Source: Phycisphaerae bacterium
GTDB lineage: Bacteria > Planctomycetota > Phycisphaerae > UBA1845
NCBI GenBank assembly: GCA_029260075.1
Contig: JAJDDY010000087.1
Coordinates: 62,001-126,000, forward strand
Length of the DNA stretch: 64,000 nucleotides
Direction of reading: 5' to 3'
The position numbers and the translations under genes were made by a program. This document shows positions 1 through 64,000 of this stretch, one piece after another (positions within the stretch are counted from its first letter, which is position 1; each line of letters starts with the position of its first letter). Below the pieces are notes generated by a model. That model was given only the letters and a program-made list of their open reading frames with translations. It ran no database searches and had not been told where the DNA came from.

Positions 1-550
1 GCTCGATGAGGCGCTGGGCGGCGCGAAGAATCCACCGCGTCGACTCGATGTTGGCCAGTGGTCCCCAGTAGTGTTGCAGTGGGAAATGCCCGAGATCGTC
101 GAGCAGCTCTTGGTAGAACCCTTCCGGTTTGGAATAACACCAGAGCTTCATCGTACCGTCGTCTTCATGGATCGGCGCCGGGGTTACGATGAAATCCGCG
201 CCGCATCCTTTGATGTTCTGAGCGTGCCACACGGCCGACGTAAGCTCCGGTCGACGGGTGCGCAGTTCGTCCCAGATTTGGTCGCCGGCGATGACGTCGT
301 TATGGGCCACCCAAAACTCGACCTCATGCCGCGCGCGGTCGTAGAAGCCGTTGGCGATCACGCCGTGCGCTTGTGGATCGTCACCGGTCCAGAACGTGGC
401 TTGAACCGTCGACGTCACACACGGAAACGTCGGAATCATTTCGGCGATAGCGCCTCGGTTTGCCCAGCCGAAAAGGGTCGGCGTGGATGACGCGCTGATG
501 TCACTAGATCGCAAACCGGGAATCGAAAGGAAGATTAGATGATTCGTCAT
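1..550 (-). CDS. Alkaline phosphatase / nucleotide pyrophosphatase family protein, N-terminal part only
   Basis: The minus strand is open from an ATG at 550 to the window edge, giving about 183 residues; the C-terminus lies outside. The start reads MTNHLIFLSIPGLRSSDI, and near residue 45 there is FPCVTSTVQATFWTG followed by AHGVIANGFYD, the signature of the type I phosphodiesterase/nucleotide pyrophosphatase branch of the alkaline phosphatase superfamily (metal and nucleophile Thr region). Its ATG overlaps the TGA of the upstream epimerase gene by 4 bases (ATGA), so the two are probably translationally coupled. Planctomycete and cyanobacterial ebo clusters contain just this pair (EboF-like phosphatase with a TIM-barrel protein), so an ebo-type operon is a reasonable guess. 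The substrate is unknown. Confidence 0.85.
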   Translation of the reverse strand, partial: MTNHLIFLSIPGLRSSDISASSTPTLFGWANRGAIAEMIPTFPCVTSTVQATFWTGDDPQAHGVIANGFYDRARHEVEFWVAHNDVIAGDQIWDELRTRRPELTSAVWHAQNIKGCGADFIVTPAPIHEDDGTMKLWCYSKPEGFYQELLDDLGHFPLQHYWGPLANIESTRWILRAAQRLIE

Positions 551-1452
551 GCGTTCGTCTCACGGCTGACGGCGTCCGGTGTGTCGACACGGGTCAGGTA
601 GGGTTGGAGAAAATCATAAGCCCGCCGGGCGGTCTCGACGGCGTTGTGGCTATGGCGCGACAGTTCGACGTGAACGGTTCCGCCGTACGCCACGTCGCGC
701 AGGGCGGCGAAAATGGGCTCGAAGTCCACTTCGCCTTCCCCGAACATGAGGTGTTCATGTCGACCCTTGTTCATGTCTTCGATGTGTACGTTCCACAATC
801 GTGCCGACCACTGGCGGATATGTTCCGCGACGTCGCCGTCGTCCAAACACCACACGTGGCCGGTGTCGAGGGTAAGGCCTAGCAAGGGGTGATCCAGGGT
901 GCGCGTCAACTTGTCGAAGTCGGACATTGTTGAAATGAACATCCCCGGTTCCGGCTCGAAGGCGATCCGCACGCCGCACGATTCGGCATGTCGTAGCACT
1001 TCGGAGAGTCCGTCGATCAACCGGTCCCAAAGTCGCTCGGAGTTCGCAGCGTCGTCGGCTGTTCCGGACCAGAGCGAAACGCAGTCCGCATCGATCGACG
1101 AAGCCACATCGACTGCGGCTTTGAGAAAACCGATGCGGAGGTCTCGGTCCGCGCGATTGGCACTGATGAGTGTAGGCTGGTGCTTTCGGCGGGGGTCGAG
1201 AAGGAAGCGCGATCCAGTTTCGATCGTGACGCGAAGGTTTCGCTTGTCCAACGCCGCGCGCAACATGCCCGTACACCGAGCCACACCGTGACGGTTTGGC
1301 GGGTCGAGGTGCTCGGATTCCAACGTGGTCGCCACGGCGCGATAACCGATCTCGTCGAGAACGTCGACAGCGTCGGCCAACCGGTGGTAGGCCATTCCGT
1401 TGGTGTTGTACCCAAGCGCGAGCGCACTGCAGTTTGTTCGACCGTAGATCAT
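547..1452 (-). CDS. Sugar phosphate isomerase/epimerase family protein (TIM barrel)
   Basis: A 301-residue protein of the xylose-isomerase-like TIM-barrel superfamily. Visible barrel-end motifs are AFEPEPGMF (about 164-172), LTLDTGHVW (193-201), NVHIEDM (221-227) and VHVELSRHSH (260-269), which carry the Glu, Asp and His residues that bind a divalent metal in this family. It has no signal peptide and is probably cytosolic. It is the upstream member of a pair with the phosphatase-family gene, overlapping it by ATGA. Such proteins occur in ebo-type clusters (EboE-like) thought to handle a prenylated or sugar metabolite, but this protein is shorter than typical EboE and the role is an inference. 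The start ATG at 1452 is the first in a well-conserved frame. Confidence 0.82.
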   Translation of the reverse strand: MIYGRTNCSALALGYNTNGMAYHRLADAVDVLDEIGYRAVATTLESEHLDPPNRHGVARCTGMLRAALDKRNLRVTIETGSRFLLDPRRKHQPTLISANRADRDLRIGFLKAAVDVASSIDADCVSLWSGTADDAANSERLWDRLIDGLSEVLRHAESCGVRIAFEPEPGMFISTMSDFDKLTRTLDHPLLGLTLDTGHVWCLDDGDVAEHIRQWSARLWNVHIEDMNKGRHEHLMFGEGEVDFEPIFAALRDVAYGGTVHVELSRHSHNAVETARRAYDFLQPYLTRVDTPDAVSRETNA

Positions 1453-1724
1453 CGCCGACGATTATGGGCGATGAGCGGTGTCAACGCGAGCGCGGCGGGC
1501 TGCGCCGAAGTCACGTGGTGCATGACAGAATCGGCGGTCACTTATCAGAGCATAGGGCGCGAGCCCTGTGACCGGTCTGGTATCGAAGAAGGGCGGTGCT
1601 CGTTCGTATCATGTCCGTGGGCTTGCGCCCACAGCTCTGACTGGACGTGCCGCCTTCAAACGTTGTTGCACGACCCACCGAATCAGTCACACACCCAATT
1701 TACGTGGTCCGACCCGCCGACGCA

Positions 1725-1952
1725 TCAAGTAGTCGCCGTGACGAACTCTCGAATGCGACGGCGCAATGTGCGTCTCGACGCTTTCGGTTTTTCGAAATTG
1801 AGCACAACGGTGGCGCTTCGACCCGCGTCAGCCGCAGCCGATGGCGCGTAGGGCTGCCAGCATTGCCGACAACGTCGCAATCGCTCGCTGTGCGCCGGAT
1901 GGACGATCGTCGGAAATGCGCAATGTGGGCAATGGATATATAGCGGTAGCAC
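1725..1952 (-). CDS. Small putative zinc-ribbon protein
   Basis: A short minus-strand frame begins with GTG at 1952, preceded by a purine-rich GGGAGGGGG stretch at good Shine-Dalgarno distance, and encodes 75 residues. The N-terminal half has two Cys pairs, CPHC near residue 7 and CRQC near residue 27, the pattern of a small treble-clef or zinc-ribbon knuckle. The C-terminal part is Arg/Lys rich. The frame can also start 14 codons earlier at an ATG (1994), but the ribosome site favours the GTG. No close family is recognised. It lies alone between the epimerase operon and the metzincin genes. It may be a real small regulator-like protein or a chance frame; the four cysteines are the main support. 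Confidence 0.42.
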   Translation of the reverse strand: MLPLYIHCPHCAFPTIVHPAHSERLRRCRQCWQPYAPSAAADAGRSATVVLNFEKPKASRRTLRRRIREFVTATT

Positions 1953-2081
1953 GAAATTCCCCCTCCCCCCGTGGATCGTCCCCTCGATCCACACGATCCC
2001 GGTCGCTGAGCGACCGGCCCTTCGTCGCGGACGACGGCGACATTGGCCATCGTTCCGCGAGTTGATACATCACCGATGATG

Positions 2082-2131
2082 TGTGACACCCACTAACTGC
2101 AGCACGCAATAAATGTGACCGCCACTAACTG
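2082..2131 (+). repeat. Two-copy direct repeat of about 18 bp
   Basis: TGTGACACCCACTAACTG at 2082-2099 recurs as TGTGACCGCCACTAACTG at 2114-2131, a 32-base period. The stretch 1953-2272 otherwise has no gene that I can support. Confidence 0.6.
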
Positions 2132-2149
2132 AGCCACCGTCGAAGTACG

Positions 2150-2205
2150 GTATCCACAAAGTGTGGCACCGGCTTCCAGCCGGTGATCCATCGGCGACTT
2201 CCCCC
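2150..2205 (+). repeat. Fragment of the 140-bp TIR element (copy A)
   Basis: Contains the element core GTGTGGCACCGGCTTCCAG followed by the GATCCAT block and the pyrimidine-rich CTTCCCCCTC stretch. The terminal inverted repeats are degraded or missing, so this is a remnant. Confidence 0.7.
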
Positions 2206-2272
2206 TCATGTCGCGGCGCCAAGCTCCGACCACCGCGTTAGTCATGCTCGTCGGCCGGAGCTGAGCAACCAC

Positions 2273-3532
2273 TTACGGCGCTACGTACTCGATCGACGCC
2301 ACCTTGGCGACTTGCATCGTTCGAGGTCCGACGATCAGATCGAGTAGCAAGACGGCGTCCTGCGTTCCGATCGGCATGATGTCGTTGGACAACGTCGCGG
2401 TCATAAACTCCTGATCCTCGATGAAGGCGTCGGCGGCGGATTGGTCGTCCATGATGGCTGCATCATTGTCCACATGGTTGAGCCCGAGCAGGTGTCCCGC
2501 CTCGTGTGCGGCGACGTTACCAATGGCGACGCCCAACTCTTCGGCGTTCGGGGTGACGAAAAACGCCCTCGGGCGGAACGTCTCCACAAATATGATGGCG
2601 TCGTCGCACGTGTCCAGGTCGTAGAGGTCCACGCCGTCGGCCACCCCGAACACGCCGCCGTTGAACCCGCCGAAGAAGATCGTCGACACGATCGATGCGT
2701 CGGGTGGCGGCGGGTCGTCGGACGTTGTGATCGTGATGTTAAATCGCTCGAAATTCTGCTCCATCGTCTCGCGAATAACGGTCTTCAGCGTTTCCGTGTC
2801 ACCGTCGTAGATGCTTGAGATATCTCCGGCGTCGAATGCCGTCAGAGTCATCGCTTCGAGGGTGTCCAGATTCACCGCACCTCCCGAGAAGTCCAAGAGC
2901 AATACTTGTTCGACCAGCGGCGGGACCGAGTCTCCCATTTCCACGCTGATATCCACTTCGTAATCGCCCGTGCGCGTTCCCGGGGTCGCGAAGGCTGAGT
3001 CGGTGACCACCAGATAGAAACGGTCGGACGAGCGCCGGACGACGAAGTCTACGATCGCATCGAGATTCCGCGCGGGCGATCCCCCGCGATCGTCATTGGC
3101 GTACATCAGTCGTTCCGCATCGTCGAACACAGCGACGGAAACATCGAGACTCGAACCCGACGTGCGTGTGTCCACGAACAATCGGTCACCGGCCGACAGC
3201 GGTCCGAGCAAGTACACATCGAGATCACCGGCCGAGGCCACACGCCCCTCGAGGCGGGCCGTGCCGCCGGCGTCGAACACAGCCACCACCGGTCCGGAAA
3301 ACGTATCGTTCGGCTCGCCGGCGGTCTTGCCCAGTGGACTGCTGACGCTGCCATCGCGATTGCCATCTACAACCGTGCCGTCTCCGACGTTTCCATTGTC
3401 GCCCCCGCCCACTCCTCCGATGTTGGTATCGCAACCAACCGGTCCGAGGAATAGGAGGCAACCAAACATCGCTCGGGTTAGTTGTTTCGCTGCATCGTGC
3501 AGCGTTGTGCGTAGCATTTTCCGTGACGTCAT
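2273..3532 (-). CDS. Secreted lipoprotein metalloprotease of the metzincin type
   Basis: From an ATG at 3532 (AAAGG ribosome site just upstream) the protein has 419 residues. An Arg/Lys-rich start is followed by a hydrophobic stretch and a lipobox ending GPVGC (Cys about 34), so it is probably a lipoprotein. A Ser/Gly/Asp-rich linker leads to a beta domain (about 80-195) resembling bacterial pre-peptidase C-terminal (PPC) domains with YDDRG- and DYEV-like strands. The catalytic motif HEAGHLLGLNH (about 343-353) is the metzincin HExxHxxGxxH zinc site, followed by an IMDD turn in the place of the Met-turn. The frame extends 20 codons upstream, but that part lacks a ribosome site. It is paralogous to the next gene (3701-4990). 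The substrate is unknown. Confidence 0.85.
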   Translation of the reverse strand: MTSRKMLRTTLHDAAKQLTRAMFGCLLFLGPVGCDTNIGGVGGGDNGNVGDGTVVDGNRDGSVSSPLGKTAGEPNDTFSGPVVAVFDAGGTARLEGRVASAGDLDVYLLGPLSAGDRLFVDTRTSGSSLDVSVAVFDDAERLMYANDDRGGSPARNLDAIVDFVVRRSSDRFYLVVTDSAFATPGTRTGDYEVDISVEMGDSVPPLVEQVLLLDFSGGAVNLDTLEAMTLTAFDAGDISSIYDGDTETLKTVIRETMEQNFERFNITITTSDDPPPPDASIVSTIFFGGFNGGVFGVADGVDLYDLDTCDDAIIFVETFRPRAFFVTPNAEELGVAIGNVAAHEAGHLLGLNHVDNDAAIMDDQSAADAFIEDQEFMTATLSNDIMPIGTQDAVLLLDLIVGPRTMQVAKVASIEYVAP

Positions 3533-3700
3533 GTCTTGCCTTTCATCGTGAGTCGCAGACGACGTGCGTTGCCGTGAACCCACGATTCGCACGACGTCCT
3601 TCCGGCGACATCGTACGGAACAAAGCGGTGACCGATCAAGCGCGGCCGGCGAAGAGTTTCGCCCTGACCTGCGACCGGGCCTTTGCCGCTGGCTGTTTGG

Positions 3701-4990
3701 TTAATTCTCGCCCGTGCAGCAGGTGCTTAACTTCAGGGCTCCACGTGCCGACACGTCACGCACCGATGCCGCGATTTTCAGTCCTACGGCCTCCGGCGAT
3801 CGTTCGACGACTGGCAGCAACGTCTCATCGCCTCCGACGGTATCCAGCAGGTAGGCTGCGGCGTCCTGGCTACCGATCGGAAAGACGCCGGTGTAGATTG
3901 GCGAACGGGTGAAGAACTGATCGCGCAGTAATTCATTCAAGCTTGCGGTCACATCCATGATTCCGGTGGGGTCTGACGTGTGGATCATCCCCAGCAGATG
4001 ACCGATTTCGTGGCTGGCGACGTTGGCAAGGGCCTGAGCCATCTCGGCGACGCTCGGGCTTAGCTGACTGAACGCGGCGAACGTGTCCGTGAACACGATG
4101 GCCTCTTGCGCTCGCGTGCCGTTGAACTCGTCGACACCTTCCGCGACACCGAGCAGGGCGCTATCGTACGCTCCGAAGAATATTCGGCTCATGCCCTCTT
4201 CGAACGTGTCGCCTTCGCTCGTCGATAGGATCAGCACGTCGTACGGTGCATAGTCCCTGCGTACCCGGGCCACGATTTGTTCGATCATTTCGTTCGTGTC
4301 GCCGGCGTATGATGACGAGATGTCTGTGGCGTCGAACGGAGGCACGTCGACGGCGCTTCGTCCTCCGATGCGTACACCGTCACTACCGTCGAAGATCAAG
4401 AGCATCGTGTCCGGATGCAAATCGGGTAGCTCGTTGACGGGCTGCTTGGAGGCTACGAGCGTGTAGTCGCCGGAAGATCCGAAGCCCGGCGTCGAAGCCA
4501 CCGCCACAAAGCAAGAGGGCGACTCACGTTGTATGACCAGGTCGATAAAGGGTCGTACGGTTCCCAGGTAGACGTTGCGGTGATCGTTGATCAGCAGCGA
4601 CGAGCCGTCGTCGTCGAACAGTGCGATGGCTCCGTTGAGCGACGATGCGGGCGTCATGTTGACGATCACGCGATCGCCGACGTCGACCGGACCAAGGTCG
4701 TACACGTCCACGTCGTTCGATCCGGCGATGTTTCCGAGAATCGTTATGGGTTGTGCGGTAGCCTCTACGAATTCCGCGTCGGCCATAAGATCATTGGCTG
4801 TGGCTTCGCGGAACGTGTCGCCCGGTGCGTTGGCGTCGACGACGGATAAACTCAACGTCGATGGCGGACTTTGTGTGTTGTCGCCGCCCAAGTTGGCGCC
4901 GCATCCGCCGGCCGTCAACGTGCCCAACAGCAGCCCGTAGAGGCTGAGTACGTAGTGATCTTGTCTTGGTCGATATGTATGGAGGTACAC
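3701..4990 (-). CDS. Second metzincin-type lipoprotein metalloprotease, paralogue of the neighbour
   Basis: Same architecture as the adjacent gene: hydrophobic N-terminus with lipobox TAGGC (Cys about 30 when counted from the GTG at 4990), a beta domain with GDRVIVNM and SGDYTLVAS strands, then HEIGHLLGMIH (about 327-337) and a GIMD Met-turn-like sequence. Both proteins share the phrases FFG, GVAEGVD/GVADGVD, EAIVF/DAIIF and PIGSQDA/PIGTQDA, showing recent duplication. The frame is open to an ATG at 5095, but the extra residues are not signal-like; GTG 4990 follows a GGGGAAAGAG stretch and gives a normal lipoprotein signal. Length is then 429 residues. The C-terminus ends with a short CC-containing tail absent from the paralogue. 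Confidence 0.83.
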   Translation of the reverse strand: MYLHTYRPRQDHYVLSLYGLLLGTLTAGGCGANLGGDNTQSPPSTLSLSVVDANAPGDTFREATANDLMADAEFVEATAQPITILGNIAGSNDVDVYDLGPVDVGDRVIVNMTPASSLNGAIALFDDDGSSLLINDHRNVYLGTVRPFIDLVIQRESPSCFVAVASTPGFGSSGDYTLVASKQPVNELPDLHPDTMLLIFDGSDGVRIGGRSAVDVPPFDATDISSSYAGDTNEMIEQIVARVRRDYAPYDVLILSTSEGDTFEEGMSRIFFGAYDSALLGVAEGVDEFNGTRAQEAIVFTDTFAAFSQLSPSVAEMAQALANVASHEIGHLLGMIHTSDPTGIMDVTASLNELLRDQFFTRSPIYTGVFPIGSQDAAAYLLDTVGGDETLLPVVERSPEAVGLKIAASVRDVSARGALKLSTCCTGEN

Positions 4991-5412
4991 AGCTCTTTCC
5001 CCAAAGCCGAGTCCAGTTTCGGCGCTCCCCCCCCGGGAGCATCCTGATGCGGACAGGTGACCGGATGCGCTGGACCGACCCGCTGTCTTCCCCAAGCAGC
5101 GTTTCGGTCGGTCCGGCGCAGCGGTGTTCCCCTCTCCGGTGGTTCTTTGCTTCTTTCCCCTCCGGATCAGAAATCTACGATACGGTCAGCGGCGGCGCGC
5201 GATGCGTGTGGGAATTGTGCTCTGCAGCTACGGACGGTCGACTATTCGCGGACGTTGATGGTGGGTGGTTCGTCGGTACGGCGCTGCTTTCAGGATTTCC
5301 GCGCAACGTCCCCGTGCGTCTTTAGAAGAATGCGGCCGTGGCGGGGAAAGAGCACGAGACCTTCTCCACCTCGACCTCCCTTCGGAGTGGAACTGACTGC
5401 TTCTCGCCCTAA

Positions 5413-5530
5413 CGCTTTGTCACGACTCGAGTGACGGGTTCGTCCGATCCGAGCCGCGACCGTGAGGGAGTGTTTTCGAGCTGTCGCGACAGGATTTCAA
5501 ACCCCCGCTTCCTCACGGGCGCGGCTCGGT
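5413..5530. repeat. GAGCCGCG-family inverted repeat (long form)
   Basis: Arms CCGAGCCGCGACCGTGAGG (from 5449) and CCTCACGGGCGCGGCTCGG (to 5529) face each other across about 45 bases. A leader block containing TTGTCACGACTCGAGTGACG precedes it, as in the copy at 46931. Confidence 0.8.
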
Positions 5531-5625
5531 AACACCTTTATTCGATGTGCGACCGAGCTCGGTTAACACCACATATTGTTTCTCGTCCATGTCCGCCGAA
5601 CCGGTGCGTCCGCTCGCGGGTCCGG

Positions 5626-5631
5626 TATAAT
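5626..5631 (+). promoter_or_regulatory. Consensus -10 element TATAAT, suggesting a leaderless mRNA
   Basis: TATAAT lies 7 bases before the ATG at 5639, so transcription would begin at or next to the start codon. No clear -35 hexamer was seen and no Shine-Dalgarno sequence precedes the ATG. Confidence 0.45.
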
Positions 5632-5638
5632 CGGACGT

Positions 5639-8600
5639 ATGTCGCCGGCGATCTCATTCACCCCGCAGCAGCAACAAGCCATTCGCGCCACAGGGCACAG
5701 CGTGATCGTTTCAGCCGCCGCAGGCTCGGGTAAGACGGCTGTGCTAGCTCGGCGGTGTGCCTACCTCGTGTGTGACGCCCCACGCGATGTGCGTTGCGAG
5801 GTGGATCAACTGCTTGTGTTGACATTTACGGACGCTTCCGCCGCCGAAATGCGCGGACGCATCGTTGACGCAATACGTGAAGCGGCCGAGAAAAACCCCG
5901 ACGACGCCCGGTTGCGCGAACAGGTCGTTCTTGTCGATGCGGCACGAATCTCGACGGTCCATTCGTTCTGTCGCTGGGTGGCGCACCGTTGGTTTCACAA
6001 GGTCGGGCTGGACCCGATGGCCACGCTGCTCGATGGGCAGGAGGCTGAGCTGCTGCGGTGCGAGGTGATCGACGACCTGCTCGGTCGACACTATGAAGCC
6101 GCACGCGATCCTCAACATCCGCTCGGTCGTCCTGATGGTGCAGCCGGTGGGTCGACCGCAGACTCATCCGGAGTTGATTCGACAGCGTCGAAATCCGGTT
6201 CGGTAACGAATGCAGCGAGTGACGCACTTGTTCGTCTGATCGATGTCTACGGATTGGGCGACGATCGAAGCGTGACGGCGTTCGTGCGTCGGTTGAATGA
6301 GTTCACGACATCACTGCCGAACCCGGACGCTTGGCTGTGCGCGGCCCACGACTCGTTGATCGATGAACCGCAGCGTCTTGTGGCTGACATGATCGGTGAA
6401 CTGTCGAGTGCGCTCCTTCGACAGGCAGAGGAATGCGATCAGGTCGCCGAGCGGCTCGTTGCTGGTCCAGAGGGCGGGCACTTCATTGCCGAGCAGATTC
6501 GAGAACACGGCAATCAGCTTCGTGATTGGCTAGGGCGGATAGACCTGCAGTCCGAGGCAAAGCGCGTGGTCGAGCGCTTTGCTACCGTGCAACCCGACAT
6601 CGCGGGCTATGCGTTCAGCAAGAAACAAGGTCCGCGTTTGGCTAAGGACGCCGACGAGGAAGATCGCGCCGCGCGAAAGGCGGCGACGGCCGACCGAACG
6701 CGGATCAAGGATTTGTTCGAGCGTGGCATTCGCAAACCCTTCACTCTTTTTTCGGTTAAGGAATGCCTCGACGGGTTGACTGCGACGGCGCCCTACGTCG
6801 CAACGATCGTCGAACTCGTTCGCTCCTTTCGCACCGCCTACGCCGAAAAGAAGCGGGCACTTGGCGCTATCGATTTCTCCGACCTTGAGCGTATGGCGTT
6901 CGATTTGCTTTGTTGCGACGGGAACCTGGACAAGCCGTCAGACGTGGCTCGCGCGCTGCAGGACAAGTTCGCGCATGTGCTTGTCGACGAATTTCAGGAC
7001 ATCAACCCGATCCAGCAGGCCATCATCCAACTCGTCAGTCGGGAGTGCGACGCCGACCGCGATGACAATCTGTTCGTCGTGGGCGACGTGAAGCAGAGCA
7101 TCTATCGATTCCGCCTCGCCGAACCGGCACTGTTCACCCAGCGACTCGAACGCCTCGGTTGTGATCAGTCCGGCGGCGAAGCCATATCGCTGCAAATGAA
7201 TTTCCGAAGTCAGGCGACCATTCTCGAGGCTGTCAACTTGTTGTTCGCTGAGCTGATGCGGTCGGACGCCGGGCGCATCGTCTATGACGACGCGGCCCGC
7301 CTCCAGCCCGGTCGGGAGGAAAACTTGGATGCGCGGGCCGAATCCGTGGAGGTGCATCTGCTCGAACGCAATTGGAACGCCGCCGATGACGATCATGCGG
7401 ACGAACCGGAGGGCGACGACGATCGGATCGACGACGGTCTGGCCGACCCCGAGCGTTGGTCGCCTATAGATCGAGAGGCCTATCGCATCGGTACGCGCAT
7501 TCAGGAGTTGGTCGCGAATCACCAGTCTCTCGTCAACGGCAACCCGCTTGCATATCGCGACATCGCCGTGCTGCTTCGTGCCAAGCGTGTCAACGCGGAG
7601 CGTATCGCTAACGTGTTGACGGCGCTGGGTGTGCCCGCGTTCGCCGACGTAAGCGGATCGCTTCTGGCGGCCAGAGAAGTGCGCGACGTCTTGGCTGCGC
7701 TCGACGTGTTGGACAACATGCAGCAAGACATTCCGCTTGCCGCCGTCTTGCGGAGCGGGACGTTTGGTGCGCCGCTCACGGCGGATGATCTTGCTGAGAT
7801 TCGTCTGAGTGATCGCTCCATACCCTTCCATGCGGCGGTTCGAACCATGGCCCGTGCGGAAGCCGAAGGCGCGTTGAGCGAGCGACTGCGCGTGGTGCTC
7901 GAGCGCATCGATCGATACCGCACAGACGTTCGACGTCGCCCGCTGGCCGAGGTGATTGGCCATCTGTACGAACGTGAGGGTTTCCTCGCGTACGTCGGTG
8001 GCTTGCCCGGTGGGGCGCACCGCCGTGCGAATCTGTTCAAGCTCCACGAGCTCGCCCGACGCTTCGGCTCCTTTCGTCGTCAGGGGTTGCACCGGTTTCT
8101 TCGATACGTCGAGTCGCTTGCGGAGCAGCAGCAAGACGTCGCCGTCGCCCCAGCCGTAGGTGAGGCTGAGGATGTGGTGCGCATTATGAGCATCCATCAG
8201 TCGAAAGGGTTGGAGTTTCCGGTTGTCTTCATTGCCGGATTGGGGAACCGATTGAACCTTGGCGACCGGCGCGGGCGAATGATTTTCGAGCGAACGGCGA
8301 AGATCGGCCTGCGCGTCGTCGACACCGAGAAGATGATCGAGTTCCCTTCCGTAGCCCACACCCTCGCAGCGTGTGAAGTGGAGCGAGCCACACGCGAGGA
8401 GGAACTCCGCGTGCTGTACGTCGCCATGACGCGCGCGAAGGAAAAACTCATTCTCGTGGGATCGATGAAGGGCGTGGCGTCGACCGACGAATCGTCGCCA
8501 CCGCCGCCACATCGCGCACCACCACCAACGAACCTGCGCATCGTCAGCGCGTCGTGCCCGCTCGATTGGATCATTCCGGTGCTCGCCGCGGCGCCGGATG

Positions 8601-9559
8601 GTCTGGTCAACGAACTCAACCAACCGAGATCGGGCGGAGCGTTGTTCGATGTGTACCGTTACGGTGTCGATCGCATGGCTGAATGGCGTCTGACGGAACA
8701 GGGCGACGAACATGAGGCTGACGTGCGCCGCGCGGTGGCCCGTTGTCTTCCGCTGCCGCCGCGGGAGGTCGGGGACAGCGGCGACGACGTCGTGGCCCGT
8801 GTGTGCTCGCGCATCGATTTCGTCTACCCTTATCTGTCCGCTGCGTCGGTACGGGCGTCTGTGGCTGCGAGCGAGTTCAAGGGACGCTACGATTTCATGC
8901 CGGAAGGCGACGCCGGTGTTTCGGTGACTGCGTCGAATTCCGAACCCAAGCGGCGTGCGTTGTCCAGCCCATGGAATCCCGACGCAGCCGAGGAGACAGG
9001 CCACCTCGATCGCGAAGGCGCCGCCCGGCGCGGCGTGATCACCCACCGTGTGCTGGAACACCTCGATTTCACCATCGCCGTCGACACCGAAGGATTGGTT
9101 CTGGCGCTTGATCGGTTGGTCGCTGCGGGTGTGATTTCGGTCGATGATCGCGAGCTTCTGGATGGGTCGGCGCTGGGATGGTTCCTGTCGACGCCTCTGG
9201 CCGAGCGCATTCGCAGCGCCGGCGATGCCTATCGTCGGGAGTTCATGTTCATCGCTACGGAACCGGTCGACGTGTTCGATCGCGACGTGACGGCAGCCTC
9301 GGACGACCGTGTACTGGTACGCGGTGTCGTCGATGGTATCCTACCGACGGATGGCAAAATCGAAATCATCGACTTCAAGACCGACGTCGTGCGTGGCCCC
9401 GACGTCGCCCGGCGCTTTGAGCGGTACCGCCCACAAATGGCCATGTATGCGCACGCCGTCGGCCGTCTCTGGCGTTGTCGGGTGCGCACGTGTTGGATCG
9501 TGTTCCTGTCGCCGCGCGAAGTCGTGCCCTGGCACGACCCGGTCGACTCGCTTGACTAA
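5639..9559 (+). CDS. addA: AddA-like ATP-dependent helicase/nuclease (UvrD/Rep family)
   Basis: A 1306-residue protein with superfamily 1 helicase motifs in order: FTPQQQQAI and Walker A AAAGSGKT (26-33), Walker B LVDEFQD (about 447-453), VGDVKQSIYRFR (about 480), MSIHQSKGLEFP (about 850) and YVAMTRAKEKL (about 930). The C-terminus carries a RecB-type PD-(D/E)XK nuclease: GVVDGIL, then IEIIDFKTD (about 1240-1248) and YRPQMAMYA. This is the domain plan of AddA, which with AddB resects double-strand breaks for RecA-dependent repair. No AddB gene is in the window. The ATG at 5639 is preferred over upstream starts because the first 21 extra codons look non-coding. The stop TAA is formed by the first bases of a repeat element (copy B). 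Confidence 0.92.
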   Translation: MSPAISFTPQQQQAIRATGHSVIVSAAAGSGKTAVLARRCAYLVCDAPRDVRCEVDQLLVLTFTDASAAEMRGRIVDAIREAAEKNPDDARLREQVVLVDAARISTVHSFCRWVAHRWFHKVGLDPMATLLDGQEAELLRCEVIDDLLGRHYEAARDPQHPLGRPDGAAGGSTADSSGVDSTASKSGSVTNAASDALVRLIDVYGLGDDRSVTAFVRRLNEFTTSLPNPDAWLCAAHDSLIDEPQRLVADMIGELSSALLRQAEECDQVAERLVAGPEGGHFIAEQIREHGNQLRDWLGRIDLQSEAKRVVERFATVQPDIAGYAFSKKQGPRLAKDADEEDRAARKAATADRTRIKDLFERGIRKPFTLFSVKECLDGLTATAPYVATIVELVRSFRTAYAEKKRALGAIDFSDLERMAFDLLCCDGNLDKPSDVARALQDKFAHVLVDEFQDINPIQQAIIQLVSRECDADRDDNLFVVGDVKQSIYRFRLAEPALFTQRLERLGCDQSGGEAISLQMNFRSQATILEAVNLLFAELMRSDAGRIVYDDAARLQPGREENLDARAESVEVHLLERNWNAADDDHADEPEGDDDRIDDGLADPERWSPIDREAYRIGTRIQELVANHQSLVNGNPLAYRDIAVLLRAKRVNAERIANVLTALGVPAFADVSGSLLAAREVRDVLAALDVLDNMQQDIPLAAVLRSGTFGAPLTADDLAEIRLSDRSIPFHAAVRTMARAEAEGALSERLRVVLERIDRYRTDVRRRPLAEVIGHLYEREGFLAYVGGLPGGAHRRANLFKLHELARRFGSFRRQGLHRFLRYVESLAEQQQDVAVAPAVGEAEDVVRIMSIHQSKGLEFPVVFIAGLGNRLNLGDRRGRMIFERTAKIGLRVVDTEKMIEFPSVAHTLAACEVERATREEELRVLYVAMTRAKEKLILVGSMKGVASTDESSPPPPHRAPPPTNLRIVSASCPLDWIIPVLAAAPDGLVNELNQPRSGGALFDVYRYGVDRMAEWRLTEQGDEHEADVRRAVARCLPLPPREVGDSGDDVVARVCSRIDFVYPYLSAASVRASVAASEFKGRYDFMPEGDAGVSVTASNSEPKRRALSSPWNPDAAEETGHLDREGAARRGVITHRVLEHLDFTIAVDTEGLVLALDRLVAAGVISVDDRELLDGSALGWFLSTPLAERIRSAGDAYRREFMFIATEPVDVFDRDVTAASDDRVLVRGVVDGILPTDGKIEIIDFKTDVVRGPDVARRFERYRPQMAMYAHAVGRLWRCRVRTCWIVFLSPREVVPWHDPVDSLD

Positions 9560-9696
9560 CAGTCTAATGAACAAGGCCGGTATTCAATCGTGCGCCGCGA
9601 ACCCGACCGTGACAGCGTACTGCGTCCCCGTAAGAAGGGTGAAATCGTCAATGGATCACCGGCTGGAAGCCTTTGCCGCACTTTTTCAACAGTCTA
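9557..9696 (-). mobile_element. 140-bp TIR element, copy B, reverse orientation
   Basis: Begins TAACAGTCTAATGAACAAGG and ends TTTTTCAACAGTCTA; TA at both ends. Inside are CACCGGCTGGAAG and a CCCCGTAAGAAGGG palindrome. Its first three bases are the stop codon of the addA-like gene. Confidence 0.75.
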
Positions 9697-9775
9697 CTAA
9701 GACCTCAGACACAACCATCGCCCACCCATTCGCGGTTGCGTACGAAGAATCTCGTCGAACATCGGGGGGCGCTGT

Positions 9776-12700
9776 ATGACACAGGCCCACCCAGCAGAAT
9801 CGCGCGTCCGGGAGATCGGCCGAGAGATTTTCGAACTGGCTGACGCCGGCAAGGCCTCGCCCTGGCACAAGTCCTGGTGGCTGGATCACATGACGCATCT
9901 GATGGACGGCGATGTTCAACTCCGCACACGAGCGTTTCAATTCGTCGACTGCCTTCCGACGTTGCGTACCAACGGCGACATAGCTCGTCACGTAGCCGAA
10001 TTCTTCAACGCCGAACAGGTCAACCTTCCCCGTTGGGTTGGCGAGTTGATTAGCTCGAAGAGTTTGGGTTCGCTGCGCGCGAGCGTGATGGGTCGCTTCG
10101 CTCGTTTCTCCGCGACGCAGATGGCCGGTCGGTTCATCACGGGATACGACATCCCCAGCGCGATCAAGACGATTCGTCGCCTTCGCAACCAGAAGATGGG
10201 TTTCACGCTGGACGTGCTCGGCGAATCGACAACCAGCAACGCCCAGGCTGATCGATACGCCGGGGTCTACCACGATCTGATTGAGCGGTTGGTGCCCATC
10301 GTCGGCAAATGGTCGCCGGTGGCGATGATCGACCGTGACGCTTCCGGTCCGATGCCCAGGGCCAACTTTTCGATCAAGCTTACCGGTTTGGACCCGCATT
10401 TCGACGCAATTGATCCGGAGCGGTCGGTTCGTGTTGTGTCCGAGCGATTGCGCCCGCTCTTGCGCAGCGCCCAGCGTGTCGGCGCTTTCGTCAACATCGA
10501 CGTGGAGTCATACAAACACCGCGATCTGGCCGTCGCGGTGTTCAAGCACGTGTTGATGGAAGACGAATTTCGCGACTGGTGCGACGTCGGCATCGTCGTA
10601 CAAGCATACCTGAAAGACGCGGAAGATTGTCTGTCCGGTCTTCTTGCGTGGGGACGGCAGCGCGCCTCTCGCTTTGCGATTCGTCTGGTCAAGGGTGCAT
10701 ACTGGGACGCGGAAACAGCCGCAGCCGTACGCCACTACACTGCGCCGCCGGTGTGGATCAACAAATGGGAATCCGACGCGTGCTACGAGCGGGCGACCGT
10801 CACGATGCTGGCGTCCACCGATCTGATTCGCCCGGCGTTCGCAAGCCATAACGTCCGTTCATTGGCCTACGTCATGGCGGCTGCTGAGCGGTTGGGCGTG
10901 TCGACGCGCGGGTATGAATTACAAATGTTGTTCGGCATGGGGGACGCGCTCAAGACGGCGTTGGCGTCGTGTGGTCAGTGCGTGCGCATCTATTGCCCCT
11001 ACGGTGATCTGATGCCAGGCATGGGTTACCTGATTCGGCGATTGCTGGAGAACACCTCGAACGAGGGATTCCTAAGTCAAACGTACAACGATCGCGGTCA
11101 GCATGACCGCTTGCTTGCGAATCCGGCCACGCATCGCCGACCCAGCGGTCCGCTGCCGCGCCGGGACTATCGCGATACCGATCCGGAGGAACCAATGTCG
11201 TCCTTTCAAAACGCCACGAACACCAACTTCGCGAAATCTGACAATCGCGAGAAACTGCTCGGTGCCCTCGAATACGTTAGCGGTGAGAGTGGGCGCAACC
11301 ATCCGCTGATCATCGGTGGGCAAAACGTGACGACGAGCGATTGGTTCGCGTCGGTCAACCCGTCCCGCTCGACCGAAGTCATCGGGCGCATCGCGCAGGC
11401 GACCAGAACCGAAGTCGACCGGGCGATCGGCTGCGCACGTGACGCTTTTACCATCTGGCGGAACACGCCCGTCGCGGAGCGGGCCAATCTCTTGCGGCGA
11501 GTGGCTGAACGGATTGAGACCCGCCGATTCGAGCTGGCGGCGACGATCATTCTTGAAGTGGGCAAACCCTGGCGTGAAGCCGACGCCGACGTGACCGAAG
11601 CCGTCGACCACTGGCGATACTACGCCGATCAGATCGAGCGCATCGAATCGCGACCGCGCATCCGCAACATCCCCGGCGAGAACAACATGCTGTCGTACAC
11701 CCCCAAGGGGGTGTGTGCAGTGCTGTCTCCGTGGTCCTTTCCGCTTGCGATCCTCAGCGGCATGACCAGCGCCGCACTTGCGGGAGGGAACACCGTCGTC
11801 ATCAAGCCGGCCCGGCAGTCGGCGGTGACGGCGGGGAAGCTTGTGGGTATCGCGCACGACGTCGGCATTCCGCCCGGCGTGATCAACTTTCTTCCGGGCG
11901 ACGGCGCGACGATCGGTGGATACCTTGTTGAGCATGGCGATGTCAACGTCGTGGCATTCACAGGTTCGTGTGAAGTGGGTGCCGAGGTCATTCGCTCCGG
12001 CGCCGTCGTGCGACCGGACCAATCGTTCATAAAAAAAATGATCGTGGAGATGGGCGGCAAGAACGCGATCATCGTGGACGACGACGCCGACCTCGATGGG
12101 GCTGTCTCCGCCATCGTCGAGTCGGCGTTTTCCTACGCCGGTCAAAAGTGCAGCAGTTGCAGCCGGCTCATCGTGCTCGACGGCGTCTATGATCAACTGC
12201 TGTCCAGATTGCGCGAGGCGGCGGCGAGCGTACCCATCGGTCCGGCTGATCAACCGTCGACCTTGGTCGGACCGCTGATCGACGAATCCGCCCGCGCCCG
12301 CGTCCGTGCGTTCATGGAAGCGGGTAAACGTGAGGGTCGCCTGCTGATAGAAGGCAAACTTCCGGACGGGTGCGATCGCGGATTCTTCGTACCGCCCGCG
12401 ATATTTGTGGACTTGAAGCCCGACGCCCGCCTCTTTCAAGAGGAAATCTTCGGACCCATACTGGCCGTCGCGCGTGCGGTCGACTTCGACGAAGCCATCA
12501 CCATGGCCAACCAAAGTCGCTACGCCTTGACCGGCGGCGTCTTCTCGCGAAGTCCGGCGAATATCGAACAAGCACGTCGTGACTTTGCCGTTGGCAATCT
12601 GTACATCAACCGCCGCATTACCAGTTCGCAGGTGGACGCCCAACCGTTCGGCGGATTCAAACTCAGCGGGACAGGCGTCAAAGCCGGATCGCCTGACTAT

Positions 12701-12790
12701 CTCTTGCACTTCATGGACGCCCGGTGCATCACCGAACACACGGCCCGCAGTGGATTTGTGCCGAACGAGCAAACCACCGAAGTGTCGTAG
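9776..12790 (+). CDS. putA: Bifunctional proline dehydrogenase / L-glutamate gamma-semialdehyde dehydrogenase
   Basis: The 1004-residue protein oxidises proline to glutamate in two steps. The N-terminal half is the FAD-dependent proline dehydrogenase barrel, with RLVKGAYWDAE (about 302) and the end motif RRLLENTSNEGF (about 421). The C-terminal half, from about residue 490, is an NAD-dependent aldehyde dehydrogenase: SPWSFPLA, KPARQSA, VAFTGS, EMGGKN (about 757) and AGQKCSSCSR with the catalytic Cys (about 790). There is no ribbon-helix-helix DNA-binding domain at the N-terminus, so it is a bifunctional, not trifunctional, PutA and probably does not repress its own gene. The ATG follows a G-rich ribosome site (GGGGGGCGCTGT). 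It stands alone, with repeat-rich DNA on both sides. Confidence 0.93.
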   Translation: MTQAHPAESRVREIGREIFELADAGKASPWHKSWWLDHMTHLMDGDVQLRTRAFQFVDCLPTLRTNGDIARHVAEFFNAEQVNLPRWVGELISSKSLGSLRASVMGRFARFSATQMAGRFITGYDIPSAIKTIRRLRNQKMGFTLDVLGESTTSNAQADRYAGVYHDLIERLVPIVGKWSPVAMIDRDASGPMPRANFSIKLTGLDPHFDAIDPERSVRVVSERLRPLLRSAQRVGAFVNIDVESYKHRDLAVAVFKHVLMEDEFRDWCDVGIVVQAYLKDAEDCLSGLLAWGRQRASRFAIRLVKGAYWDAETAAAVRHYTAPPVWINKWESDACYERATVTMLASTDLIRPAFASHNVRSLAYVMAAAERLGVSTRGYELQMLFGMGDALKTALASCGQCVRIYCPYGDLMPGMGYLIRRLLENTSNEGFLSQTYNDRGQHDRLLANPATHRRPSGPLPRRDYRDTDPEEPMSSFQNATNTNFAKSDNREKLLGALEYVSGESGRNHPLIIGGQNVTTSDWFASVNPSRSTEVIGRIAQATRTEVDRAIGCARDAFTIWRNTPVAERANLLRRVAERIETRRFELAATIILEVGKPWREADADVTEAVDHWRYYADQIERIESRPRIRNIPGENNMLSYTPKGVCAVLSPWSFPLAILSGMTSAALAGGNTVVIKPARQSAVTAGKLVGIAHDVGIPPGVINFLPGDGATIGGYLVEHGDVNVVAFTGSCEVGAEVIRSGAVVRPDQSFIKKMIVEMGGKNAIIVDDDADLDGAVSAIVESAFSYAGQKCSSCSRLIVLDGVYDQLLSRLREAAASVPIGPADQPSTLVGPLIDESARARVRAFMEAGKREGRLLIEGKLPDGCDRGFFVPPAIFVDLKPDARLFQEEIFGPILAVARAVDFDEAITMANQSRYALTGGVFSRSPANIEQARRDFAVGNLYINRRITSSQVDAQPFGGFKLSGTGVKAGSPDYLLHFMDARCITEHTARSGFVPNEQTTEVS

Positions 12791-12835
12791 CGCATCGCTA
12801 CGACTTGGATGGTGGTTGACATTCTTGTGTGGCAC

Positions 12836-13082
12836 CGCTGGTGCGTGAACCGCTGGTGCGTGAATCCTTTCTCGCGCCACAACCGCTGGTGCGTGAATCC
12901 CTTCTCGCACCCATGTCCGCGCGAATCCCTTCACGTGGGCCGCCGGAACGATGGAATGCAGGATGGGAATCCTGCTGGGCGGAGGGACAAGATAGGAATC
13001 TCGTCCCAGCGAGTCCCCCACGGCTAAAGCCTCCGCTGGTGCGCGAATCCTTTCCTGCTGGTGCGTGAATCCCTTCTCGCAC
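12836..13082. repeat. Cluster of small covarying hairpins
   Basis: Several units of the CTGGTGCGTGAATCC type, one with CTTTCTCGCACC pairing, one GGGACA-type unit at about 12980, and looser copies. The region 12791-13282 contains no supported gene. Confidence 0.7.
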
Positions 13083-13144
13083 CCACAACCGCGTGAATCC
13101 CGTTGACATTCTTGTGTGGCACCCGCTTCCGGCCGCTGACGATC

Positions 13145-13195
13145 TTGTGTGGCACCGGCTTCCAGCCGGTGATCCCATTAGCTTTTTCCCTTTCC
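13145..13195 (+). repeat. Fragment of the 140-bp TIR element (copy C)
   Basis: Core TGTGTGGCACCGGCTTCCAG then GTGATCCCATTAGC; no terminal inverted repeats remain. Confidence 0.65.
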
Positions 13196-13282
13196 AGCGA
13201 AAATACAGTACGTTGACACGCAGCGGAAACGGGTGCGTCAACAGAGTAACCAACTCATTCGACAAGCAGTTAGGAGAACATA

Positions 13283-14635
13283 ATGCGGACTCAATTATTG
13301 ATCATGGTCTTGGCAGCGCTAACTCAGGTGGCTGGCGCGACGGCGTGGGAGGGCGTTACGGTCAACCATCGGGCTGACCTAGCCGGCGCGGTTGATCAGC
13401 AGGTCGCCAGCGATCTCGATACTTTGCTCGCCTTCTACACCGACCTGCACACCCACCCCGAGCTGTCGCTGAACGAGCACAAATCATCCACGAAAATCGC
13501 GGCGCGACTTACGTCGATGGGTTACGACGTGACCACCGACGTCGGCGGTACGGGCGTCGTGGGGTTGATGCGCAACGGATCCGGACCCACGGTGCTTGTG
13601 CGCGGCGATATGGACGCCCTTCCCATCATGGAAGAAACCGGCCTCGCGTATGCAAGCCAGGTTCGCGTCAAAAACGCAACCGATCAGACGGTGGGCGTCA
13701 TGCATGCCTGTGGACACGACGTGCATCAAACCTGCCTCGTGGGAACTGCCAGCCTGCTGGCCAAGTTCAAAGATCGCTGGCGCGGTACGGTGATGATCAT
13801 CGCTCAACCGGCCGAGGAAATCGGCGCGGGCGCCCGCATGATGATCGAAGATGGATTGTTCAGCCGTTTCCCCAAGCCCGATAGCTGCATCGCCCTACAC
13901 GTATCCGCCAGTCACCCGGCGGGCGTGGTTTCGTACACACCGGGCTGGGCGCTCGCGAATGTGGACTCGGTGGACATTACGATTTTCGGTCGCGGCGGGC
14001 ATGGCTCGCGGCCACACGAAACCGTCGACCCGGTGCTCATCGCGTCGCACGTCGTCGTCGCCTTGCAGAGCATCGTCAGCCGCCGATTGGACCCGACGCT
14101 GCCGGGCGTGATCACCGTCGGCAGCATCCACGCCGGCTCCAAACACAACATCATCTCCAACGAAGCCAAGCTGCAAATCACCGTGCGGTCCTACGCCGAC
14201 GAAGTGCGTAAGCTTCTTTTGGACGGCATCCGCGAGGTGACCATCAACACCGCAAGAGCGCTGGGCTGCGAGAAAGATCCGTCGGTCGTCTTTCGCGACC
14301 ACGAGTTTACGCCGTCGACCTACAACGACCCGGCGCTGACCGAAGCCGCAGCCGGCGTGTTTGCGCAAGTGATTGGTTCGGACCGCGTGGTCGAGCGCGA
14401 TGCGGTAATGGGCGGCGAAGACTTCAGTCGTTACATGCGCGAGCTGAAGGTGCCGGGGTTGATTTTCTGGCTTGGCAGCGTGCCGCAAGAACGCTACGAC
14501 GCGAGCCTGAAGACAGGCGGTACGCCACTACCGTCGCTACACTCAAGCAAGTATTACCCCGACCCCAAGCCAACCATCGAAACCGGCGTGCGGTGTTTGA
14601 CGTCGCTGGCGCTTTCGCTATTGGATAAGAAGTAA
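13283..14635 (+). CDS. Secreted M20-family amidohydrolase / carboxypeptidase
   Basis: The protein has 450 residues and begins with a signal peptide (MRTQLLIMVLAALTQ, cleavage near AGATA-W). The M20D zinc-hydrolase motifs are RGDMDALPIMEETGL (about 107-121), HACGHDVH (about 140-147), AQPAEEIGAGA (about 172) and GGEDFSRY near residue 376. Members of this family hydrolyse N-acyl amino acids or related amides (hippurate, indole-acetyl amino acids). The dimerisation domain is expected between about 200 and 310. The start ATG is preceded by TAGGAGAACATA, a good ribosome site. No operon partner is evident; export to the periplasm is inferred from the signal peptide. Confidence 0.9.
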   Translation: MRTQLLIMVLAALTQVAGATAWEGVTVNHRADLAGAVDQQVASDLDTLLAFYTDLHTHPELSLNEHKSSTKIAARLTSMGYDVTTDVGGTGVVGLMRNGSGPTVLVRGDMDALPIMEETGLAYASQVRVKNATDQTVGVMHACGHDVHQTCLVGTASLLAKFKDRWRGTVMIIAQPAEEIGAGARMMIEDGLFSRFPKPDSCIALHVSASHPAGVVSYTPGWALANVDSVDITIFGRGGHGSRPHETVDPVLIASHVVVALQSIVSRRLDPTLPGVITVGSIHAGSKHNIISNEAKLQITVRSYADEVRKLLLDGIREVTINTARALGCEKDPSVVFRDHEFTPSTYNDPALTEAAAGVFAQVIGSDRVVERDAVMGGEDFSRYMRELKVPGLIFWLGSVPQERYDASLKTGGTPLPSLHSSKYYPDPKPTIETGVRCLTSLALSLLDKK

Positions 14636-14689
14636 TCGCGTTTTCGCTACGGCGCAGGCGCGTGCTATCACTACAGCGCAAAGTCGCCG

Positions 14690-14765
14690 TGGACCCGTAG
14701 CGCAGGCATCTTGCCTGCATCGTAATCGCGCGTAAGGCAGGCTGGAAGCCTGCGGTACAAGTAAA
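14690..14765. repeat. Palindromic intergenic repeat (GCAGGC type)
   Basis: Two small palindromes, GCAGGCATCTTGCCTGC and GGCAGGCTGGAAGCCTGC, stand about 15 bases apart just upstream of the dehydrogenase gene. Confidence 0.6.
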
Positions 14766-14842
14766 TTGTGCGGAGGGTTATGACCAAACTTCGCAGTCCA
14801 ACATAGAATCCGAACAACATGTGACGTAACGAAAGGAATCGT

Positions 14843-16057
14843 GTGAAATCAATTGCCGTAGTCGGAGCGGGAACGATGGGGGCGGGGATTGCGCAGCTTG
14901 CGGCTAAGCATGGCTGTCGCGTGCGGCTTATCGATGTGAATGCGGATGTGCTGAACGGTGCGATGGAGGGTATCGGCAAGCGGTTCGATCGATCGGTGGA
15001 GAAGGGACGCATTACCGCTGCCGAACGCAACGATATGCTCGCGCGGATCGAGCCGAGCGGCGCGATGGCCGACCTGCCGGACGTCGAACTCGCCATCGAA
15101 GCCGTCGTCGAAGATCTTTCAATCAAACACAAAGTCTTCGCCGCGATGGAAGCAGCTACGCCCGCTTCGGCTGTGCTGGCCACCAACACGTCGTCGCTGC
15201 CGATCACGAAAATAGCCGAAGCCGTTAGCGATCCCGCGCGTGTCGTGGGCATGCACTTCTTCAACCCGGCGCCGGTCATGCCGTTGGTCGAGGTGATCGC
15301 CGGCGAGCGGAGTGACGTCAAGAACGTCGATCTCGCTTTCAATGCCGCACTTTCGTTTGGGAAAATCCCAGTTCGAGCGAAGGATACGCCTGGTTTCATT
15401 GTCAACCGCGTGGCACGCGGGTTCTATCTTGAGGCGCTGCGGCTATTGGGTGAAGGCGTGGCCGGCGTCGATGAGATTGATCGTGTACTCAAAAACCACG
15501 TGGGTTTTCGGATGGGTCCGTTCGAACTAATGGACCTGATCGGCGTCGACGTGAACCTCGACGTAAGCACGAGCGTGTGGGAGCAGATGGACAAGCACGC
15601 ACGTTTCACGCCGCACGACATTCAGCGCGAACTCGTAGCCGCCGGACACTTTGGCCGAAAGACGGGGCGCGGGTTCTACGTTCACGAGGACGGCGGTATG
15701 CTCCCGGCGCACGCCGTGGATCGACGCAGTTTCGAATTGTCGCCGCTGATGGCCGACGCGATGCTCGTCTTTTCCACCAAGGCGGGTGCGGTTGATGCGA
15801 GCGGGACGGAGCAGTACATATTGTGTCGAATTCTCGGGGCTATCTTCAACGAAGCGGGCTGGGCGTACTCGCTCGGCGTAGCCACCAGCGACGACATCGA
15901 CACCGCCATGATCAAAGGGACGAATTATCCGAAGGGTCCGCTGGCGTGGGCGGACGAAATCGGCCATCGTACGGTGCGCGGTGTGCTCAAGGTGCTCAAC
16001 GAGGTGGCTGGCGACAACCGGTATGAGCCCGCGCCACTGCTGGCGAAGGCTGAGTGA
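14843..16057 (+). CDS. 3-hydroxyacyl-CoA dehydrogenase
   Basis: A 404-residue NAD-dependent dehydrogenase of beta-oxidation or butanoate metabolism. The Rossmann motif GAGTMGAG is at residues 8-15; EAVVEDLSIK (about 87) and GMHFFNPAPVMPLVEV (about 136, catalytic His) follow, with DTPGFIVNR (about 178) opening the C-terminal domain. It is longer than the 280-residue one-domain enzymes because a second 3HCDH C-terminal domain follows from about 300, where SLGVATSDDIDTAMIKGTNYPKG is split across the substrate site. The start is GTG after GAAAGGAATC. The thiolase at 16438 on the same strand is a plausible pathway partner, although about 380 bases of hairpin repeats lie between. Confidence 0.9.
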   Translation: MKSIAVVGAGTMGAGIAQLAAKHGCRVRLIDVNADVLNGAMEGIGKRFDRSVEKGRITAAERNDMLARIEPSGAMADLPDVELAIEAVVEDLSIKHKVFAAMEAATPASAVLATNTSSLPITKIAEAVSDPARVVGMHFFNPAPVMPLVEVIAGERSDVKNVDLAFNAALSFGKIPVRAKDTPGFIVNRVARGFYLEALRLLGEGVAGVDEIDRVLKNHVGFRMGPFELMDLIGVDVNLDVSTSVWEQMDKHARFTPHDIQRELVAAGHFGRKTGRGFYVHEDGGMLPAHAVDRRSFELSPLMADAMLVFSTKAGAVDASGTEQYILCRILGAIFNEAGWAYSLGVATSDDIDTAMIKGTNYPKGPLAWADEIGHRTVRGVLKVLNEVAGDNRYEPAPLLAKAE

Positions 16058-16082
16058 AGGAGCGGGTACCGTGTCGTGGGCG

Positions 16083-16405
16083 AGTAGGGACGAGATAGGA
16101 ATCACGTCCCAGCATGTATGGGATAAAGGAATCATGTCTCAGCATGTAGGGGCGAGATAGGCATCCCGCTGGTGCGAGAATCCTTTCTCGCACCCATCTT
16201 TGCGGGAATCCCTTCCCGCACGCTTCCGGCGCCGTCGGACGCAAGGAAGGGTTCGCTGATCGAACGTAGGGACGAGATAGGAATCACGTCCCAGCATGTA
16301 TCGAATATAGGAATCACGTCTCAGCATGTAGGGGCGAGGCAGGAATCACGTCCCAGCATACGTAGGGACGAGATAGGAATCACGTCCGAGCGTTTGCTAC
16401 GACGT
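16083..16405. repeat. Array of covarying hairpins (GGGACG and GGTGCG types)
   Basis: At least five units. A clear one is at 16087-16110: stem GGGACG/CGTCCC around loop agataggaatca, then AGCATGTA. At 16166 a GGTGCG/CGCACC unit and at 16200 a TGCGGG/CCCGCA unit occur. Between the two genes (16058-16437) nothing codes. Confidence 0.85.
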
Positions 16406-16437
16406 GACGCGGTGGGGCTTACACACGGGAACGAACT

Positions 16438-17634
16438 ATGCGACAAGCGGTGGTGATTGATGCGGTGCGGACGCCGGTGGGTCGATATGGCGGATCACTC
16501 GCGATGGTCCGGCCCGACGATCTGGCGGCGCTGGTCATACGTGAACTCGTTGCGCGAACCGGGATCGACGCAGCGCTGATCGACGACGTCTACTTCGGCG
16601 CAGCCAACCAAGCTGGTGAAGACAATCGCAACCTCGCGCGGATGGCATCGCTGTTGGCTGGACTACCTGAGTCTGTGCCCGGATCGACGATTAACCGCCT
16701 ATGTGCATCGAGTCTCGACGCGATCAATATCGCCGCGCGGATGATCGAAGCCGACCACGGCGATGTGATGATCGCCGGTGGTGTCGAGAGCATGTCACGG
16801 GCCCCGTTTGTTATGGCTAAGGGAACTGCGGCGTTTTCGCGCACGGCCGAGATGTACGACACGACTATGGGCTGGCGATTCACCAACCCCAAGCTGGCTG
16901 CGATGCACCAACCGTATTCGATGGGCGAGACGGCTGAAAACGTCGCGAGTAAGTATGAGATATCTCGCGAGCAACAGGACGAGTTCGCCTGCGGGTCGCA
17001 GATGAAGTGTCGCAGTGCGATCGAGGGCGGGCGGTTCGCCGACGAGATCGTCTCCGTGGAAGTGCCGCAGCGCAAGGGCGATCCGATCGTCGTCGATCGC
17101 GATCAGCACCCGCGTCCCGAGACCACGATGGAAGGGCTAGCCAAGCTCCGCCCGGCGTTCACCAAGGGCGGAACCGTCACAGCCGGCAACTCGTCGGGGA
17201 TTAACGACGGCTCGGCCGCGCTGCTGATCGTCGAGGCGAAGACGGCGGAAAAGCTTGGGCTGAGTGTGCTGGCGATCGTGGGTAAGTCGGCCACCGCCGG
17301 GGTCGATCCGGCGTGCATGGGCCTCGGGCCGATACCCGCGACGCAAAAGGCGCTGACCCGCGCCGGTCTGTCCATGGCCGACGTCGATCTTATCGAGCTA
17401 AACGAAGCCTTCGCCGCTCAAGCAATCCCCTGCATGAGCGAACTCGACATCGACCCATCCAAGGTCAACGTCAACGGCGGAGCAATAGCCCTGGGGCACC
17501 CACTAGGATGCAGTGGGGCGCGCATCGTGACGACGCTTCTACACGAAATGAAACGCCGCAAAGCCAAGAGAGGCCTGGCCACAATGTGCGTCGGCGTAGG
17601 GCAAGGTGTGGCGACTATCTTCGAGCGGGTGTAG
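16438..17634 (+). CDS. Thiolase (acetyl-CoA acyltransferase, 3-oxoadipyl-CoA thiolase-like)
   Basis: The 398-residue protein has all thiolase landmarks: nucleophile Cys89 in NRLCASSLDAI, the NEAFAAQ loop (about 322), catalytic His in GGAIALGHPLGCSG (about 347-360), and the second Cys in MCVGVGQG (about 386). The VRTPVGRYGG start and the NRLCASSL form resemble 3-oxoadipyl-CoA thiolases (PcaF/PaaJ), but many beta-oxidation thiolases look alike, so substrate is not settled. It ends 20 bases inside the oppositely oriented membrane gene at 17615 (convergent overlap). Upstream lies a hairpin array, then the hydroxyacyl-CoA dehydrogenase gene. Confidence 0.9.
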   Translation: MRQAVVIDAVRTPVGRYGGSLAMVRPDDLAALVIRELVARTGIDAALIDDVYFGAANQAGEDNRNLARMASLLAGLPESVPGSTINRLCASSLDAINIAARMIEADHGDVMIAGGVESMSRAPFVMAKGTAAFSRTAEMYDTTMGWRFTNPKLAAMHQPYSMGETAENVASKYEISREQQDEFACGSQMKCRSAIEGGRFADEIVSVEVPQRKGDPIVVDRDQHPRPETTMEGLAKLRPAFTKGGTVTAGNSSGINDGSAALLIVEAKTAEKLGLSVLAIVGKSATAGVDPACMGLGPIPATQKALTRAGLSMADVDLIELNEAFAAQAIPCMSELDIDPSKVNVNGGAIALGHPLGCSGARIVTTLLHEMKRRKAKRGLATMCVGVGQGVATIFERV

Positions 17635-18694
17635 TTGTTGAGCATCGTCGGTAAACCGGAACGAGAAAGATCGCTTTGAAATCGATACCGGCTGTTTCAG
17701 CTACGATTTCCAGTTCCCAGTAGCGAGGAGGTCGAGTTGCAAGATCGGTTTCCTGTGCATCGTCCGGTAGCGGAAAGGAGAAGCGTAGTGGCGCGTCACC
17801 GCTTCGGTACGTTCCGGGGCCATCAATCGTTTGCGTGTCATCGTATGTCTTGTAGCACACGACGGATTGACTATCGTCGCGACCGCGTACTTCGTAACGT
17901 TCCTGAATGCAACGTAACTCGATCGTGATCGTTTGGCACGCTCCGATGCCGACGCTGTTAGAGAAGTCCGCAGTTAGCGTCTCACCGAGAAAGAAAGGAA
18001 ACGTGGTGAAGTTCAGTTGACTCACGCCGTACTTGAAATGCCGCGTGAGCATGTACGCACTCTTGTAGATCATTCCCACTAAGAGCACGTCGAAAACGCC
18101 GACGACCGCGATCAACAGGAGTTCGTGTTGGTTTGCCTGAAACGCCCACCAATTGAACGGAACCAAGAAAACGCCTACAAAAACTATCCCCGAGCACATG
18201 TGAATGAGCGATCGCCGCTCGCTGCTGCTTATCTTGGATTGGTCCCATGCGTAGTCGGCGATCCACGAGTCGGTGTTGTGCCGTTGGCTTGCGCGCTTGA
18301 GGCGGCTTCTTCGTCGTGCGGCAAGCCAACCCGTAACAATCATAAAACAGCCCGTGAATACAAAAATACTACCGAAACAACCAAGCACCCAATGTGGCAC
18401 ATGGATTTGATATTCGTCGGATGGAACTACGTCCGCTGCAATGAGAATTGCGAATGTGCCGATCGCAGCGAATGGTATGCCGACAACCACGGTACCCCAC
18501 CCGCCGATGTTTGTGCTACCACGTGCTGTGTGGCCGTGAAGTTCCTTCCAATCCGATTGGGACGACCCCGGCGCACCATCCGACGGTGTTTCCCTCGGCG
18601 TGGGGGGAAAAGTTTCTCGATCGGATGGTTGGACCATCAATGTATCACCGCGCGCCTCGGGGAGGTCATGCGTTACGGGCACCACGAGTTCCAT
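17615..18694 (-). CDS. Membrane protein of unknown function
   Basis: I do not recognise a named family. The 359-residue protein has a polar, Pro/Ser-rich N-terminus, then four likely membrane segments: GTVVVGIPFAAIGTFAILI (about 68-86), VLGCFGSIFVFTGCFMIV (about 102-120), MCSGIVFVGVFLVPF (about 166-181) and LLLIAVVGVFDVLLVGM (about 190-208). The last 130 residues are soluble and beta-rich with a Cys in IELRCIQERYEV, possibly an immunoglobulin- or arrestin-like fold. Its 3' end overlaps the thiolase gene convergently. The reading frame is sound and codon use is like its neighbours. Role unknown. Confidence 0.65.
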   Translation of the reverse strand: MELVVPVTHDLPEARGDTLMVQPSDRETFPPTPRETPSDGAPGSSQSDWKELHGHTARGSTNIGGWGTVVVGIPFAAIGTFAILIAADVVPSDEYQIHVPHWVLGCFGSIFVFTGCFMIVTGWLAARRRSRLKRASQRHNTDSWIADYAWDQSKISSSERRSLIHMCSGIVFVGVFLVPFNWWAFQANQHELLLIAVVGVFDVLLVGMIYKSAYMLTRHFKYGVSQLNFTTFPFFLGETLTADFSNSVGIGACQTITIELRCIQERYEVRGRDDSQSVVCYKTYDDTQTIDGPGTYRSGDAPLRFSFPLPDDAQETDLATRPPRYWELEIVAETAGIDFKAIFLVPVYRRCSTTTPARR

Positions 18695-18718
18695 GTCAGC
18701 AGCGACAGAAACTTCTTG

Positions 18719-19825
18719 CTACCCAAACAAATCCGCCTGACCGACGGCCTTTTTCCTGCGAGCACTTGGTTGCTGCGGGGTTCCGGCGGGTTTCACCCTC
18801 TTCCCATCAGCCGTTCGGATCGTCCCGTTGCTTGTGTTCGGGGCTGAGGTAAGTGGGTTTTTGACTCCGTCCAGTGGGTCGCCAGGTTTGATGCGGCTTA
18901 GGCGGGTGCGGGCTTCGTCTACGTATTGCTTGGACAGGTCGATGCCGAGGAAGTTGCGCTTGAGTTTCTTAGCCACCGCCACCGTGGTGCCGCTTCCGCT
19001 GAACGGGTCGAGCACGGTGTCGCCTTCGCTTGAGCAGGACTTGATGATCCGGCCGAGGATTTGTTCGGGCATCTGACAGCCGTGGAAGCCTTTGCGCTCT
19101 TTGAACGTGCCGCACACGCGCGGGAAATACCACGTATCGCTATCGGCGGAGAATCCGTCGGGTAGGTCCTGCGGGCGAAGGATCCACTGCTGATCAACAA
19201 GCAAACGCGAGTCTGAGCCGACCCCACGTGATACCTTATCTGCACGCCGCACCTCGTCGCCGTCACGTTTCGCATTCCCCCCTACGTCCCTTAGTCCCTC
19301 CGTCCCTTCCTCCGCTCCCGGCGCAATCGTCCAAGTATCATCCGGCACGCGACCTTTGGCGTTGGCGCGCTTATCGCCATAGACAAGCTGTCGCGCGGAG
19401 GGCACGCGGATGTCGTCCGAATTGAACGTAAACTTCTTTGGATGCATGACGAAGTAGAGCAAGTGCGTGTGTGAGCGCGTGAATTTGTATTTGCAGTGAA
19501 CGCCGAACGTGTAGTACCAGATGACCCAGTTGCGGCAGGTGAAGCCGAGCTCGCGTGTGGCCATCACTTTTAGCTCAGCCGCATAGTCGTCACCAATGGC
19601 CAGCCAGAACGCCCCCTCCGGCGTGAGCACGCGCTTGACGGCCGACATCCACTTTTGTGTCCAATCGAGATAGTCGCCGGCTGAGCGTTTGTCGTTGTAC
19701 TCGTCGTAGTCGTAACCAATGTTGAACGGCGGGTCCGCGAAGACCAGGTTCACGCTATCTTTGTCGAGCCGGGCTAGGGCCTTGACGGAGTCGCCGTGGA
19801 TGATTCGATTGATCTTCTCTGCCAC
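18719..19825 (-). CDS. Orphan beta-class DNA methyltransferase (site-specific, N6-adenine or N4-cytosine)
   Basis: Starting at GTG 19825 (GGGAGAACTCGAC before it), the protein has 368 residues. Motif IV DPPFNIGYDYDEYND stands near residue 35, before the AdoMet site DPFSGSGTTVAVAKKL near residue 290, which defines a beta-class enzyme; DPPF favours N6-adenine methylation. VIHGDS-like IIHGDSVKAL begins the protein. The open frame runs 119 codons further upstream but that part is low complexity and unlike the family. Between the two motifs lies an unusual Gly/Glu/Arg segment (PGAEEGTEGLRDVGG) encoded by a repeat-like stretch at about 19280-19320. No restriction endonuclease gene is adjacent, so it may be a solitary, regulatory methylase. 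Confidence 0.87.
   Translation of the reverse strand: MAEKINRIIHGDSVKALARLDKDSVNLVFADPPFNIGYDYDEYNDKRSAGDYLDWTQKWMSAVKRVLTPEGAFWLAIGDDYAAELKVMATRELGFTCRNWVIWYYTFGVHCKYKFTRSHTHLLYFVMHPKKFTFNSDDIRVPSARQLVYGDKRANAKGRVPDDTWTIAPGAEEGTEGLRDVGGNAKRDGDEVRRADKVSRGVGSDSRLLVDQQWILRPQDLPDGFSADSDTWYFPRVCGTFKERKGFHGCQMPEQILGRIIKSCSSEGDTVLDPFSGSGTTVAVAKKLKRNFLGIDLSKQYVDEARTRLSRIKPGDPLDGVKNPLTSAPNTSNGTIRTADGKRVKPAGTPQQPSARRKKAVGQADLFG
19280..19320. repeat. Intergenic-type repeat inside the methyltransferase reading frame
   Basis: CTACGTCCCTTAGTCCCTCC here resembles the CTACGTCCCTGAGTTCCTAC stretch of the non-coding DNA at about 34757-34800. It keeps the frame open. Confidence 0.5.
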
Positions 19826-20085
19826 GTCGAGTTCTCCCTGATGGCCGTATGGTTTGGTATGCTGCGCCGCTACGGCCCCATCGTAGCCGTGTGATTGGCC
19901 GGTACAACGGGTATCGAACAACTCACAGGTGCGACTTGCGCAGCGGTCGGCGTAGCATCGTTTCGGTAGCCTGTTGAACCAATGTGGCAACGGCTTCCCG
20001 CTACGACGCCTTGACACACGCCTCGGCGAACGCACCCCGGTTACGGGTCGTCGACGCCGGTTCGTACCTTTCGATGACCGCAGGC

Positions 20086-20114
20086 TTGACCCTAACTCTT
20101 GCCAAACATAAGAT
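20086..20114 (+). promoter_or_regulatory. Sigma-70 type promoter of the radical SAM gene
   Basis: TTGACC at 20086-20091, a 17-base spacer and TAAGAT at 20109-20114. The expected start site near 20121 leaves a leader of about 30 bases before the GTG at 20151, which contains AAGGA as ribosome site. Confidence 0.55.
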
Positions 20115-20150
20115 GGTAGCGTCGGTGCAGATAGGTGCAAGGACGAACCG

Positions 20151-21212
20151 GTGAATCTTCGACGCGTTGACAACCCGCCCAACCCATACCTGAGCGATCA
20201 TTGCGAGTGGCTCGAGGAGCCGCCGGAAGCCCATATCGAGGTCTTCGAGGAGGCGTCCGGGTCGATTCTCTCGCACAATGACAGCCCGGACCTTCCGTTC
20301 AATTGGTCGGTCAATCCCTACCGCGGTTGCCAACATGCGTGCGCCTATTGCTACGCCCGTCCGTACCATGAATATCTTGGATATGGCGCGGGGACGGATT
20401 TCGAAACGAAGCTCATCGTCAAACGCAACGCCCCCGAGTTGCTGCGCGACGCCTTTCGAAAGAGAGGTTGGAAGGGCGAATGCGTGAACTTCTCTGGTAT
20501 TACGGACTGCTATCAGCCAATCGAAGCAAGCTATGGAATCACGCGCGGATGCCTTGAGGTGTGCATCGAACGTCGTAACCCAGCCATCGTGGTAACGAAG
20601 AGTTTTCTCGTGGCGCGTGACGCCGATCTGCTTTCGGCGCTCGACGCAACAGCCGGAGCGCGCGTGATCTTGAGCATACCCTTCGCCGATGCAGCCACTG
20701 CGCGATTGATCGAGCCGCAAGCGCCGACGCCGGCGAGGCGGTTCGAAGCCGTCCGCCGTCTATGCGAATTCGGTGTACCCGTCGGCGTGTTCGTCTCGCC
20801 GATCATTCCCGGTCTCAATGATACGGACGTTCCGCGAATACTGGAGGAAGCCGTCGCCGCCGGCGCCACCAGTGCGGGAATGACGGCGCTGCGTCTACCC
20901 GGAAGCGTGGAGCACGTGTTCCTGTCTCGGCTGAAGCAGGTCATGCCGCTTCGCGCCAAGAAAATTCTAAGCCGCATTCGCGACATTCGCGGCGGCGACA
21001 CGGACGAGTCGCGGTTCGGACACCGCATGCGCGGCACCGGACCTTATTGGGAAAGCATCCGCGATTTGTTCAACATATCCAGAAAACGATTCGGGCTGAC
21101 GTCGTTCGACCATCCGAAAGCGATCCCTCCCGACCCTGCCCAGTTCGACCAAGTTGAGTCGAATAAGTCAGATCGTAATCAATTGCGGCTCGACTTCGAA
21201 AGCGGTTCGTAG
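20151..21212 (+). CDS. PA0069 family radical SAM protein (SplB-like)
   Basis: The 353-residue protein has the radical SAM cluster motif CQHACAYCYAR (about 61-71), preceded by NWSVNPYRG, and the GITDCYQPIE and TKSFLVARD segments typical of the PA0069/Rv2578c family, distantly related to spore photoproduct lyase. The family probably binds a 4Fe-4S cluster through the three cysteines and cleaves AdoMet; its substrate is not established, though a DNA-repair link has been proposed. The start is GTG with AAGGACGAACCG before it. It is divergent from the DNA methyltransferase gene and has a recognisable promoter. Confidence 0.85.
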   Translation: MNLRRVDNPPNPYLSDHCEWLEEPPEAHIEVFEEASGSILSHNDSPDLPFNWSVNPYRGCQHACAYCYARPYHEYLGYGAGTDFETKLIVKRNAPELLRDAFRKRGWKGECVNFSGITDCYQPIEASYGITRGCLEVCIERRNPAIVVTKSFLVARDADLLSALDATAGARVILSIPFADAATARLIEPQAPTPARRFEAVRRLCEFGVPVGVFVSPIIPGLNDTDVPRILEEAVAAGATSAGMTALRLPGSVEHVFLSRLKQVMPLRAKKILSRIRDIRGGDTDESRFGHRMRGTGPYWESIRDLFNISRKRFGLTSFDHPKAIPPDPAQFDQVESNKSDRNQLRLDFESGS

Positions 21213-21248
21213 ACGCAGCCCGAGTGCGATGGGCACGGTAAGCAACCA

Positions 21249-21284
21249 TGTGGGCCCGACTTTCCAGTCGGTCGATCTGAAGGA
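21249..21284. repeat. Short CGACTTTCCAGTCGG palindrome
   Basis: CCGACTTTCCAGTCGG is flanked by GTGGGC and TCGATCTG; the same word occurs at about 29500 (CACCGACTTTCCAGTCGGTC). Confidence 0.55.
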
Positions 21285-21307
21285 TTGTTAAGAAGGTGTG
21301 CTTCCAA

Positions 21308-21375
21308 CCGAGCCGCGACCGTCAGGGAGCGGTTCTTTGCACCTGAATCCGGAACGCTTCCCTAAGGGCGCGGCT
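21308..21375. repeat. GAGCCGCG-family inverted repeat
   Basis: Arms CCGAGCCGCGACCGTCAGG and CCCTAAGGGCGCGGCT surround about 35 bases; slightly degenerate copy. Confidence 0.75.
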
Positions 21376-21467
21376 GTGAACGAGACTTCTCAACACGCTC
21401 TGAAGATACCGGTCGATATTGACTGGCTGCAAAGCAAGTCCAGCCAGAAGTCTCGTCGTTTAGCAGG

Positions 21468-24400
21468 CTACGATCCAGTGCTTTGCTTGACGCCCTCGGG
21501 TGACGTCGTGCTGTCACTCGGATGGACGTGGTGAATCACGCGCTGCGGGAACGGGATCTCAATGCCCTCCGTATCGAATCGTTCCTTGATGGCCTTCCGG
21601 AGCGCGCGGGCCAATCCCCAATGTACACCCGGCTGCGTCTTGACTACGAGTCGGATGTTGAGGCAACTGTCCCCGAAGCTTTGCAAGCCCGGTACGACGG
21701 GGTCGCCCAGGACTTTGTGTCTCCACTCGTCGGTGCGACACACCTTGGCGGCTTCGTCAAGGATGACGTTCGTTACGCGTTCCAGGTTTTCGCCATAGCC
21801 GATCCCGATTTCCATCTTCACCTGCGACCAGCCATGCGTCATGTTCGAGACGGATGTGACCGCACCGTTCGGAATGAAGTGGAGCGCACCTTCCATGTCG
21901 CGAAGCACGGTAACGCGCAGGGTCAGACGCTCGACCGTGCCGCCGATCCCCTCCACCTTAATCCAGTCGCCGATGGTGTATTGATTCTCCAGAAGAATGA
22001 AGAACCCATGGAAGAAGTCGCGGATTAGGGCTTGGGCTCCGAAGGCGAATGCCAAACCCATGACACCGGCGGAGGCCAGTAGCGTCGAGACGGGCATGCC
22101 GAGCTCATGGAGCAGATACAGTCCGGCGATGATCCACACCACCATCGACACCGTCTTGCGGGTGACACTGGAAATGGTTTTCATCCGTTCGTGGTACGCA
22201 ATGCGGTCGCGGGCCAATCCGTCCATCGCGCGCGTTTCGATTCGACTGGCGAAGCGATTGATGAGTCGGACGAGCACCCAAGCTAAGAGGGGTATCAAGA
22301 GCAACGACACGAGCGTGCGCACGCCGGCGCCGTAAATCTCGCGCGAGTAATCCGAACGAATCGAGGCGATCGACTCGCGGTGGTGTTCACGAAGACCGGT
22401 CAACCCCCTGATCTTGTTCTCGATCTTGGCTTCGTGCTGGTCATAACGTGCGATTTCCGCGTCCAGTCCCAACTTCGAAAGGAGCTTGCGGACATCTTGT
22501 GTCCACGCCAGATGACCCCAGAGGCGTGCCTCGGCTGCGAACAGGCGGTTTGACCAATAGTCCTTGTCCCAGTCGTGGGTGTCTTCGGGAATCGCCAGCG
22601 GCGACCCGAAGGCCTTCTTGAAGGCGTCCTCAAGCGTTAGTTGAGCGCTGGGCGAAGCCGTCACGGCCGCAAGATACCGGGCCGTCTGGTAACTTCGTGT
22701 TCGGAGCAGAACGCCCTTGGACAAGTCCTCCGGCGCGCCGAGGAGTTGTTTTCTTTCGATGTTGCACTGTTCGATCAAGTCTTCGTAGACTTTGGACGCT
22801 TGGGCGTAGTCGCTCAACTGGTCTTCGATCCGGGCGATCGTGAGGTAGAGCGTATCAAGAGATTCATCAAAGAGTGCCCGCTTGTTGACGCGAGACACCG
22901 ACGCCAGAAGACTTTCCCAGGCGATGTCTTCCGACTCACGTTGAGTCTTCGCATCGTACTCCAGTTGCTGACGATCGACCTTCGTCAGATCGTCAAGTCC
23001 TGTCGCCGCTGCGGCAATTCGCTGGACGGGTTGCGCGATGAGCGTCGCCTTGGTATCCGCAAATTCTGCGCGCATCTTCGCCCATGTTCCGAACTTGGCG
23101 ATCGCCTCAAGTTTGTCTCGTTCATCTTCGTGGTTCTTACGCCGTTTGGCGTACGCCCGCGCCCGCCCGTCTCGATCAGACCGGACCTCGGTGATCGCAT
23201 CTCGAGTCAACGCTTGCGAAAAACCGAACGGGGCTTGGCTGCGTTCGATCCGCCCGTTGTCGAGACGGCGCTGCAGTTCTCGCGCACAGGCATATTTGCG
23301 TTTCTCTACGTTGACCAAAGCAGACCGCGCTTGGTCAAGCGCCGCGAAGGCCTTGTCTGTCGCATCCAACGCTCCGGTATACTGATTGATTTTCTGCGAT
23401 AGGTTGTCGAAGTACTGCCAGTGGGCGGTCGCGAAATCCTGCCGGGCCTCCAGCGAGTCCTTGACGCTATTGGCCTGCTCAAACAGTGTTTGATCCGCCT
23501 CCGTTGACGCGTCCGTGTCATCGCCGATGACGTTCGCCTGGGTCTGCGCGACGGGGCGAAGCAACGGATCGGCGCTGCGGTCTTCAGGCAGGGCGCCGTC
23601 TTTGAGGGTTTCCAATTCCGTCTTGATTTCGAGAAGGCGTTTCGCAGCTTTGCGGAACCCCATTCGGACGTAGGGGTTCTCCACGAATCGAATCGTGTCG
23701 CGTATCGTCCGCAGCTCCGCTTCGGCGCCGTCGAACGCGCGCTGGGCGTCCTCAACGGCCGAGCGCGTCTCATCGATCGTCGCGCTGATCGTGCCGCCGG
23801 GTCGCATCAGATCGACGAGCGCAACCTCATCCTTCGCAGCCATCTCCTGCAACACCGCCGCATAGCTTAGTTCTTCCTGAAGAGCGTTCTGGAGTCGTTG
23901 GTTGTTCTCTTGCTCCTTGGTCAACTGTTCCGTGGCCATCCGGATGGCGGTCTTGTCTTGGCGTTGTTCAAGCTGCTTGACTTCTTGACGGCGCGTGGCC
24001 TCGACGTCGGCCATATGACGCATGGTCACCGCCAAGGTTGACGCGCTCACACCCTCGGGAACGTCGATGGACGGCGAGTCGCCATCGCCCTGTCGGCGAT
24101 CGGCCAAGTCGAGCGCGGCTTTGAGCTTGATCGTCACGTGTCGCACCTGCTCAAACACGGGGGGAACCGCAGCCAATTCGGCCAAAAGTGCCTCGGACGT
24201 AGCACCCGCCTCGCGTACCAGTTTCGCCCGGGCATCGAGGTACTTGACCAACTCGTCGGAGAAGTTTGCGTCACGCCGCGCCGCCTTGAGCTCGGCGTGT
24301 CCTTCACCTTCGGGAATCGACTCTTTGGAAGGCGACGCGAGATCACGACGCTCGGTCTCTAGCCCGACCAGCTTCGCTCGGTGGACTTCGGCTCGGGCCA

Positions 24401-25232
24401 GTAAGCTGTCGTATCCGGCTGTCTCGCGACGCCAATCGTCGTGAGCACGCGCCACCACGGCGGGCAATGCGGCGCGGTCGGCCTTTTCCAGTTCCTTACC
24501 CTCGGTGATCTCATGCCGTGCGGCTTGGAGCATGATGGTCGCCACGTCCAGATCGTGTTGAAGGCGACGATCGGTGTCGACGTCCCAAATCGATTCGAGC
24601 GCTATGGGTTCTGCAGCGTTTTCGGATTGTTGCTTCTCGGTTCGGTAGGCTTCCAGCCACGTCCCGTACTCCGCGTGCCGCCGCGCAACCTCTTGCTTCC
24701 AATACTCCACGTCGTGGTCGCGAAATGTCGCACGCTCGGCGGAAATCTTTTGCGCGGCGAGACGCTGGTCAAGTTCCGTCAACAGAGGACGCAGCGCAGC
24801 CGCACGATCTTGTGTAGCGCGTACGGACTCCAACGCATGATTGATCAACCGACGCCGATCTTCGGTCAGGCTGGGAATCTGCTCAAGCAGCTTCTTGCGT
24901 TTGCGGTAGGCTTGCACGTACTCGGTGCGGCGTTCCATCTCCTCAAGCCAGGTCTGTTCGTCAACGCCTTGAGGCGCGGGGATCGAACCGGGTTCGATCG
25001 AAAGTTTGGCGGCCGCCCCGACCGTGGCCTCTCGGAGTGCCGTGTCGTTTTCGTCGATCGACTTTTTCTCCGCCAGAACGGCATCCCCCGCCGCGACCAG
25101 CGCGTCAATCTCTTTGCTGACGCGGGCGAGTAGGGCGTCATCGCCGAGTTCGGCCGGGCCTTGGGCGAAAAGCAGGGCAATCGGTGCAAACAAAGTGCAC
25201 GAGACTACGAGCAGCGGTTTCGACGTCCTCAT
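21468..25232 (-). CDS. Giant MscS-family mechanosensitive channel (MscK/KefA-like)
   Basis: Starting at ATG 25232 the protein has 1254 residues: a signal-like N-terminus (LLVVSCTLFAPIALLFA), a very long, charged, mostly helical periplasmic region with coiled-coil stretches (for example RDTIRFVENPYVR near 570), then membrane segments in the C-terminal quarter (VSLLLIPLLAWVLVRLI and VVWIIAGLYLLHEL) and the pore helix GVMGLAFAFGAQALIRDFFHG. After it comes the MscS beta domain, GDWIKVEGIGGTVERL and FIPNGAVTSVSNMT. Such channels release solutes under osmotic shock. The upstream 53 codons of open frame include repeat DNA and are not counted; GGAG with 7-base spacing supports the chosen ATG. Confidence 0.9.
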   Translation of the reverse strand: MRTSKPLLVVSCTLFAPIALLFAQGPAELGDDALLARVSKEIDALVAAGDAVLAEKKSIDENDTALREATVGAAAKLSIEPGSIPAPQGVDEQTWLEEMERRTEYVQAYRKRKKLLEQIPSLTEDRRRLINHALESVRATQDRAAALRPLLTELDQRLAAQKISAERATFRDHDVEYWKQEVARRHAEYGTWLEAYRTEKQQSENAAEPIALESIWDVDTDRRLQHDLDVATIMLQAARHEITEGKELEKADRAALPAVVARAHDDWRRETAGYDSLLARAEVHRAKLVGLETERRDLASPSKESIPEGEGHAELKAARRDANFSDELVKYLDARAKLVREAGATSEALLAELAAVPPVFEQVRHVTIKLKAALDLADRRQGDGDSPSIDVPEGVSASTLAVTMRHMADVEATRRQEVKQLEQRQDKTAIRMATEQLTKEQENNQRLQNALQEELSYAAVLQEMAAKDEVALVDLMRPGGTISATIDETRSAVEDAQRAFDGAEAELRTIRDTIRFVENPYVRMGFRKAAKRLLEIKTELETLKDGALPEDRSADPLLRPVAQTQANVIGDDTDASTEADQTLFEQANSVKDSLEARQDFATAHWQYFDNLSQKINQYTGALDATDKAFAALDQARSALVNVEKRKYACARELQRRLDNGRIERSQAPFGFSQALTRDAITEVRSDRDGRARAYAKRRKNHEDERDKLEAIAKFGTWAKMRAEFADTKATLIAQPVQRIAAAATGLDDLTKVDRQQLEYDAKTQRESEDIAWESLLASVSRVNKRALFDESLDTLYLTIARIEDQLSDYAQASKVYEDLIEQCNIERKQLLGAPEDLSKGVLLRTRSYQTARYLAAVTASPSAQLTLEDAFKKAFGSPLAIPEDTHDWDKDYWSNRLFAAEARLWGHLAWTQDVRKLLSKLGLDAEIARYDQHEAKIENKIRGLTGLREHHRESIASIRSDYSREIYGAGVRTLVSLLLIPLLAWVLVRLINRFASRIETRAMDGLARDRIAYHERMKTISSVTRKTVSMVVWIIAGLYLLHELGMPVSTLLASAGVMGLAFAFGAQALIRDFFHGFFILLENQYTIGDWIKVEGIGGTVERLTLRVTVLRDMEGALHFIPNGAVTSVSNMTHGWSQVKMEIGIGYGENLERVTNVILDEAAKVCRTDEWRHKVLGDPVVPGLQSFGDSCLNIRLVVKTQPGVHWGLARALRKAIKERFDTEGIEIPFPQRVIHHVHPSDSTTSPEGVKQSTGS

Positions 25233-25367
25233 CTCCATTCTCCGTGTGGGCGATGTGTACCACCCGAACTTCCCCCAACCCCACCTTGCAAAGGAGGAAA
25301 GAAAAACTCGCACGACGAAGTGCTCTTTCGGCGGTCCTTTACAAGTCTGGGTACCCCATTGCTTTGG

Positions 25368-25507
25368 CGGCTTGTTGAACAAGTGTGACACCGGCTTCCA
25401 GCCGGTGATCTATTAGCGATCTTCCCCTTTTGACGGGGACGCAGCACGTTACCACGAATAGGTTCGCCGTGACGCGCTTGAATATCCGCATTGTTCAACA
25501 GTCTGTT
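25368..25507 (+). mobile_element. 140-bp TIR element, copy D
   Basis: Ends GGCTTGTTGAACAAG and TTGTTCAACAGTCTGTT, with TTGTTGAACAA facing TTGTTCAACA. TTTTGACGGGGACG is in the middle. TA borders are not visible here. Confidence 0.75.
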
Positions 25508-25680
25508 CGCCGCGGGGAGACACGAATCGACGCTGGATTCGACTCCCCCACCTCAAAAGAGATGGGCCACCCAGGCCAGATTCAGCTCCTCAAACCAATG
25601 CTAACAGAGCACTAGCCGGAAACGGCGACAGTGTCGTACAAATCCCAGCGTGCGGCAAGTACGCCGTAGATATGGATCCA

Positions 25681-26532
25681 TCAACGGGGTCGCGCGTGCC
25701 ACCCGGCGTCGACGTTCAGTACGCCGCTGACGGCCGGGTTCCGCAAGGCAAAGCATACCGCGTCTGCGATTTCGACCGGTTGGATCAGCCGTTGCAGTTG
25801 GGTGTTCGGTAAAATGTCGTTGCGGAGGCGGTTATCTCCGAGGGAGCGTGCCATGGTCGTGTCGGTGAACCCCGGATGAATCAGTACGCATCGCACACCG
25901 TAGCGGATGCCCTCTTTCGCAAGTGTGGATCTTGCGCCCTCAAGACCCGCCTTGGCTGACGAGTAGGCAATCTGTCCACTATTGCCCGCAGCCGAGATCG
26001 AGCCGATCAACGCCACCGCACCTTCGATGTGTTCGTCGGGCGTCCACACGCCGCACCCGCGCCGCACCCGAGCTAGTGCGACTGACGCCACAGTACGCAG
26101 CGCCCAGTACACTGGTGCGACGAGGTTGATTTCGATCGTCTTACGAAAAGAGTCGTCGTCGTACAATTCGATCGATGGCGATTGGGACGCGGTGTCCGAG
26201 TCGCTGCGAATCTTCACTCCATAACCGTCGCGCAAGATCGCCGCCGCCGGAACGCAAACGCTTACGCAACCGAACTGTTCTTCAAGATCGCCGAAGACAT
26301 GCTCGCGGAACGATCGCTCAGCCACATCGCCGCGATAGGCGTGAGCGACCGTTCGGCCCACTTCTTCGTTAAGCGTGGCGCAAAAATCTTCGGTCTGCTC
26401 GTCGCGATCGACCACGCCGATAGCGCGAACACCTGCACGTGCAAGCGCCGTGCATAGCGCACGCCCAATGCCGCCCGCACCGCCAGTGACCACAGCCACA
26501 TGCTCACTCAAATCCATGAAGGGTGTGGTCAT
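25681..26532 (-). CDS. Short-chain dehydrogenase/reductase
   Basis: A 283-residue SDR. The cofactor motif VAVVTGGAGGIGRAL is at residues 12-26, a catalytic Ser in IGSISAAGNSG near 178, and YSSAK with Tyr190/Lys194. The end LNVDAGWHARPR resembles the FabG-type NVDGG close. NAD(P)-dependent oxidation or reduction of a hydroxyl group is expected, perhaps a 3-hydroxyacyl substrate given the thiolase gene upstream (26881), but no specificity can be read from the sequence. Between about 85 and 125 it has an unusually long insertion (SDSDTASQSPSIEL) relative to classical 245-residue SDRs. Confidence 0.87.
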   Translation of the reverse strand: MTTPFMDLSEHVAVVTGGAGGIGRALCTALARAGVRAIGVVDRDEQTEDFCATLNEEVGRTVAHAYRGDVAERSFREHVFGDLEEQFGCVSVCVPAAAILRDGYGVKIRSDSDTASQSPSIELYDDDSFRKTIEINLVAPVYWALRTVASVALARVRRGCGVWTPDEHIEGAVALIGSISAAGNSGQIAYSSAKAGLEGARSTLAKEGIRYGVRCVLIHPGFTDTTMARSLGDNRLRNDILPNTQLQRLIQPVEIADAVCFALRNPAVSGVLNVDAGWHARPR

Positions 26533-26595
26533 GAGTTAGTCAGCATGCATCGCAGGGACCTTCTTCGACGGTATGCGTGCGCATGGCGTTGGCAC

Positions 26596-26737
26596 TAGCA
26601 ACCTGTTGAACAGGTGTGGCACCGGCTTCCAGCCGGTGAGCCATTTGCGATTTCCGCCTCTTGACGTTGCAAGTCCGGTTTTCACGTACTGGTTCGCGGT
26701 GCGCGATTGAATACCTGCATTGTTCAATACCCTGCTA
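26596..26737 (+). mobile_element. 140-bp TIR element, copy E
   Basis: Ends TAGCAACCTGTTGAACAGG and ATTGTTCAATACCCTGCTA; TA at both ends. Internal CACCGGCTTCCAG palindrome and GGTTCGCGGTGCGCG block are present. Confidence 0.8.
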
Positions 26738-26820
26738 GGGGACACGAATGGACACGGGATTCGACTCCCCCACGGCTAAAGCCATGGGCCACCCAGACTT
26801 AGGGTTTCGCTCGTTCTCTC

Positions 26821-26844
26821 AGAGCCGCGACCGTGAGGGAGCGA
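26821..26844. repeat. Half copy of the GAGCCGCG repeat
   Basis: Only the left arm AGAGCCGCGACCGTGAGGGA is present, next to a GGCTAAAGCCATGGGCC palindrome at 26764-26790. Confidence 0.6.
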
Positions 26845-26880
26845 ATAATACAAACTCGCGCATCCAAGTGTGGCGACGCA

Positions 26881-28071
26881 CTACGTACATCGCTCGATGG
26901 CGATTGCGCTGGCTTCGCCGCCGCCGATGCACAGGCAGGCGATGCCGAGTTTCTTGCCGCTGTGTTGAAGAGCGCGGATCAACGTCATGACCAATCGCGT
27001 GCCTGTGGCGCCGATGGGGTGACCAATGGCCACGGCGCCGCCGTGGGCGTTGACGCGATTCCGATCGAGCCCTAGTTCCTTGATGGCCACCATCGCGACG
27101 ACGGCGAAGGCTTCGTTGATCTCGAACAGATCCACATCGGTCGGCTTGATACTGAGTTGGTCGCAGAGTCGTTGGATCGCGTGGATGGGTGCGATCGTAA
27201 ACCACTCGGATTCCAAAGCTGCGTTGGCGTGCCCGAGGATTCGCGCTGCGGGCTTGATTCCCACGGCGTCTCTCTTGTCGTCGTCGAACACCAGAAGGGC
27301 TGCGGCGCCGTCGCTTATTCCCGACGCGTTGCCAGCCGTGATGGAGCTGTCCGGACCGAACGCCGGTCGAAGGGCTCGCAGCTTGTCTTCGCCCCGAAAC
27401 TTATCCACATCCTCGTCACGTTCGAACAGCGTCGTCTGTTTTCTCGATTTGATTTCAACAGGCACGACTTCATCCGCGAAGAGTCCTTCCGCCCACGCCG
27501 TCTTCGCTCGCGTATAGCTTTCGATTGCGTAGCGATCTTGATCTTCACGTGAAAAGCCGTATTTGTTCGCGCAAAGATCGCCGCAATGACCCATGTGCTG
27601 GTCGGTGTACACATCCCACAATCCGTCGCGAATCATCGAATCGACGAGCACGCCGTCGCCCATGCGATAGCCACTTCTAGCCTTAGGCAATAGGTATGGG
27701 GCGTTGGACATGCTCTCGCAGCCACCCGCGACGACGAGGTGGGCATCGTCGCACTGAATGGCTTGCGCGGCCAGAATGATCGAACGAAGTCCGGACCCGC
27801 AAACCTTGCTGATGGTCGTCGCCCCGACGCTGGTGGGCAGCCCGGCTCCGAGCGACGCCTGCCGGGCTACGTTTTGACCGACCCCGGCGCTGACCACGTT
27901 GCCCATCAGCACCTCGTCGACCTGCCCGGCGTCAGCCGCGGCACGTCCGAGGGCTTCGCGGATCGCGATGCTGCCAAGCTGCGGCGCCGTCAAGCTCGAC
28001 AGCGCGCCGTTGAATGATCCGAAGGGCGTTCTGGCCCCACTGGTCAGATAGACATTTTTCCGCATCGTCAC
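26881..28071 (-). CDS. Acetyl-CoA C-acetyltransferase (thiolase)
   Basis: A 396-residue thiolase: TSGARTPFGSFNG near the N-terminus, nucleophile Cys91 in KVCGSGLRSI, the NEAFAVVAM loop (about 319), His in GGAVAIGHPIGATG (about 348-361) and the final CIGGGEASA (about 380). The GxCSGL form is typical of biosynthetic or beta-oxidation acetyl-CoA acetyltransferases. It differs from the 16438 thiolase (NRLCASSL type), so the two probably have different chain-length or pathway roles. It lies upstream of an SDR gene on the same strand, 350 bases apart with a TIR element between, so an operon is uncertain. ATG at 28071 or the second Met at codon 3 could start it. Confidence 0.9.
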   Translation of the reverse strand: MTMRKNVYLTSGARTPFGSFNGALSSLTAPQLGSIAIREALGRAAADAGQVDEVLMGNVVSAGVGQNVARQASLGAGLPTSVGATTISKVCGSGLRSIILAAQAIQCDDAHLVVAGGCESMSNAPYLLPKARSGYRMGDGVLVDSMIRDGLWDVYTDQHMGHCGDLCANKYGFSREDQDRYAIESYTRAKTAWAEGLFADEVVPVEIKSRKQTTLFERDEDVDKFRGEDKLRALRPAFGPDSSITAGNASGISDGAAALLVFDDDKRDAVGIKPAARILGHANAALESEWFTIAPIHAIQRLCDQLSIKPTDVDLFEINEAFAVVAMVAIKELGLDRNRVNAHGGAVAIGHPIGATGTRLVMTLIRALQHSGKKLGIACLCIGGGEASAIAIERCT

Positions 28072-28170
28072 GCTCCCAACGCGCTACCCAAGCACGTGCT
28101 GTACTTCATACCGAACTTTACTTCAGACTGCAAGAATTGTGCCGCACCCGAACTGGCGACGCCGACTCCC

Positions 28171-28313
28171 AAGCAGTCTGTTGAAAAAGTGTGGCACCGG
28201 CTTCCAGCTGGTGATCCATTAGCGATTTCCGCCTCTTGACGGGGCAAGTCCCGTCTTGACGTGCGGGTTCGCGGTGACGCCCTTGAATACCTGCATTGTT
28301 CAACGGGCTGCTA
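28171..28313 (+). mobile_element. 140-bp TIR element, copy F (best preserved)
   Basis: Left end AGCAGTCTGTTGAAAAAG, right end CATTGTTCAACGGGCTGCTA. Internal palindromes CACCGGCTTCCAGCTGGTG and GACGGGGCAAGTCCCGTC are both seen. Confidence 0.85.
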
Positions 28314-28422
28314 GCGCCGTCGATTCCGGAACGCATGGCGCTCTGTTCCGGACGTTACAACGTGACTAGAATGTTTGTGACGGATCTCGGCCGAGTTTCG
28401 CTGATGCTGTGGGAGATTTCGA

Positions 28423-29466
28423 ATGAATCGACGCAAGCAGGGTTTCACGCTGATCGAACTGCTGACTGTAATCGCCATCCTGACGTTGCTGGTCGGAATT
28501 CTGCTTCCATCATTGACGAAGGCGCGGAATACCGCCAAGGCCAGCACCTGCCTCGCGAATCTGAAAGGCATTGGAACCAGCTTTGTTCTCTACTTGAACG
28601 AAAACGACGACACCCTTCCTCCGGACCGTTTGGTCCGACCCAGGCCAACGTCGGATCGATACATGATCAGCCCGGATGGAAAAATCGCCCCGAGGTGGCA
28701 GTGGTTTCTCCAAACCGATCTCGGGCCGGTGATCAGCCCTACGCCGTTCTTCAACGTTCTTGGACCGGGAAAACGAGGATTCTTCACCGACACCGACGTC
28801 CCGCGCGGCGCCGGTTCGCAGGCTGGCGACGGACTGACCATGTCGAACGACCTGTTTAAGTGTGCCTCCATGGACGACCCCGAGTTCGAGCGAAGCATTC
28901 GCGACGGCGCCTACGGATACAACTATCAATACCTCGGTAACGCCCGCCGTGGAAAGACGCCGGCGCGATGGGACAACTTCGCGGTAAGCATGCATCAGAT
29001 CAGGGCACCCGGCGCGACCGTGCTTGTGGCTGACAGCCGCGGCGCCGGTCGTGTTCATGGGCCGCACTCGTTTCGACTCGACCCGCCGCGACTGGCCGTC
29101 GAGCGCAACGCCACAAGTTTTGGTCCCCTGCGACCGGGCGAGTCCGCCGGTCCGGACGCCGAGGTTAGCATTGACGACCCACCGATTCCGGCTGGCTTGG
29201 ACCCGGAGATTTACGCCTATTCCCCAGTGGAAATGCGACACAACAAACGCGGCAACGTAGTCTTCTTGGACTCGCACGCCGAGGCAATGACCGTGCAACA
29301 GTTGGGTTACGAACTGAGCCCTGGCGATTCGTCCAAGCGGATTGCAGCCGGCACAGCCGTCCCCGTTCGCGATCCGCTCAGCGGAACGTACTCAGCCAAC
29401 AACAAGCTTTGGACAGGGCATAACACCGATCCAATCGCCGCCGCCCATCTTCCGGCCAACCCGTAG
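28423..29466 (+). CDS. Prepilin-type protein with N-terminal methylation motif
   Basis: Residues 7-14 are GFTLIELL, the prepilin peptidase site, followed by a hydrophobic helix to about residue 32 (ILTLLVGILLPSLTKA). After it comes a globular domain of about 300 residues including HNKRGNVVFLDSHAEAM near 290, the variant of the H-x9-DG tail common in Planctomycetota prepilins of the DUF1559 type. Such proteins are processed and methylated by a prepilin peptidase and assemble in type II secretion- or pilus-like structures; none of the other machine genes is in this window, except the peptidase at 53108. ATG at 28423 has GGGAGATTTCGA as ribosome site. Confidence 0.88.
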   Translation: MNRRKQGFTLIELLTVIAILTLLVGILLPSLTKARNTAKASTCLANLKGIGTSFVLYLNENDDTLPPDRLVRPRPTSDRYMISPDGKIAPRWQWFLQTDLGPVISPTPFFNVLGPGKRGFFTDTDVPRGAGSQAGDGLTMSNDLFKCASMDDPEFERSIRDGAYGYNYQYLGNARRGKTPARWDNFAVSMHQIRAPGATVLVADSRGAGRVHGPHSFRLDPPRLAVERNATSFGPLRPGESAGPDAEVSIDDPPIPAGLDPEIYAYSPVEMRHNKRGNVVFLDSHAEAMTVQQLGYELSPGDSSKRIAAGTAVPVRDPLSGTYSANNKLWTGHNTDPIAAAHLPANP

Positions 29467-29536
29467 GGTCGCATGAATTGTTATCAGGATCGCGCCGTGG
29501 CACCGACTTTCCAGTCGGTCATTTTAATGACGTGCC

Positions 29537-29606
29537 TGGCAGTCTGTTGAAAAAGTGTGGCACCGGCTTCCAGCCGGTGATCCATTAGCGATTTCCGCCT
29601 CTTGAC
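29537..29606 (+). repeat. Truncated TIR element, copy G
   Basis: Left end GGCAGTCTGTTGAAAAAGTG, core CACCGGCTTCCAG and CCATTAGCGATTTCCGCC, then unrelated sequence (the right half is lost). Confidence 0.75.
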
Positions 29607-29636
29607 TGACCCGGCTTTATAGAAGGAACCGGTGCC

Positions 29637-29764
29637 GTTTCGAGTGCGAAAACCGCTCCCTGACGAGGCTGTCGGAATAATCCGTGTTGATTTTTCCGAC
29701 AGCTTGCTAAAGAAGCGGTGCGGTTTCAAGTGCGAAGACCGCTTCCTTACGGTCGCGGCTCGGT
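29637..29764. repeat. Degenerate GAGCCGCG-family repeats
   Basis: CTTCCTTACGGTCGCGGCTCGG to 29763 is the right arm; a weaker AACCGCTCCCTGACG stretch sits at 29650. The left arm is not preserved. Confidence 0.55.
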
Positions 29765-29869
29765 TTGAAGCAAGAACACACTCTACGGTCGTACGTCGCG
29801 CCGGACTGGGTGCGAAGTCGCTCCTACAGATGTGCCAGCGGGCAGCGACGTCAGCCAAAGTCGATCGGT

Positions 29870-31666
29870 TCAACCGCCGGACGCCACTTCGGTCACGATG
29901 GGTTTGCGAATTCTATAGATGCGAATCGGACCGTCGCCCCGCGCTTTCATTTCGGGAAGACATTCCAACCCCGGACCCTCTGCAAGAAACTCCCACCGAT
30001 AGTCGCTCACGTGTGGAAATTCAGCCGCAAGTTCCGCTTGATCAGCCAGCTCGTCGTAGAACGATCGCCACCACGTAAAGCAGGCCATCGCCAAGGGGTT
30101 ATCCCGGTCGTAGTAGTGCCAGAACTGCGGATCAGCCACAACCCACTCAACACCACGCCGACGAAGATCATCGAGCACCTCGCGCGGGCTTCCCTGACGA
30201 TGCAGGTATCGCCGGTCGATATGGGCTAGATGCCCGTCGTTGTACACCGCGTACTTCGAACGTGTACTGGTGTCGATCGGAACGATCGCGCGACCCGTAG
30301 CGTGATCTTGAATGAACATGACAGCTTGGCGAAGGTCGCTGCGCTCGCTCATCAGCGAAACCGATTTCGAAACACCCGGTACGACAATCAACACCGCCAC
30401 AACTATGGCACCGCCGCACTTGGCCCATTCGGGAACCCGACACCAACGAAGTGTCGAGGCCACACCCACCGCCACGCACAGGTACATCAGCGGCAGCGAC
30501 GGCGCCAGCACCCGCGCCACGCTGTAGCGTTGGAACAGTAGCAGCAGGAGCACGACCATCGGCAACGCCGCTGCAAATCGTACTCCCCCGCGTCGACGGA
30601 CCGCGACGGCCAGCCCGATCATTAGAAATGCGAGCGTGATGTACCCATGCCAGTGAACGAAGTAGCCGCCGTAGATAAGCGGCGTGCGCCATTGCACAAG
30701 GCCGCCGCCGGTGGTCTGAACGCCGAGGTCCACGACCACCCGAATCAGGTGCCACCAGCCTTCCAGATAGGTTCGACCGAGCGGGAGGTACGCGTCTGTG
30801 ATCGACGCAACGAAACGCGCCGAGCGATATGCGAATTCCAGCGACAGGATGGGAATCGAGAAACCGATCGCAAGCCATAGGCAGGACAATCGAGGTTGCG
30901 TTGCCGGCGAAGTATCGCGAGTGACCACGGGTGCGGTGGAGCGCCGCAACGACCAATCAACGAGGGCGAGCACGACGATCACGATGGCGCTGCTGAAATG
31001 ACAGAGCAACGCCAGTCCCAGCGATATCCCGGCTAAGAGATAGGCGCGGCGCCACGTCCATCGCCGCGCGTAGCCCATCGACCAGCACAGCACACCGACA
31101 AGCACGAACAACCCCATCGTCGCATAGGGAAGGGCGGTGCGACAATAGAGCACATGATACGGCGACACCGCCAGAAGAAGCGCCGCTCCGCACGCCACCG
31201 GCCGATCGACCCACAACAAACCCACAGCCCAAAGAACGAGCACCGACAGCGTGCCGCACACCGCGCTCAGCACGACCAACGAAGACGGATCGTCGCCGAC
31301 GAGCAACATCGTGAACGCGCCGAGCACGGTGAAACCTTCGGACGGTTTGTCATAGCGATCAGTGAAATCGATGCCCAGGGAATTCATTCGGGCTTGGACG
31401 GCTGACTTGTCGCCCGACCACGCAGCACGGACTGCATCACCGTCGGTCGCCAACGTCAAACACCGCTCCCACAGACGGGCTTCGAGCACGTAGGAGATTT
31501 CGTCGTCGAACCGAACGCCGACCTGTGTACTGCCGGGCAGTCGCAACGTCCCAGCCGCAATTAGCACTGCAATGATCGCGACGCGTTCCCATCGTCTGCG
31601 TCCGCGTGTCGGGTGTAGGTTGGGAGGTGATTCGGGCAAAACGCGTGCTCCGCGCGCACCGACCAA
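29870..31666 (-). CDS. Integral membrane glycosyltransferase-like protein (GT39/GT-C fold)
   Basis: A 598-residue, strongly hydrophobic protein with about ten membrane spans. An acidic pair near the N-terminus (VRFDDEISYVLEAR, about 53-66) sits just after the first helix, where dolichol-phosphate- or undecaprenyl-phosphate-dependent GT-C enzymes (ArnT/PMT type) have their catalytic Asp. LLWVDRPVACGAALLLAVSP and AYRSARFVASITDAYLPLG follow. The C-terminal periplasmic part is rich in Arg/Asp. It probably transfers a sugar from a lipid carrier to protein, lipid or glycan outside the inner membrane. The annotated start is TTG; a start further in cannot be excluded. It is divergent from the radical SAM gene. 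Confidence 0.82.
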   Translation of the reverse strand: MVGARGARVLPESPPNLHPTRGRRRWERVAIIAVLIAAGTLRLPGSTQVGVRFDDEISYVLEARLWERCLTLATDGDAVRAAWSGDKSAVQARMNSLGIDFTDRYDKPSEGFTVLGAFTMLLVGDDPSSLVVLSAVCGTLSVLVLWAVGLLWVDRPVACGAALLLAVSPYHVLYCRTALPYATMGLFVLVGVLCWSMGYARRWTWRRAYLLAGISLGLALLCHFSSAIVIVVLALVDWSLRRSTAPVVTRDTSPATQPRLSCLWLAIGFSIPILSLEFAYRSARFVASITDAYLPLGRTYLEGWWHLIRVVVDLGVQTTGGGLVQWRTPLIYGGYFVHWHGYITLAFLMIGLAVAVRRRGGVRFAAALPMVVLLLLLFQRYSVARVLAPSLPLMYLCVAVGVASTLRWCRVPEWAKCGGAIVVAVLIVVPGVSKSVSLMSERSDLRQAVMFIQDHATGRAIVPIDTSTRSKYAVYNDGHLAHIDRRYLHRQGSPREVLDDLRRRGVEWVVADPQFWHYYDRDNPLAMACFTWWRSFYDELADQAELAAEFPHVSDYRWEFLAEGPGLECLPEMKARGDGPIRIYRIRKPIVTEVASGG

Positions 31667-31820
31667 TCAAGCTGCTGCTGGTCTCCACGCCGGAAGTTAT
31701 CGGCCATTGACGAAGTGATCTGAAGGTCGAGCCAGCGGCGATCTCAAAAGGCGCGCCACATTATGACCGATAATCACAGCGTCGGTTGAGTCGAGCCCGA
31801 CGGAAACGATGAGGAACCCC

Positions 31821-33254
31821 ATGGCGGACGCCACCCACAACCGACGCCCGTTCGTATTGCTCGATCCGCCCAGCGGGGACCACTTCACTCGTCGCGCTGC
31901 ACTTCGCGAAAAAGAAGACGCGGCTGCAGCCTCCTTCCCCAGTATCGATTTGATCCTTCTTTCCGGATCCCTGCGTGCGGCGGGCTTCGAGCCGATGTTC
32001 ATCGACGCCCAGCTCGATCGAATGAGCTGGGATGAGCTGACGGATCGGCTGAACGTGCTTCGTCCGGCCGGCGTGATTTCGCTCATCTCCAGCGCGCATG
32101 TCGAGTCTGAATTGGCGCAACTGGCTCGCGTCAAGTCGTCAGTCGGTGACATGAAGTGCTACATCGTTGGCACTATTATTCTACAGCAGCAGCCGGGCGC
32201 TGTGCGATCACTGGTCGAAGCGAACCCTAGGCTGGACGGCGTAGTGCTCAACACAGCCGAAAACAACCTCGTCGAACAGCTTACTGAGTCGTCCGGCGAT
32301 GCGGTCGAACCGTTCAACATCGCGCGTCGAGTCGGGTCACGTGTGGTCGTGCCCACCGTTCAAGTGCGCTATGGCGACTCGCTCAAGTTGCCTCAACCGG
32401 AGCACGCCCTGTTCAAGGATTCGCGCTACAGTTTTCCACAGAGCAAGCGCGCCCCGGTTACGTGTACGCAGTTTTCGTTCGGCTGTCCGTTCACTTGTGA
32501 GTTCTGCATCGACAATCAGCAATACCGCAAGATGCTCTATCGCGACGTGGACGACATGGTGGAAGAGTTGGTGCGAATCGACCGGCTCGGGTTTCGCGAA
32601 GTATACTTCAAAGACCTCACGTTTGGATTGAATGCGTCTGTCACGCGAGCGATGCTTGAAAAACTTGCGAGTCGGCGTCTCAAGCTCCGATGGCTTTGCA
32701 CGACCAGAATCGACGTCGCCAAACCCGAAATGCTCGCGCTGATGAGGCGAGCCGGGTGTTACGGTATCGAATTCGGTATCGAACACGCAAAGGAGAGCGT
32801 GCGCCGGCGCGTGGACAAAAACATCACGGAAGATCGAATCCGATCGGTGCTGACCAACTGCCGCAAGCTCGATATCGAAACGACGGCGTTCATCATGCTT
32901 GCCTTCGAGGACGACACCGAGCAGGACGTTAAGGATACGATCACGTTCGCCAACTCCATCGAGGCGGACTATGTATCGTTCAATCTGGTGAACGCCCTAC
33001 CGGGCACGGCCTACGAAGCGCGGGCACGACGTGAGGGGTTCTTGCGTGAAGGGTCGAACGATTTGAGCTTCGCCGTCAGCAACATCAAGCACAAATACTT
33101 AGCGCAAGAGCGCGTAGCCGAGCTATATCGAGAGGCGGTACGCTCGTTTTATCTCCGGCCGAAAAACATGTTGAGACGCGTCTTGGGCATTCGAAGCGTA
33201 TTTGAGTTGCGTAAGTTGATTCGCCTAGGCCGGGCGTCGGTCTTGGGGGTGTAG
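31821..33254 (+). CDS. B12-binding-type radical SAM protein
   Basis: From ATG 31821 (GAGGAACCCC upstream) the protein has 477 residues. The N-terminal 150 residues resemble a cobalamin-binding Rossmann-like domain (FVLLDPPSGD, LRAAGFEPMFIDAQ, CYIVGTIILQQ). The radical SAM cluster motif CPFTCEFC is near residues 222-229, followed by FKDLTFGLN and GIEFGIEHAKESVRRRVDKN, typical of class B methylases and magnesium-protoporphyrin-cyclase-like enzymes (BchE/HpnJ type). Substrate unknown. Its stop is 6 bases before the DegT aminotransferase start, so the two form an operon and probably act on the same molecule. Confidence 0.88.
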   Translation: MADATHNRRPFVLLDPPSGDHFTRRAALREKEDAAAASFPSIDLILLSGSLRAAGFEPMFIDAQLDRMSWDELTDRLNVLRPAGVISLISSAHVESELAQLARVKSSVGDMKCYIVGTIILQQQPGAVRSLVEANPRLDGVVLNTAENNLVEQLTESSGDAVEPFNIARRVGSRVVVPTVQVRYGDSLKLPQPEHALFKDSRYSFPQSKRAPVTCTQFSFGCPFTCEFCIDNQQYRKMLYRDVDDMVEELVRIDRLGFREVYFKDLTFGLNASVTRAMLEKLASRRLKLRWLCTTRIDVAKPEMLALMRRAGCYGIEFGIEHAKESVRRRVDKNITEDRIRSVLTNCRKLDIETTAFIMLAFEDDTEQDVKDTITFANSIEADYVSFNLVNALPGTAYEARARREGFLREGSNDLSFAVSNIKHKYLAQERVAELYREAVRSFYLRPKNMLRRVLGIRSVFELRKLIRLGRASVLGV

Positions 33255-33260
33255 CGCCCG

Positions 33261-34517
33261 ATGTACCTGAGTGCCATACCGCGACACCAGCTCGAAATGA
33301 CCTTGTCCGAGTATGTCGACGTCATCATGTCGATGGCTCGACCCGCGCGGCGACCCGACGCGATCGAAGCGTTCGAGCGGGACTTCGCTCGATACGTAGG
33401 CTGTCGTCATGCGATCGCCGTACCCTCCGCCCGACTCGGGATTCATCTCGTATTGGATCAACTGGACCTACCGAGCGGTTCGGAAGCCGTCGTGCCGGCG
33501 TTCAATCTGTTCGCCGTCATTGAGCGACTGAAACACTGCGGGTTGACCCCGAAGTTTTGCGACATCGAAATCGATACGCTGAACATCAACCCCGATCGCC
33601 TCGCCGACCTGATCACACCCAACACGAAACTGCTCCTCGTTACCCACATGTTCGGTCATGCGGCCAACATGAACGCCATTCTCGATCTCGCCCGCCGCCA
33701 CGATCTGACCGTGCTCGAAGATTGTGCGCATGCATTGGGCTCGCAATGCGGCGCGACGCGCGTGGGTGCGTTGGGCCGGGCGGCGGTGTTCAGCTTCAGC
33801 GTACTAAAACTCATTACCACGTTCGGCGGTGGTATGGTCACGACCAACGATGACGCATTGGCTGGACGCATCCGCGAGAAGATGGCGTCGATACACGCTC
33901 GTCAGTCGAAACCGACCGCGTGGCGAAAAGCCGTCACCGGTGCCGTCATGGACTTCGCTACGCGACGGGCTGTGTTCAGCCTCGGCGCCTGGCCGGCGCT
34001 ACGCCTGTTGCGATCGGTTTGGCCGAAATGCCAGCAGAAGATGATGACGGAGTTTCCGCAGCACGTGGACAATTTCGACCCTGCGCGGATTCCACCGCTG
34101 CACCCATTCCAAGCGCGGTTGGGCCGCAGCCAACTGCAACGCGTGCAGCGCCTGACCGATCGGCGCCGTCAGGTCGACAGTTGGCTTGATGAAGAACTCG
34201 CCGACGTGCGTCAGATCAAGACCCTGTGTAGCGAGCAACATGGCCTACACAATGGGCTGTACTATGGCGTGCTCGCCGACAACGCCGGCGAGCTGTCAGC
34301 CTACCTGTTTCGACGGGGTATCGATACGGAGACCAGCGAATACCGCAACTGCGCGGACTTGGATATCTACCGCAACCACCGGGCGGATTGCCCCAACGCC
34401 CGAGCGGTCGAGTCGCGGATTGTGCGTCTGCCCAACACGCCTCGCCTAACGCGCCGCGACGTCCAGCGAATCGGCATCGCGATCAGAGCGTTCTACGATC
34501 GTACGCCCCCGGCATAA
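33261..34517 (+). CDS. DegT/DnrJ/EryC1/StrS-family aminotransferase
   Basis: A 418-residue PLP-dependent aminotransferase. VPSARLGIHLVL (about 54), the DIEIDTLNI aspartate region, EDCAHALGS (about 153, PLP-phosphate/Asp) and the Schiff-base Lys in FSFSVLKLITTFGGG (about 177-191) are the markers of the sugar/aminodeoxy-aminotransferase family. Such enzymes usually aminate keto sugars for surface polysaccharides or antibiotic-like molecules. Unlike the canonical glycine-rich FSF-K-GEGG form, the Lys is followed by LITTFGGG. It is in an operon with the radical SAM gene, only 6 bases away. Confidence 0.88.
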   Translation: MYLSAIPRHQLEMTLSEYVDVIMSMARPARRPDAIEAFERDFARYVGCRHAIAVPSARLGIHLVLDQLDLPSGSEAVVPAFNLFAVIERLKHCGLTPKFCDIEIDTLNINPDRLADLITPNTKLLLVTHMFGHAANMNAILDLARRHDLTVLEDCAHALGSQCGATRVGALGRAAVFSFSVLKLITTFGGGMVTTNDDALAGRIREKMASIHARQSKPTAWRKAVTGAVMDFATRRAVFSLGAWPALRLLRSVWPKCQQKMMTEFPQHVDNFDPARIPPLHPFQARLGRSQLQRVQRLTDRRRQVDSWLDEELADVRQIKTLCSEQHGLHNGLYYGVLADNAGELSAYLFRRGIDTETSEYRNCADLDIYRNHRADCPNARAVESRIVRLPNTPRLTRRDVQRIGIAIRAFYDRTPPA

Positions 34518-34531
34518 TGCGTTTCACTGCA

Positions 34532-34601
34532 CCGAGCCGCGCCCGTGAGGAAGCGGTCTTCACCTGCGAGCCCAGATCGATACCTTGCAGACGCGGCTCG
34601 G
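34532..34601. repeat. GAGCCGCG-family inverted repeat, diverged
   Basis: Left arm CCGAGCCGCGCCCGTGAGG; the right arm is shortened to ACGCGGCTCGG. Confidence 0.65.
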
Positions 34602-34639
34602 AAATGGGCTCTCGCGCATGTTCTTAGCCGCTACGTCCG

Positions 34640-34745
34640 TGAGTCTCTCACGTAAGTGTGAGAGTGGATTCACGCACGGGCGAGTAGGTGCGAGAAAGGA
34701 TTCACGCACCAGCGATGGGGCAGAGGATCCACGCGTCTGCGACAA
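34640..34745. repeat. Covarying hairpin cluster and CTACGTCC repeats
   Basis: One exact hairpin: stem GGTGCG/CGCACC at 34687-34710 around loop agaaaggattca, then AGCG. A looser GTGTG/CGCAC hairpin precedes it. Region 34518-34801 holds no supported gene. Confidence 0.75.
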
Positions 34746-34801
34746 ACCCTCTATCCCTACGTCCCTGAGTTCCTACGTCCGTGAGTCCGTGAGTCCCTTC
34801 C

Positions 34802-36052
34802 TCAAACCCAACCGCGTAGCTTGCACGCTTCCGCCACCCGAGCGACGGAAACCATGTACGCCGCCAAGCGGTTGTGGACCTTGCTCTTCATGGCCATTTC
34901 GTGGCATGCGTGGAACGCCGTGGTCATTCTCTGGTCGAGTTTTTCGTAGACCTCTTCGAGCGTCCAATAGTAGTTGTAGGTGTTTTGCACCTGCTCGAAG
35001 TAGGAAACCGTTACGCCGCCGGCGTTGGCGAGGAAGTCGGGAATGACGTAGACCTTCTTGTCGTGCAGAACCTTGTCTGCCGCAGGGGTTGTGGGTCCGT
35101 TGGCGAGTTCGCAGACGATCTTCGCCTTGACGTCGCCCGAGTTCTTCTCGGTAAGCATACCTTCGAGCGCGGCTGGATAGAGCACGTCGCATTCGAGTTC
35201 CAAGAGGGCTTCGTTGGTGATGGGTTCGGAGCCGGGGAAACCTTTGACGGCGCCGGTTTCCAGCTTGTGGCGGACCATCGCCTCCGGGTCGAGACCGGCT
35301 GCGTTCATGACGCCGCCGCGCGAGTCACTCACCGCGAGCAGCTTGCCGCCGCCGAGAATCTCGCGGTGTAGTGTGGCCGCGAATTGTCCGGCGTTGCCGA
35401 ATCCTTGAATGGCGTAGCTTGCGTTGCTGAGGTCGAGGTTGAGCACCTTGGCGGCTTCGCGGACGCAGTAGACACCGCCGCGCGCCGTGGCGTCGCCGCG
35501 ACCTTGCGATCCGCCGATGGCAATCGGCTTGCCCGTGATCATGCCGGGGTGCGACTCGCCGACGATCGTCTCATATTCGTCCATCATCCACGCCATGATC
35601 TGCGGCGTCGTGTAGACGTCCGGCGCCGGAACGTCACGGTGCACGCCCAACTGCGGGCCGATCGCGCGAATGTAGGCGCGGGCCAAACGTTCCTTCTCGC
35701 CTTCGGACAGCTCCTTCGGATTGCAGGTGACACCGCCTTTTCCGCCACCAAGCGGGATGTCGACCACCGCGGTCTTCCAGGTCATCCATGCAGCGAGCGC
35801 CCGCACGGTGTCGATCGTTTCTTCGGGGTGCCATCGAAGACCACCCTTGGTCGGTCCACGCGCGGCGTTGTATTGAACGCGATAGCCCTTGAAGATCTTC
35901 GTCGTGCCATTGTCCATCTTGACCGGTAGCGAGACGTGGTATTCGCGCATCGGCCAACGCAGCAGTTCGTGTGTCGCCGCGTCGAGGCCCAACTTCTCGG
36001 CGGCTTCGTCCAGTTGTTCTTGTGCAATGGCAAACGGGTTCATTTCTGTCAT
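34802..36052 (-). CDS. gdhA: Glutamate dehydrogenase (Glu/Leu/Phe/Val dehydrogenase family)
   Basis: The 416-residue protein reversibly converts glutamate and 2-oxoglutarate/ammonia with NAD(P). Visible marks are [15 protein letters not shown] (about 62-76), the catalytic Lys in [18 protein letters not shown] (about 90-107), APDVYT (about 141) and a nucleotide-binding GFGNAG in [11 protein letters not shown] (about 216). The C-terminal [15 protein letters not shown] is the family sequence. ATG 36052 has AAGGAG with 8-base spacing. It is a single-gene unit; with PutA it links proline degradation to 2-oxoglutarate. Confidence 0.93.
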
Positions 36053-36356
36053 CGAGTCAACTCCTTGGTCGCGTTGGACCGCCGATCTAACCAGCGGTCA
36101 TCTATGGTCTTCCGGGCCTACCGGGTCGATCTCGGGCAGAATAGCACCGGCGTATCGACATTTCTAGTGCATTGCAAGCGGTATGCCACTTCCCCCCCAA
36201 TTACTGCTTTTCAGTAGTAGGGCTCGAACTATAGCGAGTCCGGCGACCGGGTGATAGTCGTGGGGAGGGCGAATTTTGTGCAGTTTTTCGCGGTATTGGT
36301 GAAACGAGTCACCGGGCCGGCGGATCGGTGCGGACGCGGAGTCGAAAGGCGCTGGA
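36053..36356. other. Upstream region of the glutamate dehydrogenase gene; no gene seen
   Basis: About 300 bases with no supported frame. It contains the ribosome site of the dehydrogenase and a CCCCCCAATT run but no recognised operator or hairpin family. Confidence 0.5.
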
Positions 36357-36476
36357 CTGGTGCGTGAATCCCTTTGCTGGTGCGTGAATCCCTTTGCTGG
36401 TGCGTGAATCCCTTTGCTGGTGCGTGAATCCCTTTGCTGGTGCGTGAATCCCTTTGCTGGTGCGTGAATCCTTTCT
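36357..36476 (+). repeat. Tandem array of a 20-bp unit
   Basis: Unit CTGGTGCGTGAATCCCTTTG is repeated exactly five times from 36357 to 36456, then a sixth copy ends in TTTCTCGCACC, joining the hairpin family. There are no spacers. Confidence 0.95.
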
Positions 36477-36715
36477 CGCACCTCCCCTCCAGGTGCCGAG
36501 AAAGGATTCACGGCACAGCAGGATAGAAATCTTGGACGGTCGAAACGATTCTCGCACCCATACTTCAGGGAAATCCAGTACCGCGGTGAGGCCGAAACGA
36601 GAAACGCCGTTCAAGCATAGACTTGTAATCGGGGACGAGAAAGGATTCACGTCCCAGCATTCTGTAATCCGGGACGAGAAAGGCTTCACGTCCCAGCAGG
36701 ATGGGCATAGCAATC
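36477..36715. repeat. Covarying hairpins downstream of the tandem array
   Basis: Stem GTGCCG/CGGCAC at 36493-36516 around loop agaaaggattca; stem GGGACG/CGTCCC at 36632-36655 with the same loop; another GGGACG unit at about 36676. Confidence 0.85.
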
Positions 36716-36748
36716 ACCTTCCGGCGTTCGTTGAACTCGCCGACGGCC

Positions 36749-39094
36749 TTATCGCCACACGACGTAGCTCAGGATGCTGGTGTATTGGTCCGTCCAGACA
36801 GGTCGTGTCACGCCTAGGGGAAGTGGTTTCCACTGGCTGTTTTCGGGTAGTTCCCCCAGTGCAGCTTCGCCCCGGGCAAGCACGGCCCAAATCGCCGGTG
36901 TCTTACCGCCCGCCTTGTCATCTTCGGATAGCTCCAAATCAGACCGCACGTAACCGGTCAACCCGGCGTCACGCGCCAGCACGGCGATAAGCGGTTCGAG
37001 GTCGAGATAGCGATTGGAAATGTGAAACGCCAGCAAGCCGCCCGGCGCGAGCTTCGACAAGTAGAGTTGCAGTGCTTCGCGCGTTACCAGATGCGTCGGA
37101 ATCGCGTCCGAACTGAACGCATCAAGCACGATGAGCCCGTAGTTGTTGTCGTCGACCGCGCCGATGCTGAGCCGACCGTCGCCAAGCACGATGTCGCACT
37201 CGCCCCGACAATTCATCAAGAACGTAAAATAGGCGGGGTTGAGCGCAATTCGCGCCACATCCGGATCGATTTCGTAAAACGTGAGCGATTGCCCCGGCTC
37301 GACGTAGCTGGCGATCGAACCGGCTCCGAGACCGATGGCTGCAATGTCCGTCGGTCGGGCGATTTTATTGGCCGTTCGAAAAATGTCGCCCAGCGGACCG
37401 GATCGGTGGTAGTAGGTCAGCGGTTCACCGGCCCGCGACGGATCGACAAACTCCTTGCCGTGCGTGGTGCCGCCGTGGACGAGCACGCGGAACGTACCCG
37501 TGGGGTCGACGGTGACACGCTTGACGCCGAAGAAGTTGCGACTCACCTCCAACATGGCTCCTCGATGCGTCTCGCGGTAGGCGCCGAGTGCGACCATGTA
37601 GATGCCCAAGCCGACGGCGAACCGCATCGGCCGATCTTTGAAACCGAAACAAAGCAGCGCCAGCGGCGCAAACACCGTCGCCCGCATCCCCAGACTATCA
37701 CCCCACGCGCCGACCCGAACGATCACGATGGCCAACAGCGACAGTATGCCCATGACCACCAGCGGTATGACATACGCATGCGTGATATTGACCCCATTCT
37801 TCGTCGGCGCCGGACGCGGCAGGAACAGGCAGGCGAGCATCAGCGCCAGCGGGTATTCAACGATCGTGCTGAAAACCATCGGCGCGACAAGGGCGTTAAA
37901 TATGCCGCCCAGAACCCCGCCGACGGAAAGCCATAGGTAGAATTCGGTCAGGTGTTTGGCGTGGGGACGGGAATCAGCCAGTGTGCCATGACACACCATA
38001 GCCGCAACGAAAAACACCACGAGGTGGGCGATGATCGCAACCCAACCGTATCGTGGCAGTTCGAGAAACGTCACCAGCGCCAGCGGAAGGAGCAAGAAAG
38101 GAAGTAGCTTGGTCATTAACTCATGCGGAATCGGCCGGCTCTTCGCGAACACGAGAATGAAGGTCAGCAGATAGATCGCCAGCGGAAGCACCCACAACAG
38201 CGGCACGGGCGCCAGATTGCTGGTGATGTGCGCGGTCACGCCCAGCATGAGCGTCGACCCAACGAATGACGCCAGAATCCACCAAAGCCGGCGCGACGCG
38301 GTCAACTTGGTGGCCGCATCTCGCAAGTCGTCCACGACCTCTTTCGTACGGCGCGAGCCGAACTTGGCTGCGACCGCCGCATGTGACCGGCTCATCCACA
38401 GCAGCATGGCGCACCCCGCGACCGCCGCCATGAACACCCAATACAGAGACGACCACAACTCACTCTGTCCGCGCAGGGTCATGGCCGGCTCAAGGAGCAG
38501 CGGATAGCCCAACAGTGCCAGCAAACTTCCGGCGTTGCTTGCGGCGTAGAGAAAGAACGGATCGTGTGACGTGGCGTGCCCGGTGCTGGCGAACCATCGC
38601 TGAAGCAGCGGGCCGGTTGTGGCTACAACAAAGAACGGTGCCCCCACCGCAAGGAACAGCCGTCCGAGCAGCCAGAACACGGGGTTCGTATCACCGCCCG
38701 GAGGCGCAACATCGCCGACGACAATCGGAAGCAGTAGAAGCGGCGCAAGGACAACGACCAAGTGCATCGCCGCCTGCCACCGCACGCCCAACCAGGTCGT
38801 CGTCAAGTGCGCGTAGGCATAACCGGCCAGCAGCATCGCTTGGAAGAACAACATGCACGCGTTCCACACCGCCGGCGTGCCGCCGAGCATCGGCAGGATC
38901 ATTTTCCCTACCATCGGTTGCACGAGAAACAACAACGCGGCGCTGAAGAACAGCGAGAAGGAGAACATCGGAAGGAGCATTTTGTCGATCAGCGATCCGC
39001 TCGTCTCAGACTCGGCGCGTACGCCAACCGCTACACGTCTTGGGGATGCGCGAAACTCATGGCGATCGAAGGGTATGCTCGCTGTCGTGGTCAA
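36749..39094 (-). CDS. Fused membrane / spermidine synthase-like protein
   Basis: A 781-residue protein, starting at a TTG preceded by a perfect AAGGAGGT and 7 bases. The N-terminal two thirds hold about 12-14 membrane spans (LPMFSFSLFFSAALLFLVQP first), in the family annotated as fused MFS/spermidine synthase. The C-terminal third (about 540-780) is a spermidine-synthase-like Rossmann domain with IGLGAGSIASYVEPG and TFYEIDPDVARIA, EVDLGDGRL-like DIVLGDGRLSIG and DAFSSDAIPTHLVT. The decarboxylated-AdoMet aspartate and polyamine-binding residues are not clearly present, so its substrate is uncertain. It is probably an inner-membrane protein. No partner gene is adjacent. Confidence 0.86.
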   Translation of the reverse strand: MTTTASIPFDRHEFRASPRRVAVGVRAESETSGSLIDKMLLPMFSFSLFFSAALLFLVQPMVGKMILPMLGGTPAVWNACMLFFQAMLLAGYAYAHLTTTWLGVRWQAAMHLVVVLAPLLLLPIVVGDVAPPGGDTNPVFWLLGRLFLAVGAPFFVVATTGPLLQRWFASTGHATSHDPFFLYAASNAGSLLALLGYPLLLEPAMTLRGQSELWSSLYWVFMAAVAGCAMLLWMSRSHAAVAAKFGSRRTKEVVDDLRDAATKLTASRRLWWILASFVGSTLMLGVTAHITSNLAPVPLLWVLPLAIYLLTFILVFAKSRPIPHELMTKLLPFLLLPLALVTFLELPRYGWVAIIAHLVVFFVAAMVCHGTLADSRPHAKHLTEFYLWLSVGGVLGGIFNALVAPMVFSTIVEYPLALMLACLFLPRPAPTKNGVNITHAYVIPLVVMGILSLLAIVIVRVGAWGDSLGMRATVFAPLALLCFGFKDRPMRFAVGLGIYMVALGAYRETHRGAMLEVSRNFFGVKRVTVDPTGTFRVLVHGGTTHGKEFVDPSRAGEPLTYYHRSGPLGDIFRTANKIARPTDIAAIGLGAGSIASYVEPGQSLTFYEIDPDVARIALNPAYFTFLMNCRGECDIVLGDGRLSIGAVDDNNYGLIVLDAFSSDAIPTHLVTREALQLYLSKLAPGGLLAFHISNRYLDLEPLIAVLARDAGLTGYVRSDLELSEDDKAGGKTPAIWAVLARGEAALGELPENSQWKPLPLGVTRPVWTDQYTSILSYVVWR

Positions 39095-39259
39095 TGTAGT
39101 GACCTCCTTGTCTCGATAATCGACAAGCAGCAGGAGTCACCCAAGTACGCACACCGGGCTACAGGCGAACCCTTCATGCGAAGCAAGGATGGATGCGTTA
39201 CCGGACGGGGAGGGGAAACGTCGAAGCGTCGGTCCCAAACGCTAAGAGGGTGGGTCTGT

Positions 39260-39330
39260 CCGAGCCGCGCCCGTGAGGACGCGGTCCATCTGAGATGCGA
39301 AAACCCGCTCCCTTACGGTCGCGGCTCGGT
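39260..39330. repeat. GAGCCGCG-family inverted repeat (short form)
   Basis: CCGAGCCGCGCCCGTGAGGA faces CCCTTACGGTCGCGGCTCGG. The gap between the spermidine-synthase-like and CRTAC1 genes (39095-39380) holds no gene. Confidence 0.8.
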
Positions 39331-39380
39331 TCGAAGCAATCCTTCTGAAGCACGACCCATTCCTTTACTCACAGACGTTG

Positions 39381-41144
39381 CTAATCCTCGACCTTTGAAT
39401 CGGCTGGCTCGATGGTGTGAATTCGGTCGAGGGTCAGCGGACCGACGTCTTGCACGGTTCCGTCTACGCGGTTGATGAGCACGCGGACGGTTCCATCGAA
39501 CGGCCCGAGTCCAAAGTACACTCGTGGATCGTTGGCGGAGCAGTAGCTATAGGCGGTCCGGACGTCGCGAATGCGCCGCTCGCCACCCACATCGATTTCG
39601 ACCCGCGCGCCGATCGCGTCGCTTCCGTATTGGTTGAGCACGCGAAAGGCGATCCAATGATTCGCATCCGGCGGCGACGGGCCGTGCGCCGCTAGATTGT
39701 TCAACACATACGTCGGACCGTCACGATTGACCACGATGATGTCGACGTCGCCGTCGTTGTCGTAGTCGCCAAAGGCTGCGCCGCGACCGGTGTGAATGAG
39801 CGGCGCTAAAGTGCCGCCGCGTGGCATGACCTCGACAAACGTGTTGTCGGCAAGACCTTGAAACAACTGGTTCGGTTCGACATACGGATCAACCTGCTGG
39901 TAAACTGTGTGACCGATCTCCACCCGACCGTTGACCACATAAATATCGATCAGTCCATCGTTGTCAAAATCGATCAGGGCCGTGCCGAACCCGGTGAACG
40001 GCGGCGCCGCAGCGAGCCCGGCCCGATCGGTCATGTCCGCGAAAAAACCACCCTCATTGATGTACAGCGTGTTGGTTTCATCTTCGAAATGCGTCATGTA
40101 GATGTCCAGGTCGCCGTCGCGATCGACATCTTGAAGGTCGATTCCCATACCCGCCTCGGCCATGCCCGACCCGTTGTACGCCACGCCACTACCCAACGCC
40201 CGATCGCGAAACGTGCCGTCACCGGCATTGATCCATAGTTGATTGGCGGTCAGGTCGTTCGCCACACTGATGTCGATCAACCCGTCACCGTTCACGTCGC
40301 CACAAACGACCCCGAGCCCGTTGCCGTAGATGACGGATAGGCCGGCTTGTTCGGTTACGTCGGTAAATGACCATGCGGCGTCGGCGCCATTGTTTCGGAA
40401 GAGCATATCAGGCGCCGGCGCGCCATAGTCGTTAGGTCCGCAATAGTCGATCTGACCATTTTCGGCCCGGCAAATGCGCTCAGTCTCTCGCAACCAGCGG
40501 ACATAGTTGGCGACGAAGATGTCCAGATCGCCGTCATGGTCATAGTCGACGAACGCCGCGCTGGCGCTGAACGATGCATCGCCTACGCCGGCGCCGGCCG
40601 TCACGTCGTCGAACGTACCGTCGCCGTTGTTTCGATAGAGCACGTTGGGGCCGGCGTTGGTGATGTAGATGTCCACATGCCCATCGTTGTTGAAGTCACC
40701 GGTGGCGCAACCCATGCCGTAACCCGTGTGACCCACGCCCGCAGACTCGGTGACATCGACAAACGTGCCGTCGCCAAGGTTTCGGTAGAGCACATTGCCG
40801 GGGGCGTCGGAGTTCGGGTTGTCGATGCGCCCGCCTTGCACCAGATAGACATCGAGCAACCCGTCGCCGTTGTAATCCACCATCGCCACGCCGCCACCCA
40901 TGGTCTCGGGCATGTAGTACTTTTCGCCAGTTTGTCCGGACTGAAACTCAAAGCGAATCCCACACTCATCAGCCACATCGCGAAACCAGCTCTCATCGTT
41001 CGCGGCTACACTACCGGAGCTTGACGAGGCACGCTTCACCGGAACGAACAATAGCACAACACCCGCGACGCCCAGAATTCCCCCACCCATAAACAGGCCC
41101 ATCCGAAGGGCTCGACGCCACTGAGTTGTTCGACCAGTACTCAT
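39381..41144 (-). CDS. CRTAC1-family FG-GAP repeat protein with ASPIC/UnbV domain
   Basis: The 587-residue protein starts with a membrane segment (GGGILGVAGVVLLFVPV, about 20-36), so it is anchored or exported. The middle contains many FG-GAP/VCBS repeats with Ca-binding DYNGDGLLDVY, DFNNDGHVDIY, DYDHDGDLDIF, DVNGDGLIDI and DVDRDGDLDIY loops, forming an integrin-like beta propeller. The C-terminal 90 residues (IGARVEIDVGGERR and YFGLGP) match the ASPIC/UnbV domain. This family is abundant in Planctomycetota and Acidobacteriota; it is thought to act in surface or carbohydrate-related functions, but the job is not settled. The neighbour 41307-42833 is a TPR protein, a combination that recurs widely. 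Confidence 0.88.
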   Translation of the reverse strand: MSTGRTTQWRRALRMGLFMGGGILGVAGVVLLFVPVKRASSSSGSVAANDESWFRDVADECGIRFEFQSGQTGEKYYMPETMGGGVAMVDYNGDGLLDVYLVQGGRIDNPNSDAPGNVLYRNLGDGTFVDVTESAGVGHTGYGMGCATGDFNNDGHVDIYITNAGPNVLYRNNGDGTFDDVTAGAGVGDASFSASAAFVDYDHDGDLDIFVANYVRWLRETERICRAENGQIDYCGPNDYGAPAPDMLFRNNGADAAWSFTDVTEQAGLSVIYGNGLGVVCGDVNGDGLIDISVANDLTANQLWINAGDGTFRDRALGSGVAYNGSGMAEAGMGIDLQDVDRDGDLDIYMTHFEDETNTLYINEGGFFADMTDRAGLAAAPPFTGFGTALIDFDNDGLIDIYVVNGRVEIGHTVYQQVDPYVEPNQLFQGLADNTFVEVMPRGGTLAPLIHTGRGAAFGDYDNDGDVDIIVVNRDGPTYVLNNLAAHGPSPPDANHWIAFRVLNQYGSDAIGARVEIDVGGERRIRDVRTAYSYCSANDPRVYFGLGPFDGTVRVLINRVDGTVQDVGPLTLDRIHTIEPADSKVED

Positions 41145-41165
41145 ACGATCATGGTTCCCATCGCG

Positions 41166-41205
41166 ATGGTTGGGTGGCCCATGGCTTCAGCCGTGGGCCG
41201 CCCGG
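41166..41205. repeat. GGCCCATGGCTTCAGCCGTGGGCC palindrome
   Basis: The stretch from TGGGTGGCCCATGGC to GCCGTGGGCCGCCC is a near-perfect palindrome; relatives lie at 26764-26790 and about 25553. Confidence 0.6.
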
Positions 41206-41306
41206 ATCAATTGCACCACTCAATGCAACGCTGACAAGTCACCAGCAGTCTTCACGGGCAAATCTTTGGGTAGGGGCCCACACCGCGTCGAATGATTCAT
41301 CCTTCG

Positions 41307-42833
41307 CTATTCCCCATCCGACGTTGGTGTCAACTTTGATAGCGCGTCGCGGATCCGTTGATTGTTCGGATCAAGACGCTGCGCCTCAAGAAGCACATCG
41401 CGTCCTTCTGCAACTCGTTTGGCGCGAATCAGAAGAATGCCCAAGTTGTAATGAGCCCGCACCGAAGTTGGATCAAGTGCGATCACACGGCGGAATGCGT
41501 CCATCGCCGCTTCCGGTCGCTCAAGGCGCACAAGCATTTCCCCTACGCCGGTATGCGTGGCTGGATCACGCGCGTCCAGAGAAGCCGCACGACGGAACGA
41601 CTCAAGCGCTGCGGCGTACTGCTCGCGCTGCGCCTGCGCCAACGCCAACGAAAGCCAGGCTCGTCCATTACCCGGCGACAGGTCGACCGCCTGTTGCGCG
41701 GCGTTCATGGATGCGGCTATTTTTCCTTGACGCATCAAAACCGCAGAAAGGTTAGTGTAGGTCATGGCGTGTTCCGGCATGAGCGTTCGTGCATGCTGCA
41801 GATGGCGGCGGGCTTTGTTCGTCTGCCCCTGCCTGAGATAGACGATAGCGATATTGTTCAGCACATCCACGTCGTCCGGCTTGTGAACGAGAACCTCTTC
41901 GAGCAACCGGGCGGCGGTTTTCAGATCGCCGCTTTGCATCGCCGCCAGCGCGCGACCGTGTTGGGCCGATTGAGTAACACGCGATCGGACAGCCTGAATA
42001 CGCCACGGGTCGATGATCCTTGCCGGCGCCGCGTCGTGTCCACGGGCCAACGCTGCCTCCGCTTCCTCCGCGCGACCAAGTTCTTGGTAGACACGGCCTT
42101 GGAGGTAGTGAGCGGCGGGGAGTTTGGGGTCTCGATTCAGTGCTTGCGAAATGAATTCGAGCGCCCGCTCGTATCGCTGCAACGCGAATTCAACCTTGGC
42201 GATGTGGACATAGCCGGCTGCTTCCTCCGGGCGAAGTTGAACCACACGGTCGAAGCATTCACGCGCTTCTGCGAGCGCGTTGTGTTCGAGTAGAATGAGC
42301 CCCAAGCCTTCTTGCGCGGGAGCGTAGTCGTCGACCTCCGCGACGACGCGGCGTAGATCGTTCTCAGCCGAGACGGTATCACCCATCGACACGGTCAACG
42401 CCGCACGGTGGTATCGCCACCGGGTTAGCGCGGGGTCCAGCTCGATCGCTCTTGAAAAGCAGGCCCGCGCACGCTCACGATACTCATGGGCTTCATAGGC
42501 CATCCCGAGTTGACCCCAAAGCGCCGCGTCTTCGGGATTGTCTTCGACCGCCTGTCGACGCGAGCGGATTTCATCTGCGACCGCCGGCTCGGCACGAGCG
42601 AGATCCGCAGGCAACGGCGCGATGGTTGCTGGTGACGATGTTGCGGGTTGATCGATCGATGAAACGCGCGGCGCGCTCGTGGCGACGGTAGTGGTCGCCA
42701 GCGTGTTCGTAGTCGAATTGACGTACCGTCGAACGCCAAGCCCAAAAAGAGCGGTACCGACCACAAACACGAGAGTCGGGAACAAGTACGACTCCGTTCC
42801 CACGGTCGCAACTGCGCGGCGTCTGTGCAACAT
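41307..42833 (-). CDS. Membrane-anchored TPR protein
   Basis: A 508-residue protein with one N-terminal membrane span (SYLFPTLVFVVGTALFGLG, about 15-33), a Thr/Ser/Pro-rich linker, and about ten tetratricopeptide repeats from about residue 95 to the end (for example AALWGQLGMAYEAHEYRERA, AAGYVHIAKVEFALQRYERA, VDVLNNIAIVYLRQGQTNKA, VRAHYNLGILLIRAKRVAEG). TPR proteins are scaffolds for protein complexes. Its position directly upstream of the CRTAC1-family gene, same strand with about 160 bases between, suggests a common surface-associated role. The start ATG sits at 42833 with no clear ribosome site. Confidence 0.86.
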   Translation of the reverse strand: MLHRRRAVATVGTESYLFPTLVFVVGTALFGLGVRRYVNSTTNTLATTTVATSAPRVSSIDQPATSSPATIAPLPADLARAEPAVADEIRSRRQAVEDNPEDAALWGQLGMAYEAHEYRERARACFSRAIELDPALTRWRYHRAALTVSMGDTVSAENDLRRVVAEVDDYAPAQEGLGLILLEHNALAEARECFDRVVQLRPEEAAGYVHIAKVEFALQRYERALEFISQALNRDPKLPAAHYLQGRVYQELGRAEEAEAALARGHDAAPARIIDPWRIQAVRSRVTQSAQHGRALAAMQSGDLKTAARLLEEVLVHKPDDVDVLNNIAIVYLRQGQTNKARRHLQHARTLMPEHAMTYTNLSAVLMRQGKIAASMNAAQQAVDLSPGNGRAWLSLALAQAQREQYAAALESFRRAASLDARDPATHTGVGEMLVRLERPEAAMDAFRRVIALDPTSVRAHYNLGILLIRAKRVAEGRDVLLEAQRLDPNNQRIRDALSKLTPTSDGE

Positions 42834-42913
42834 TGAACATCGTTCCCGGTCGCGATAAAGAAATTCTCGACTCTTTGACGCATTGATTATTCGACGTTTC
42901 GACGTTTGAATCC

Positions 42914-44071
42914 CTACCCCAGCGCTCGCCGAAAATCGTCCAGCAAATCCTCAGTCGCTTCCAAGCCAACGGAAAGGCGGATCACGGCGTCGGTGATTCC
43001 CAAGCGTTGTCGGTCGGCTTCGCTCATGCCCCGGTGTGACGTTTGGGACGGTTGGGTGATCAGCGTCTCGACGCCGCCGAGGCTCGGAGCCGACATGGGG
43101 ATCGTCACACGTTCGATCAATCTCAGCGTGGCTTCCGCGCCACCTTTGGGCTCGAAACCCAGCATACCACCGAAACCGTCAAAGAGTTCTCGTGCCCGAT
43201 CATGGTCGGGGTGGCTCGGCAAACCGGGGTAGAAGACGCGCTCGATGGCCTCGTGTTCTTCGAGGAACCGCGCGACCGCCAAGGCGTTGTCGTTTTGGTA
43301 TCGAACACGAACCGCCAGCGTTTTGATGCCACGTTGGAGCAAGAAGCAGGCGTGGGGGTCGAGTGCGCCGCCGAAGTGATTGAGGCGATGGCGCACGCGT
43401 TCGACGAGTTCCGCCGAACCCACAACAACGCCGGCCACAATATCCGAGTGTCCGTTGAGGTATTTCGTACCGCTATGCAGTACGAGATCGAAACCGTGTT
43501 CGATCGGTCGAAAATTGACCGGTGAAGCGAACGTGTTGTCGATCATTGAAATGAGGCCGTGCTTCTTGGCGAAACGGGCTGCAGCCGCAAGATCGCCAAC
43601 CTCGACGAGAGGATTAGTGATCGTTTCGACGTAGATGGCTTTGGTGTTGTCGCGCAGATGCTGTGCCCAGGAATCGGGATCGTGTGCGTCGATGAACGTG
43701 TGCGTGATGCCCAGCGATTCGAATTCGCCCGTGAGCAGATCGTGCGTGCCGCCGTAGAGACACTTATGGGCAAGTATGTGGTCGCCGCTACCTAGTACGG
43801 TGAGCAACGAGGTAGAGATGGCCGCCATTCCGCTCGACGCGACGAGCCCGGCTTCACCGTTTTCGAGCGAAGCCATCTTGGCGTGCAACACGGTGTGGTT
43901 CGGCGTGTTGTTCAAGCGGATGTAGCCAAGATCGTGGTAGTCGGCTCCGGCGTCTGTCAGGTATGTCGATGATTGGAAGATCGGCATCGATACGGCCCCG
44001 CAGATTCGCGGCACGGGTTCTCCGGCGTGAATCGCCCGCGTCTCGATGCGTTGTTTGTTGCGTTCGCCCAT
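42914..44071 (-). CDS. Trans-sulfuration family PLP enzyme (cystathionine/methionine gamma-lyase type)
   Basis: A 385-residue protein of the Cys/Met metabolism PLP family. IETRAIHAGEPVP starts it, SSGMAAIST binds PLP, DNTFASPVN and then HSGTKYLNGHSD carries the Schiff-base Lys (about 205). SLGGVETLITQP near the C-terminus is typical. Cystathionine gamma-lyase, cystathionine gamma-synthase, methionine gamma-lyase and O-acetylhomoserine sulfhydrylase all share these features, so the exact reaction is open. It is transcribed away from the tryptophanase-like gene. Confidence 0.87.
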   Translation of the reverse strand: MGERNKQRIETRAIHAGEPVPRICGAVSMPIFQSSTYLTDAGADYHDLGYIRLNNTPNHTVLHAKMASLENGEAGLVASSGMAAISTSLLTVLGSGDHILAHKCLYGGTHDLLTGEFESLGITHTFIDAHDPDSWAQHLRDNTKAIYVETITNPLVEVGDLAAAARFAKKHGLISMIDNTFASPVNFRPIEHGFDLVLHSGTKYLNGHSDIVAGVVVGSAELVERVRHRLNHFGGALDPHACFLLQRGIKTLAVRVRYQNDNALAVARFLEEHEAIERVFYPGLPSHPDHDRARELFDGFGGMLGFEPKGGAEATLRLIERVTIPMSAPSLGGVETLITQPSQTSHRGMSEADRQRLGITDAVIRLSVGLEATEDLLDDFRRALG

Positions 44072-44387
44072 TTCGGTTTCCTCGATACTGCCACGCTCAA
44101 TCCAGACTGAACAACACCGCCGACCACCGCACTGAGATCGTTGCGTACGATCGCGTCAGTGGCTAGCGTCCGCATCATACTATAGATGACCCGACGCTAG
44201 AAACCCCGTGGGCGGACTTCATCCATGGCGTCGACCGTCGCAAGCGGATAGCGTGCGTCCATGTCGCACACACGCGGTGCTGATCGTCTTCTGTCTGGCA
44301 CGTCGCTTGCCACCGGGATCAGCGGCGCGGGTGCGCGCGGCACGAACAGTCAGAACGCACGACCAACAGCGCTGAGGGCATGACACC

Positions 44388-45749
44388 ATGAAGACCATTA
44401 TCGAGCCGTTCCGTATTAAGGTCGTCGAACCGATTCGCATGACCACGCCGGAGTACCGCGAGTCGGTGCTGCGCGAAGCCGGGTTCAACGTGTTCTTGAT
44501 CAACGCCCGCGACGTGCTTATCGATCTGCTGACCGATAGCGGAACCGGCGCCATGAGCAGCGAGCAGTGGGCGGGCATTATGCGGGCCGACGAATCCTAC
44601 GCCGGCGCGGAAAGTTTCCATCGATTCTACGATCGCGTCGCGGGCCTCACCGGGTTCGAGCACATTCTGCCCACACACCAGGGTCGCGCGAGCGAACGCA
44701 TTCTCTTCGAGGTCATGGTCCGCAAGGGTATGGTCGTTCCCAATAACAACCACTTCGACACCACACGTGCGAACATCGAGCACAGCGGCGGCGAAGCCGT
44801 CGACCTCGTGGTCGAAGAAGGACGTATCGCCACCAGCCGCAAACCGTTCAAGGGCAACCTTTCCGTCGAGCGACTGGAACGATGCTTCGCCGAAGTCGGT
44901 GCCGATCGAATTCCCCTCGTGATGATCACCGTCACGAACAACAGCGGCGGCGGTCAGCCGGTCAGCTTGGAAAACATTCGCGCCGTCCGCGCCGTCTGCG
45001 ACAAACACGACACGCCGCTGTTTCTCGACGCATGTCGATTCGCAGAGAACGCGTACATGATCAAGCAGCGCGAACCGGACTGGTCTGATCACTCGGTCGG
45101 CGAGATCGCACGGGCCATGTTCGACCTTGCGGACGGAGCCACCATCAGCGCCAAGAAGGATGGATTGGTCAACATCGGCGGCGTGCTGCTTTTTCGGAAC
45201 GACGAGCTGGCCAAACAGGCGCGAAACGTGCTCATCCTCACGGAAGGGTTTCCGACGTACGGCGGACTTGCGGGGCGCGATCTGGAAGCCATGGCCCAAG
45301 GGTTCGAGGAAGTGCTCCACGAAGACTACTTGCACTACCGACTTCGCAGCGTCGAATACCTGGGCACGCGGCTGCGCGACGGCGGTGTGGCCATCGTCGA
45401 ACCGCCGGGCGGACACGCCATCTACATTGACGCCAAGAGCTTCTGTCCGCACATCCCGCCGGAACAATTCCCCGGTCAAGCTGTGGTTTGCGCGTTGTAT
45501 CGCCACGCCGGTATTCGCGCCGTAGAAATCGGCCACCTGATGTTCGGCGGATCGGGGCACACGCCCGACATGGAGTTGGTCCGTCTGGCCATCCCGCGGC
45601 GGGTCTATACGCAAAGCCACGTAGACTATGTGATCGAAGCCGTGTTGGAGGTCCACGCCATGCGCGATACCATACGCCCGCTGATGATCACGGAGGCGCC
45701 GCCACAACTTCGACACTTTACCGCGCGTCTCCGGGAGATCGACGACTGA
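44388..45749 (+). CDS. tnaA: Tryptophanase / tyrosine phenol-lyase family PLP lyase
   Basis: A 453-residue beta-eliminating lyase. Family markers are MTTPEYRESVLREAGFNVF, LINARDVLIDLLTDSGTGAM near residues 38-57, THQGRASE (about 99), NNNHFDTT and NNSGGGQPVS, and the Schiff-base Lys in TISAKKDGL (about 255-262). Length fits both tryptophanase and tyrosine phenol-lyase, which differ in a few active-site residues that I cannot assign safely. Either yields pyruvate and ammonia plus indole or phenol. No tnaC-like leader with a Trp codon was recognised upstream. The AMMECR1 gene follows after 27 bases. Confidence 0.87.
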   Translation: MKTIIEPFRIKVVEPIRMTTPEYRESVLREAGFNVFLINARDVLIDLLTDSGTGAMSSEQWAGIMRADESYAGAESFHRFYDRVAGLTGFEHILPTHQGRASERILFEVMVRKGMVVPNNNHFDTTRANIEHSGGEAVDLVVEEGRIATSRKPFKGNLSVERLERCFAEVGADRIPLVMITVTNNSGGGQPVSLENIRAVRAVCDKHDTPLFLDACRFAENAYMIKQREPDWSDHSVGEIARAMFDLADGATISAKKDGLVNIGGVLLFRNDELAKQARNVLILTEGFPTYGGLAGRDLEAMAQGFEEVLHEDYLHYRLRSVEYLGTRLRDGGVAIVEPPGGHAIYIDAKSFCPHIPPEQFPGQAVVCALYRHAGIRAVEIGHLMFGGSGHTPDMELVRLAIPRRVYTQSHVDYVIEAVLEVHAMRDTIRPLMITEAPPQLRHFTARLREIDD

Positions 45750-45776
45750 CCGAACGTCACAGGAGTTTCCCTGCTC

Positions 45777-46349
45777 GTGGCCGGCTCGCAGCAAGCACCG
45801 TTAACGGAAAACCAGCGGGCACTGCTCGCGTTCGCCCGGAGCACGGCCCGGCGCATTCTGACGGGTTTGGACACGCCCGTCGCTCGCCCATCGATCGACG
45901 GGCGTTACGGTGGCGCGTTCGTCACGTTTTGGCGCGGCAAACGCCTACGCGGCTGCGTGGGCACGTTGGCGCCAACCAGCGATATCGTCACGACTATTGA
46001 GGAAGTCACCGCCAATTCTCTGAAGGACTCGCGGTTTCAGTCCGCACCGGTAGATGCGGCTGAGTTGAAGTCGCTAACCATTGAGATATCGTTACTCTCC
46101 GATCCGACGCCGACGAACAGTCCGTTGTCGCTGACGCCCGGAGTACACGGCATCGTCGTGCGACTCGGCAACAAGTCAGGTTGTTTTCTTCCGCAGGTGG
46201 CATCCGAGCGGGGCTGGTCGGCCGAAACATTCCTGCGACAATGTTGCACTACCAAAGCGGGGCTGGAACAAGATGCATGGAAACTGCCCGACGCAGAGGC
46301 TCTACTGTTTACGGCTGAGGTATTCGACGACAACCACAGCAACCATTAG
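45777..46349 (+). CDS. amrA: AMMECR1-domain protein (AmmeMemoRadiSam system protein A)
   Basis: The protein of 190 residues is nearly all AMMECR1 domain: LRGCVGTLAP (about 57-66, the family core RGCIGT), EEVTANSLKDSRFQ and DAAELKSLTIEISLLS. In bacteria this domain often accompanies a Memo-like protein and a radical SAM enzyme in the AmmeMemoRadiSam set; neither is adjacent, so it appears orphaned here. It starts at GTG with AGGAG 11 bases upstream and lies 27 bases after the lyase gene, an operon. Its stop TAG is the first three bases of a TIR element (copy H), so the original C-terminus may have been longer or shorter. Confidence 0.82.
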   Translation: MAGSQQAPLTENQRALLAFARSTARRILTGLDTPVARPSIDGRYGGAFVTFWRGKRLRGCVGTLAPTSDIVTTIEEVTANSLKDSRFQSAPVDAAELKSLTIEISLLSDPTPTNSPLSLTPGVHGIVVRLGNKSGCFLPQVASERGWSAETFLRQCCTTKAGLEQDAWKLPDAEALLFTAEVFDDNHSNH

Positions 46350-46491
46350 CAACCTGTTGAACAAAGCCGGCATTCAATCGCGTCGCAGCTGATCACGCCC
46401 CCGACGATGGGCTGCCTCCGCGACAAGAGGAGGAAATCGCTAATGGATCACCGGCTGGAAGCCGGTGCCACACATTTCCAGCAGCCCGTTA
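46347..46491 (-). mobile_element. 140-bp TIR element, copy H, reverse orientation
   Basis: Ends TAGCAACCTGTTGAACAAA and CCAGCAGCCCGTTA; TA at both sides. Core CACCGGCTGGAAGCCGGTG. Overlaps the AMMECR1 stop codon. Confidence 0.8.
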
Positions 46492-46544
46492 GCCAACCTC
46501 GGCGACCGCCGGTCGGTCGAAGTCAGAAGGGATTTTTCCCACGT

Positions 46545-46931
46545 ATGAACCCAAGCCGGATTCAGGCCGTCGATACCGTCCACTTGGAGAGCCTGCCCGA
46601 ATACGAAGCGGAACTGAAATGGTTCTACGGCGAATTGGCAGACCTACCCGAGCTGACATATGAGCGGCTTGGTGTGGCGTACGTGGCGTTCAAGTCTGAG
46701 CAAATCGAGCTGCTGATCCGCCTTTGCCCCGATCCTCGAATCGACGGCCGGTGCCTCCGCGTAACCATTGCGGTCACATCGCTCGAATGGGTGGAGGACC
46801 AACTCCTGGAGCGATCCTGCGCATTTCAGCGGATTTCGGGGATCGCCCGTTCTGACCGCAGTATCGACATGCTAGACCCAGCCGGAAATCGAGTACGCCT
46901 TCGCCAACTATCGCGATTCGCCCCGCTCTAG
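46545..46931 (+). CDS. Small glyoxalase/VOC-like protein
   Basis: Starting at ATG 46545 the protein has 128 residues. It has two beta-alpha-beta halves with NPSRIQAVDTVHLES, LAYVAFKSEQIEL-like VAYVAFKSEQIELLI, and DMLDPAGNRVRLRQ near the end, which resemble the vicinal oxygen chelate (glyoxalase/dioxygenase) superfamily; the last block matches the DPDGN-type strand. The usual metal-binding His/Glu set is not clear, so it may be a non-enzymatic or divergent member. The open frame extends upstream into the TIR element and that part is not counted. The ribosome site AGAAGGGA is rather far from the ATG. Confidence 0.62.
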   Translation: MNPSRIQAVDTVHLESLPEYEAELKWFYGELADLPELTYERLGVAYVAFKSEQIELLIRLCPDPRIDGRCLRVTIAVTSLEWVEDQLLERSCAFQRISGIARSDRSIDMLDPAGNRVRLRQLSRFAPL

Positions 46932-47049
46932 TGCCTTGTCACGACTCAAATGACGGGTTGGTCCGATCCGAGCCGCGACCGTGAGGGAGCGTTCTTATGC
47001 TGTCACGAGCGGATTTCAAACGTCCGCTTCCTTACGGTCGCGGCTCGGT
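46931..47049. repeat. GAGCCGCG-family inverted repeat (long form)
   Basis: Starts with CCTTGTCACGACTCAAATG, then arms CCGAGCCGCGACCGTGAGG and CTTACGGTCGCGGCTCGG. Nearly identical to the copy at 5413. Confidence 0.85.
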
Positions 47050-47052
47050 AAA

Positions 47053-47410
47053 CCCGTCAATGGAGCGATGACTGAGCTCTAACGCGAGGGCATGTCACAC
47101 GATTGTCAGAGGTCGCGGAAAAAATGAAAAAGCCACGTGACAGCCGACCATGGATCGGGTATATTGAAGGGAGTGCAGTGGGGCCTCGTGCCCTGGTGTG
47201 TTCCACCCTTCCGATTCGTAAGCTCCGCTTACTTGGCTACCCAGTCACAAGTTCGGTCGGGTTTGAGGCAGGTCCAAGAGCCAAGGACGGCCATCACACG
47301 GTGTTTCCACCGGAAGAAAATCAACCTGCGGGGGTAACCGTAATCAAGCTTGGTAGACCTCGCTCGCACGTGTCGAGTCGTAATCGCACCACAGCAATGA
47401 ACCGCCGCCC
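47053..47410. other. Intergenic region before the CoaE gene
   Basis: Some open frame is present (about 47103-47414) but it has no family likeness, no ribosome site and unusual composition, so I see no supported gene. Confidence 0.45.
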
Positions 47411-48037
47411 ATGACCCCGACACGGACAAAACCGGTGATCGGATTGGCTGGCGGAATCGGGGCAGGGAAGTCCACGGTCGCTCGTATTCTCGGATCGCTC
47501 GGTGCGGCCATTATCGATTCGGATCGCCTGAGCCACGAAGAATTAGCGTCGACCGACGTTATCACGACCCTCCGCAGTTGGTGGGGCGACACGATATTGA
47601 CGGCGGCTGGCGACGTAGATCGTGCCAAGGTCGCAGCTATCGTGTTTAACGATCACGCTGAGCTTTCGCGGCTTGAGGCGTTGTTGTATCCGCGGATTCG
47701 CCGTCGACAACAGGCGATGCTGCAATCGTTCGGCGATGATGTAAGTGTCAAAGCCATAGTGCTCGACAGCCCCAAGCTTTACGAAGCAGGGCTTGACGAG
47801 CTTTGTGATACCGTAATGTTTGTAGAGGCGGACCACGCCGTTCGCGTTCGTCGCGTTTGTGAAACGCGGGGGTGGACGGAAGAGGAGTTGCGTCGGCGAG
47901 AAAATTTGTTCAAACCACTGGACCAGAAGCGAGCAAATGCCGATCATGCCATTGTCAACCACTCCAATATCGAAGTATTGCGTACCCACGTAAAGGAAGT
48001 ATTCTTAGCGGCGTTAGCATCGTTCGCAAAGGCGTGA
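47411..48037 (+). CDS. coaE: Dephospho-CoA kinase
   Basis: A 208-residue P-loop kinase, the last enzyme of CoA biosynthesis (phosphorylates the 3'-OH of dephospho-CoA). Walker A GGIGAGKST is at residues 14-22; IDSDRLSHEEL (about 35-45) supplies the CoA-binding Asp; LLYPRIRR, LDSPKLYEAGLDELCD (about 117-132) and the lid RRRENLFKPLDQKRANADHAIVNHS are all typical. The usual DxPLLFE is here DSPKLYE. It is followed after 117 bases by the Rho gene, a common neighbour, and may be cotranscribed with it. Confidence 0.93.
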   Translation: MTPTRTKPVIGLAGGIGAGKSTVARILGSLGAAIIDSDRLSHEELASTDVITTLRSWWGDTILTAAGDVDRAKVAAIVFNDHAELSRLEALLYPRIRRRQQAMLQSFGDDVSVKAIVLDSPKLYEAGLDELCDTVMFVEADHAVRVRRVCETRGWTEEELRRRENLFKPLDQKRANADHAIVNHSNIEVLRTHVKEVFLAALASFAKA

Positions 48038-48154
48038 ACGACGCAGCGCCTTGAGCCTCGACCGACTCCATTGATCACGTTGGAATCTTGAATCAGTTCA
48101 GAAAACCAACCACACCGGGTTAGACCCACATCCTGTTTGAAGGAGGATTACTCG

Positions 48155-49633
<1,479 letters not shown>

Positions 49634-49663
49634 TGCTCTGTAGCACGTCGAATCACGGGTTGG

Positions 49664-49744
49664 CCGAGCCGCGCCCGTAAGGAAGCGGACGTGTGCAAAC
49701 CGGTCGTGGCAACTTGAAAACGCTCCCTCACGGTCGCGGCTCGG
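49664..49744. repeat. GAGCCGCG-family inverted repeat
   Basis: Just after the rho stop: arms CCGAGCCGCGCCCGTAAGG and CCCTCACGGTCGCGGCTCGG, about 40 bases apart; preceded by TGCTCTGTAGCACGTCGAA, like the copy at 57433. Confidence 0.8.
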
Positions 49745-49785
49745 ATCGGACGAAACCGTCGCTTGAGCCGTGCGAAAGCGCCGAG

Positions 49786-49944
49786 TAGGCTGTTGTGGAA
49801 CACGATGTTTGTGTGGCACCGGCTTCCAGCCGGTGATCCATTGACACCGCCCCGTTTCTTTGACGGGGCGGAACGCGTCGGCATCGGCCGCCGGACAGTG
49901 GCGAGCGGCTCGTGGATGCGTCAGGCTTGTCCAACAGACTGATA
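49786..49944 (+). mobile_element. TIR element, copy M (159 bp)
   Basis: Ends TAGGCTGTTGTGGAACACG and TTGTCCAACAGACTGATA with TA borders; longer than the others and its middle differs (CGCCCCGTTTCTTTGACGGGGCG). Confidence 0.7.
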
Positions 49945-49991
49945 GACTGTTCGTGCGCCGCCAATGGGCTGCGTTTGGAGGAACAAGAACC

Positions 49992-50225
49992 ATGGACATC
50001 AGTATCAAATACTGTATGCAGTGAAACTACTACCCCACAGCCGCCAGTCTGGCGGACGCAATCAAGGGTGAGTTCTCCACCGACGTGAAGATGATCGAAG
50101 GATCCGGCGGTGTGTTCGACGTACACGTCAACGGCACGCAAATCTGGAAGAAACAGGAAGTCGGCCGGTTCCCCGAACATGAAGAAGTGCTGAGCAAGAT
50201 TCGGTCGCTGACCGCCACTGCATAG
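49992..50225 (+). CDS. SelT/SelW/SelH-family (Rdx) selenoprotein with in-frame UGA for selenocysteine
   Basis: The frame runs ATG 49992 to TAG 50223-50225 with one UGA at 50022-50024, giving 77 residues when UGA is read as Sec (U11). The start is MDISIKYCMQ-U-NYYPTAASL, so the redox motif is C8-x-x-U11, exactly where SelW-like proteins have CxxU (or CxxC). The rest, IEGSGGVFDVHVNG, IWKK and GRFPEHEEVLSKI, is the clear family pattern of bacterial Rdx proteins, thioredoxin-like thiol/selenol redox proteins. GGAGG stands 10 bases before the ATG. A hairpin begins 16 bases after the UGA. Selenocysteine decoding needs SelA, SelB, SelD and tRNA-Sec, which are not in the window; the alternative is a pseudogene by a nonsense mutation, which the conserved position argues against. 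The gene sits between two TIR elements. Confidence 0.85.
50041..50055 (+). promoter_or_regulatory. Candidate bacterial SECIS hairpin
   Basis: Stem CCGCC/GGCGG with loop AGTCT (an A-U pair could extend it). The stem begins 16 bases after the UGA, within the distance at which SelB-binding hairpins lie in bacterial selenoprotein mRNAs. The loop has G-U-C, as in the fdhF element. Confidence 0.6.
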
Positions 50226-50297
50226 CGGTCTGTTGAAAAAGTGTGGCACCGGCTTCTAGCCGGTTATCCATTTGCGATCTTCGCCTCTTGACGGGAG
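50223..50297 (+). mobile_element. TIR element, copy I, right half lost
   Basis: Begins TAGCGGTCTGTTGAAAAAG, then core CACCGGCTTCTAGCCGG; truncated after CTTGACGGG. Its first three bases are the stop codon of the selenoprotein gene. Confidence 0.75.
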
Positions 50298-50318
50298 ATA
50301 TGGTCAGGGATTCGATAT

Positions 50319-50779
50319 ATGCCGCGACGTAGGTCATCAGCATGGGCTACTTTGTGCGGCGCGGCTTTTGGCGCAACCGTACCGGTTTCTCTCGTTGTTT
50401 TGGCGAACGTGGGGGGAGTACTGATGACAGTTCTCTCTTGTTCTTCTTGGCCTCCACCTTCAATTTGCCTGCGTTTGTCCTCTGGGACGCACTCGGCCCG
50501 TTAGTTGGTGACACGATAGCTCTATCCCCGTGCACGAGCCTAGCTGTCCTGAACACTCCTGCCTATGCTTTCATCGGATACGTCATCGGAATCGACTATC
50601 GAAGGCGCCAGGCGTCTCGACGATTGCGCTGCGGACGATGCGTCAACTGTGACTATGATTTGACCGGTAACCTCTCCGGCACCTGCCCGGAGTGCCGCAC
50701 GCAGACCCCAGCTAGGATCTTGGAATTGATTCAACGGGATCGGCTGGACAAAGAGATGGCTACGCGCGAACGTGATTGA
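50319..50779 (+). pseudogene. Small membrane protein with zinc ribbon, probable frameshift
   Basis: Two frames together make one plausible protein. The first (ATG 50319, AGGGA ribosome site) gives ATLCGAAFGATVPVSLVVLA, a good membrane helix. The second, one frame over, resumes with a membrane-like FFLASTFNLPAFVLWDALG and ends with a zinc ribbon CVNCDYDLTGNLSGTCPEC (about residues 98-116). The ribbon form CxxCxYDLxGxxxxxCPEC is common in Planctomycetota. The switch is near 50430-50450, within a CTCTTGTTCTTCTT run. A start at ATG 50342 would avoid the shift but gives a polar non-membrane N-terminus. It could be an indel in the sequence or a recent pseudogene. Confidence 0.6.
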
Positions 50780-50876
50780 GTATGCCGGGCAGTTGTTCAT
50801 TCGACACGTTCAGCGAAGCCACGCTTGACAACCCTACGGGTCTGGCTATTGCCCGCCGAGTTGGCTGCCGCTTTGC

Positions 50877-51308
50877 CTAGTCGGGTTTCGGCGGGGTGAC
50901 TCGCGTAACGCCGCACTCCTTCAGGAACCGCTCTAGTGCTTCGCGTTCGCCGGCGATTTCCACGTGGTCGATGTGCTGAATGTAGCCGGCCTCGTTTGGT
51001 GTAAGAATCTGGCGGCAGCGATACGCGTGCGTCACGCCCTTATGATCCACGCGGTCTGTAAACATGATGCACATACGCTGCCCGTCGTGCTCCGCCACTG
51101 TGCTGGAATAATGCACGGCGTCGAAGGCTTCGCTCGCCCAAGCGGAGTTGGTCTCGTAGCTGCTCATAATGTCTGCCCGACCCTGTAGGGTATCCCCCGG
51201 CGATTTGTAGACGCAGTCCTCCGCCAACAACGTCGATGCAGTTGAGAAGTCGTCGCGGTCGAGTGCTTGTGCAAATTCCCGTGCGGCTGCGTAGAAAGAT
51301 TGATTCAT
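50877..51308 (-). CDS. NTF2-like (SnoaL-type) family protein
   Basis: A 143-residue alpha+beta cone-fold protein: helices in FYAAAREFAQALDRDD, the pocket strand SPGDTLQGRADIM, RMCIMFTDRV and the RCRQILTPNEAGYIQHID strand region. This family covers SnoaL-like cyclases, delta5-3-ketosteroid isomerase-like and nuclear-transport-factor-2-like domains; most bacterial members are of unknown function. No catalytic set can be assigned. It is oppositely oriented to its neighbours and no operon partner is seen. The short frame has good codon use and a natural start ATG. Confidence 0.75.
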   Translation of the reverse strand: MNQSFYAAAREFAQALDRDDFSTASTLLAEDCVYKSPGDTLQGRADIMSSYETNSAWASEAFDAVHYSSTVAEHDGQRMCIMFTDRVDHKGVTHAYRCRQILTPNEAGYIQHIDHVEIAGEREALERFLKECGVTRVTPPKPD

Positions 51309-51340
51309 CGGTTTGCTGCTCCGTAGAGAAGCCTCTTACT

Positions 51341-51408
51341 TAGCCGCGCCCGTGAGGAAGCGGTCCGCCTTCGCAGGCGAAAACCGCTCTCTTACGGTCG
51401 CGGCTCGG
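51341..51408. repeat. GAGCCGCG-family inverted repeat (short form)
   Basis: Arms TAGCCGCGCCCGTGAGGAAG and CTCTTACGGTCGCGGCTCGG. Confidence 0.75.
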
Positions 51409-51518
51409 TTTGAAGCCACGCTTCCTAAACACGCTCTTCGATCGGCGCGATGCCAATGAGTACTCGATTCGGTGGTATTCGCCATAATACCCGTGTAGAA
51501 TATCGTAGTGGTGGATGG

Positions 51519-51659
51519 TAGCCTGTTGAATAGGGCTGATACTCAAGCGCGTCGCTACGGGGCCACCGGTGATAACAGTCTGCGTTCTCGTCACGGGGCG
51601 GAAGACGCTCATGGATCACCGGCTGGAAGCCGGTGCCACACTTGTTCAACAAGTTGCTA
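51519..51659 (-). mobile_element. 140-bp TIR element, copy J, reverse orientation
   Basis: Ends TAGCCTGTTGAATAGGG and TTGTTCAACAAGTTGCTA; TA on both sides. Core CACCGGCTGGAAGCCGGTG is perfect. Confidence 0.82.
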
Positions 51660-51702
51660 ATGCCATGGACTACCCAACCACATTTCTTCGACGGGCTGAT
51701 GG

Positions 51703-52581
51703 ATGGCGATGGTCGAGGCGAGCGAGGGAATTGTTGTTGTGCAAGTCAAACTAGCCAGTTCGCGTGGGTTTTGTTTCGGCGTGGAGGATGCGATCGAAAT
51801 CGCTGAGTCCGCTGTCGACACGCATGGCGCCGGGCGCGTCGTGGCCCTTGGCCCGCTCATCCACAACAAGCAAGTCGTGGAAGAGCTCGAAAAAGCAGGT
51901 CTCGAACAAAACGGTAATCTCGGCACGGTGGACGCAGCCAAGACCGTGCTGATTCGATCGCACGGCGCCTCACCGGAGACGTTCGCCCGGGCGGCTGAGC
52001 GGAATCTAAACGTGGTCGACGCGACCTGCGTGCTCGTTAAGCGTGCCCAAACCGTCGTCCGCCAGCTTCACGAAGAGGGCTACCACGTCGTCATGATCGG
52101 AGATCCGAACCACCCGGAGGTTCAGGGCGTGATCGGTTATGCGCCCAACGTCACGGTGATCGACCACGGCGCCGACCTGGAGAAAGAGCTACCCTACAAA
52201 GAACGACTGGGCATCGTGGCTCAAACGACGCACGCGCCCGAACACGTCGCCGACATGATCGCCGAAATTCTGAAGCGACCGTATCGCGAGGTCAAAGTCG
52301 TCAACACGCTTTGCCTTGAGGTCACGCGTCGCCAGGAAGCCGCCGTCACCCTAACGCGCGACGTCGACGTCATGTTCGTGCTCGGCGGACTGCATTCCGC
52401 CAACACGCGGGAGTTGGCGCACCTGTGTGAACAGGAGGGCTGCAACACGTATCATCTCGAGACCTGGGACCAGTTTCGTCCGTCCATGGTCGACGGGTGT
52501 ACGATCGCCGGTCTGACCGCCGGTGCTTCCACGCCGGAAAGCGTCATCGCGACGTTCGAACAGAACCTGTCGCAGTTGTAG
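51703..52581 (+). CDS. ispH: 4-hydroxy-3-methylbut-2-enyl diphosphate reductase
   Basis: The final enzyme of the MEP isoprenoid pathway, giving IPP and DMAPP. Three conserved cluster cysteines are seen in ASSRGFCFGV (about 23 from this ATG), VDATCVLV (about 108) and NTLCLEVTRRQ (about 207). SHGASPE (about 86), TTHAPE, and the end motif GASTPESVI (about 271-279) are the family's substrate residues. A GTG at 51739 with a GAGGG ribosome site would give the usual start VQVKLASSRGFC and is probably the real one; the first 12 codons from the ATG are not family-like. It is preceded by TIR element J. Confidence 0.93.
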   Translation: MAMVEASEGIVVVQVKLASSRGFCFGVEDAIEIAESAVDTHGAGRVVALGPLIHNKQVVEELEKAGLEQNGNLGTVDAAKTVLIRSHGASPETFARAAERNLNVVDATCVLVKRAQTVVRQLHEEGYHVVMIGDPNHPEVQGVIGYAPNVTVIDHGADLEKELPYKERLGIVAQTTHAPEHVADMIAEILKRPYREVKVVNTLCLEVTRRQEAAVTLTRDVDVMFVLGGLHSANTRELAHLCEQEGCNTYHLETWDQFRPSMVDGCTIAGLTAGASTPESVIATFEQNLSQL

Positions 52582-52813
52582 CGCCATCCCGGACGCGACA
52601 TCCTGCACGTCGGCGAACCGGATGGCCGATGCGACGAATCCCGATAAGAAAACCGGCCCGCATCTTGTTGGATGTCGCCTACTGCGGATGTCGAAAAACA
52701 GATTTCTCGCCGTATCGCGGTTTCCTCTGGCCATGCGCGGACCCTCACGTATGATTGGCCCGACGGACGAACGTTGTCTGTCGGCCGAACAACACCAACA
52801 ACAAGGAGTCGAA

Positions 52814-53056
52814 ATGACTGATCCAAAGCACGGAACGAGCCCGATGGTGGTCGAGGAAACCGCCGGCAAGAAGGCCTACTGTCAATGTGGGTTGTCCGAA
52901 AAACTACCCTACTGCGATGGCGCCCATTCGCGAGAGGGTACCGATATTGCTCCTATCGTCGTCGAGGTCGATGCGCCGGGCAAGAAGGCTGTCTGCCAGT
53001 GTCATCGTAGCGAGAACCTCCCTTGGTGTGATGGAACGCACAGCCGAACGAGTTGA
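52814..53056 (+). CDS. Double-CDGSH iron-sulfur protein
   Basis: From ATG 52814 (AAGGAGTCGAA before it) the protein has 80 residues with two CDGSH domains: CQCGLSEKLPYCDGAH (about 26-41) and CQCHRSENLPWCDGTH (about 63-78). Each has three cysteines and one His that bind a labile 2Fe-2S cluster, as in mitoNEET and bacterial CISD3-like proteins. They are redox or cluster-transfer proteins; the exact function is unknown. Location right after ispH, another Fe-S protein, is notable but the gap is about 230 bases. Confidence 0.9.
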   Translation: MTDPKHGTSPMVVEETAGKKAYCQCGLSEKLPYCDGAHSREGTDIAPIVVEVDAPGKKAVCQCHRSENLPWCDGTHSRTS

Positions 53057-53107
53057 CACCACCTTTGAATCAGCACACCGCGAACGCTATTTGGGCGTGG
53101 GCGCCGT

Positions 53108-54616
53108 GTGCGTGGGATTTCCTCGGATCGAGGTATGGATACCTTGTCGATAATCGCAACCCTTTGGTGGCTGTCATTCTGGACGGCGCTGGGTCTGTGC
53201 ATCGGTAGTTTTCTCAACGTCATTATCTACCGGCTTCCGCGCAACAAGAGTCTGAGCGACCCGGTGTGGTCCGCCTGCCCGTCCTGCCGTCATCGTATCC
53301 ATTGGTTCGACAACATCCCGGTGCTCAGCTTCATACTGCTTCGCGGTCGGTGCCGGATGTGCGGTGTACCGATTTCCACGCGATACTTGGTCTTTGAAGC
53401 GCTGATGGCGTTGGTCGTGCTGATGTTACTCGACGCCTTCTTCGTCGGACAAGTCCGTTGGGGGTTCAGTGAAAGCCCATTCGGCCTGACAGACCGGCTC
53501 GCCGCCGATTGGCCTATCTTTGTCGCACACATTATCTTGTTCGCTTGTCTGTTGTCGATGTCAGCCATCGACCTTGAGCACTACTGGGTCGACATTCGCT
53601 TTACGAACTTCGCCACGCTCGCGGGATTCGCCGGGCACATCCTCTGGACGCCGCGCCATTCCACGTCGTGGATCAGGCCGTACGATAGCACGGCGCTGGC
53701 GTGCGTGATGGCGGTATTGGGGCTGGGCGTTGCATGGATCGTCTTTACGTGTTGGCCAATCGACCACGACGAAGAAGACGAACCGGTCGACGAAGAGGAT
53801 GCGACGGCGACTGTGTCGGAAGCGCCGACCCGCAGGAAACCGCCGCCCTCACTCGCGTCACCCTCGCGTATGGCCGGATGGCTTGCGCTCACGTTACTCG
53901 TCATGGCGTTCACATTCATGGCCATCGACGAGATCGAAGTCGTCGCGATGCGTCATGTGGGTCGCGGTCTGTTCCCGCTGTGCTTCCTGTTCGGCCTTGT
54001 GGTGTGGGAAAGCACGATCGTTCGACGGTCCGATCAAAGAATCGTTGACGCCATCCACGAGGAGCGCCACAGCGCGCGCCGCATGGTCCTGCGCGAAGCC
54101 GTGTACCTCCTCCCCGCGGTGCTCGGTGCCATCGTCGGTGTTTGGATTATGCACTCGGATTCCGGGGCCTCGACCGCCGTCAGCGAAGCGCTGCACAGCG
54201 GAACCCGCGTAGGGAACCTATCGCTGATGCGCCATTGGTCGCCGCTCATGGGTCTGGCCACTGCGGCGAGTGGATACGTCATAGCCGGAGCGATCGGCTG
54301 GACCGTACGTATCTTCTTCACGCTGCTGTTCGGAAGAGAAGCGTTCGGCGTCGGCGACATCCACCTGATGGCGGCGGCGGGGTGCGTCGCCGGCTGGCCT
54401 GTCGTGGCGTTGGGCGGTTTCCTGGCGTGCGGACTCGCCCTGCTGGGTTGGGTACTGTCTCTCCCCTTCAAACGAACCCGTGCACTCCCCATGGGTCCGT
54501 GGCTGTCCCTTTCGTTTCTGGCTGTCGTGATCTATCAGGATACGATCATCAAGTGGCCGATTATCGAGCGAACCATTGCCGCAACGAGCGTGTTGATTTC
54601 GTACAATTCACAATAG
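53108..54616 (+). CDS. pilD: Prepilin peptidase (type IV leader peptidase, A24 family) with large insert
   Basis: A 502-residue membrane protein. The N-terminal lobe has the methyltransferase cytosolic loop with two Cys pairs, CPSCRHRIHWF and CRMCGVPIS (about 57-93), after GSFLNVIIYRLPR. The aspartic protease residues are in MSAIDLEHY (about 153) and the GxGD motif FGVGDIHLM (about 414-422). Normal enzymes have 220-290 residues with the two Asp about 60 apart; here they are about 260 apart because a region with an acidic stretch (DHDEEDEPVDEED) and extra membrane segments is inserted. It presumably cleaves prepilins such as the 28423 product. GTG 53108 or ATG 53135 could start it. Confidence 0.85.
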   Translation: MRGISSDRGMDTLSIIATLWWLSFWTALGLCIGSFLNVIIYRLPRNKSLSDPVWSACPSCRHRIHWFDNIPVLSFILLRGRCRMCGVPISTRYLVFEALMALVVLMLLDAFFVGQVRWGFSESPFGLTDRLAADWPIFVAHIILFACLLSMSAIDLEHYWVDIRFTNFATLAGFAGHILWTPRHSTSWIRPYDSTALACVMAVLGLGVAWIVFTCWPIDHDEEDEPVDEEDATATVSEAPTRRKPPPSLASPSRMAGWLALTLLVMAFTFMAIDEIEVVAMRHVGRGLFPLCFLFGLVVWESTIVRRSDQRIVDAIHEERHSARRMVLREAVYLLPAVLGAIVGVWIMHSDSGASTAVSEALHSGTRVGNLSLMRHWSPLMGLATAASGYVIAGAIGWTVRIFFTLLFGREAFGVGDIHLMAAAGCVAGWPVVALGGFLACGLALLGWVLSLPFKRTRALPMGPWLSLSFLAVVIYQDTIIKWPIIERTIAATSVLISYNSQ

Positions 54617-54745
54617 CGCACACTTTCACCTTGGCCATTGACCCTTGCCAACAAGATGCGGCGGACCTATGCTCGCGGCGCGGCGGTTTCATTACGCTGC
54701 GACGGATACGATCCAATCTTGAGATACCAAACTGGGAGCGGAACG

Positions 54746-55423
54746 ATGATGACGAAAACGAATACCGGCGCACTGCTCGGCGCCGCGCTGCTGTTGACCA
54801 CCGTGGGCTGCGCCAACCAGGATCGACAGCGAGTGACGATGCTGGAACAGGCGAACCAAGGTCTGGCCGAACGACTGAACGCCACCAACGGCGAGTTGCG
54901 CAGGGTGCAAACCGAACGGGATGCGATTTCGTCCGGACTTCAAAACGCGCTCGATGAAGTCGAGTCGCTCCGGACGATGGTCGCTAAACGCCCCGAACCC
55001 GAAACGCTTGCGATCGGATGGACGCCCGTACCCGGCGGCGCCATGATCGCTATCGAAGATGGCCTTCTCTTCACGCCCGGCAAAGCGACAATGCGCGACG
55101 GCGCAAGCCGCGTGCTCGCCAAGGTCGTCAGCGCGGTTCAGGGAGAATACGCCGACAAAGACATCCTGGTCCTTGGGCACACCGACGATCAACCGATCCG
55201 CAAGAGCGGATGGAAAGACAATTACCAGCTTAGCACCGAGCGAGCGCTGGCCGTCGTACGGTTTCTAAGCGATCAATCCGTTTCGTCGGATCGACTGATC
55301 GCCGGCGGTTGCGGTGCGACGAGGCCGAGCGTCGACAACGATACGAAGGCACATCGATCGAAGAACCGGCGCGTGGAGATTTTCGCGCTGCCGCCGATCC
55401 CACGTACCACAGTTCAACCGTAG
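54746..55423 (+). CDS. OmpA/MotB-like lipoprotein
   Basis: From ATG 54746 (GGGAGC upstream) the protein has 225 residues. The lipoprotein signal ends in TTVGC (Cys about 21). A short coiled coil follows (LEQANQGLAERLNATNGEL, RVQTERDAI), then an OmpA-C-like peptidoglycan-binding domain with DKDILVLGHTDDQPI (about 137), NYQLSTERALAVVRFL and HRSKNRRVEIFA at the end. It should tether the outer membrane to the peptidoglycan. Frames upstream of ATG 54746 read through repeat-like DNA and are not included. The gene lies 130 bases after the peptidase gene on the same strand. Confidence 0.88.
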   Translation: MMTKTNTGALLGAALLLTTVGCANQDRQRVTMLEQANQGLAERLNATNGELRRVQTERDAISSGLQNALDEVESLRTMVAKRPEPETLAIGWTPVPGGAMIAIEDGLLFTPGKATMRDGASRVLAKVVSAVQGEYADKDILVLGHTDDQPIRKSGWKDNYQLSTERALAVVRFLSDQSVSSDRLIAGGCGATRPSVDNDTKAHRSKNRRVEIFALPPIPRTTVQP

Positions 55424-55501
55424 CCAGGGGGAAGAAAGTAGGACATCTCGTGTGGAGCCGGCACCAAAGCTTGCACGGCGCTCGGGCATGGTCGGCCTGC
55501 G

Positions 55502-57355
55502 TTGATCCTCATGTATGTGACGCTTCTCTTCTGGCTGATGCTTGTCCTTCCCGGGTACGCAATCATCCGCCGATTCGCGAAGGATGAGTTGAACGCCGGC
55601 CTTCTCGGCGGTCTCGGCCTGTCATGCCTCGCCACGTTGGCGATCCTCAGCCCCATCTCCATCGCCTGCTACCTGCTTCGAGCGCCCATGGGCGTCTTCT
55701 CTGCGGCGTGCATCGCCGCGGTCCTCGGCGGATTGATCGAAATCTCACGTCGTCGCTGGTGGCGCGGGCTTGGCGGATTGTTGGTCGCGGGGATTGGCAT
55801 TGAACTGGTGATCATCGTCGTGGACGCGGCGCTCGGCGCAAGGGTCGGAGCACTCACCGGTGGCGATGCGCCGATACACCTGGCACGAATACGATTTCTT
55901 CTCGATCGTGGGTTCAGCAATCTGGATCCGTTTGTCACCGGCGGTCATTTCTTCCCGATCTACCACACCAACCTGCTCCACGCGTTGTACGCCGCGTGTG
56001 CGCAGTTGACCGGTGTGGATCACGTACGCGTTTGGTTCCTGTCGCTGCCGGTGGCCAAGCTGCTCGCGGTCTCCGGCGTCGGATATTTGGCGTGGGCGGT
56101 GTTCGATCGGCGATGGGTTGGCTGGGTTTGCGCTCTGTTCTCGCTCGGATGCCAAGGCCCCGTCACTTTTGTCATCTATCCAAACAAACTGGCCCCCTAT
56201 TGGATCCTGCCGATCATGATCGGCCTCGCGGTTCGAGCGACACGGTCCGCACCGACCTGGCGATATCCCGTACTGCTCGCATCCGGTTCGCTGATTCTCG
56301 GACAGGTACACTGTCTCTACGGCGCCTTCGCCGGCATCGCGATCGGTCCCTATGTCGCCATCGTAGCCATCCGCCGCTTCGCTACAGGCCACGCCGACCG
56401 GTGGCGGATCGTGGCCTGCCTGGCGGCGCTATCCGCCGCGCTGCCCTTTTTGCTCGTGGCGCGTGCTACGTATGCAATGTCCCCCACGCCCATATCCTCG
56501 AACGATGACACTGTAGCCGGAGCATCCAAACAGTTTCACCACCTGGACAATGGTTGGATCATGTCAAGGTACAGCAAGGGTTGGGGCATACCGCGAAGCT
56601 TGCGAAGCGCATGCCTCACCGGATTATTGATCGCTGGCGTAGCGTGCGCCGCCGCCGGTCCGCGCCGCCGCGACGCGCTGGCGTTCCTCGCGATCATCGC
56701 CACCGTGGCGGCGGTGTTGTTCATACCACCACTATGCACAGCCGCGCGATCCCTGTTTCGCGACGAATGGATTCTCGCCCGCATGGGTACGCTTCTCTAC
56801 ATCGGCTTCGTGATCCTGGTTCCGGGTTCGATTGCATGCCTATTCGATTTCAAGCTGAAGCGACGTTGGATGCGCCCCGTGCTGAGCATAGCCGCATTGC
56901 TCGCCGCCATTCCGTACGCCAACCACCAGGGCGAACACTACACATGGCCCGCCTATTGGCAGCGCGTCGCCGCGCCGCGCGAGGCACGCCTGCAGTACCT
57001 GGCGTTGACTGATACGATCTCTGAATTCTGCAAACAACACATCAGCCCAGGATCGACCGTGTTGCTCGAAGCCGCACCCGGAACCAGGCTCGTTTCGATC
57101 CACGACTGCTTCATCGTCGCGTCGCGGTCCGGCAATGTGGGGGTTCGTAATCTCGGAGGGCGACGGCGAGACTTGCGGGCCATGCTGGCTACCGACACGG
57201 AATGGGCCACGCGCCGGCAACTGATGCGCAAGTATGACATCAAGTACGTGTTCCCGGACGCCAACGCATCGGTCGGCTGGCTTCGAGGGCACATCAAGAG
57301 CGCCCACCAACTCGGCGTCGCGTCGGTATTGTTTGAGGTTGATCTCGACAAGTAG
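55502..57355 (+). CDS. Large multi-pass membrane protein, glycosyltransferase-like
   Basis: A 617-residue protein with at least ten hydrophobic segments (YVTLLFWLMLVLPGYAII, GGLGLSCLATLAILSPISI, WVGWVCALFSLGCQGP, ILPIMIGLAVRA, LFIGYVIL-like). The motif GGDAPIHLARIRFLLDRG with FFPIYHTNLLHAL (about 118-165) resembles the luminal Asp/His region of GT-C-type membrane glycosyltransferases, and the C-terminal 130 residues are a soluble domain. No named family is certain. The start is TTG at 55502 or ATG at 55511. The neighbouring cluster on the opposite strand makes a glycan, so a role there is possible. Confidence 0.7.
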   Translation: MILMYVTLLFWLMLVLPGYAIIRRFAKDELNAGLLGGLGLSCLATLAILSPISIACYLLRAPMGVFSAACIAAVLGGLIEISRRRWWRGLGGLLVAGIGIELVIIVVDAALGARVGALTGGDAPIHLARIRFLLDRGFSNLDPFVTGGHFFPIYHTNLLHALYAACAQLTGVDHVRVWFLSLPVAKLLAVSGVGYLAWAVFDRRWVGWVCALFSLGCQGPVTFVIYPNKLAPYWILPIMIGLAVRATRSAPTWRYPVLLASGSLILGQVHCLYGAFAGIAIGPYVAIVAIRRFATGHADRWRIVACLAALSAALPFLLVARATYAMSPTPISSNDDTVAGASKQFHHLDNGWIMSRYSKGWGIPRSLRSACLTGLLIAGVACAAAGPRRRDALAFLAIIATVAAVLFIPPLCTAARSLFRDEWILARMGTLLYIGFVILVPGSIACLFDFKLKRRWMRPVLSIAALLAAIPYANHQGEHYTWPAYWQRVAAPREARLQYLALTDTISEFCKQHISPGSTVLLEAAPGTRLVSIHDCFIVASRSGNVGVRNLGGRRRDLRAMLATDTEWATRRQLMRKYDIKYVFPDANASVGWLRGHIKSAHQLGVASVLFEVDLDK

Positions 57356-57365
57356 TGGTTGGTCT

Positions 57366-57436
57366 AATCGGTTCGCCGGTGACAATGACCTGCGTCTTCC
57401 TCAAGAGGGGAAAGTCGCGAATTGATCACCGGTGCT
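57366..57436 (-). repeat. TIR element fragment, copy K1, reverse orientation
   Basis: GGTTCGCCGGTGACAATG, GGGGAAAGTCGC and TTGATCACCGG; interrupted by the following GAGCCGCG repeat. Confidence 0.55.
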
Positions 57437-57542
57437 CTGTCATACATCGAACGACGGGTTTGCCGAGCCGCGCCCGTAAGGAAGCGGACGTTGGAAATCC
57501 GGTCGTGACCGCATGAATACGCTCCCTCACGGTCGCGGCTCA
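57433..57542. repeat. GAGCCGCG-family inverted repeat inserted next to element K
   Basis: TGCTCTGTCATACATCGAACG then arms CCGAGCCGCGCCCGTAAGG and CCCTCACGGTCGCGGCT; similar to 49634-49744. Confidence 0.75.
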
Positions 57543-57556
57543 GTTCAGATCGGATC

Positions 57557-57618
57557 GGATGAAGTCGCCCATGGATCACCGGCTGGAAACCGGTGCCACA
57601 CTTTGCTCAACAGGATGC
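57557..57618 (-). repeat. TIR element fragment, copy K2, reverse orientation
   Basis: GAAGTCGCCCATGG, CACCGGCTGGAAACCGGTG and CACTTTGCTCAACAGGATGCC: the left end of the element. Together with K1 it looks like a copy split by another repeat. Confidence 0.65.
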
Positions 57619-57638
57619 CGAGCGTTGAATCAACCACG

Positions 57639-58562
57639 TCATGTGCCATCGTTTCGCTGATACTCTTGGTAACGTGCGCCGAACAGGCCTGCAACAAGAC
57701 CTGCTCCGTACGCCAGCCAGCGAATCCCTCTAACGACCCGGTGACGACCGGAAACCAAACCGATCGGCAGCGCCAACAGCCCCAGCGCAAGCCAAACGCC
57801 ACCCTTCGCCGCCTGTTTGGGTCGAGCGAACCAGGAAGATCCTAGGTCGATCTCTATCGTGGACATGGCGTTGCCCACACGATACGAACGTCGCGTCAAC
57901 CAACCCAGCGTCGCCCGCGAAGGGGGTATCCATTCGCGAACCACCGCCCGCTGCGTCCAGACGATTCGAAAACCAGCCTGCGCCACACGTTGGAAGAAGT
58001 GATGATCGCCGCCACCGGTCAAGCCCATCTTCGGATCGAACCAGACGTCCATTTTGCGAAACACTCCGGCTGACACCAGCACATTATTGGTGAACGCGTA
58101 CGGCAAGATCGCCCCTTCTTCATATTCCTCGCGGTGGAAGAAACGACCGCGCTCGATCCATCCCGGCGCGCCATCGGGAAGCACGGGGTGTACCGGACCA
58201 GCCACAACATCCGCATCGTAACGACGCTGAGCTTCCAACAATTCCATAAGCCAATTCGGTTCCGGCGCTTCGTCGTCGTCGATAAAGACGATAAAGTCAA
58301 CGTCTACGCCTGCTGTCGTGACGGCGGTATTGCGGGCGTGGGAAATTCCGCGTCGCGGCTCGACCACGCACGTAATGGGCCAGGGCATGCGCGATTGCAC
58401 TTGCTCACAAACGGCTGCAGCTGTGCCATCGGCGTCGTTGTCGACCACGACAATACGCACTTCCGGCGGCTCATCACCAAGTGCCAGATTACTGACACCC
58501 GTGAGCAGGCGCGCAAGCCCCTCGGCGCGTTTGAACGTGGCGATACATACAGCCATCATCAT
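57639..58562 (-). CDS. Family 2 glycosyltransferase
   Basis: A 307-residue inverting glycosyltransferase with GT-A fold. MMMAVCIATFKRAEGL opens it, VDNDADG (about 41) follows, and the metal-binding DxD is DFIVFIDDDEAPEPNW (about 88-103). GGGDHHFFQRVAQAGFRIVW (about 182) provides the catalytic base-region. The C-terminal 60 residues are hydrophobic (LALGLLALPIGLVSG, WLAYGAGLVAGLFG), so it is membrane bound. It is the last gene of a minus-strand run (63685 to 57639) that makes a surface polysaccharide, 36 bases after the GT4 fusion gene. Sugar donor unknown. Confidence 0.88.
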   Translation of the reverse strand: MMMAVCIATFKRAEGLARLLTGVSNLALGDEPPEVRIVVVDNDADGTAAAVCEQVQSRMPWPITCVVEPRRGISHARNTAVTTAGVDVDFIVFIDDDEAPEPNWLMELLEAQRRYDADVVAGPVHPVLPDGAPGWIERGRFFHREEYEEGAILPYAFTNNVLVSAGVFRKMDVWFDPKMGLTGGGDHHFFQRVAQAGFRIVWTQRAVVREWIPPSRATLGWLTRRSYRVGNAMSTIEIDLGSSWFARPKQAAKGGVWLALGLLALPIGLVSGRHRVVRGIRWLAYGAGLVAGLFGARYQEYQRNDGT

Positions 58563-58598
58563 CGTCGAGGCACTCGTCTTGCAAACATCGCCGACACG

Positions 58599-60803
58599 CT
58601 AAGCATTCAACACACGCTCATACAGTTCCGCAGTGACCCGGGCCGTGGTAGACCAATCCCACGTCGCCGCACGGTTTCGGTTGTGCGATCCCATGCTCGG
58701 CAACGCGTCGCGCCGCTCGAATGCTGAGCGCAGGGCGTCGAGTATACCCTGCTCGTCACCCACGTCGTAGAAAAACCCACCCTCTTCGTCGAGCACTTCC
58801 GTCAGAAAGTCCAAACGCGGGGCGATGCACGGACGACCGAACGACATGGCCAGGATCGCCGCACCGGAGGTCAAAATGTCGCGATAGGGCAAGACGACCA
58901 CGTCCGCGCTGTTCATGTACACCTGAATATCGTCATCGAGCACAAATCCAGGAGCGAACACAATTCGCGCATCGTTGTCGATGCGTTGACGAATCAGTTG
59001 CGTGTCAGCCTCGGCGCGCGGCAAACCGGCAATCACCAGTCGCGCCGCAGGTTCATCAAGCCGACGGAACGCGTCGATCAGTTCGAGCACACCCTTGTAG
59101 GGTCGAATCCGCCCCAAAAATAGATAGACCACATCGTTCTCGGACAAGCCCAGGCGCGCGCGAGCGACGGATCGATCCATCTCAGCCGGATAACAATCAA
59201 AATAGTGACCGTGGTGAATCTCCACGACGTGCCGATTGGGGCGCCGACCGAATCGCAACTCGACCGCTCGCCGCGCCGCCTGCCCATGAACAATCACGCC
59301 CTCTGCACGATTCGCAATGGCCGACGCGCACGCGCCATCGAGTCGAGGATTCGCGGCTTCGTGGTCCTGAAGGTTATGGACCGTCCACACAATGCGCGTG
59401 CCCCGAAGGCGAAGAACACCCACCATCATGCGAAAGACAATCCATCTTGCTAGAGACGCGATGATGTTCGACGCTTGCGTGTACGGATGAAGCCAGTGCA
59501 GATGAAGCACGTCCGGTCGTCGCCCGAGCATGACCCGAGGCAAACTTAGCACGCTCGAATCGACGCCGGTGACGCGCACGCCGAGATCACCCAAGTGCTC
59601 CGCGAGCTGACTTTGATAGGGATTACCCTCGAACCATGGCAAGACGGTCACGTGAGTCGGACGGCGTGGCGATTGACCATCACCGCGCCGGTCAACTGTG
59701 GCTGACTCATAGAGTCGCAGGTGATGATCCACGGTTTTCGGAATCGCCAGATCGTCACGCAGTCGCACGACCGCTTGGTCCGGATCGTCAGTACACGTGG
59801 GCAACGTCGCCGCAATGGCAGCAGCAAGCGCTTCCGGCGAATACGGCTCGAAGGTCTTGATTGCATCGGGTACGCGAGCGTTGTACTCGGCGATTAACGA
59901 CAAATCGTTCGCCAAGATCGGCCGGCCCGCCGAAACCCACGTCGACAATGATCCTGACGCCGACACCGACTGAAACGGACACACCGCCAAGTGCGTGGCG
60001 AACAAGTATTGATCTAGCTGATCCTCCGAAAGGTATCCGGTCACGCGAATACGATCAGCCACACCGAGTCGATCCGCCATGGCTTCAAGCTCGCTCACGA
60101 AATGCGCTCGACCTTCCGGCGCACCGCCCGCGAAGACGACAAACACATCATTCGGCAACCGCGTCAGGGCTTCCAGGAGCAACGGATAACCTTTGCGCGG
60201 ATGAATAAACCCCAGCAACGTAATGATGCGCCGATCGTTCAATCCGAGCGCGCGACGGGCGGTTGAGGCGCTGACGACGGGCGATCGGTATTCCACGAAA
60301 TGCGGGATCACGCGGACGGATCGGTCGCCGGTCAACGCGGCCAGGCGACGCTTTTCTTCGTTCGTGTTGACGATCACGATAGAAGCGGAACGAATCAGCA
60401 GCGGCACGACCCTTAGCGACGGATCGAGCGATCGACCCACAGCACGGCGAAGCCGCAAATCAAGACGGTATGGCGCCGCGACTCTTGCACGGTCGTGGAC
60501 GTCATGAAACGTGATCGCGAGCGGTGCACGGCACGCGCCGAGGAAAGTACGCACCAGTGCGATTTGTCCACGAACCGGACCCCACGCGTACTTGCTGTAT
60601 TGAACGTGTACCAAGTCGACGGCGTCGAGCAGTTGCGCCGCTTCGTTCAGCGTGGCCAGGTTGTGACGATGATCGTCAGTGAACTCCGCGGCGTACTCCA
60701 CAACGTCGTGCTCGGCGCGCCGCGCCACCTCGGTTGCGATCAGTCGACTGAACCGGGCGATGCCACCCGTTCTCGGCCCCACATGAAGATACCCGATCTT
60801 CAT
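58599..60803 (-). CDS. Tandem GT4 fusion: two glycosyltransferase domains in one protein
   Basis: From ATG 60803 (overlapping the sulfotransferase stop as ATGA) it has 734 residues and two GT-B domains of family 4. The first, 1-370, includes GPRTGGIARFSRLI, LLGFIHPRKGYPLLLEAL (about 205) and TGYLSEDQLDQYLFATHLAVCPF. The second, about 385-730, has VYLFLGRIRPYKGVLELIDAF (about 555), VFAPGFVLDDDIQVYMNSADVVVLPY and a glutamate-containing SGAAILAMSFGRPCIAP. Two transfer reactions in one chain would add a disaccharide to a growing lipid-linked glycan. The end of the first domain has LSLIAEYNARVPDAI, typical of the EX7E region but less clear. Confidence 0.87.
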   Translation of the reverse strand: MKIGYLHVGPRTGGIARFSRLIATEVARRAEHDVVEYAAEFTDDHRHNLATLNEAAQLLDAVDLVHVQYSKYAWGPVRGQIALVRTFLGACRAPLAITFHDVHDRARVAAPYRLDLRLRRAVGRSLDPSLRVVPLLIRSASIVIVNTNEEKRRLAALTGDRSVRVIPHFVEYRSPVVSASTARRALGLNDRRIITLLGFIHPRKGYPLLLEALTRLPNDVFVVFAGGAPEGRAHFVSELEAMADRLGVADRIRVTGYLSEDQLDQYLFATHLAVCPFQSVSASGSLSTWVSAGRPILANDLSLIAEYNARVPDAIKTFEPYSPEALAAAIAATLPTCTDDPDQAVVRLRDDLAIPKTVDHHLRLYESATVDRRGDGQSPRRPTHVTVLPWFEGNPYQSQLAEHLGDLGVRVTGVDSSVLSLPRVMLGRRPDVLHLHWLHPYTQASNIIASLARWIVFRMMVGVLRLRGTRIVWTVHNLQDHEAANPRLDGACASAIANRAEGVIVHGQAARRAVELRFGRRPNRHVVEIHHGHYFDCYPAEMDRSVARARLGLSENDVVYLFLGRIRPYKGVLELIDAFRRLDEPAARLVIAGLPRAEADTQLIRQRIDNDARIVFAPGFVLDDDIQVYMNSADVVVLPYRDILTSGAAILAMSFGRPCIAPRLDFLTEVLDEEGGFFYDVGDEQGILDALRSAFERRDALPSMGSHNRNRAATWDWSTTARVTAELYERVLNA

Positions 60804-61720
60804 GGCTTCGCCGCCCGCAGCGCGGATCGGAGCCGCCGCCACCCCTCATCGCCCCAAGCCCGAACGGCGCCGCCCACCAGTTTGACCCGCGTCGTGCGCG
60901 GATGGTATCCCCATCGAATCATCTCGACCCAAGTGATGGCTTCGATCTGTGCGATCTGTTCCTCCGTGAGTTCGCTGCCCCATGCGTCGAGACGTTTCGG
61001 ATCCAGCGGGCGCAGTGCGTTCGCCTTCCATGGTTCGCGGTCCACATCCACAGTGCCCGTGACCACATCATCCGTTACGTCATTCACCGCATCCGCGCCG
61101 ATGAATCGACAAATGCGCTGCACACTCGCTGCCGGTTGCGCGAGCAACGCTTCGTATCGAACCGTAAGTAACCGATCGCGGCGACGCGGCGGTCGCCGTC
61201 GCGCGGTGGCAAGGTAACGACGCCAGACGAGGGCGTCACGTGACACGGAACCGGTCGACCACGGCACGTGACGCCAGGAATTCACGACGCCGCGCGGATC
61301 GCGCACGATATGCACGAATCGGGCGAGCGGGAACAACGTTTCCAGCGTTTGCATGTAGAGCAGATGGTTCGGCGTCTTCTCGCCGACGATGCGCGCCTTG
61401 TTGACGGCTGCGTATTGAGTGAAAAGCAAACCGAGAAGTTCACCATACCCTCGGGTCCGACGAAACGCCGCATCGCGAAACGCCTCCGGGTCGAGGCCCA
61501 TATCGGCGAACTCAGGAATTGCTACGACGTCGCGAATCAGTCGAGCATACGACTCGTCCGAAGAGAGATCGCCATAGCGCGCGCGGCGAAACCAGAAGCG
61601 GCGAATGAAGTGTGTCTCCGGCGCGATGGCTACGCCGGGCAACGCATCCAGCATGCGCTGAAGCAGCGTCGTACCCGACCGAGGGCAACCCACGATGAAC
61701 ACAGGTGCGTCGTCGGACAT
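60800..61720 (-). CDS. Sulfotransferase family protein
   Basis: From ATG 61720 the protein has 306 residues. VFIVGCPRSGTTLLQRML (about 7-24) is the 5'-phosphosulfate-binding loop and HIVRDPRGVVNSW (about 136-148) is the 3'-phosphate-binding motif with the Arg-Asp-Pro of PAPS-dependent sulfotransferases; GEKTPNHLLYM (about 112) is also typical. It would transfer sulfate from PAPS to a hydroxyl group, here probably in a polysaccharide or lipid-linked sugar of the same cluster. An upstream TTG at 61741 overlaps the previous gene and is less likely. Its stop overlaps the GT4 gene start by ATGA. Confidence 0.87.
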   Translation of the reverse strand: MSDDAPVFIVGCPRSGTTLLQRMLDALPGVAIAPETHFIRRFWFRRARYGDLSSDESYARLIRDVVAIPEFADMGLDPEAFRDAAFRRTRGYGELLGLLFTQYAAVNKARIVGEKTPNHLLYMQTLETLFPLARFVHIVRDPRGVVNSWRHVPWSTGSVSRDALVWRRYLATARRRPPRRRDRLLTVRYEALLAQPAASVQRICRFIGADAVNDVTDDVVTGTVDVDREPWKANALRPLDPKRLDAWGSELTEEQIAQIEAITWVEMIRWGYHPRTTRVKLVGGAVRAWGDEGWRRLRSALRAAKP

Positions 61721-61722
61721 GG

Positions 61723-62676
61723 TCACCGGCGTCGAATCCAAAAACTACCCGGACCAACCCAATCGTCACCCGGCGTACGACGCCGATACGAAGCGAAGGC
61801 GGAAGCCATACGGGCCGGGTGATGCTTGTGCATGTATTGACCGGCCCAGAGCACTTCAAAAGAATCGTTGAACGCGAGAAACGCTTGCAGCAGGTATTGC
61901 TCCGTCCAGAATCGATGTCGGTCGATCACCCACGACTTCGGGTATTCGTCGGGGAGAAAAATATCGTGAACATGAACCAGCACGCCCGGGCGAAGCCTCG
62001 GAAGAATTTGAAGTAGTTCGTAGAGCACGTCGCTATCGATTCGACCGACGTGCGACGAATCGATAAACAGGATGTCGTGGTCACCGAGCGATTCGAACGT
62101 CGATAGATCGACGTCTTGCACGCGCGAGGTACGCAGCTCGGACAGGCCTGGAAAACCGGCACGGATCACATCGTTAGGGTACGGTTCGATGGCGACGAAT
62201 TCGCACGGGCTATCGCTGAACTCATTCGCATTGCGTCTGATGGCCGTCGCGGAAAGCAGCGTCGAAAATCCCGAGCCGATCTCAATCATCTTGCGCGGAC
62301 GGTTCGCGCGAATCATGCAAAAGAGTATTTCCGGATCTACGCAAGCGAAGTAACTGTTGTCGTAGTGAAAGTCATGCGGCACGGATGTAGCCGTTGCGGG
62401 CAACGCATCGTATTCATTGGCGAATCGCCGCCGGAAATTTTCCAACAGTTCGATTTGCCCCTGCTCGTTGAGATTCACGCCGCCCATCGACAAACGTTTC
62501 GACCAGACGTTGTCACGCAACGTGGACGTGTCAGGAATGGGCTGATAGAAATGAACCGGCGTCACGTGAAACCCACACCGCTCCCAGAGCTCGAAGTGCT
62601 TGCGCCAACCAACGCGCGGCAGCAGCACGCCGATCAATCTCGCGATGATACTCTGTATGAAGTGTATGATGAACAT
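61723..62676 (-). CDS. SAM-dependent methyltransferase, Methyltransf_24-like
   Basis: A 317-residue protein with an N-terminal membrane-like helix (IHFIQSIIARLIGVLLP). The class I Rossmann AdoMet site is MIEIGSGFSTLLSA (about 131-144), FVAIEPYPNDVI follows, then DHDILFIDSSHVG (about 196) and LRPGVLVHVHDIF (about 227). The pattern of a buried Asp-His pair near a C-terminal HDIF is that of the Methyltransf_24 family, often in sugar O-methylation. It is the second gene of the glycan cluster and its end is two bases before the sulfotransferase start. Acceptor sugar unknown. Confidence 0.83.
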   Translation of the reverse strand: MFIIHFIQSIIARLIGVLLPRVGWRKHFELWERCGFHVTPVHFYQPIPDTSTLRDNVWSKRLSMGGVNLNEQGQIELLENFRRRFANEYDALPATATSVPHDFHYDNSYFACVDPEILFCMIRANRPRKMIEIGSGFSTLLSATAIRRNANEFSDSPCEFVAIEPYPNDVIRAGFPGLSELRTSRVQDVDLSTFESLGDHDILFIDSSHVGRIDSDVLYELLQILPRLRPGVLVHVHDIFLPDEYPKSWVIDRHRFWTEQYLLQAFLAFNDSFEVLWAGQYMHKHHPARMASAFASYRRRTPGDDWVGPGSFWIRRR

Positions 62677-62712
62677 GTTCTAACTCAGCTCGAAACCACG
62701 ATCTTCAGCAGC

Positions 62713-62854
62713 TAGCAGCCCATTGAAAAAGTGTGGCACCGGATTCCACCCGGTGATCCATTAGCCATTTCCGCCTTTTGACGGGGCAAGTCCCGTCTTC
62801 ACGTGCGGGTTCGCGGTGACGCACTTGAATACGTGCATGTTCAACGCCCTGCTA
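62713..62854 (+). mobile_element. 142-bp TIR element, copy L
   Basis: Ends TAGCAGCCCATTGAAAAAG and CATGTTCAACGCCCTGCTA; TA borders. Internal GACGGGGCAAGTCCCGTC hairpin is intact. Inserted between two methyltransferase genes of the glycan cluster, about 40 bases before the second one. Confidence 0.87.
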
Positions 62855-62917
62855 CAGACCATCCGAGACACAGAGTCCTCGCGCCTACCCATCGCGCGCA
62901 AAGTCGAAGGTCCATCG

Positions 62918-63685
62918 TTAACGCTCCGAACCGGTAGAATACAAGTAAATCTTGCGCCCCATAGCGCCGTGCCGGTTCAGGTCGGCGAGCACCTCAAAGC
63001 CCGGCCGTTCCATCAAGAACGCATCGACCGCTTCCGTCACCTCCGGATAACTATTGTGCGCATAGTCGTCCACCGCAATGATTCCGCTAGGAAGCATGTG
63101 CTCAGCACAAAGCCGCAAGTCATTCAGGGCAACATCTTTGGTATGCCCCCCGTCAACGTGTACGAAACGGAATCGCTGCGATTCATCAAGCTTAAGATCC
63201 GTGCTGTAGCAATCGTGAATTTCCACCGCGCTTTTTGAAAGCCTCGGGCTGACCGTCAACAAGTTTTCCCAGAGGCGCACCTGTGTCGGGTGGACCGTAT
63301 ACGCTTCATCGCCCGGACGCTCGAAGGCGTCGCAAACGTGGAGTGTTTCCGTAGGACTAAGACAATAGGCGAGCAAACATGTCGACCGACCGTGATAACT
63401 ACCGATTTCGAGCACATCACCCAACACGCCCATAGCTGTCTGCATCCGAAGAATGAGCGAAAAATGCGCACAGTCGTCGACGTTGAACCAGCCGGGCATT
63501 TGCCGGATTTTGTCGAAGACCTCCGTGATCAGCGTCGCGGGAATCGCGCCCGCAGCAAACGACGTACTGTTTCGTGCGGCCGACATTGGGGGTCGACCGC
63601 CGCGCAGCACGTAACCCACCACGCCGCCAATACGGTGGCGAAGACTGCGGCGTGTGGCCGGTCGCGATGTCACTTCTGGTTCCAT
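62918..63685 (-). CDS. SAM-dependent methyltransferase, class I
   Basis: A 255-residue methyltransferase with AdoMet motif GDVLEIGSYHGRSTCLLAY (about 92-110), DAFE at the motif II turn, FVHVDGGHTKDVALNDLRL (about 173-191) and GIIAVDDYAH (about 203). It resembles macrocin-type or cephalosporin-hydroxylase-like (CmcI/TylF) enzymes with a metal-binding Asp pair. First gene of the minus-strand glycan cluster. Start: ATG 63685. The protein is probably cytosolic although a short hydrophobic patch (IGGVVGYVLRGG) occurs near residue 20. Substrate not known. Confidence 0.83.
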   Translation of the reverse strand: MEPEVTSRPATRRSLRHRIGGVVGYVLRGGRPPMSAARNSTSFAAGAIPATLITEVFDKIRQMPGWFNVDDCAHFSLILRMQTAMGVLGDVLEIGSYHGRSTCLLAYCLSPTETLHVCDAFERPGDEAYTVHPTQVRLWENLLTVSPRLSKSAVEIHDCYSTDLKLDESQRFRFVHVDGGHTKDVALNDLRLCAEHMLPSGIIAVDDYAHNSYPEVTEAVDAFLMERPGFEVLADLNRHGAMGRKIYLYSTGSER

Positions 63686-63733
63686 ACCCTTACATCTTCA
63701 TTCAAGACCGCCGCGCCATGGCCGTATCGGTCG

Positions 63734-64000
63734 GTGTCCAATTCGCTAGCGGCGCAGGAAACGTGGCACACTTCGCCATACCGACCGCCAGCCACCGCGC
63801 CGGCGCCCATCACCCGCGCCACCATCAGACACACCACCGAGCCCGCCGAGCGGTTCCACGTTCCACTTGTCGGCGAAGCGTTGACGATCATCGTCCCGGG
63901 CGCTGAGCTGGCGCTGCGTCGGCGCGACGTATGCTGTCGGCTTGTGCTCGAAGACAACACCTGGAAGCACGTCTACCACGACGCCCTCGCGATGACATTG
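63734..64000 (+). CDS. Start of an unidentified gene, cut by the window edge
   Basis: A frame open to the right edge begins at about GTG 63734 (start uncertain; the frame is open further upstream) and includes AERFHVPLVGEALTIIVPG and LALRRRDVCCRLVLEDNTW near the edge. It has high third-position GC like real genes here and is divergent from the methyltransferase. Nothing further can be said about its product. Confidence 0.4.
   Translation, partial: MSNSLAAQETWHTSPYRPPATAPAPITRATIRHTTEPAERFHVPLVGEALTIIVPGAELALRRRDVCCRLVLEDNTWKHVYHDALAMTL

Follow-up and report, generated by a model that had tools for sequence, protein, structure and literature searches.

A SelW-like gene with an in-frame UGA and a covarying SECIS stem-loop in a Phycisphaerae genome

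The locus next to rho

The window (the whole 64,000-nt stretch of DNA that was analysed) belongs to a genome assembly of 4.92 Mb in 93 contigs, estimated at 96.9% complete, and contains a short selW-like gene interrupted by an in-frame UGA. The features of the locus and the repeats found around it are:

48137-49633: rho, the upstream neighbour of the selW-like gene
49811-49842 and 50241-50272: copies of a palindromic repeat bracketing the selW-like gene
49977-49981, + strand: GGAGG ribosome-binding site, 10 nt 5' of the ATG
49992-50225, + strand: selW-like (Rdx family) coding sequence, 77 residues with the UGA read through to TAG
50013-50024, + strand: CxxU redox motif C-M-Q-U, residues C8 to U11
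50022-50024, + strand: in-frame UGA at codon 11, proposed selenocysteine
50041-50055, + strand: bacterial SECIS stem-loop CCGCC/AGTCT/GGCGG, 5 bp, covarying in relatives
50046-50050, + strand: SECIS apical loop AGUCU, with the second-position G invariant in relatives
2161, 13147, 25383, 26614, 28189, 29555, 46450 (-), 51618 (-), 57578 (-) and 62731: other sites of the palindromic repeat core

The frame opens with the ATG at 49992 and comprises ten codons, the TGA, 66 further codons and the TAG at 50223-50225, giving, with UGA written as U, the product MDISIKYCMQUNYYPTAASLADAIKGEFSTDVKMIEGSGGVFDVHVNGTQIWKKQEVGRFPEHEEVLSKIRSLTATA. A sequence-only reading of this DNA had proposed a 78-codon ATG-to-TAG frame with UGA at codon 11, a GGAGG site ahead of it and a CCGCC/GGCGG hairpin starting 16 bases past the UGA; the coordinates of the frame proved exact, the ribosome site was found and the hairpin is present as described, with its arms at 50041-50045 and 50051-50055. 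GGAG-type ribosome sites also lie upstream of the selW-like genes of many relatives. Gene callers truncate or overlook such UGA-containing genes, and the standard open reading frame listing of the window showed no protein in the selW-like frame. A scan for promoters and terminators returned nothing.

The order rho-selW recurs in several genomes of the same family (L022, L025, L028, L036, L037, L039 and L044, also L080 and L081) and is absent from the other relatives examined, so the linkage is local. Between rho and the selW-like gene there is a 24-nt imperfect inverted repeat (88%; 49664-49687 and 49721-49744). Additionally, the window contains 12 copies of the palindromic element GTGTGGCACCGGCTTCCAGCCGGT, where 0 are expected by chance, and the element looks like a REP-type intergenic repeat.

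Family membership and predicted fold

The product matches the Pfam Rdx family (PF10262) with 74.4 bits (E 8e-21, cut-off 22.6), NCBIfam TIGR02174 with 66.1 bits (cut-off 34.2) and NCBIfam NF041051 (SelTWH_Campy) with 88.3 bits, the last barely above its cut-off of 88. The match to the Rdx/SelW family is far beyond chance, and the bacterial Rdx/SelW-like identity first assigned by eye is thus borne out by profiles above their curated cut-offs.

A fold model built from 35 sequences (mean pLDDT 85) places strands at residues 3-8, 32-37, 42-46 and 49-53 and helices at 14-28 and 63-76, which is the thioredoxin-like fold of the solved SelW relatives. The CxxU motif follows the first strand, and Sec11 falls in the loop that joins this strand to helix 1, the active-site place of thioredoxin-like proteins. 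The nearest PDB structures are the SelW-related proteins 2fa8 (Agrobacterium Atu0228), 2p0g (Vibrio) and 2obk (Pseudomonas), with TM scores of 0.86-0.90, an rmsd of ~1 A and sequence identities of 32-37%, followed by human MIEN1 (TM 0.80), mouse SelW (0.74) and then thioredoxins. The three nearest structures share fold and family with the window protein and differ from it in that we take them to be Cys forms, whereas the window gene has a UGA. Because the model combines a thioredoxin-like fold with Sec11 in the active-site loop, it points to a thiol/selenol redox activity of the protein.

The UGA codon and its stem-loop in relatives

An Rdx gene was found in 92 of 150 related Planctomycetota genomes, amounting to 98 copies. 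Of these, 97 hold exactly one internal TGA, and the remaining copy, which matches the family only in part, lacks one. The DNA of 55 TGA copies was read by script, and in every case the TGA is the U of a (Y/F)CxxU motif. The closest named relatives of the window gene are Planctomycetota MAGs (74-77% identity). Stop-free copies occur more widely in the phylum, and the four that were read (L051-L054) have Cys at the U column; among the family members Cys forms are rarer and more distant than UGA forms. No residue besides Sec(UGA) or Cys stands at that column in the copies read, and the unrelated residue pattern that the sequence-only reading had named as the mark of a nonsense mutation was not seen among them.

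Taken in the window sequence alone, the hairpin is unremarkable. Its region has a folding energy of z -0.45 relative to shuffles, the fold of the hairpin is equalled by 130 of 500 synonymous shuffles, and the same crude rules pick out 25 further combinations of TGA, hairpin and open frame in the window, none of them with a selenoprotein motif recognisable by eye. Such hairpins are common in this G+C-rich window. The hairpin was consequently rejected as stand-alone evidence, being no better than shuffles and having 25 similar places in the window, and its significance arises only from comparison across relatives.

That comparison covered 50 distinct relatives in a gap-free alignment, in which 95.2% of cells are paired and both-sided changes occur in 17 cells, distributed over three of the five pairs. 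The covariation score of 0.298 (against 0.136) was reached by none of 500 shuffles, controls that ignore relatedness, and covariation is strongly weaker when the partner is shifted by 1 to 3 columns. Hairpins such as GCCACC-GGTCT-GGTGGC, GCGGTC-GGTCT-GACCGC and CCGAC-AGTTT-GTCGG illustrate how the stem varies around a loop with the consensus (A/G)GU(C/U)U, which is kept across the 50 relatives. At the loop codon, 45 of the 50 have AGT or GGT, even though in these genes Ser and Gly are most often encoded by AGC and GGC. In 2000 synonymous-codon shuffles, which likewise ignore relatedness, the loop G-U (45/50 observed) was reached in at most 19/50 and the full set of five pairs (41/50 observed) in at most 22/50. 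The SECIS loop is not kept in the Cys copies.

The published model of the bacterial SECIS has an apical loop of 3-9 nt closed by a 4-16 bp stem, a G at loop position 1 or 2, 16-37 nt between the UGA and the apical loop and a minimum free energy <= -7.5 kcal/mol (PMC13188914). In the window the loop is the 5-nt AGUCU on 5 bp (or a 3-nt loop on 6 bp), its G is second and invariant in 55/55 TGA copies, the distance from UGA to apical loop is 21 nt (50025-50045), and the energy is -9.9 kcal/mol over the 39 nt that follow the UGA and -8.6 for the stem-loop. Folding under such rules had been proposed as a check on the hairpin, and the element lies within the published constraints and shows compensatory changes across relatives. 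In the fdhF element of E. coli, SelB contacts a G and a U of the apical loop, and a contact of this kind would fit the constant loop GU seen here.

An Rfam scan of 49900-50350 gave nothing meaningful, with one chance match. When a covariance model of the SECIS was run across the whole genome, only selW stood out and the weaker matches lacked a plausibly framed TGA; the model is selW-specific and therefore says little on other selenoproteins.

Selenocysteine machinery and the reading of the UGA

The sequence-only reading had predicted selA, selB, selD and selC in the same genome, and all four are present. SelA (475.6 bits) and SelB (337.7 bits) match over the whole of their models and adjoin each other on contig C4, and neither frame contains an in-frame TGA. 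The tRNA-Sec (selC) has the anticodon TCA and reaches 69.4 bits (gathering score 47). SelD (370 bits) likewise contains an in-frame UGA, within DYASCAGUAGK, and enters the feature list as follows:

Contig C36, L019 1501-2424, - strand: SelD, second UGA-containing gene and putative second selenoprotein, SCAGUAGK

The position of this UGA is the usual Sec/Cys place of SelD. Both SelD and the selW-like gene carry an in-frame UGA, and the two genes therefore support one another.

Across the relatives, a SelA match is found in 84 of the 92 genomes that carry the gene and in 22 of the 58 that do not (odds ratio 17, Fisher p 5e-12, a statistic that ignores relatedness and MAG incompleteness). Eight or nine gene-carrying MAGs, mostly incomplete assemblies, have no convincing SelA; since SelB exceeds the cut-off in 4 of the 9 gene-carrying genomes with no or doubtful SelA, the missing SelA is in part a matter of assembly gaps. 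The idea that relatives lacking SelA read the UGA in some other way was rejected on the same grounds, gaps being likelier. SelA is also present in 9 of 10 genomes of the phylum with a Cys copy, and the tenth, G152, which lacks SelA, is the one genome where only a Cys copy was found. As a separate observation, in family f4 genomes such as G053, G063, G066 and G081 the match of SelA to its model is split in two inside a single open frame, with ~85-160 nt of DNA separating the parts, which marks an insertion or diverged segment around model position 183-191.

Downstream of the UGA the family mean of pS is 0.63 and that of pN about 0.24, and the window gene compared with L028 gives 0.49 and 0.16. 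As judged from these substitution values, the protein beyond the UGA is under purifying selection, and the excess of pS over pN argues that this part is translated and kept.

Almost certainly, 49992-50225 is the gene of a SelW-like selenoprotein of 77 residues in the Rdx family, and its UGA is read as Sec by means of the SECIS. The original proposal that the UGA specifies selenocysteine is supported by the machinery, the covarying SECIS and the conserved column; Sec insertion in the cell and the redox reaction of the protein are inferred. The ribosome would start at the ATG and arrive at the UGA at codon 11; SelA would make Sec-tRNA-Sec from Ser-tRNA-Sec with selenophosphate from SelD, and SelB carrying the Sec-tRNA-Sec is predicted to bind the stem-loop at 50041-50055 and insert selenocysteine, after which translation would continue to the TAG. 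The expected product is a small protein of thioredoxin-like fold in which Cys8 and Sec11 would form the CxxU redox pair, most likely cycling via a selenenylsulfide as a thiol/disulfide oxidoreductase.

A single in-frame stop near the start of a gene usually betrays a nonsense mutation, and the gene could then be a decaying pseudogene in which a Cys or other codon had turned into UGA. Against this, dozens of species from several families share the UGA at this column, and the downstream part is conserved with pS well above pN; conservation across genera excludes a pseudogene for practical purposes, and we give it a negligible chance. A general reassignment of UGA (as in code 4 or 25), with Trp or Gly as the residue, would likewise account for one UGA being read through. 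The UGA-less homologues read have Cys at that column, neither selA nor selB of this genome has a TGA in frame and the Sec machinery is complete, and this possibility too is for practical purposes excluded, with a probability close to nil.

Slightly less improbable, and still very unlikely, is that the UGA mainly terminates, leaving a 10-residue peptide, a hairpin that serves in regulation by selenium supply and a full-length protein made only in part. The covariation indicates that the hairpin is real, and Sec insertion competes with termination, with 30-40% recoding in vivo reported in PMC4513850. Yet conservation extends over the entire protein beyond the UGA, and its predicted fold is that of the family, so selection acts on the full-length product, and partial termination is compatible with Sec insertion at the UGA and not opposed to it.

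SelW-like selenoproteins have long been known in bacteria (PMC1794560, PMC1088965, PMC2398784), and the gene described here is a further member of this family. For SelW of Campylobacter jejuni (CJnc60), readthrough is supported by Ribo-seq and proteomics (PMC11955535). The two proteins belong to the same NF041051 profile family, have 77 (here) and 80 residues and have a UGA read, here by prediction, by tRNA-Sec; they differ in phylum, in that the C. jejuni gene was first annotated as an sRNA whereas this one lies behind rho, and in that the present one is known from sequence alone. In the GOS/Sargasso Sea metagenomes SelW-like was the most abundant selenoprotein family, with 427 Sec and 56 Cys forms (PMC2398784), and Cys forms of SelW-like are rare in Sec users (PMC1794560). 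The CxxU motif and the rarity of Cys forms are shared with the Planctomycetota; the GOS paper does not mention Planctomycetes (PMC2398784), whereas here the gene sits in a genome with its machinery. Within the phylum, Planctomycetes P1 and P2 resemble the source genome in having Sec machinery, reported in PMC4807772 as complete and accompanied by selenoproteins, and differ in that the main text of that paper names FdhA and FmdB and not SelW. A partial literature search found no paper on SelW in Planctomycetota.

The finding leaves existing knowledge of selenocysteine unchanged. A clean covarying SECIS with near-fixed Sec across a poorly studied phylum is useful for annotation, and the near-fixed Sec also for studying why the Sec of SelW is not readily replaced by Cys. 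It is possible, and we advance it only as a tentative and rather doubtful reading, that SelW-like is an obligate selenoprotein in this Planctomycetota order, with Sec in 97 of the 98 copies, one shared SECIS loop and Cys absent or confined to distant lineages, and that it may be among the main selenoproteins keeping the Sec trait.

SelW-like genes with a UGA and nearly the same SECIS also occur in MAGs assigned to Myxococcales and Deltaproteobacteria (L083 5001-5213 and L084 5001-5201), at 52-55% identity, and perhaps reflect transfer between phyla or MAG contamination.
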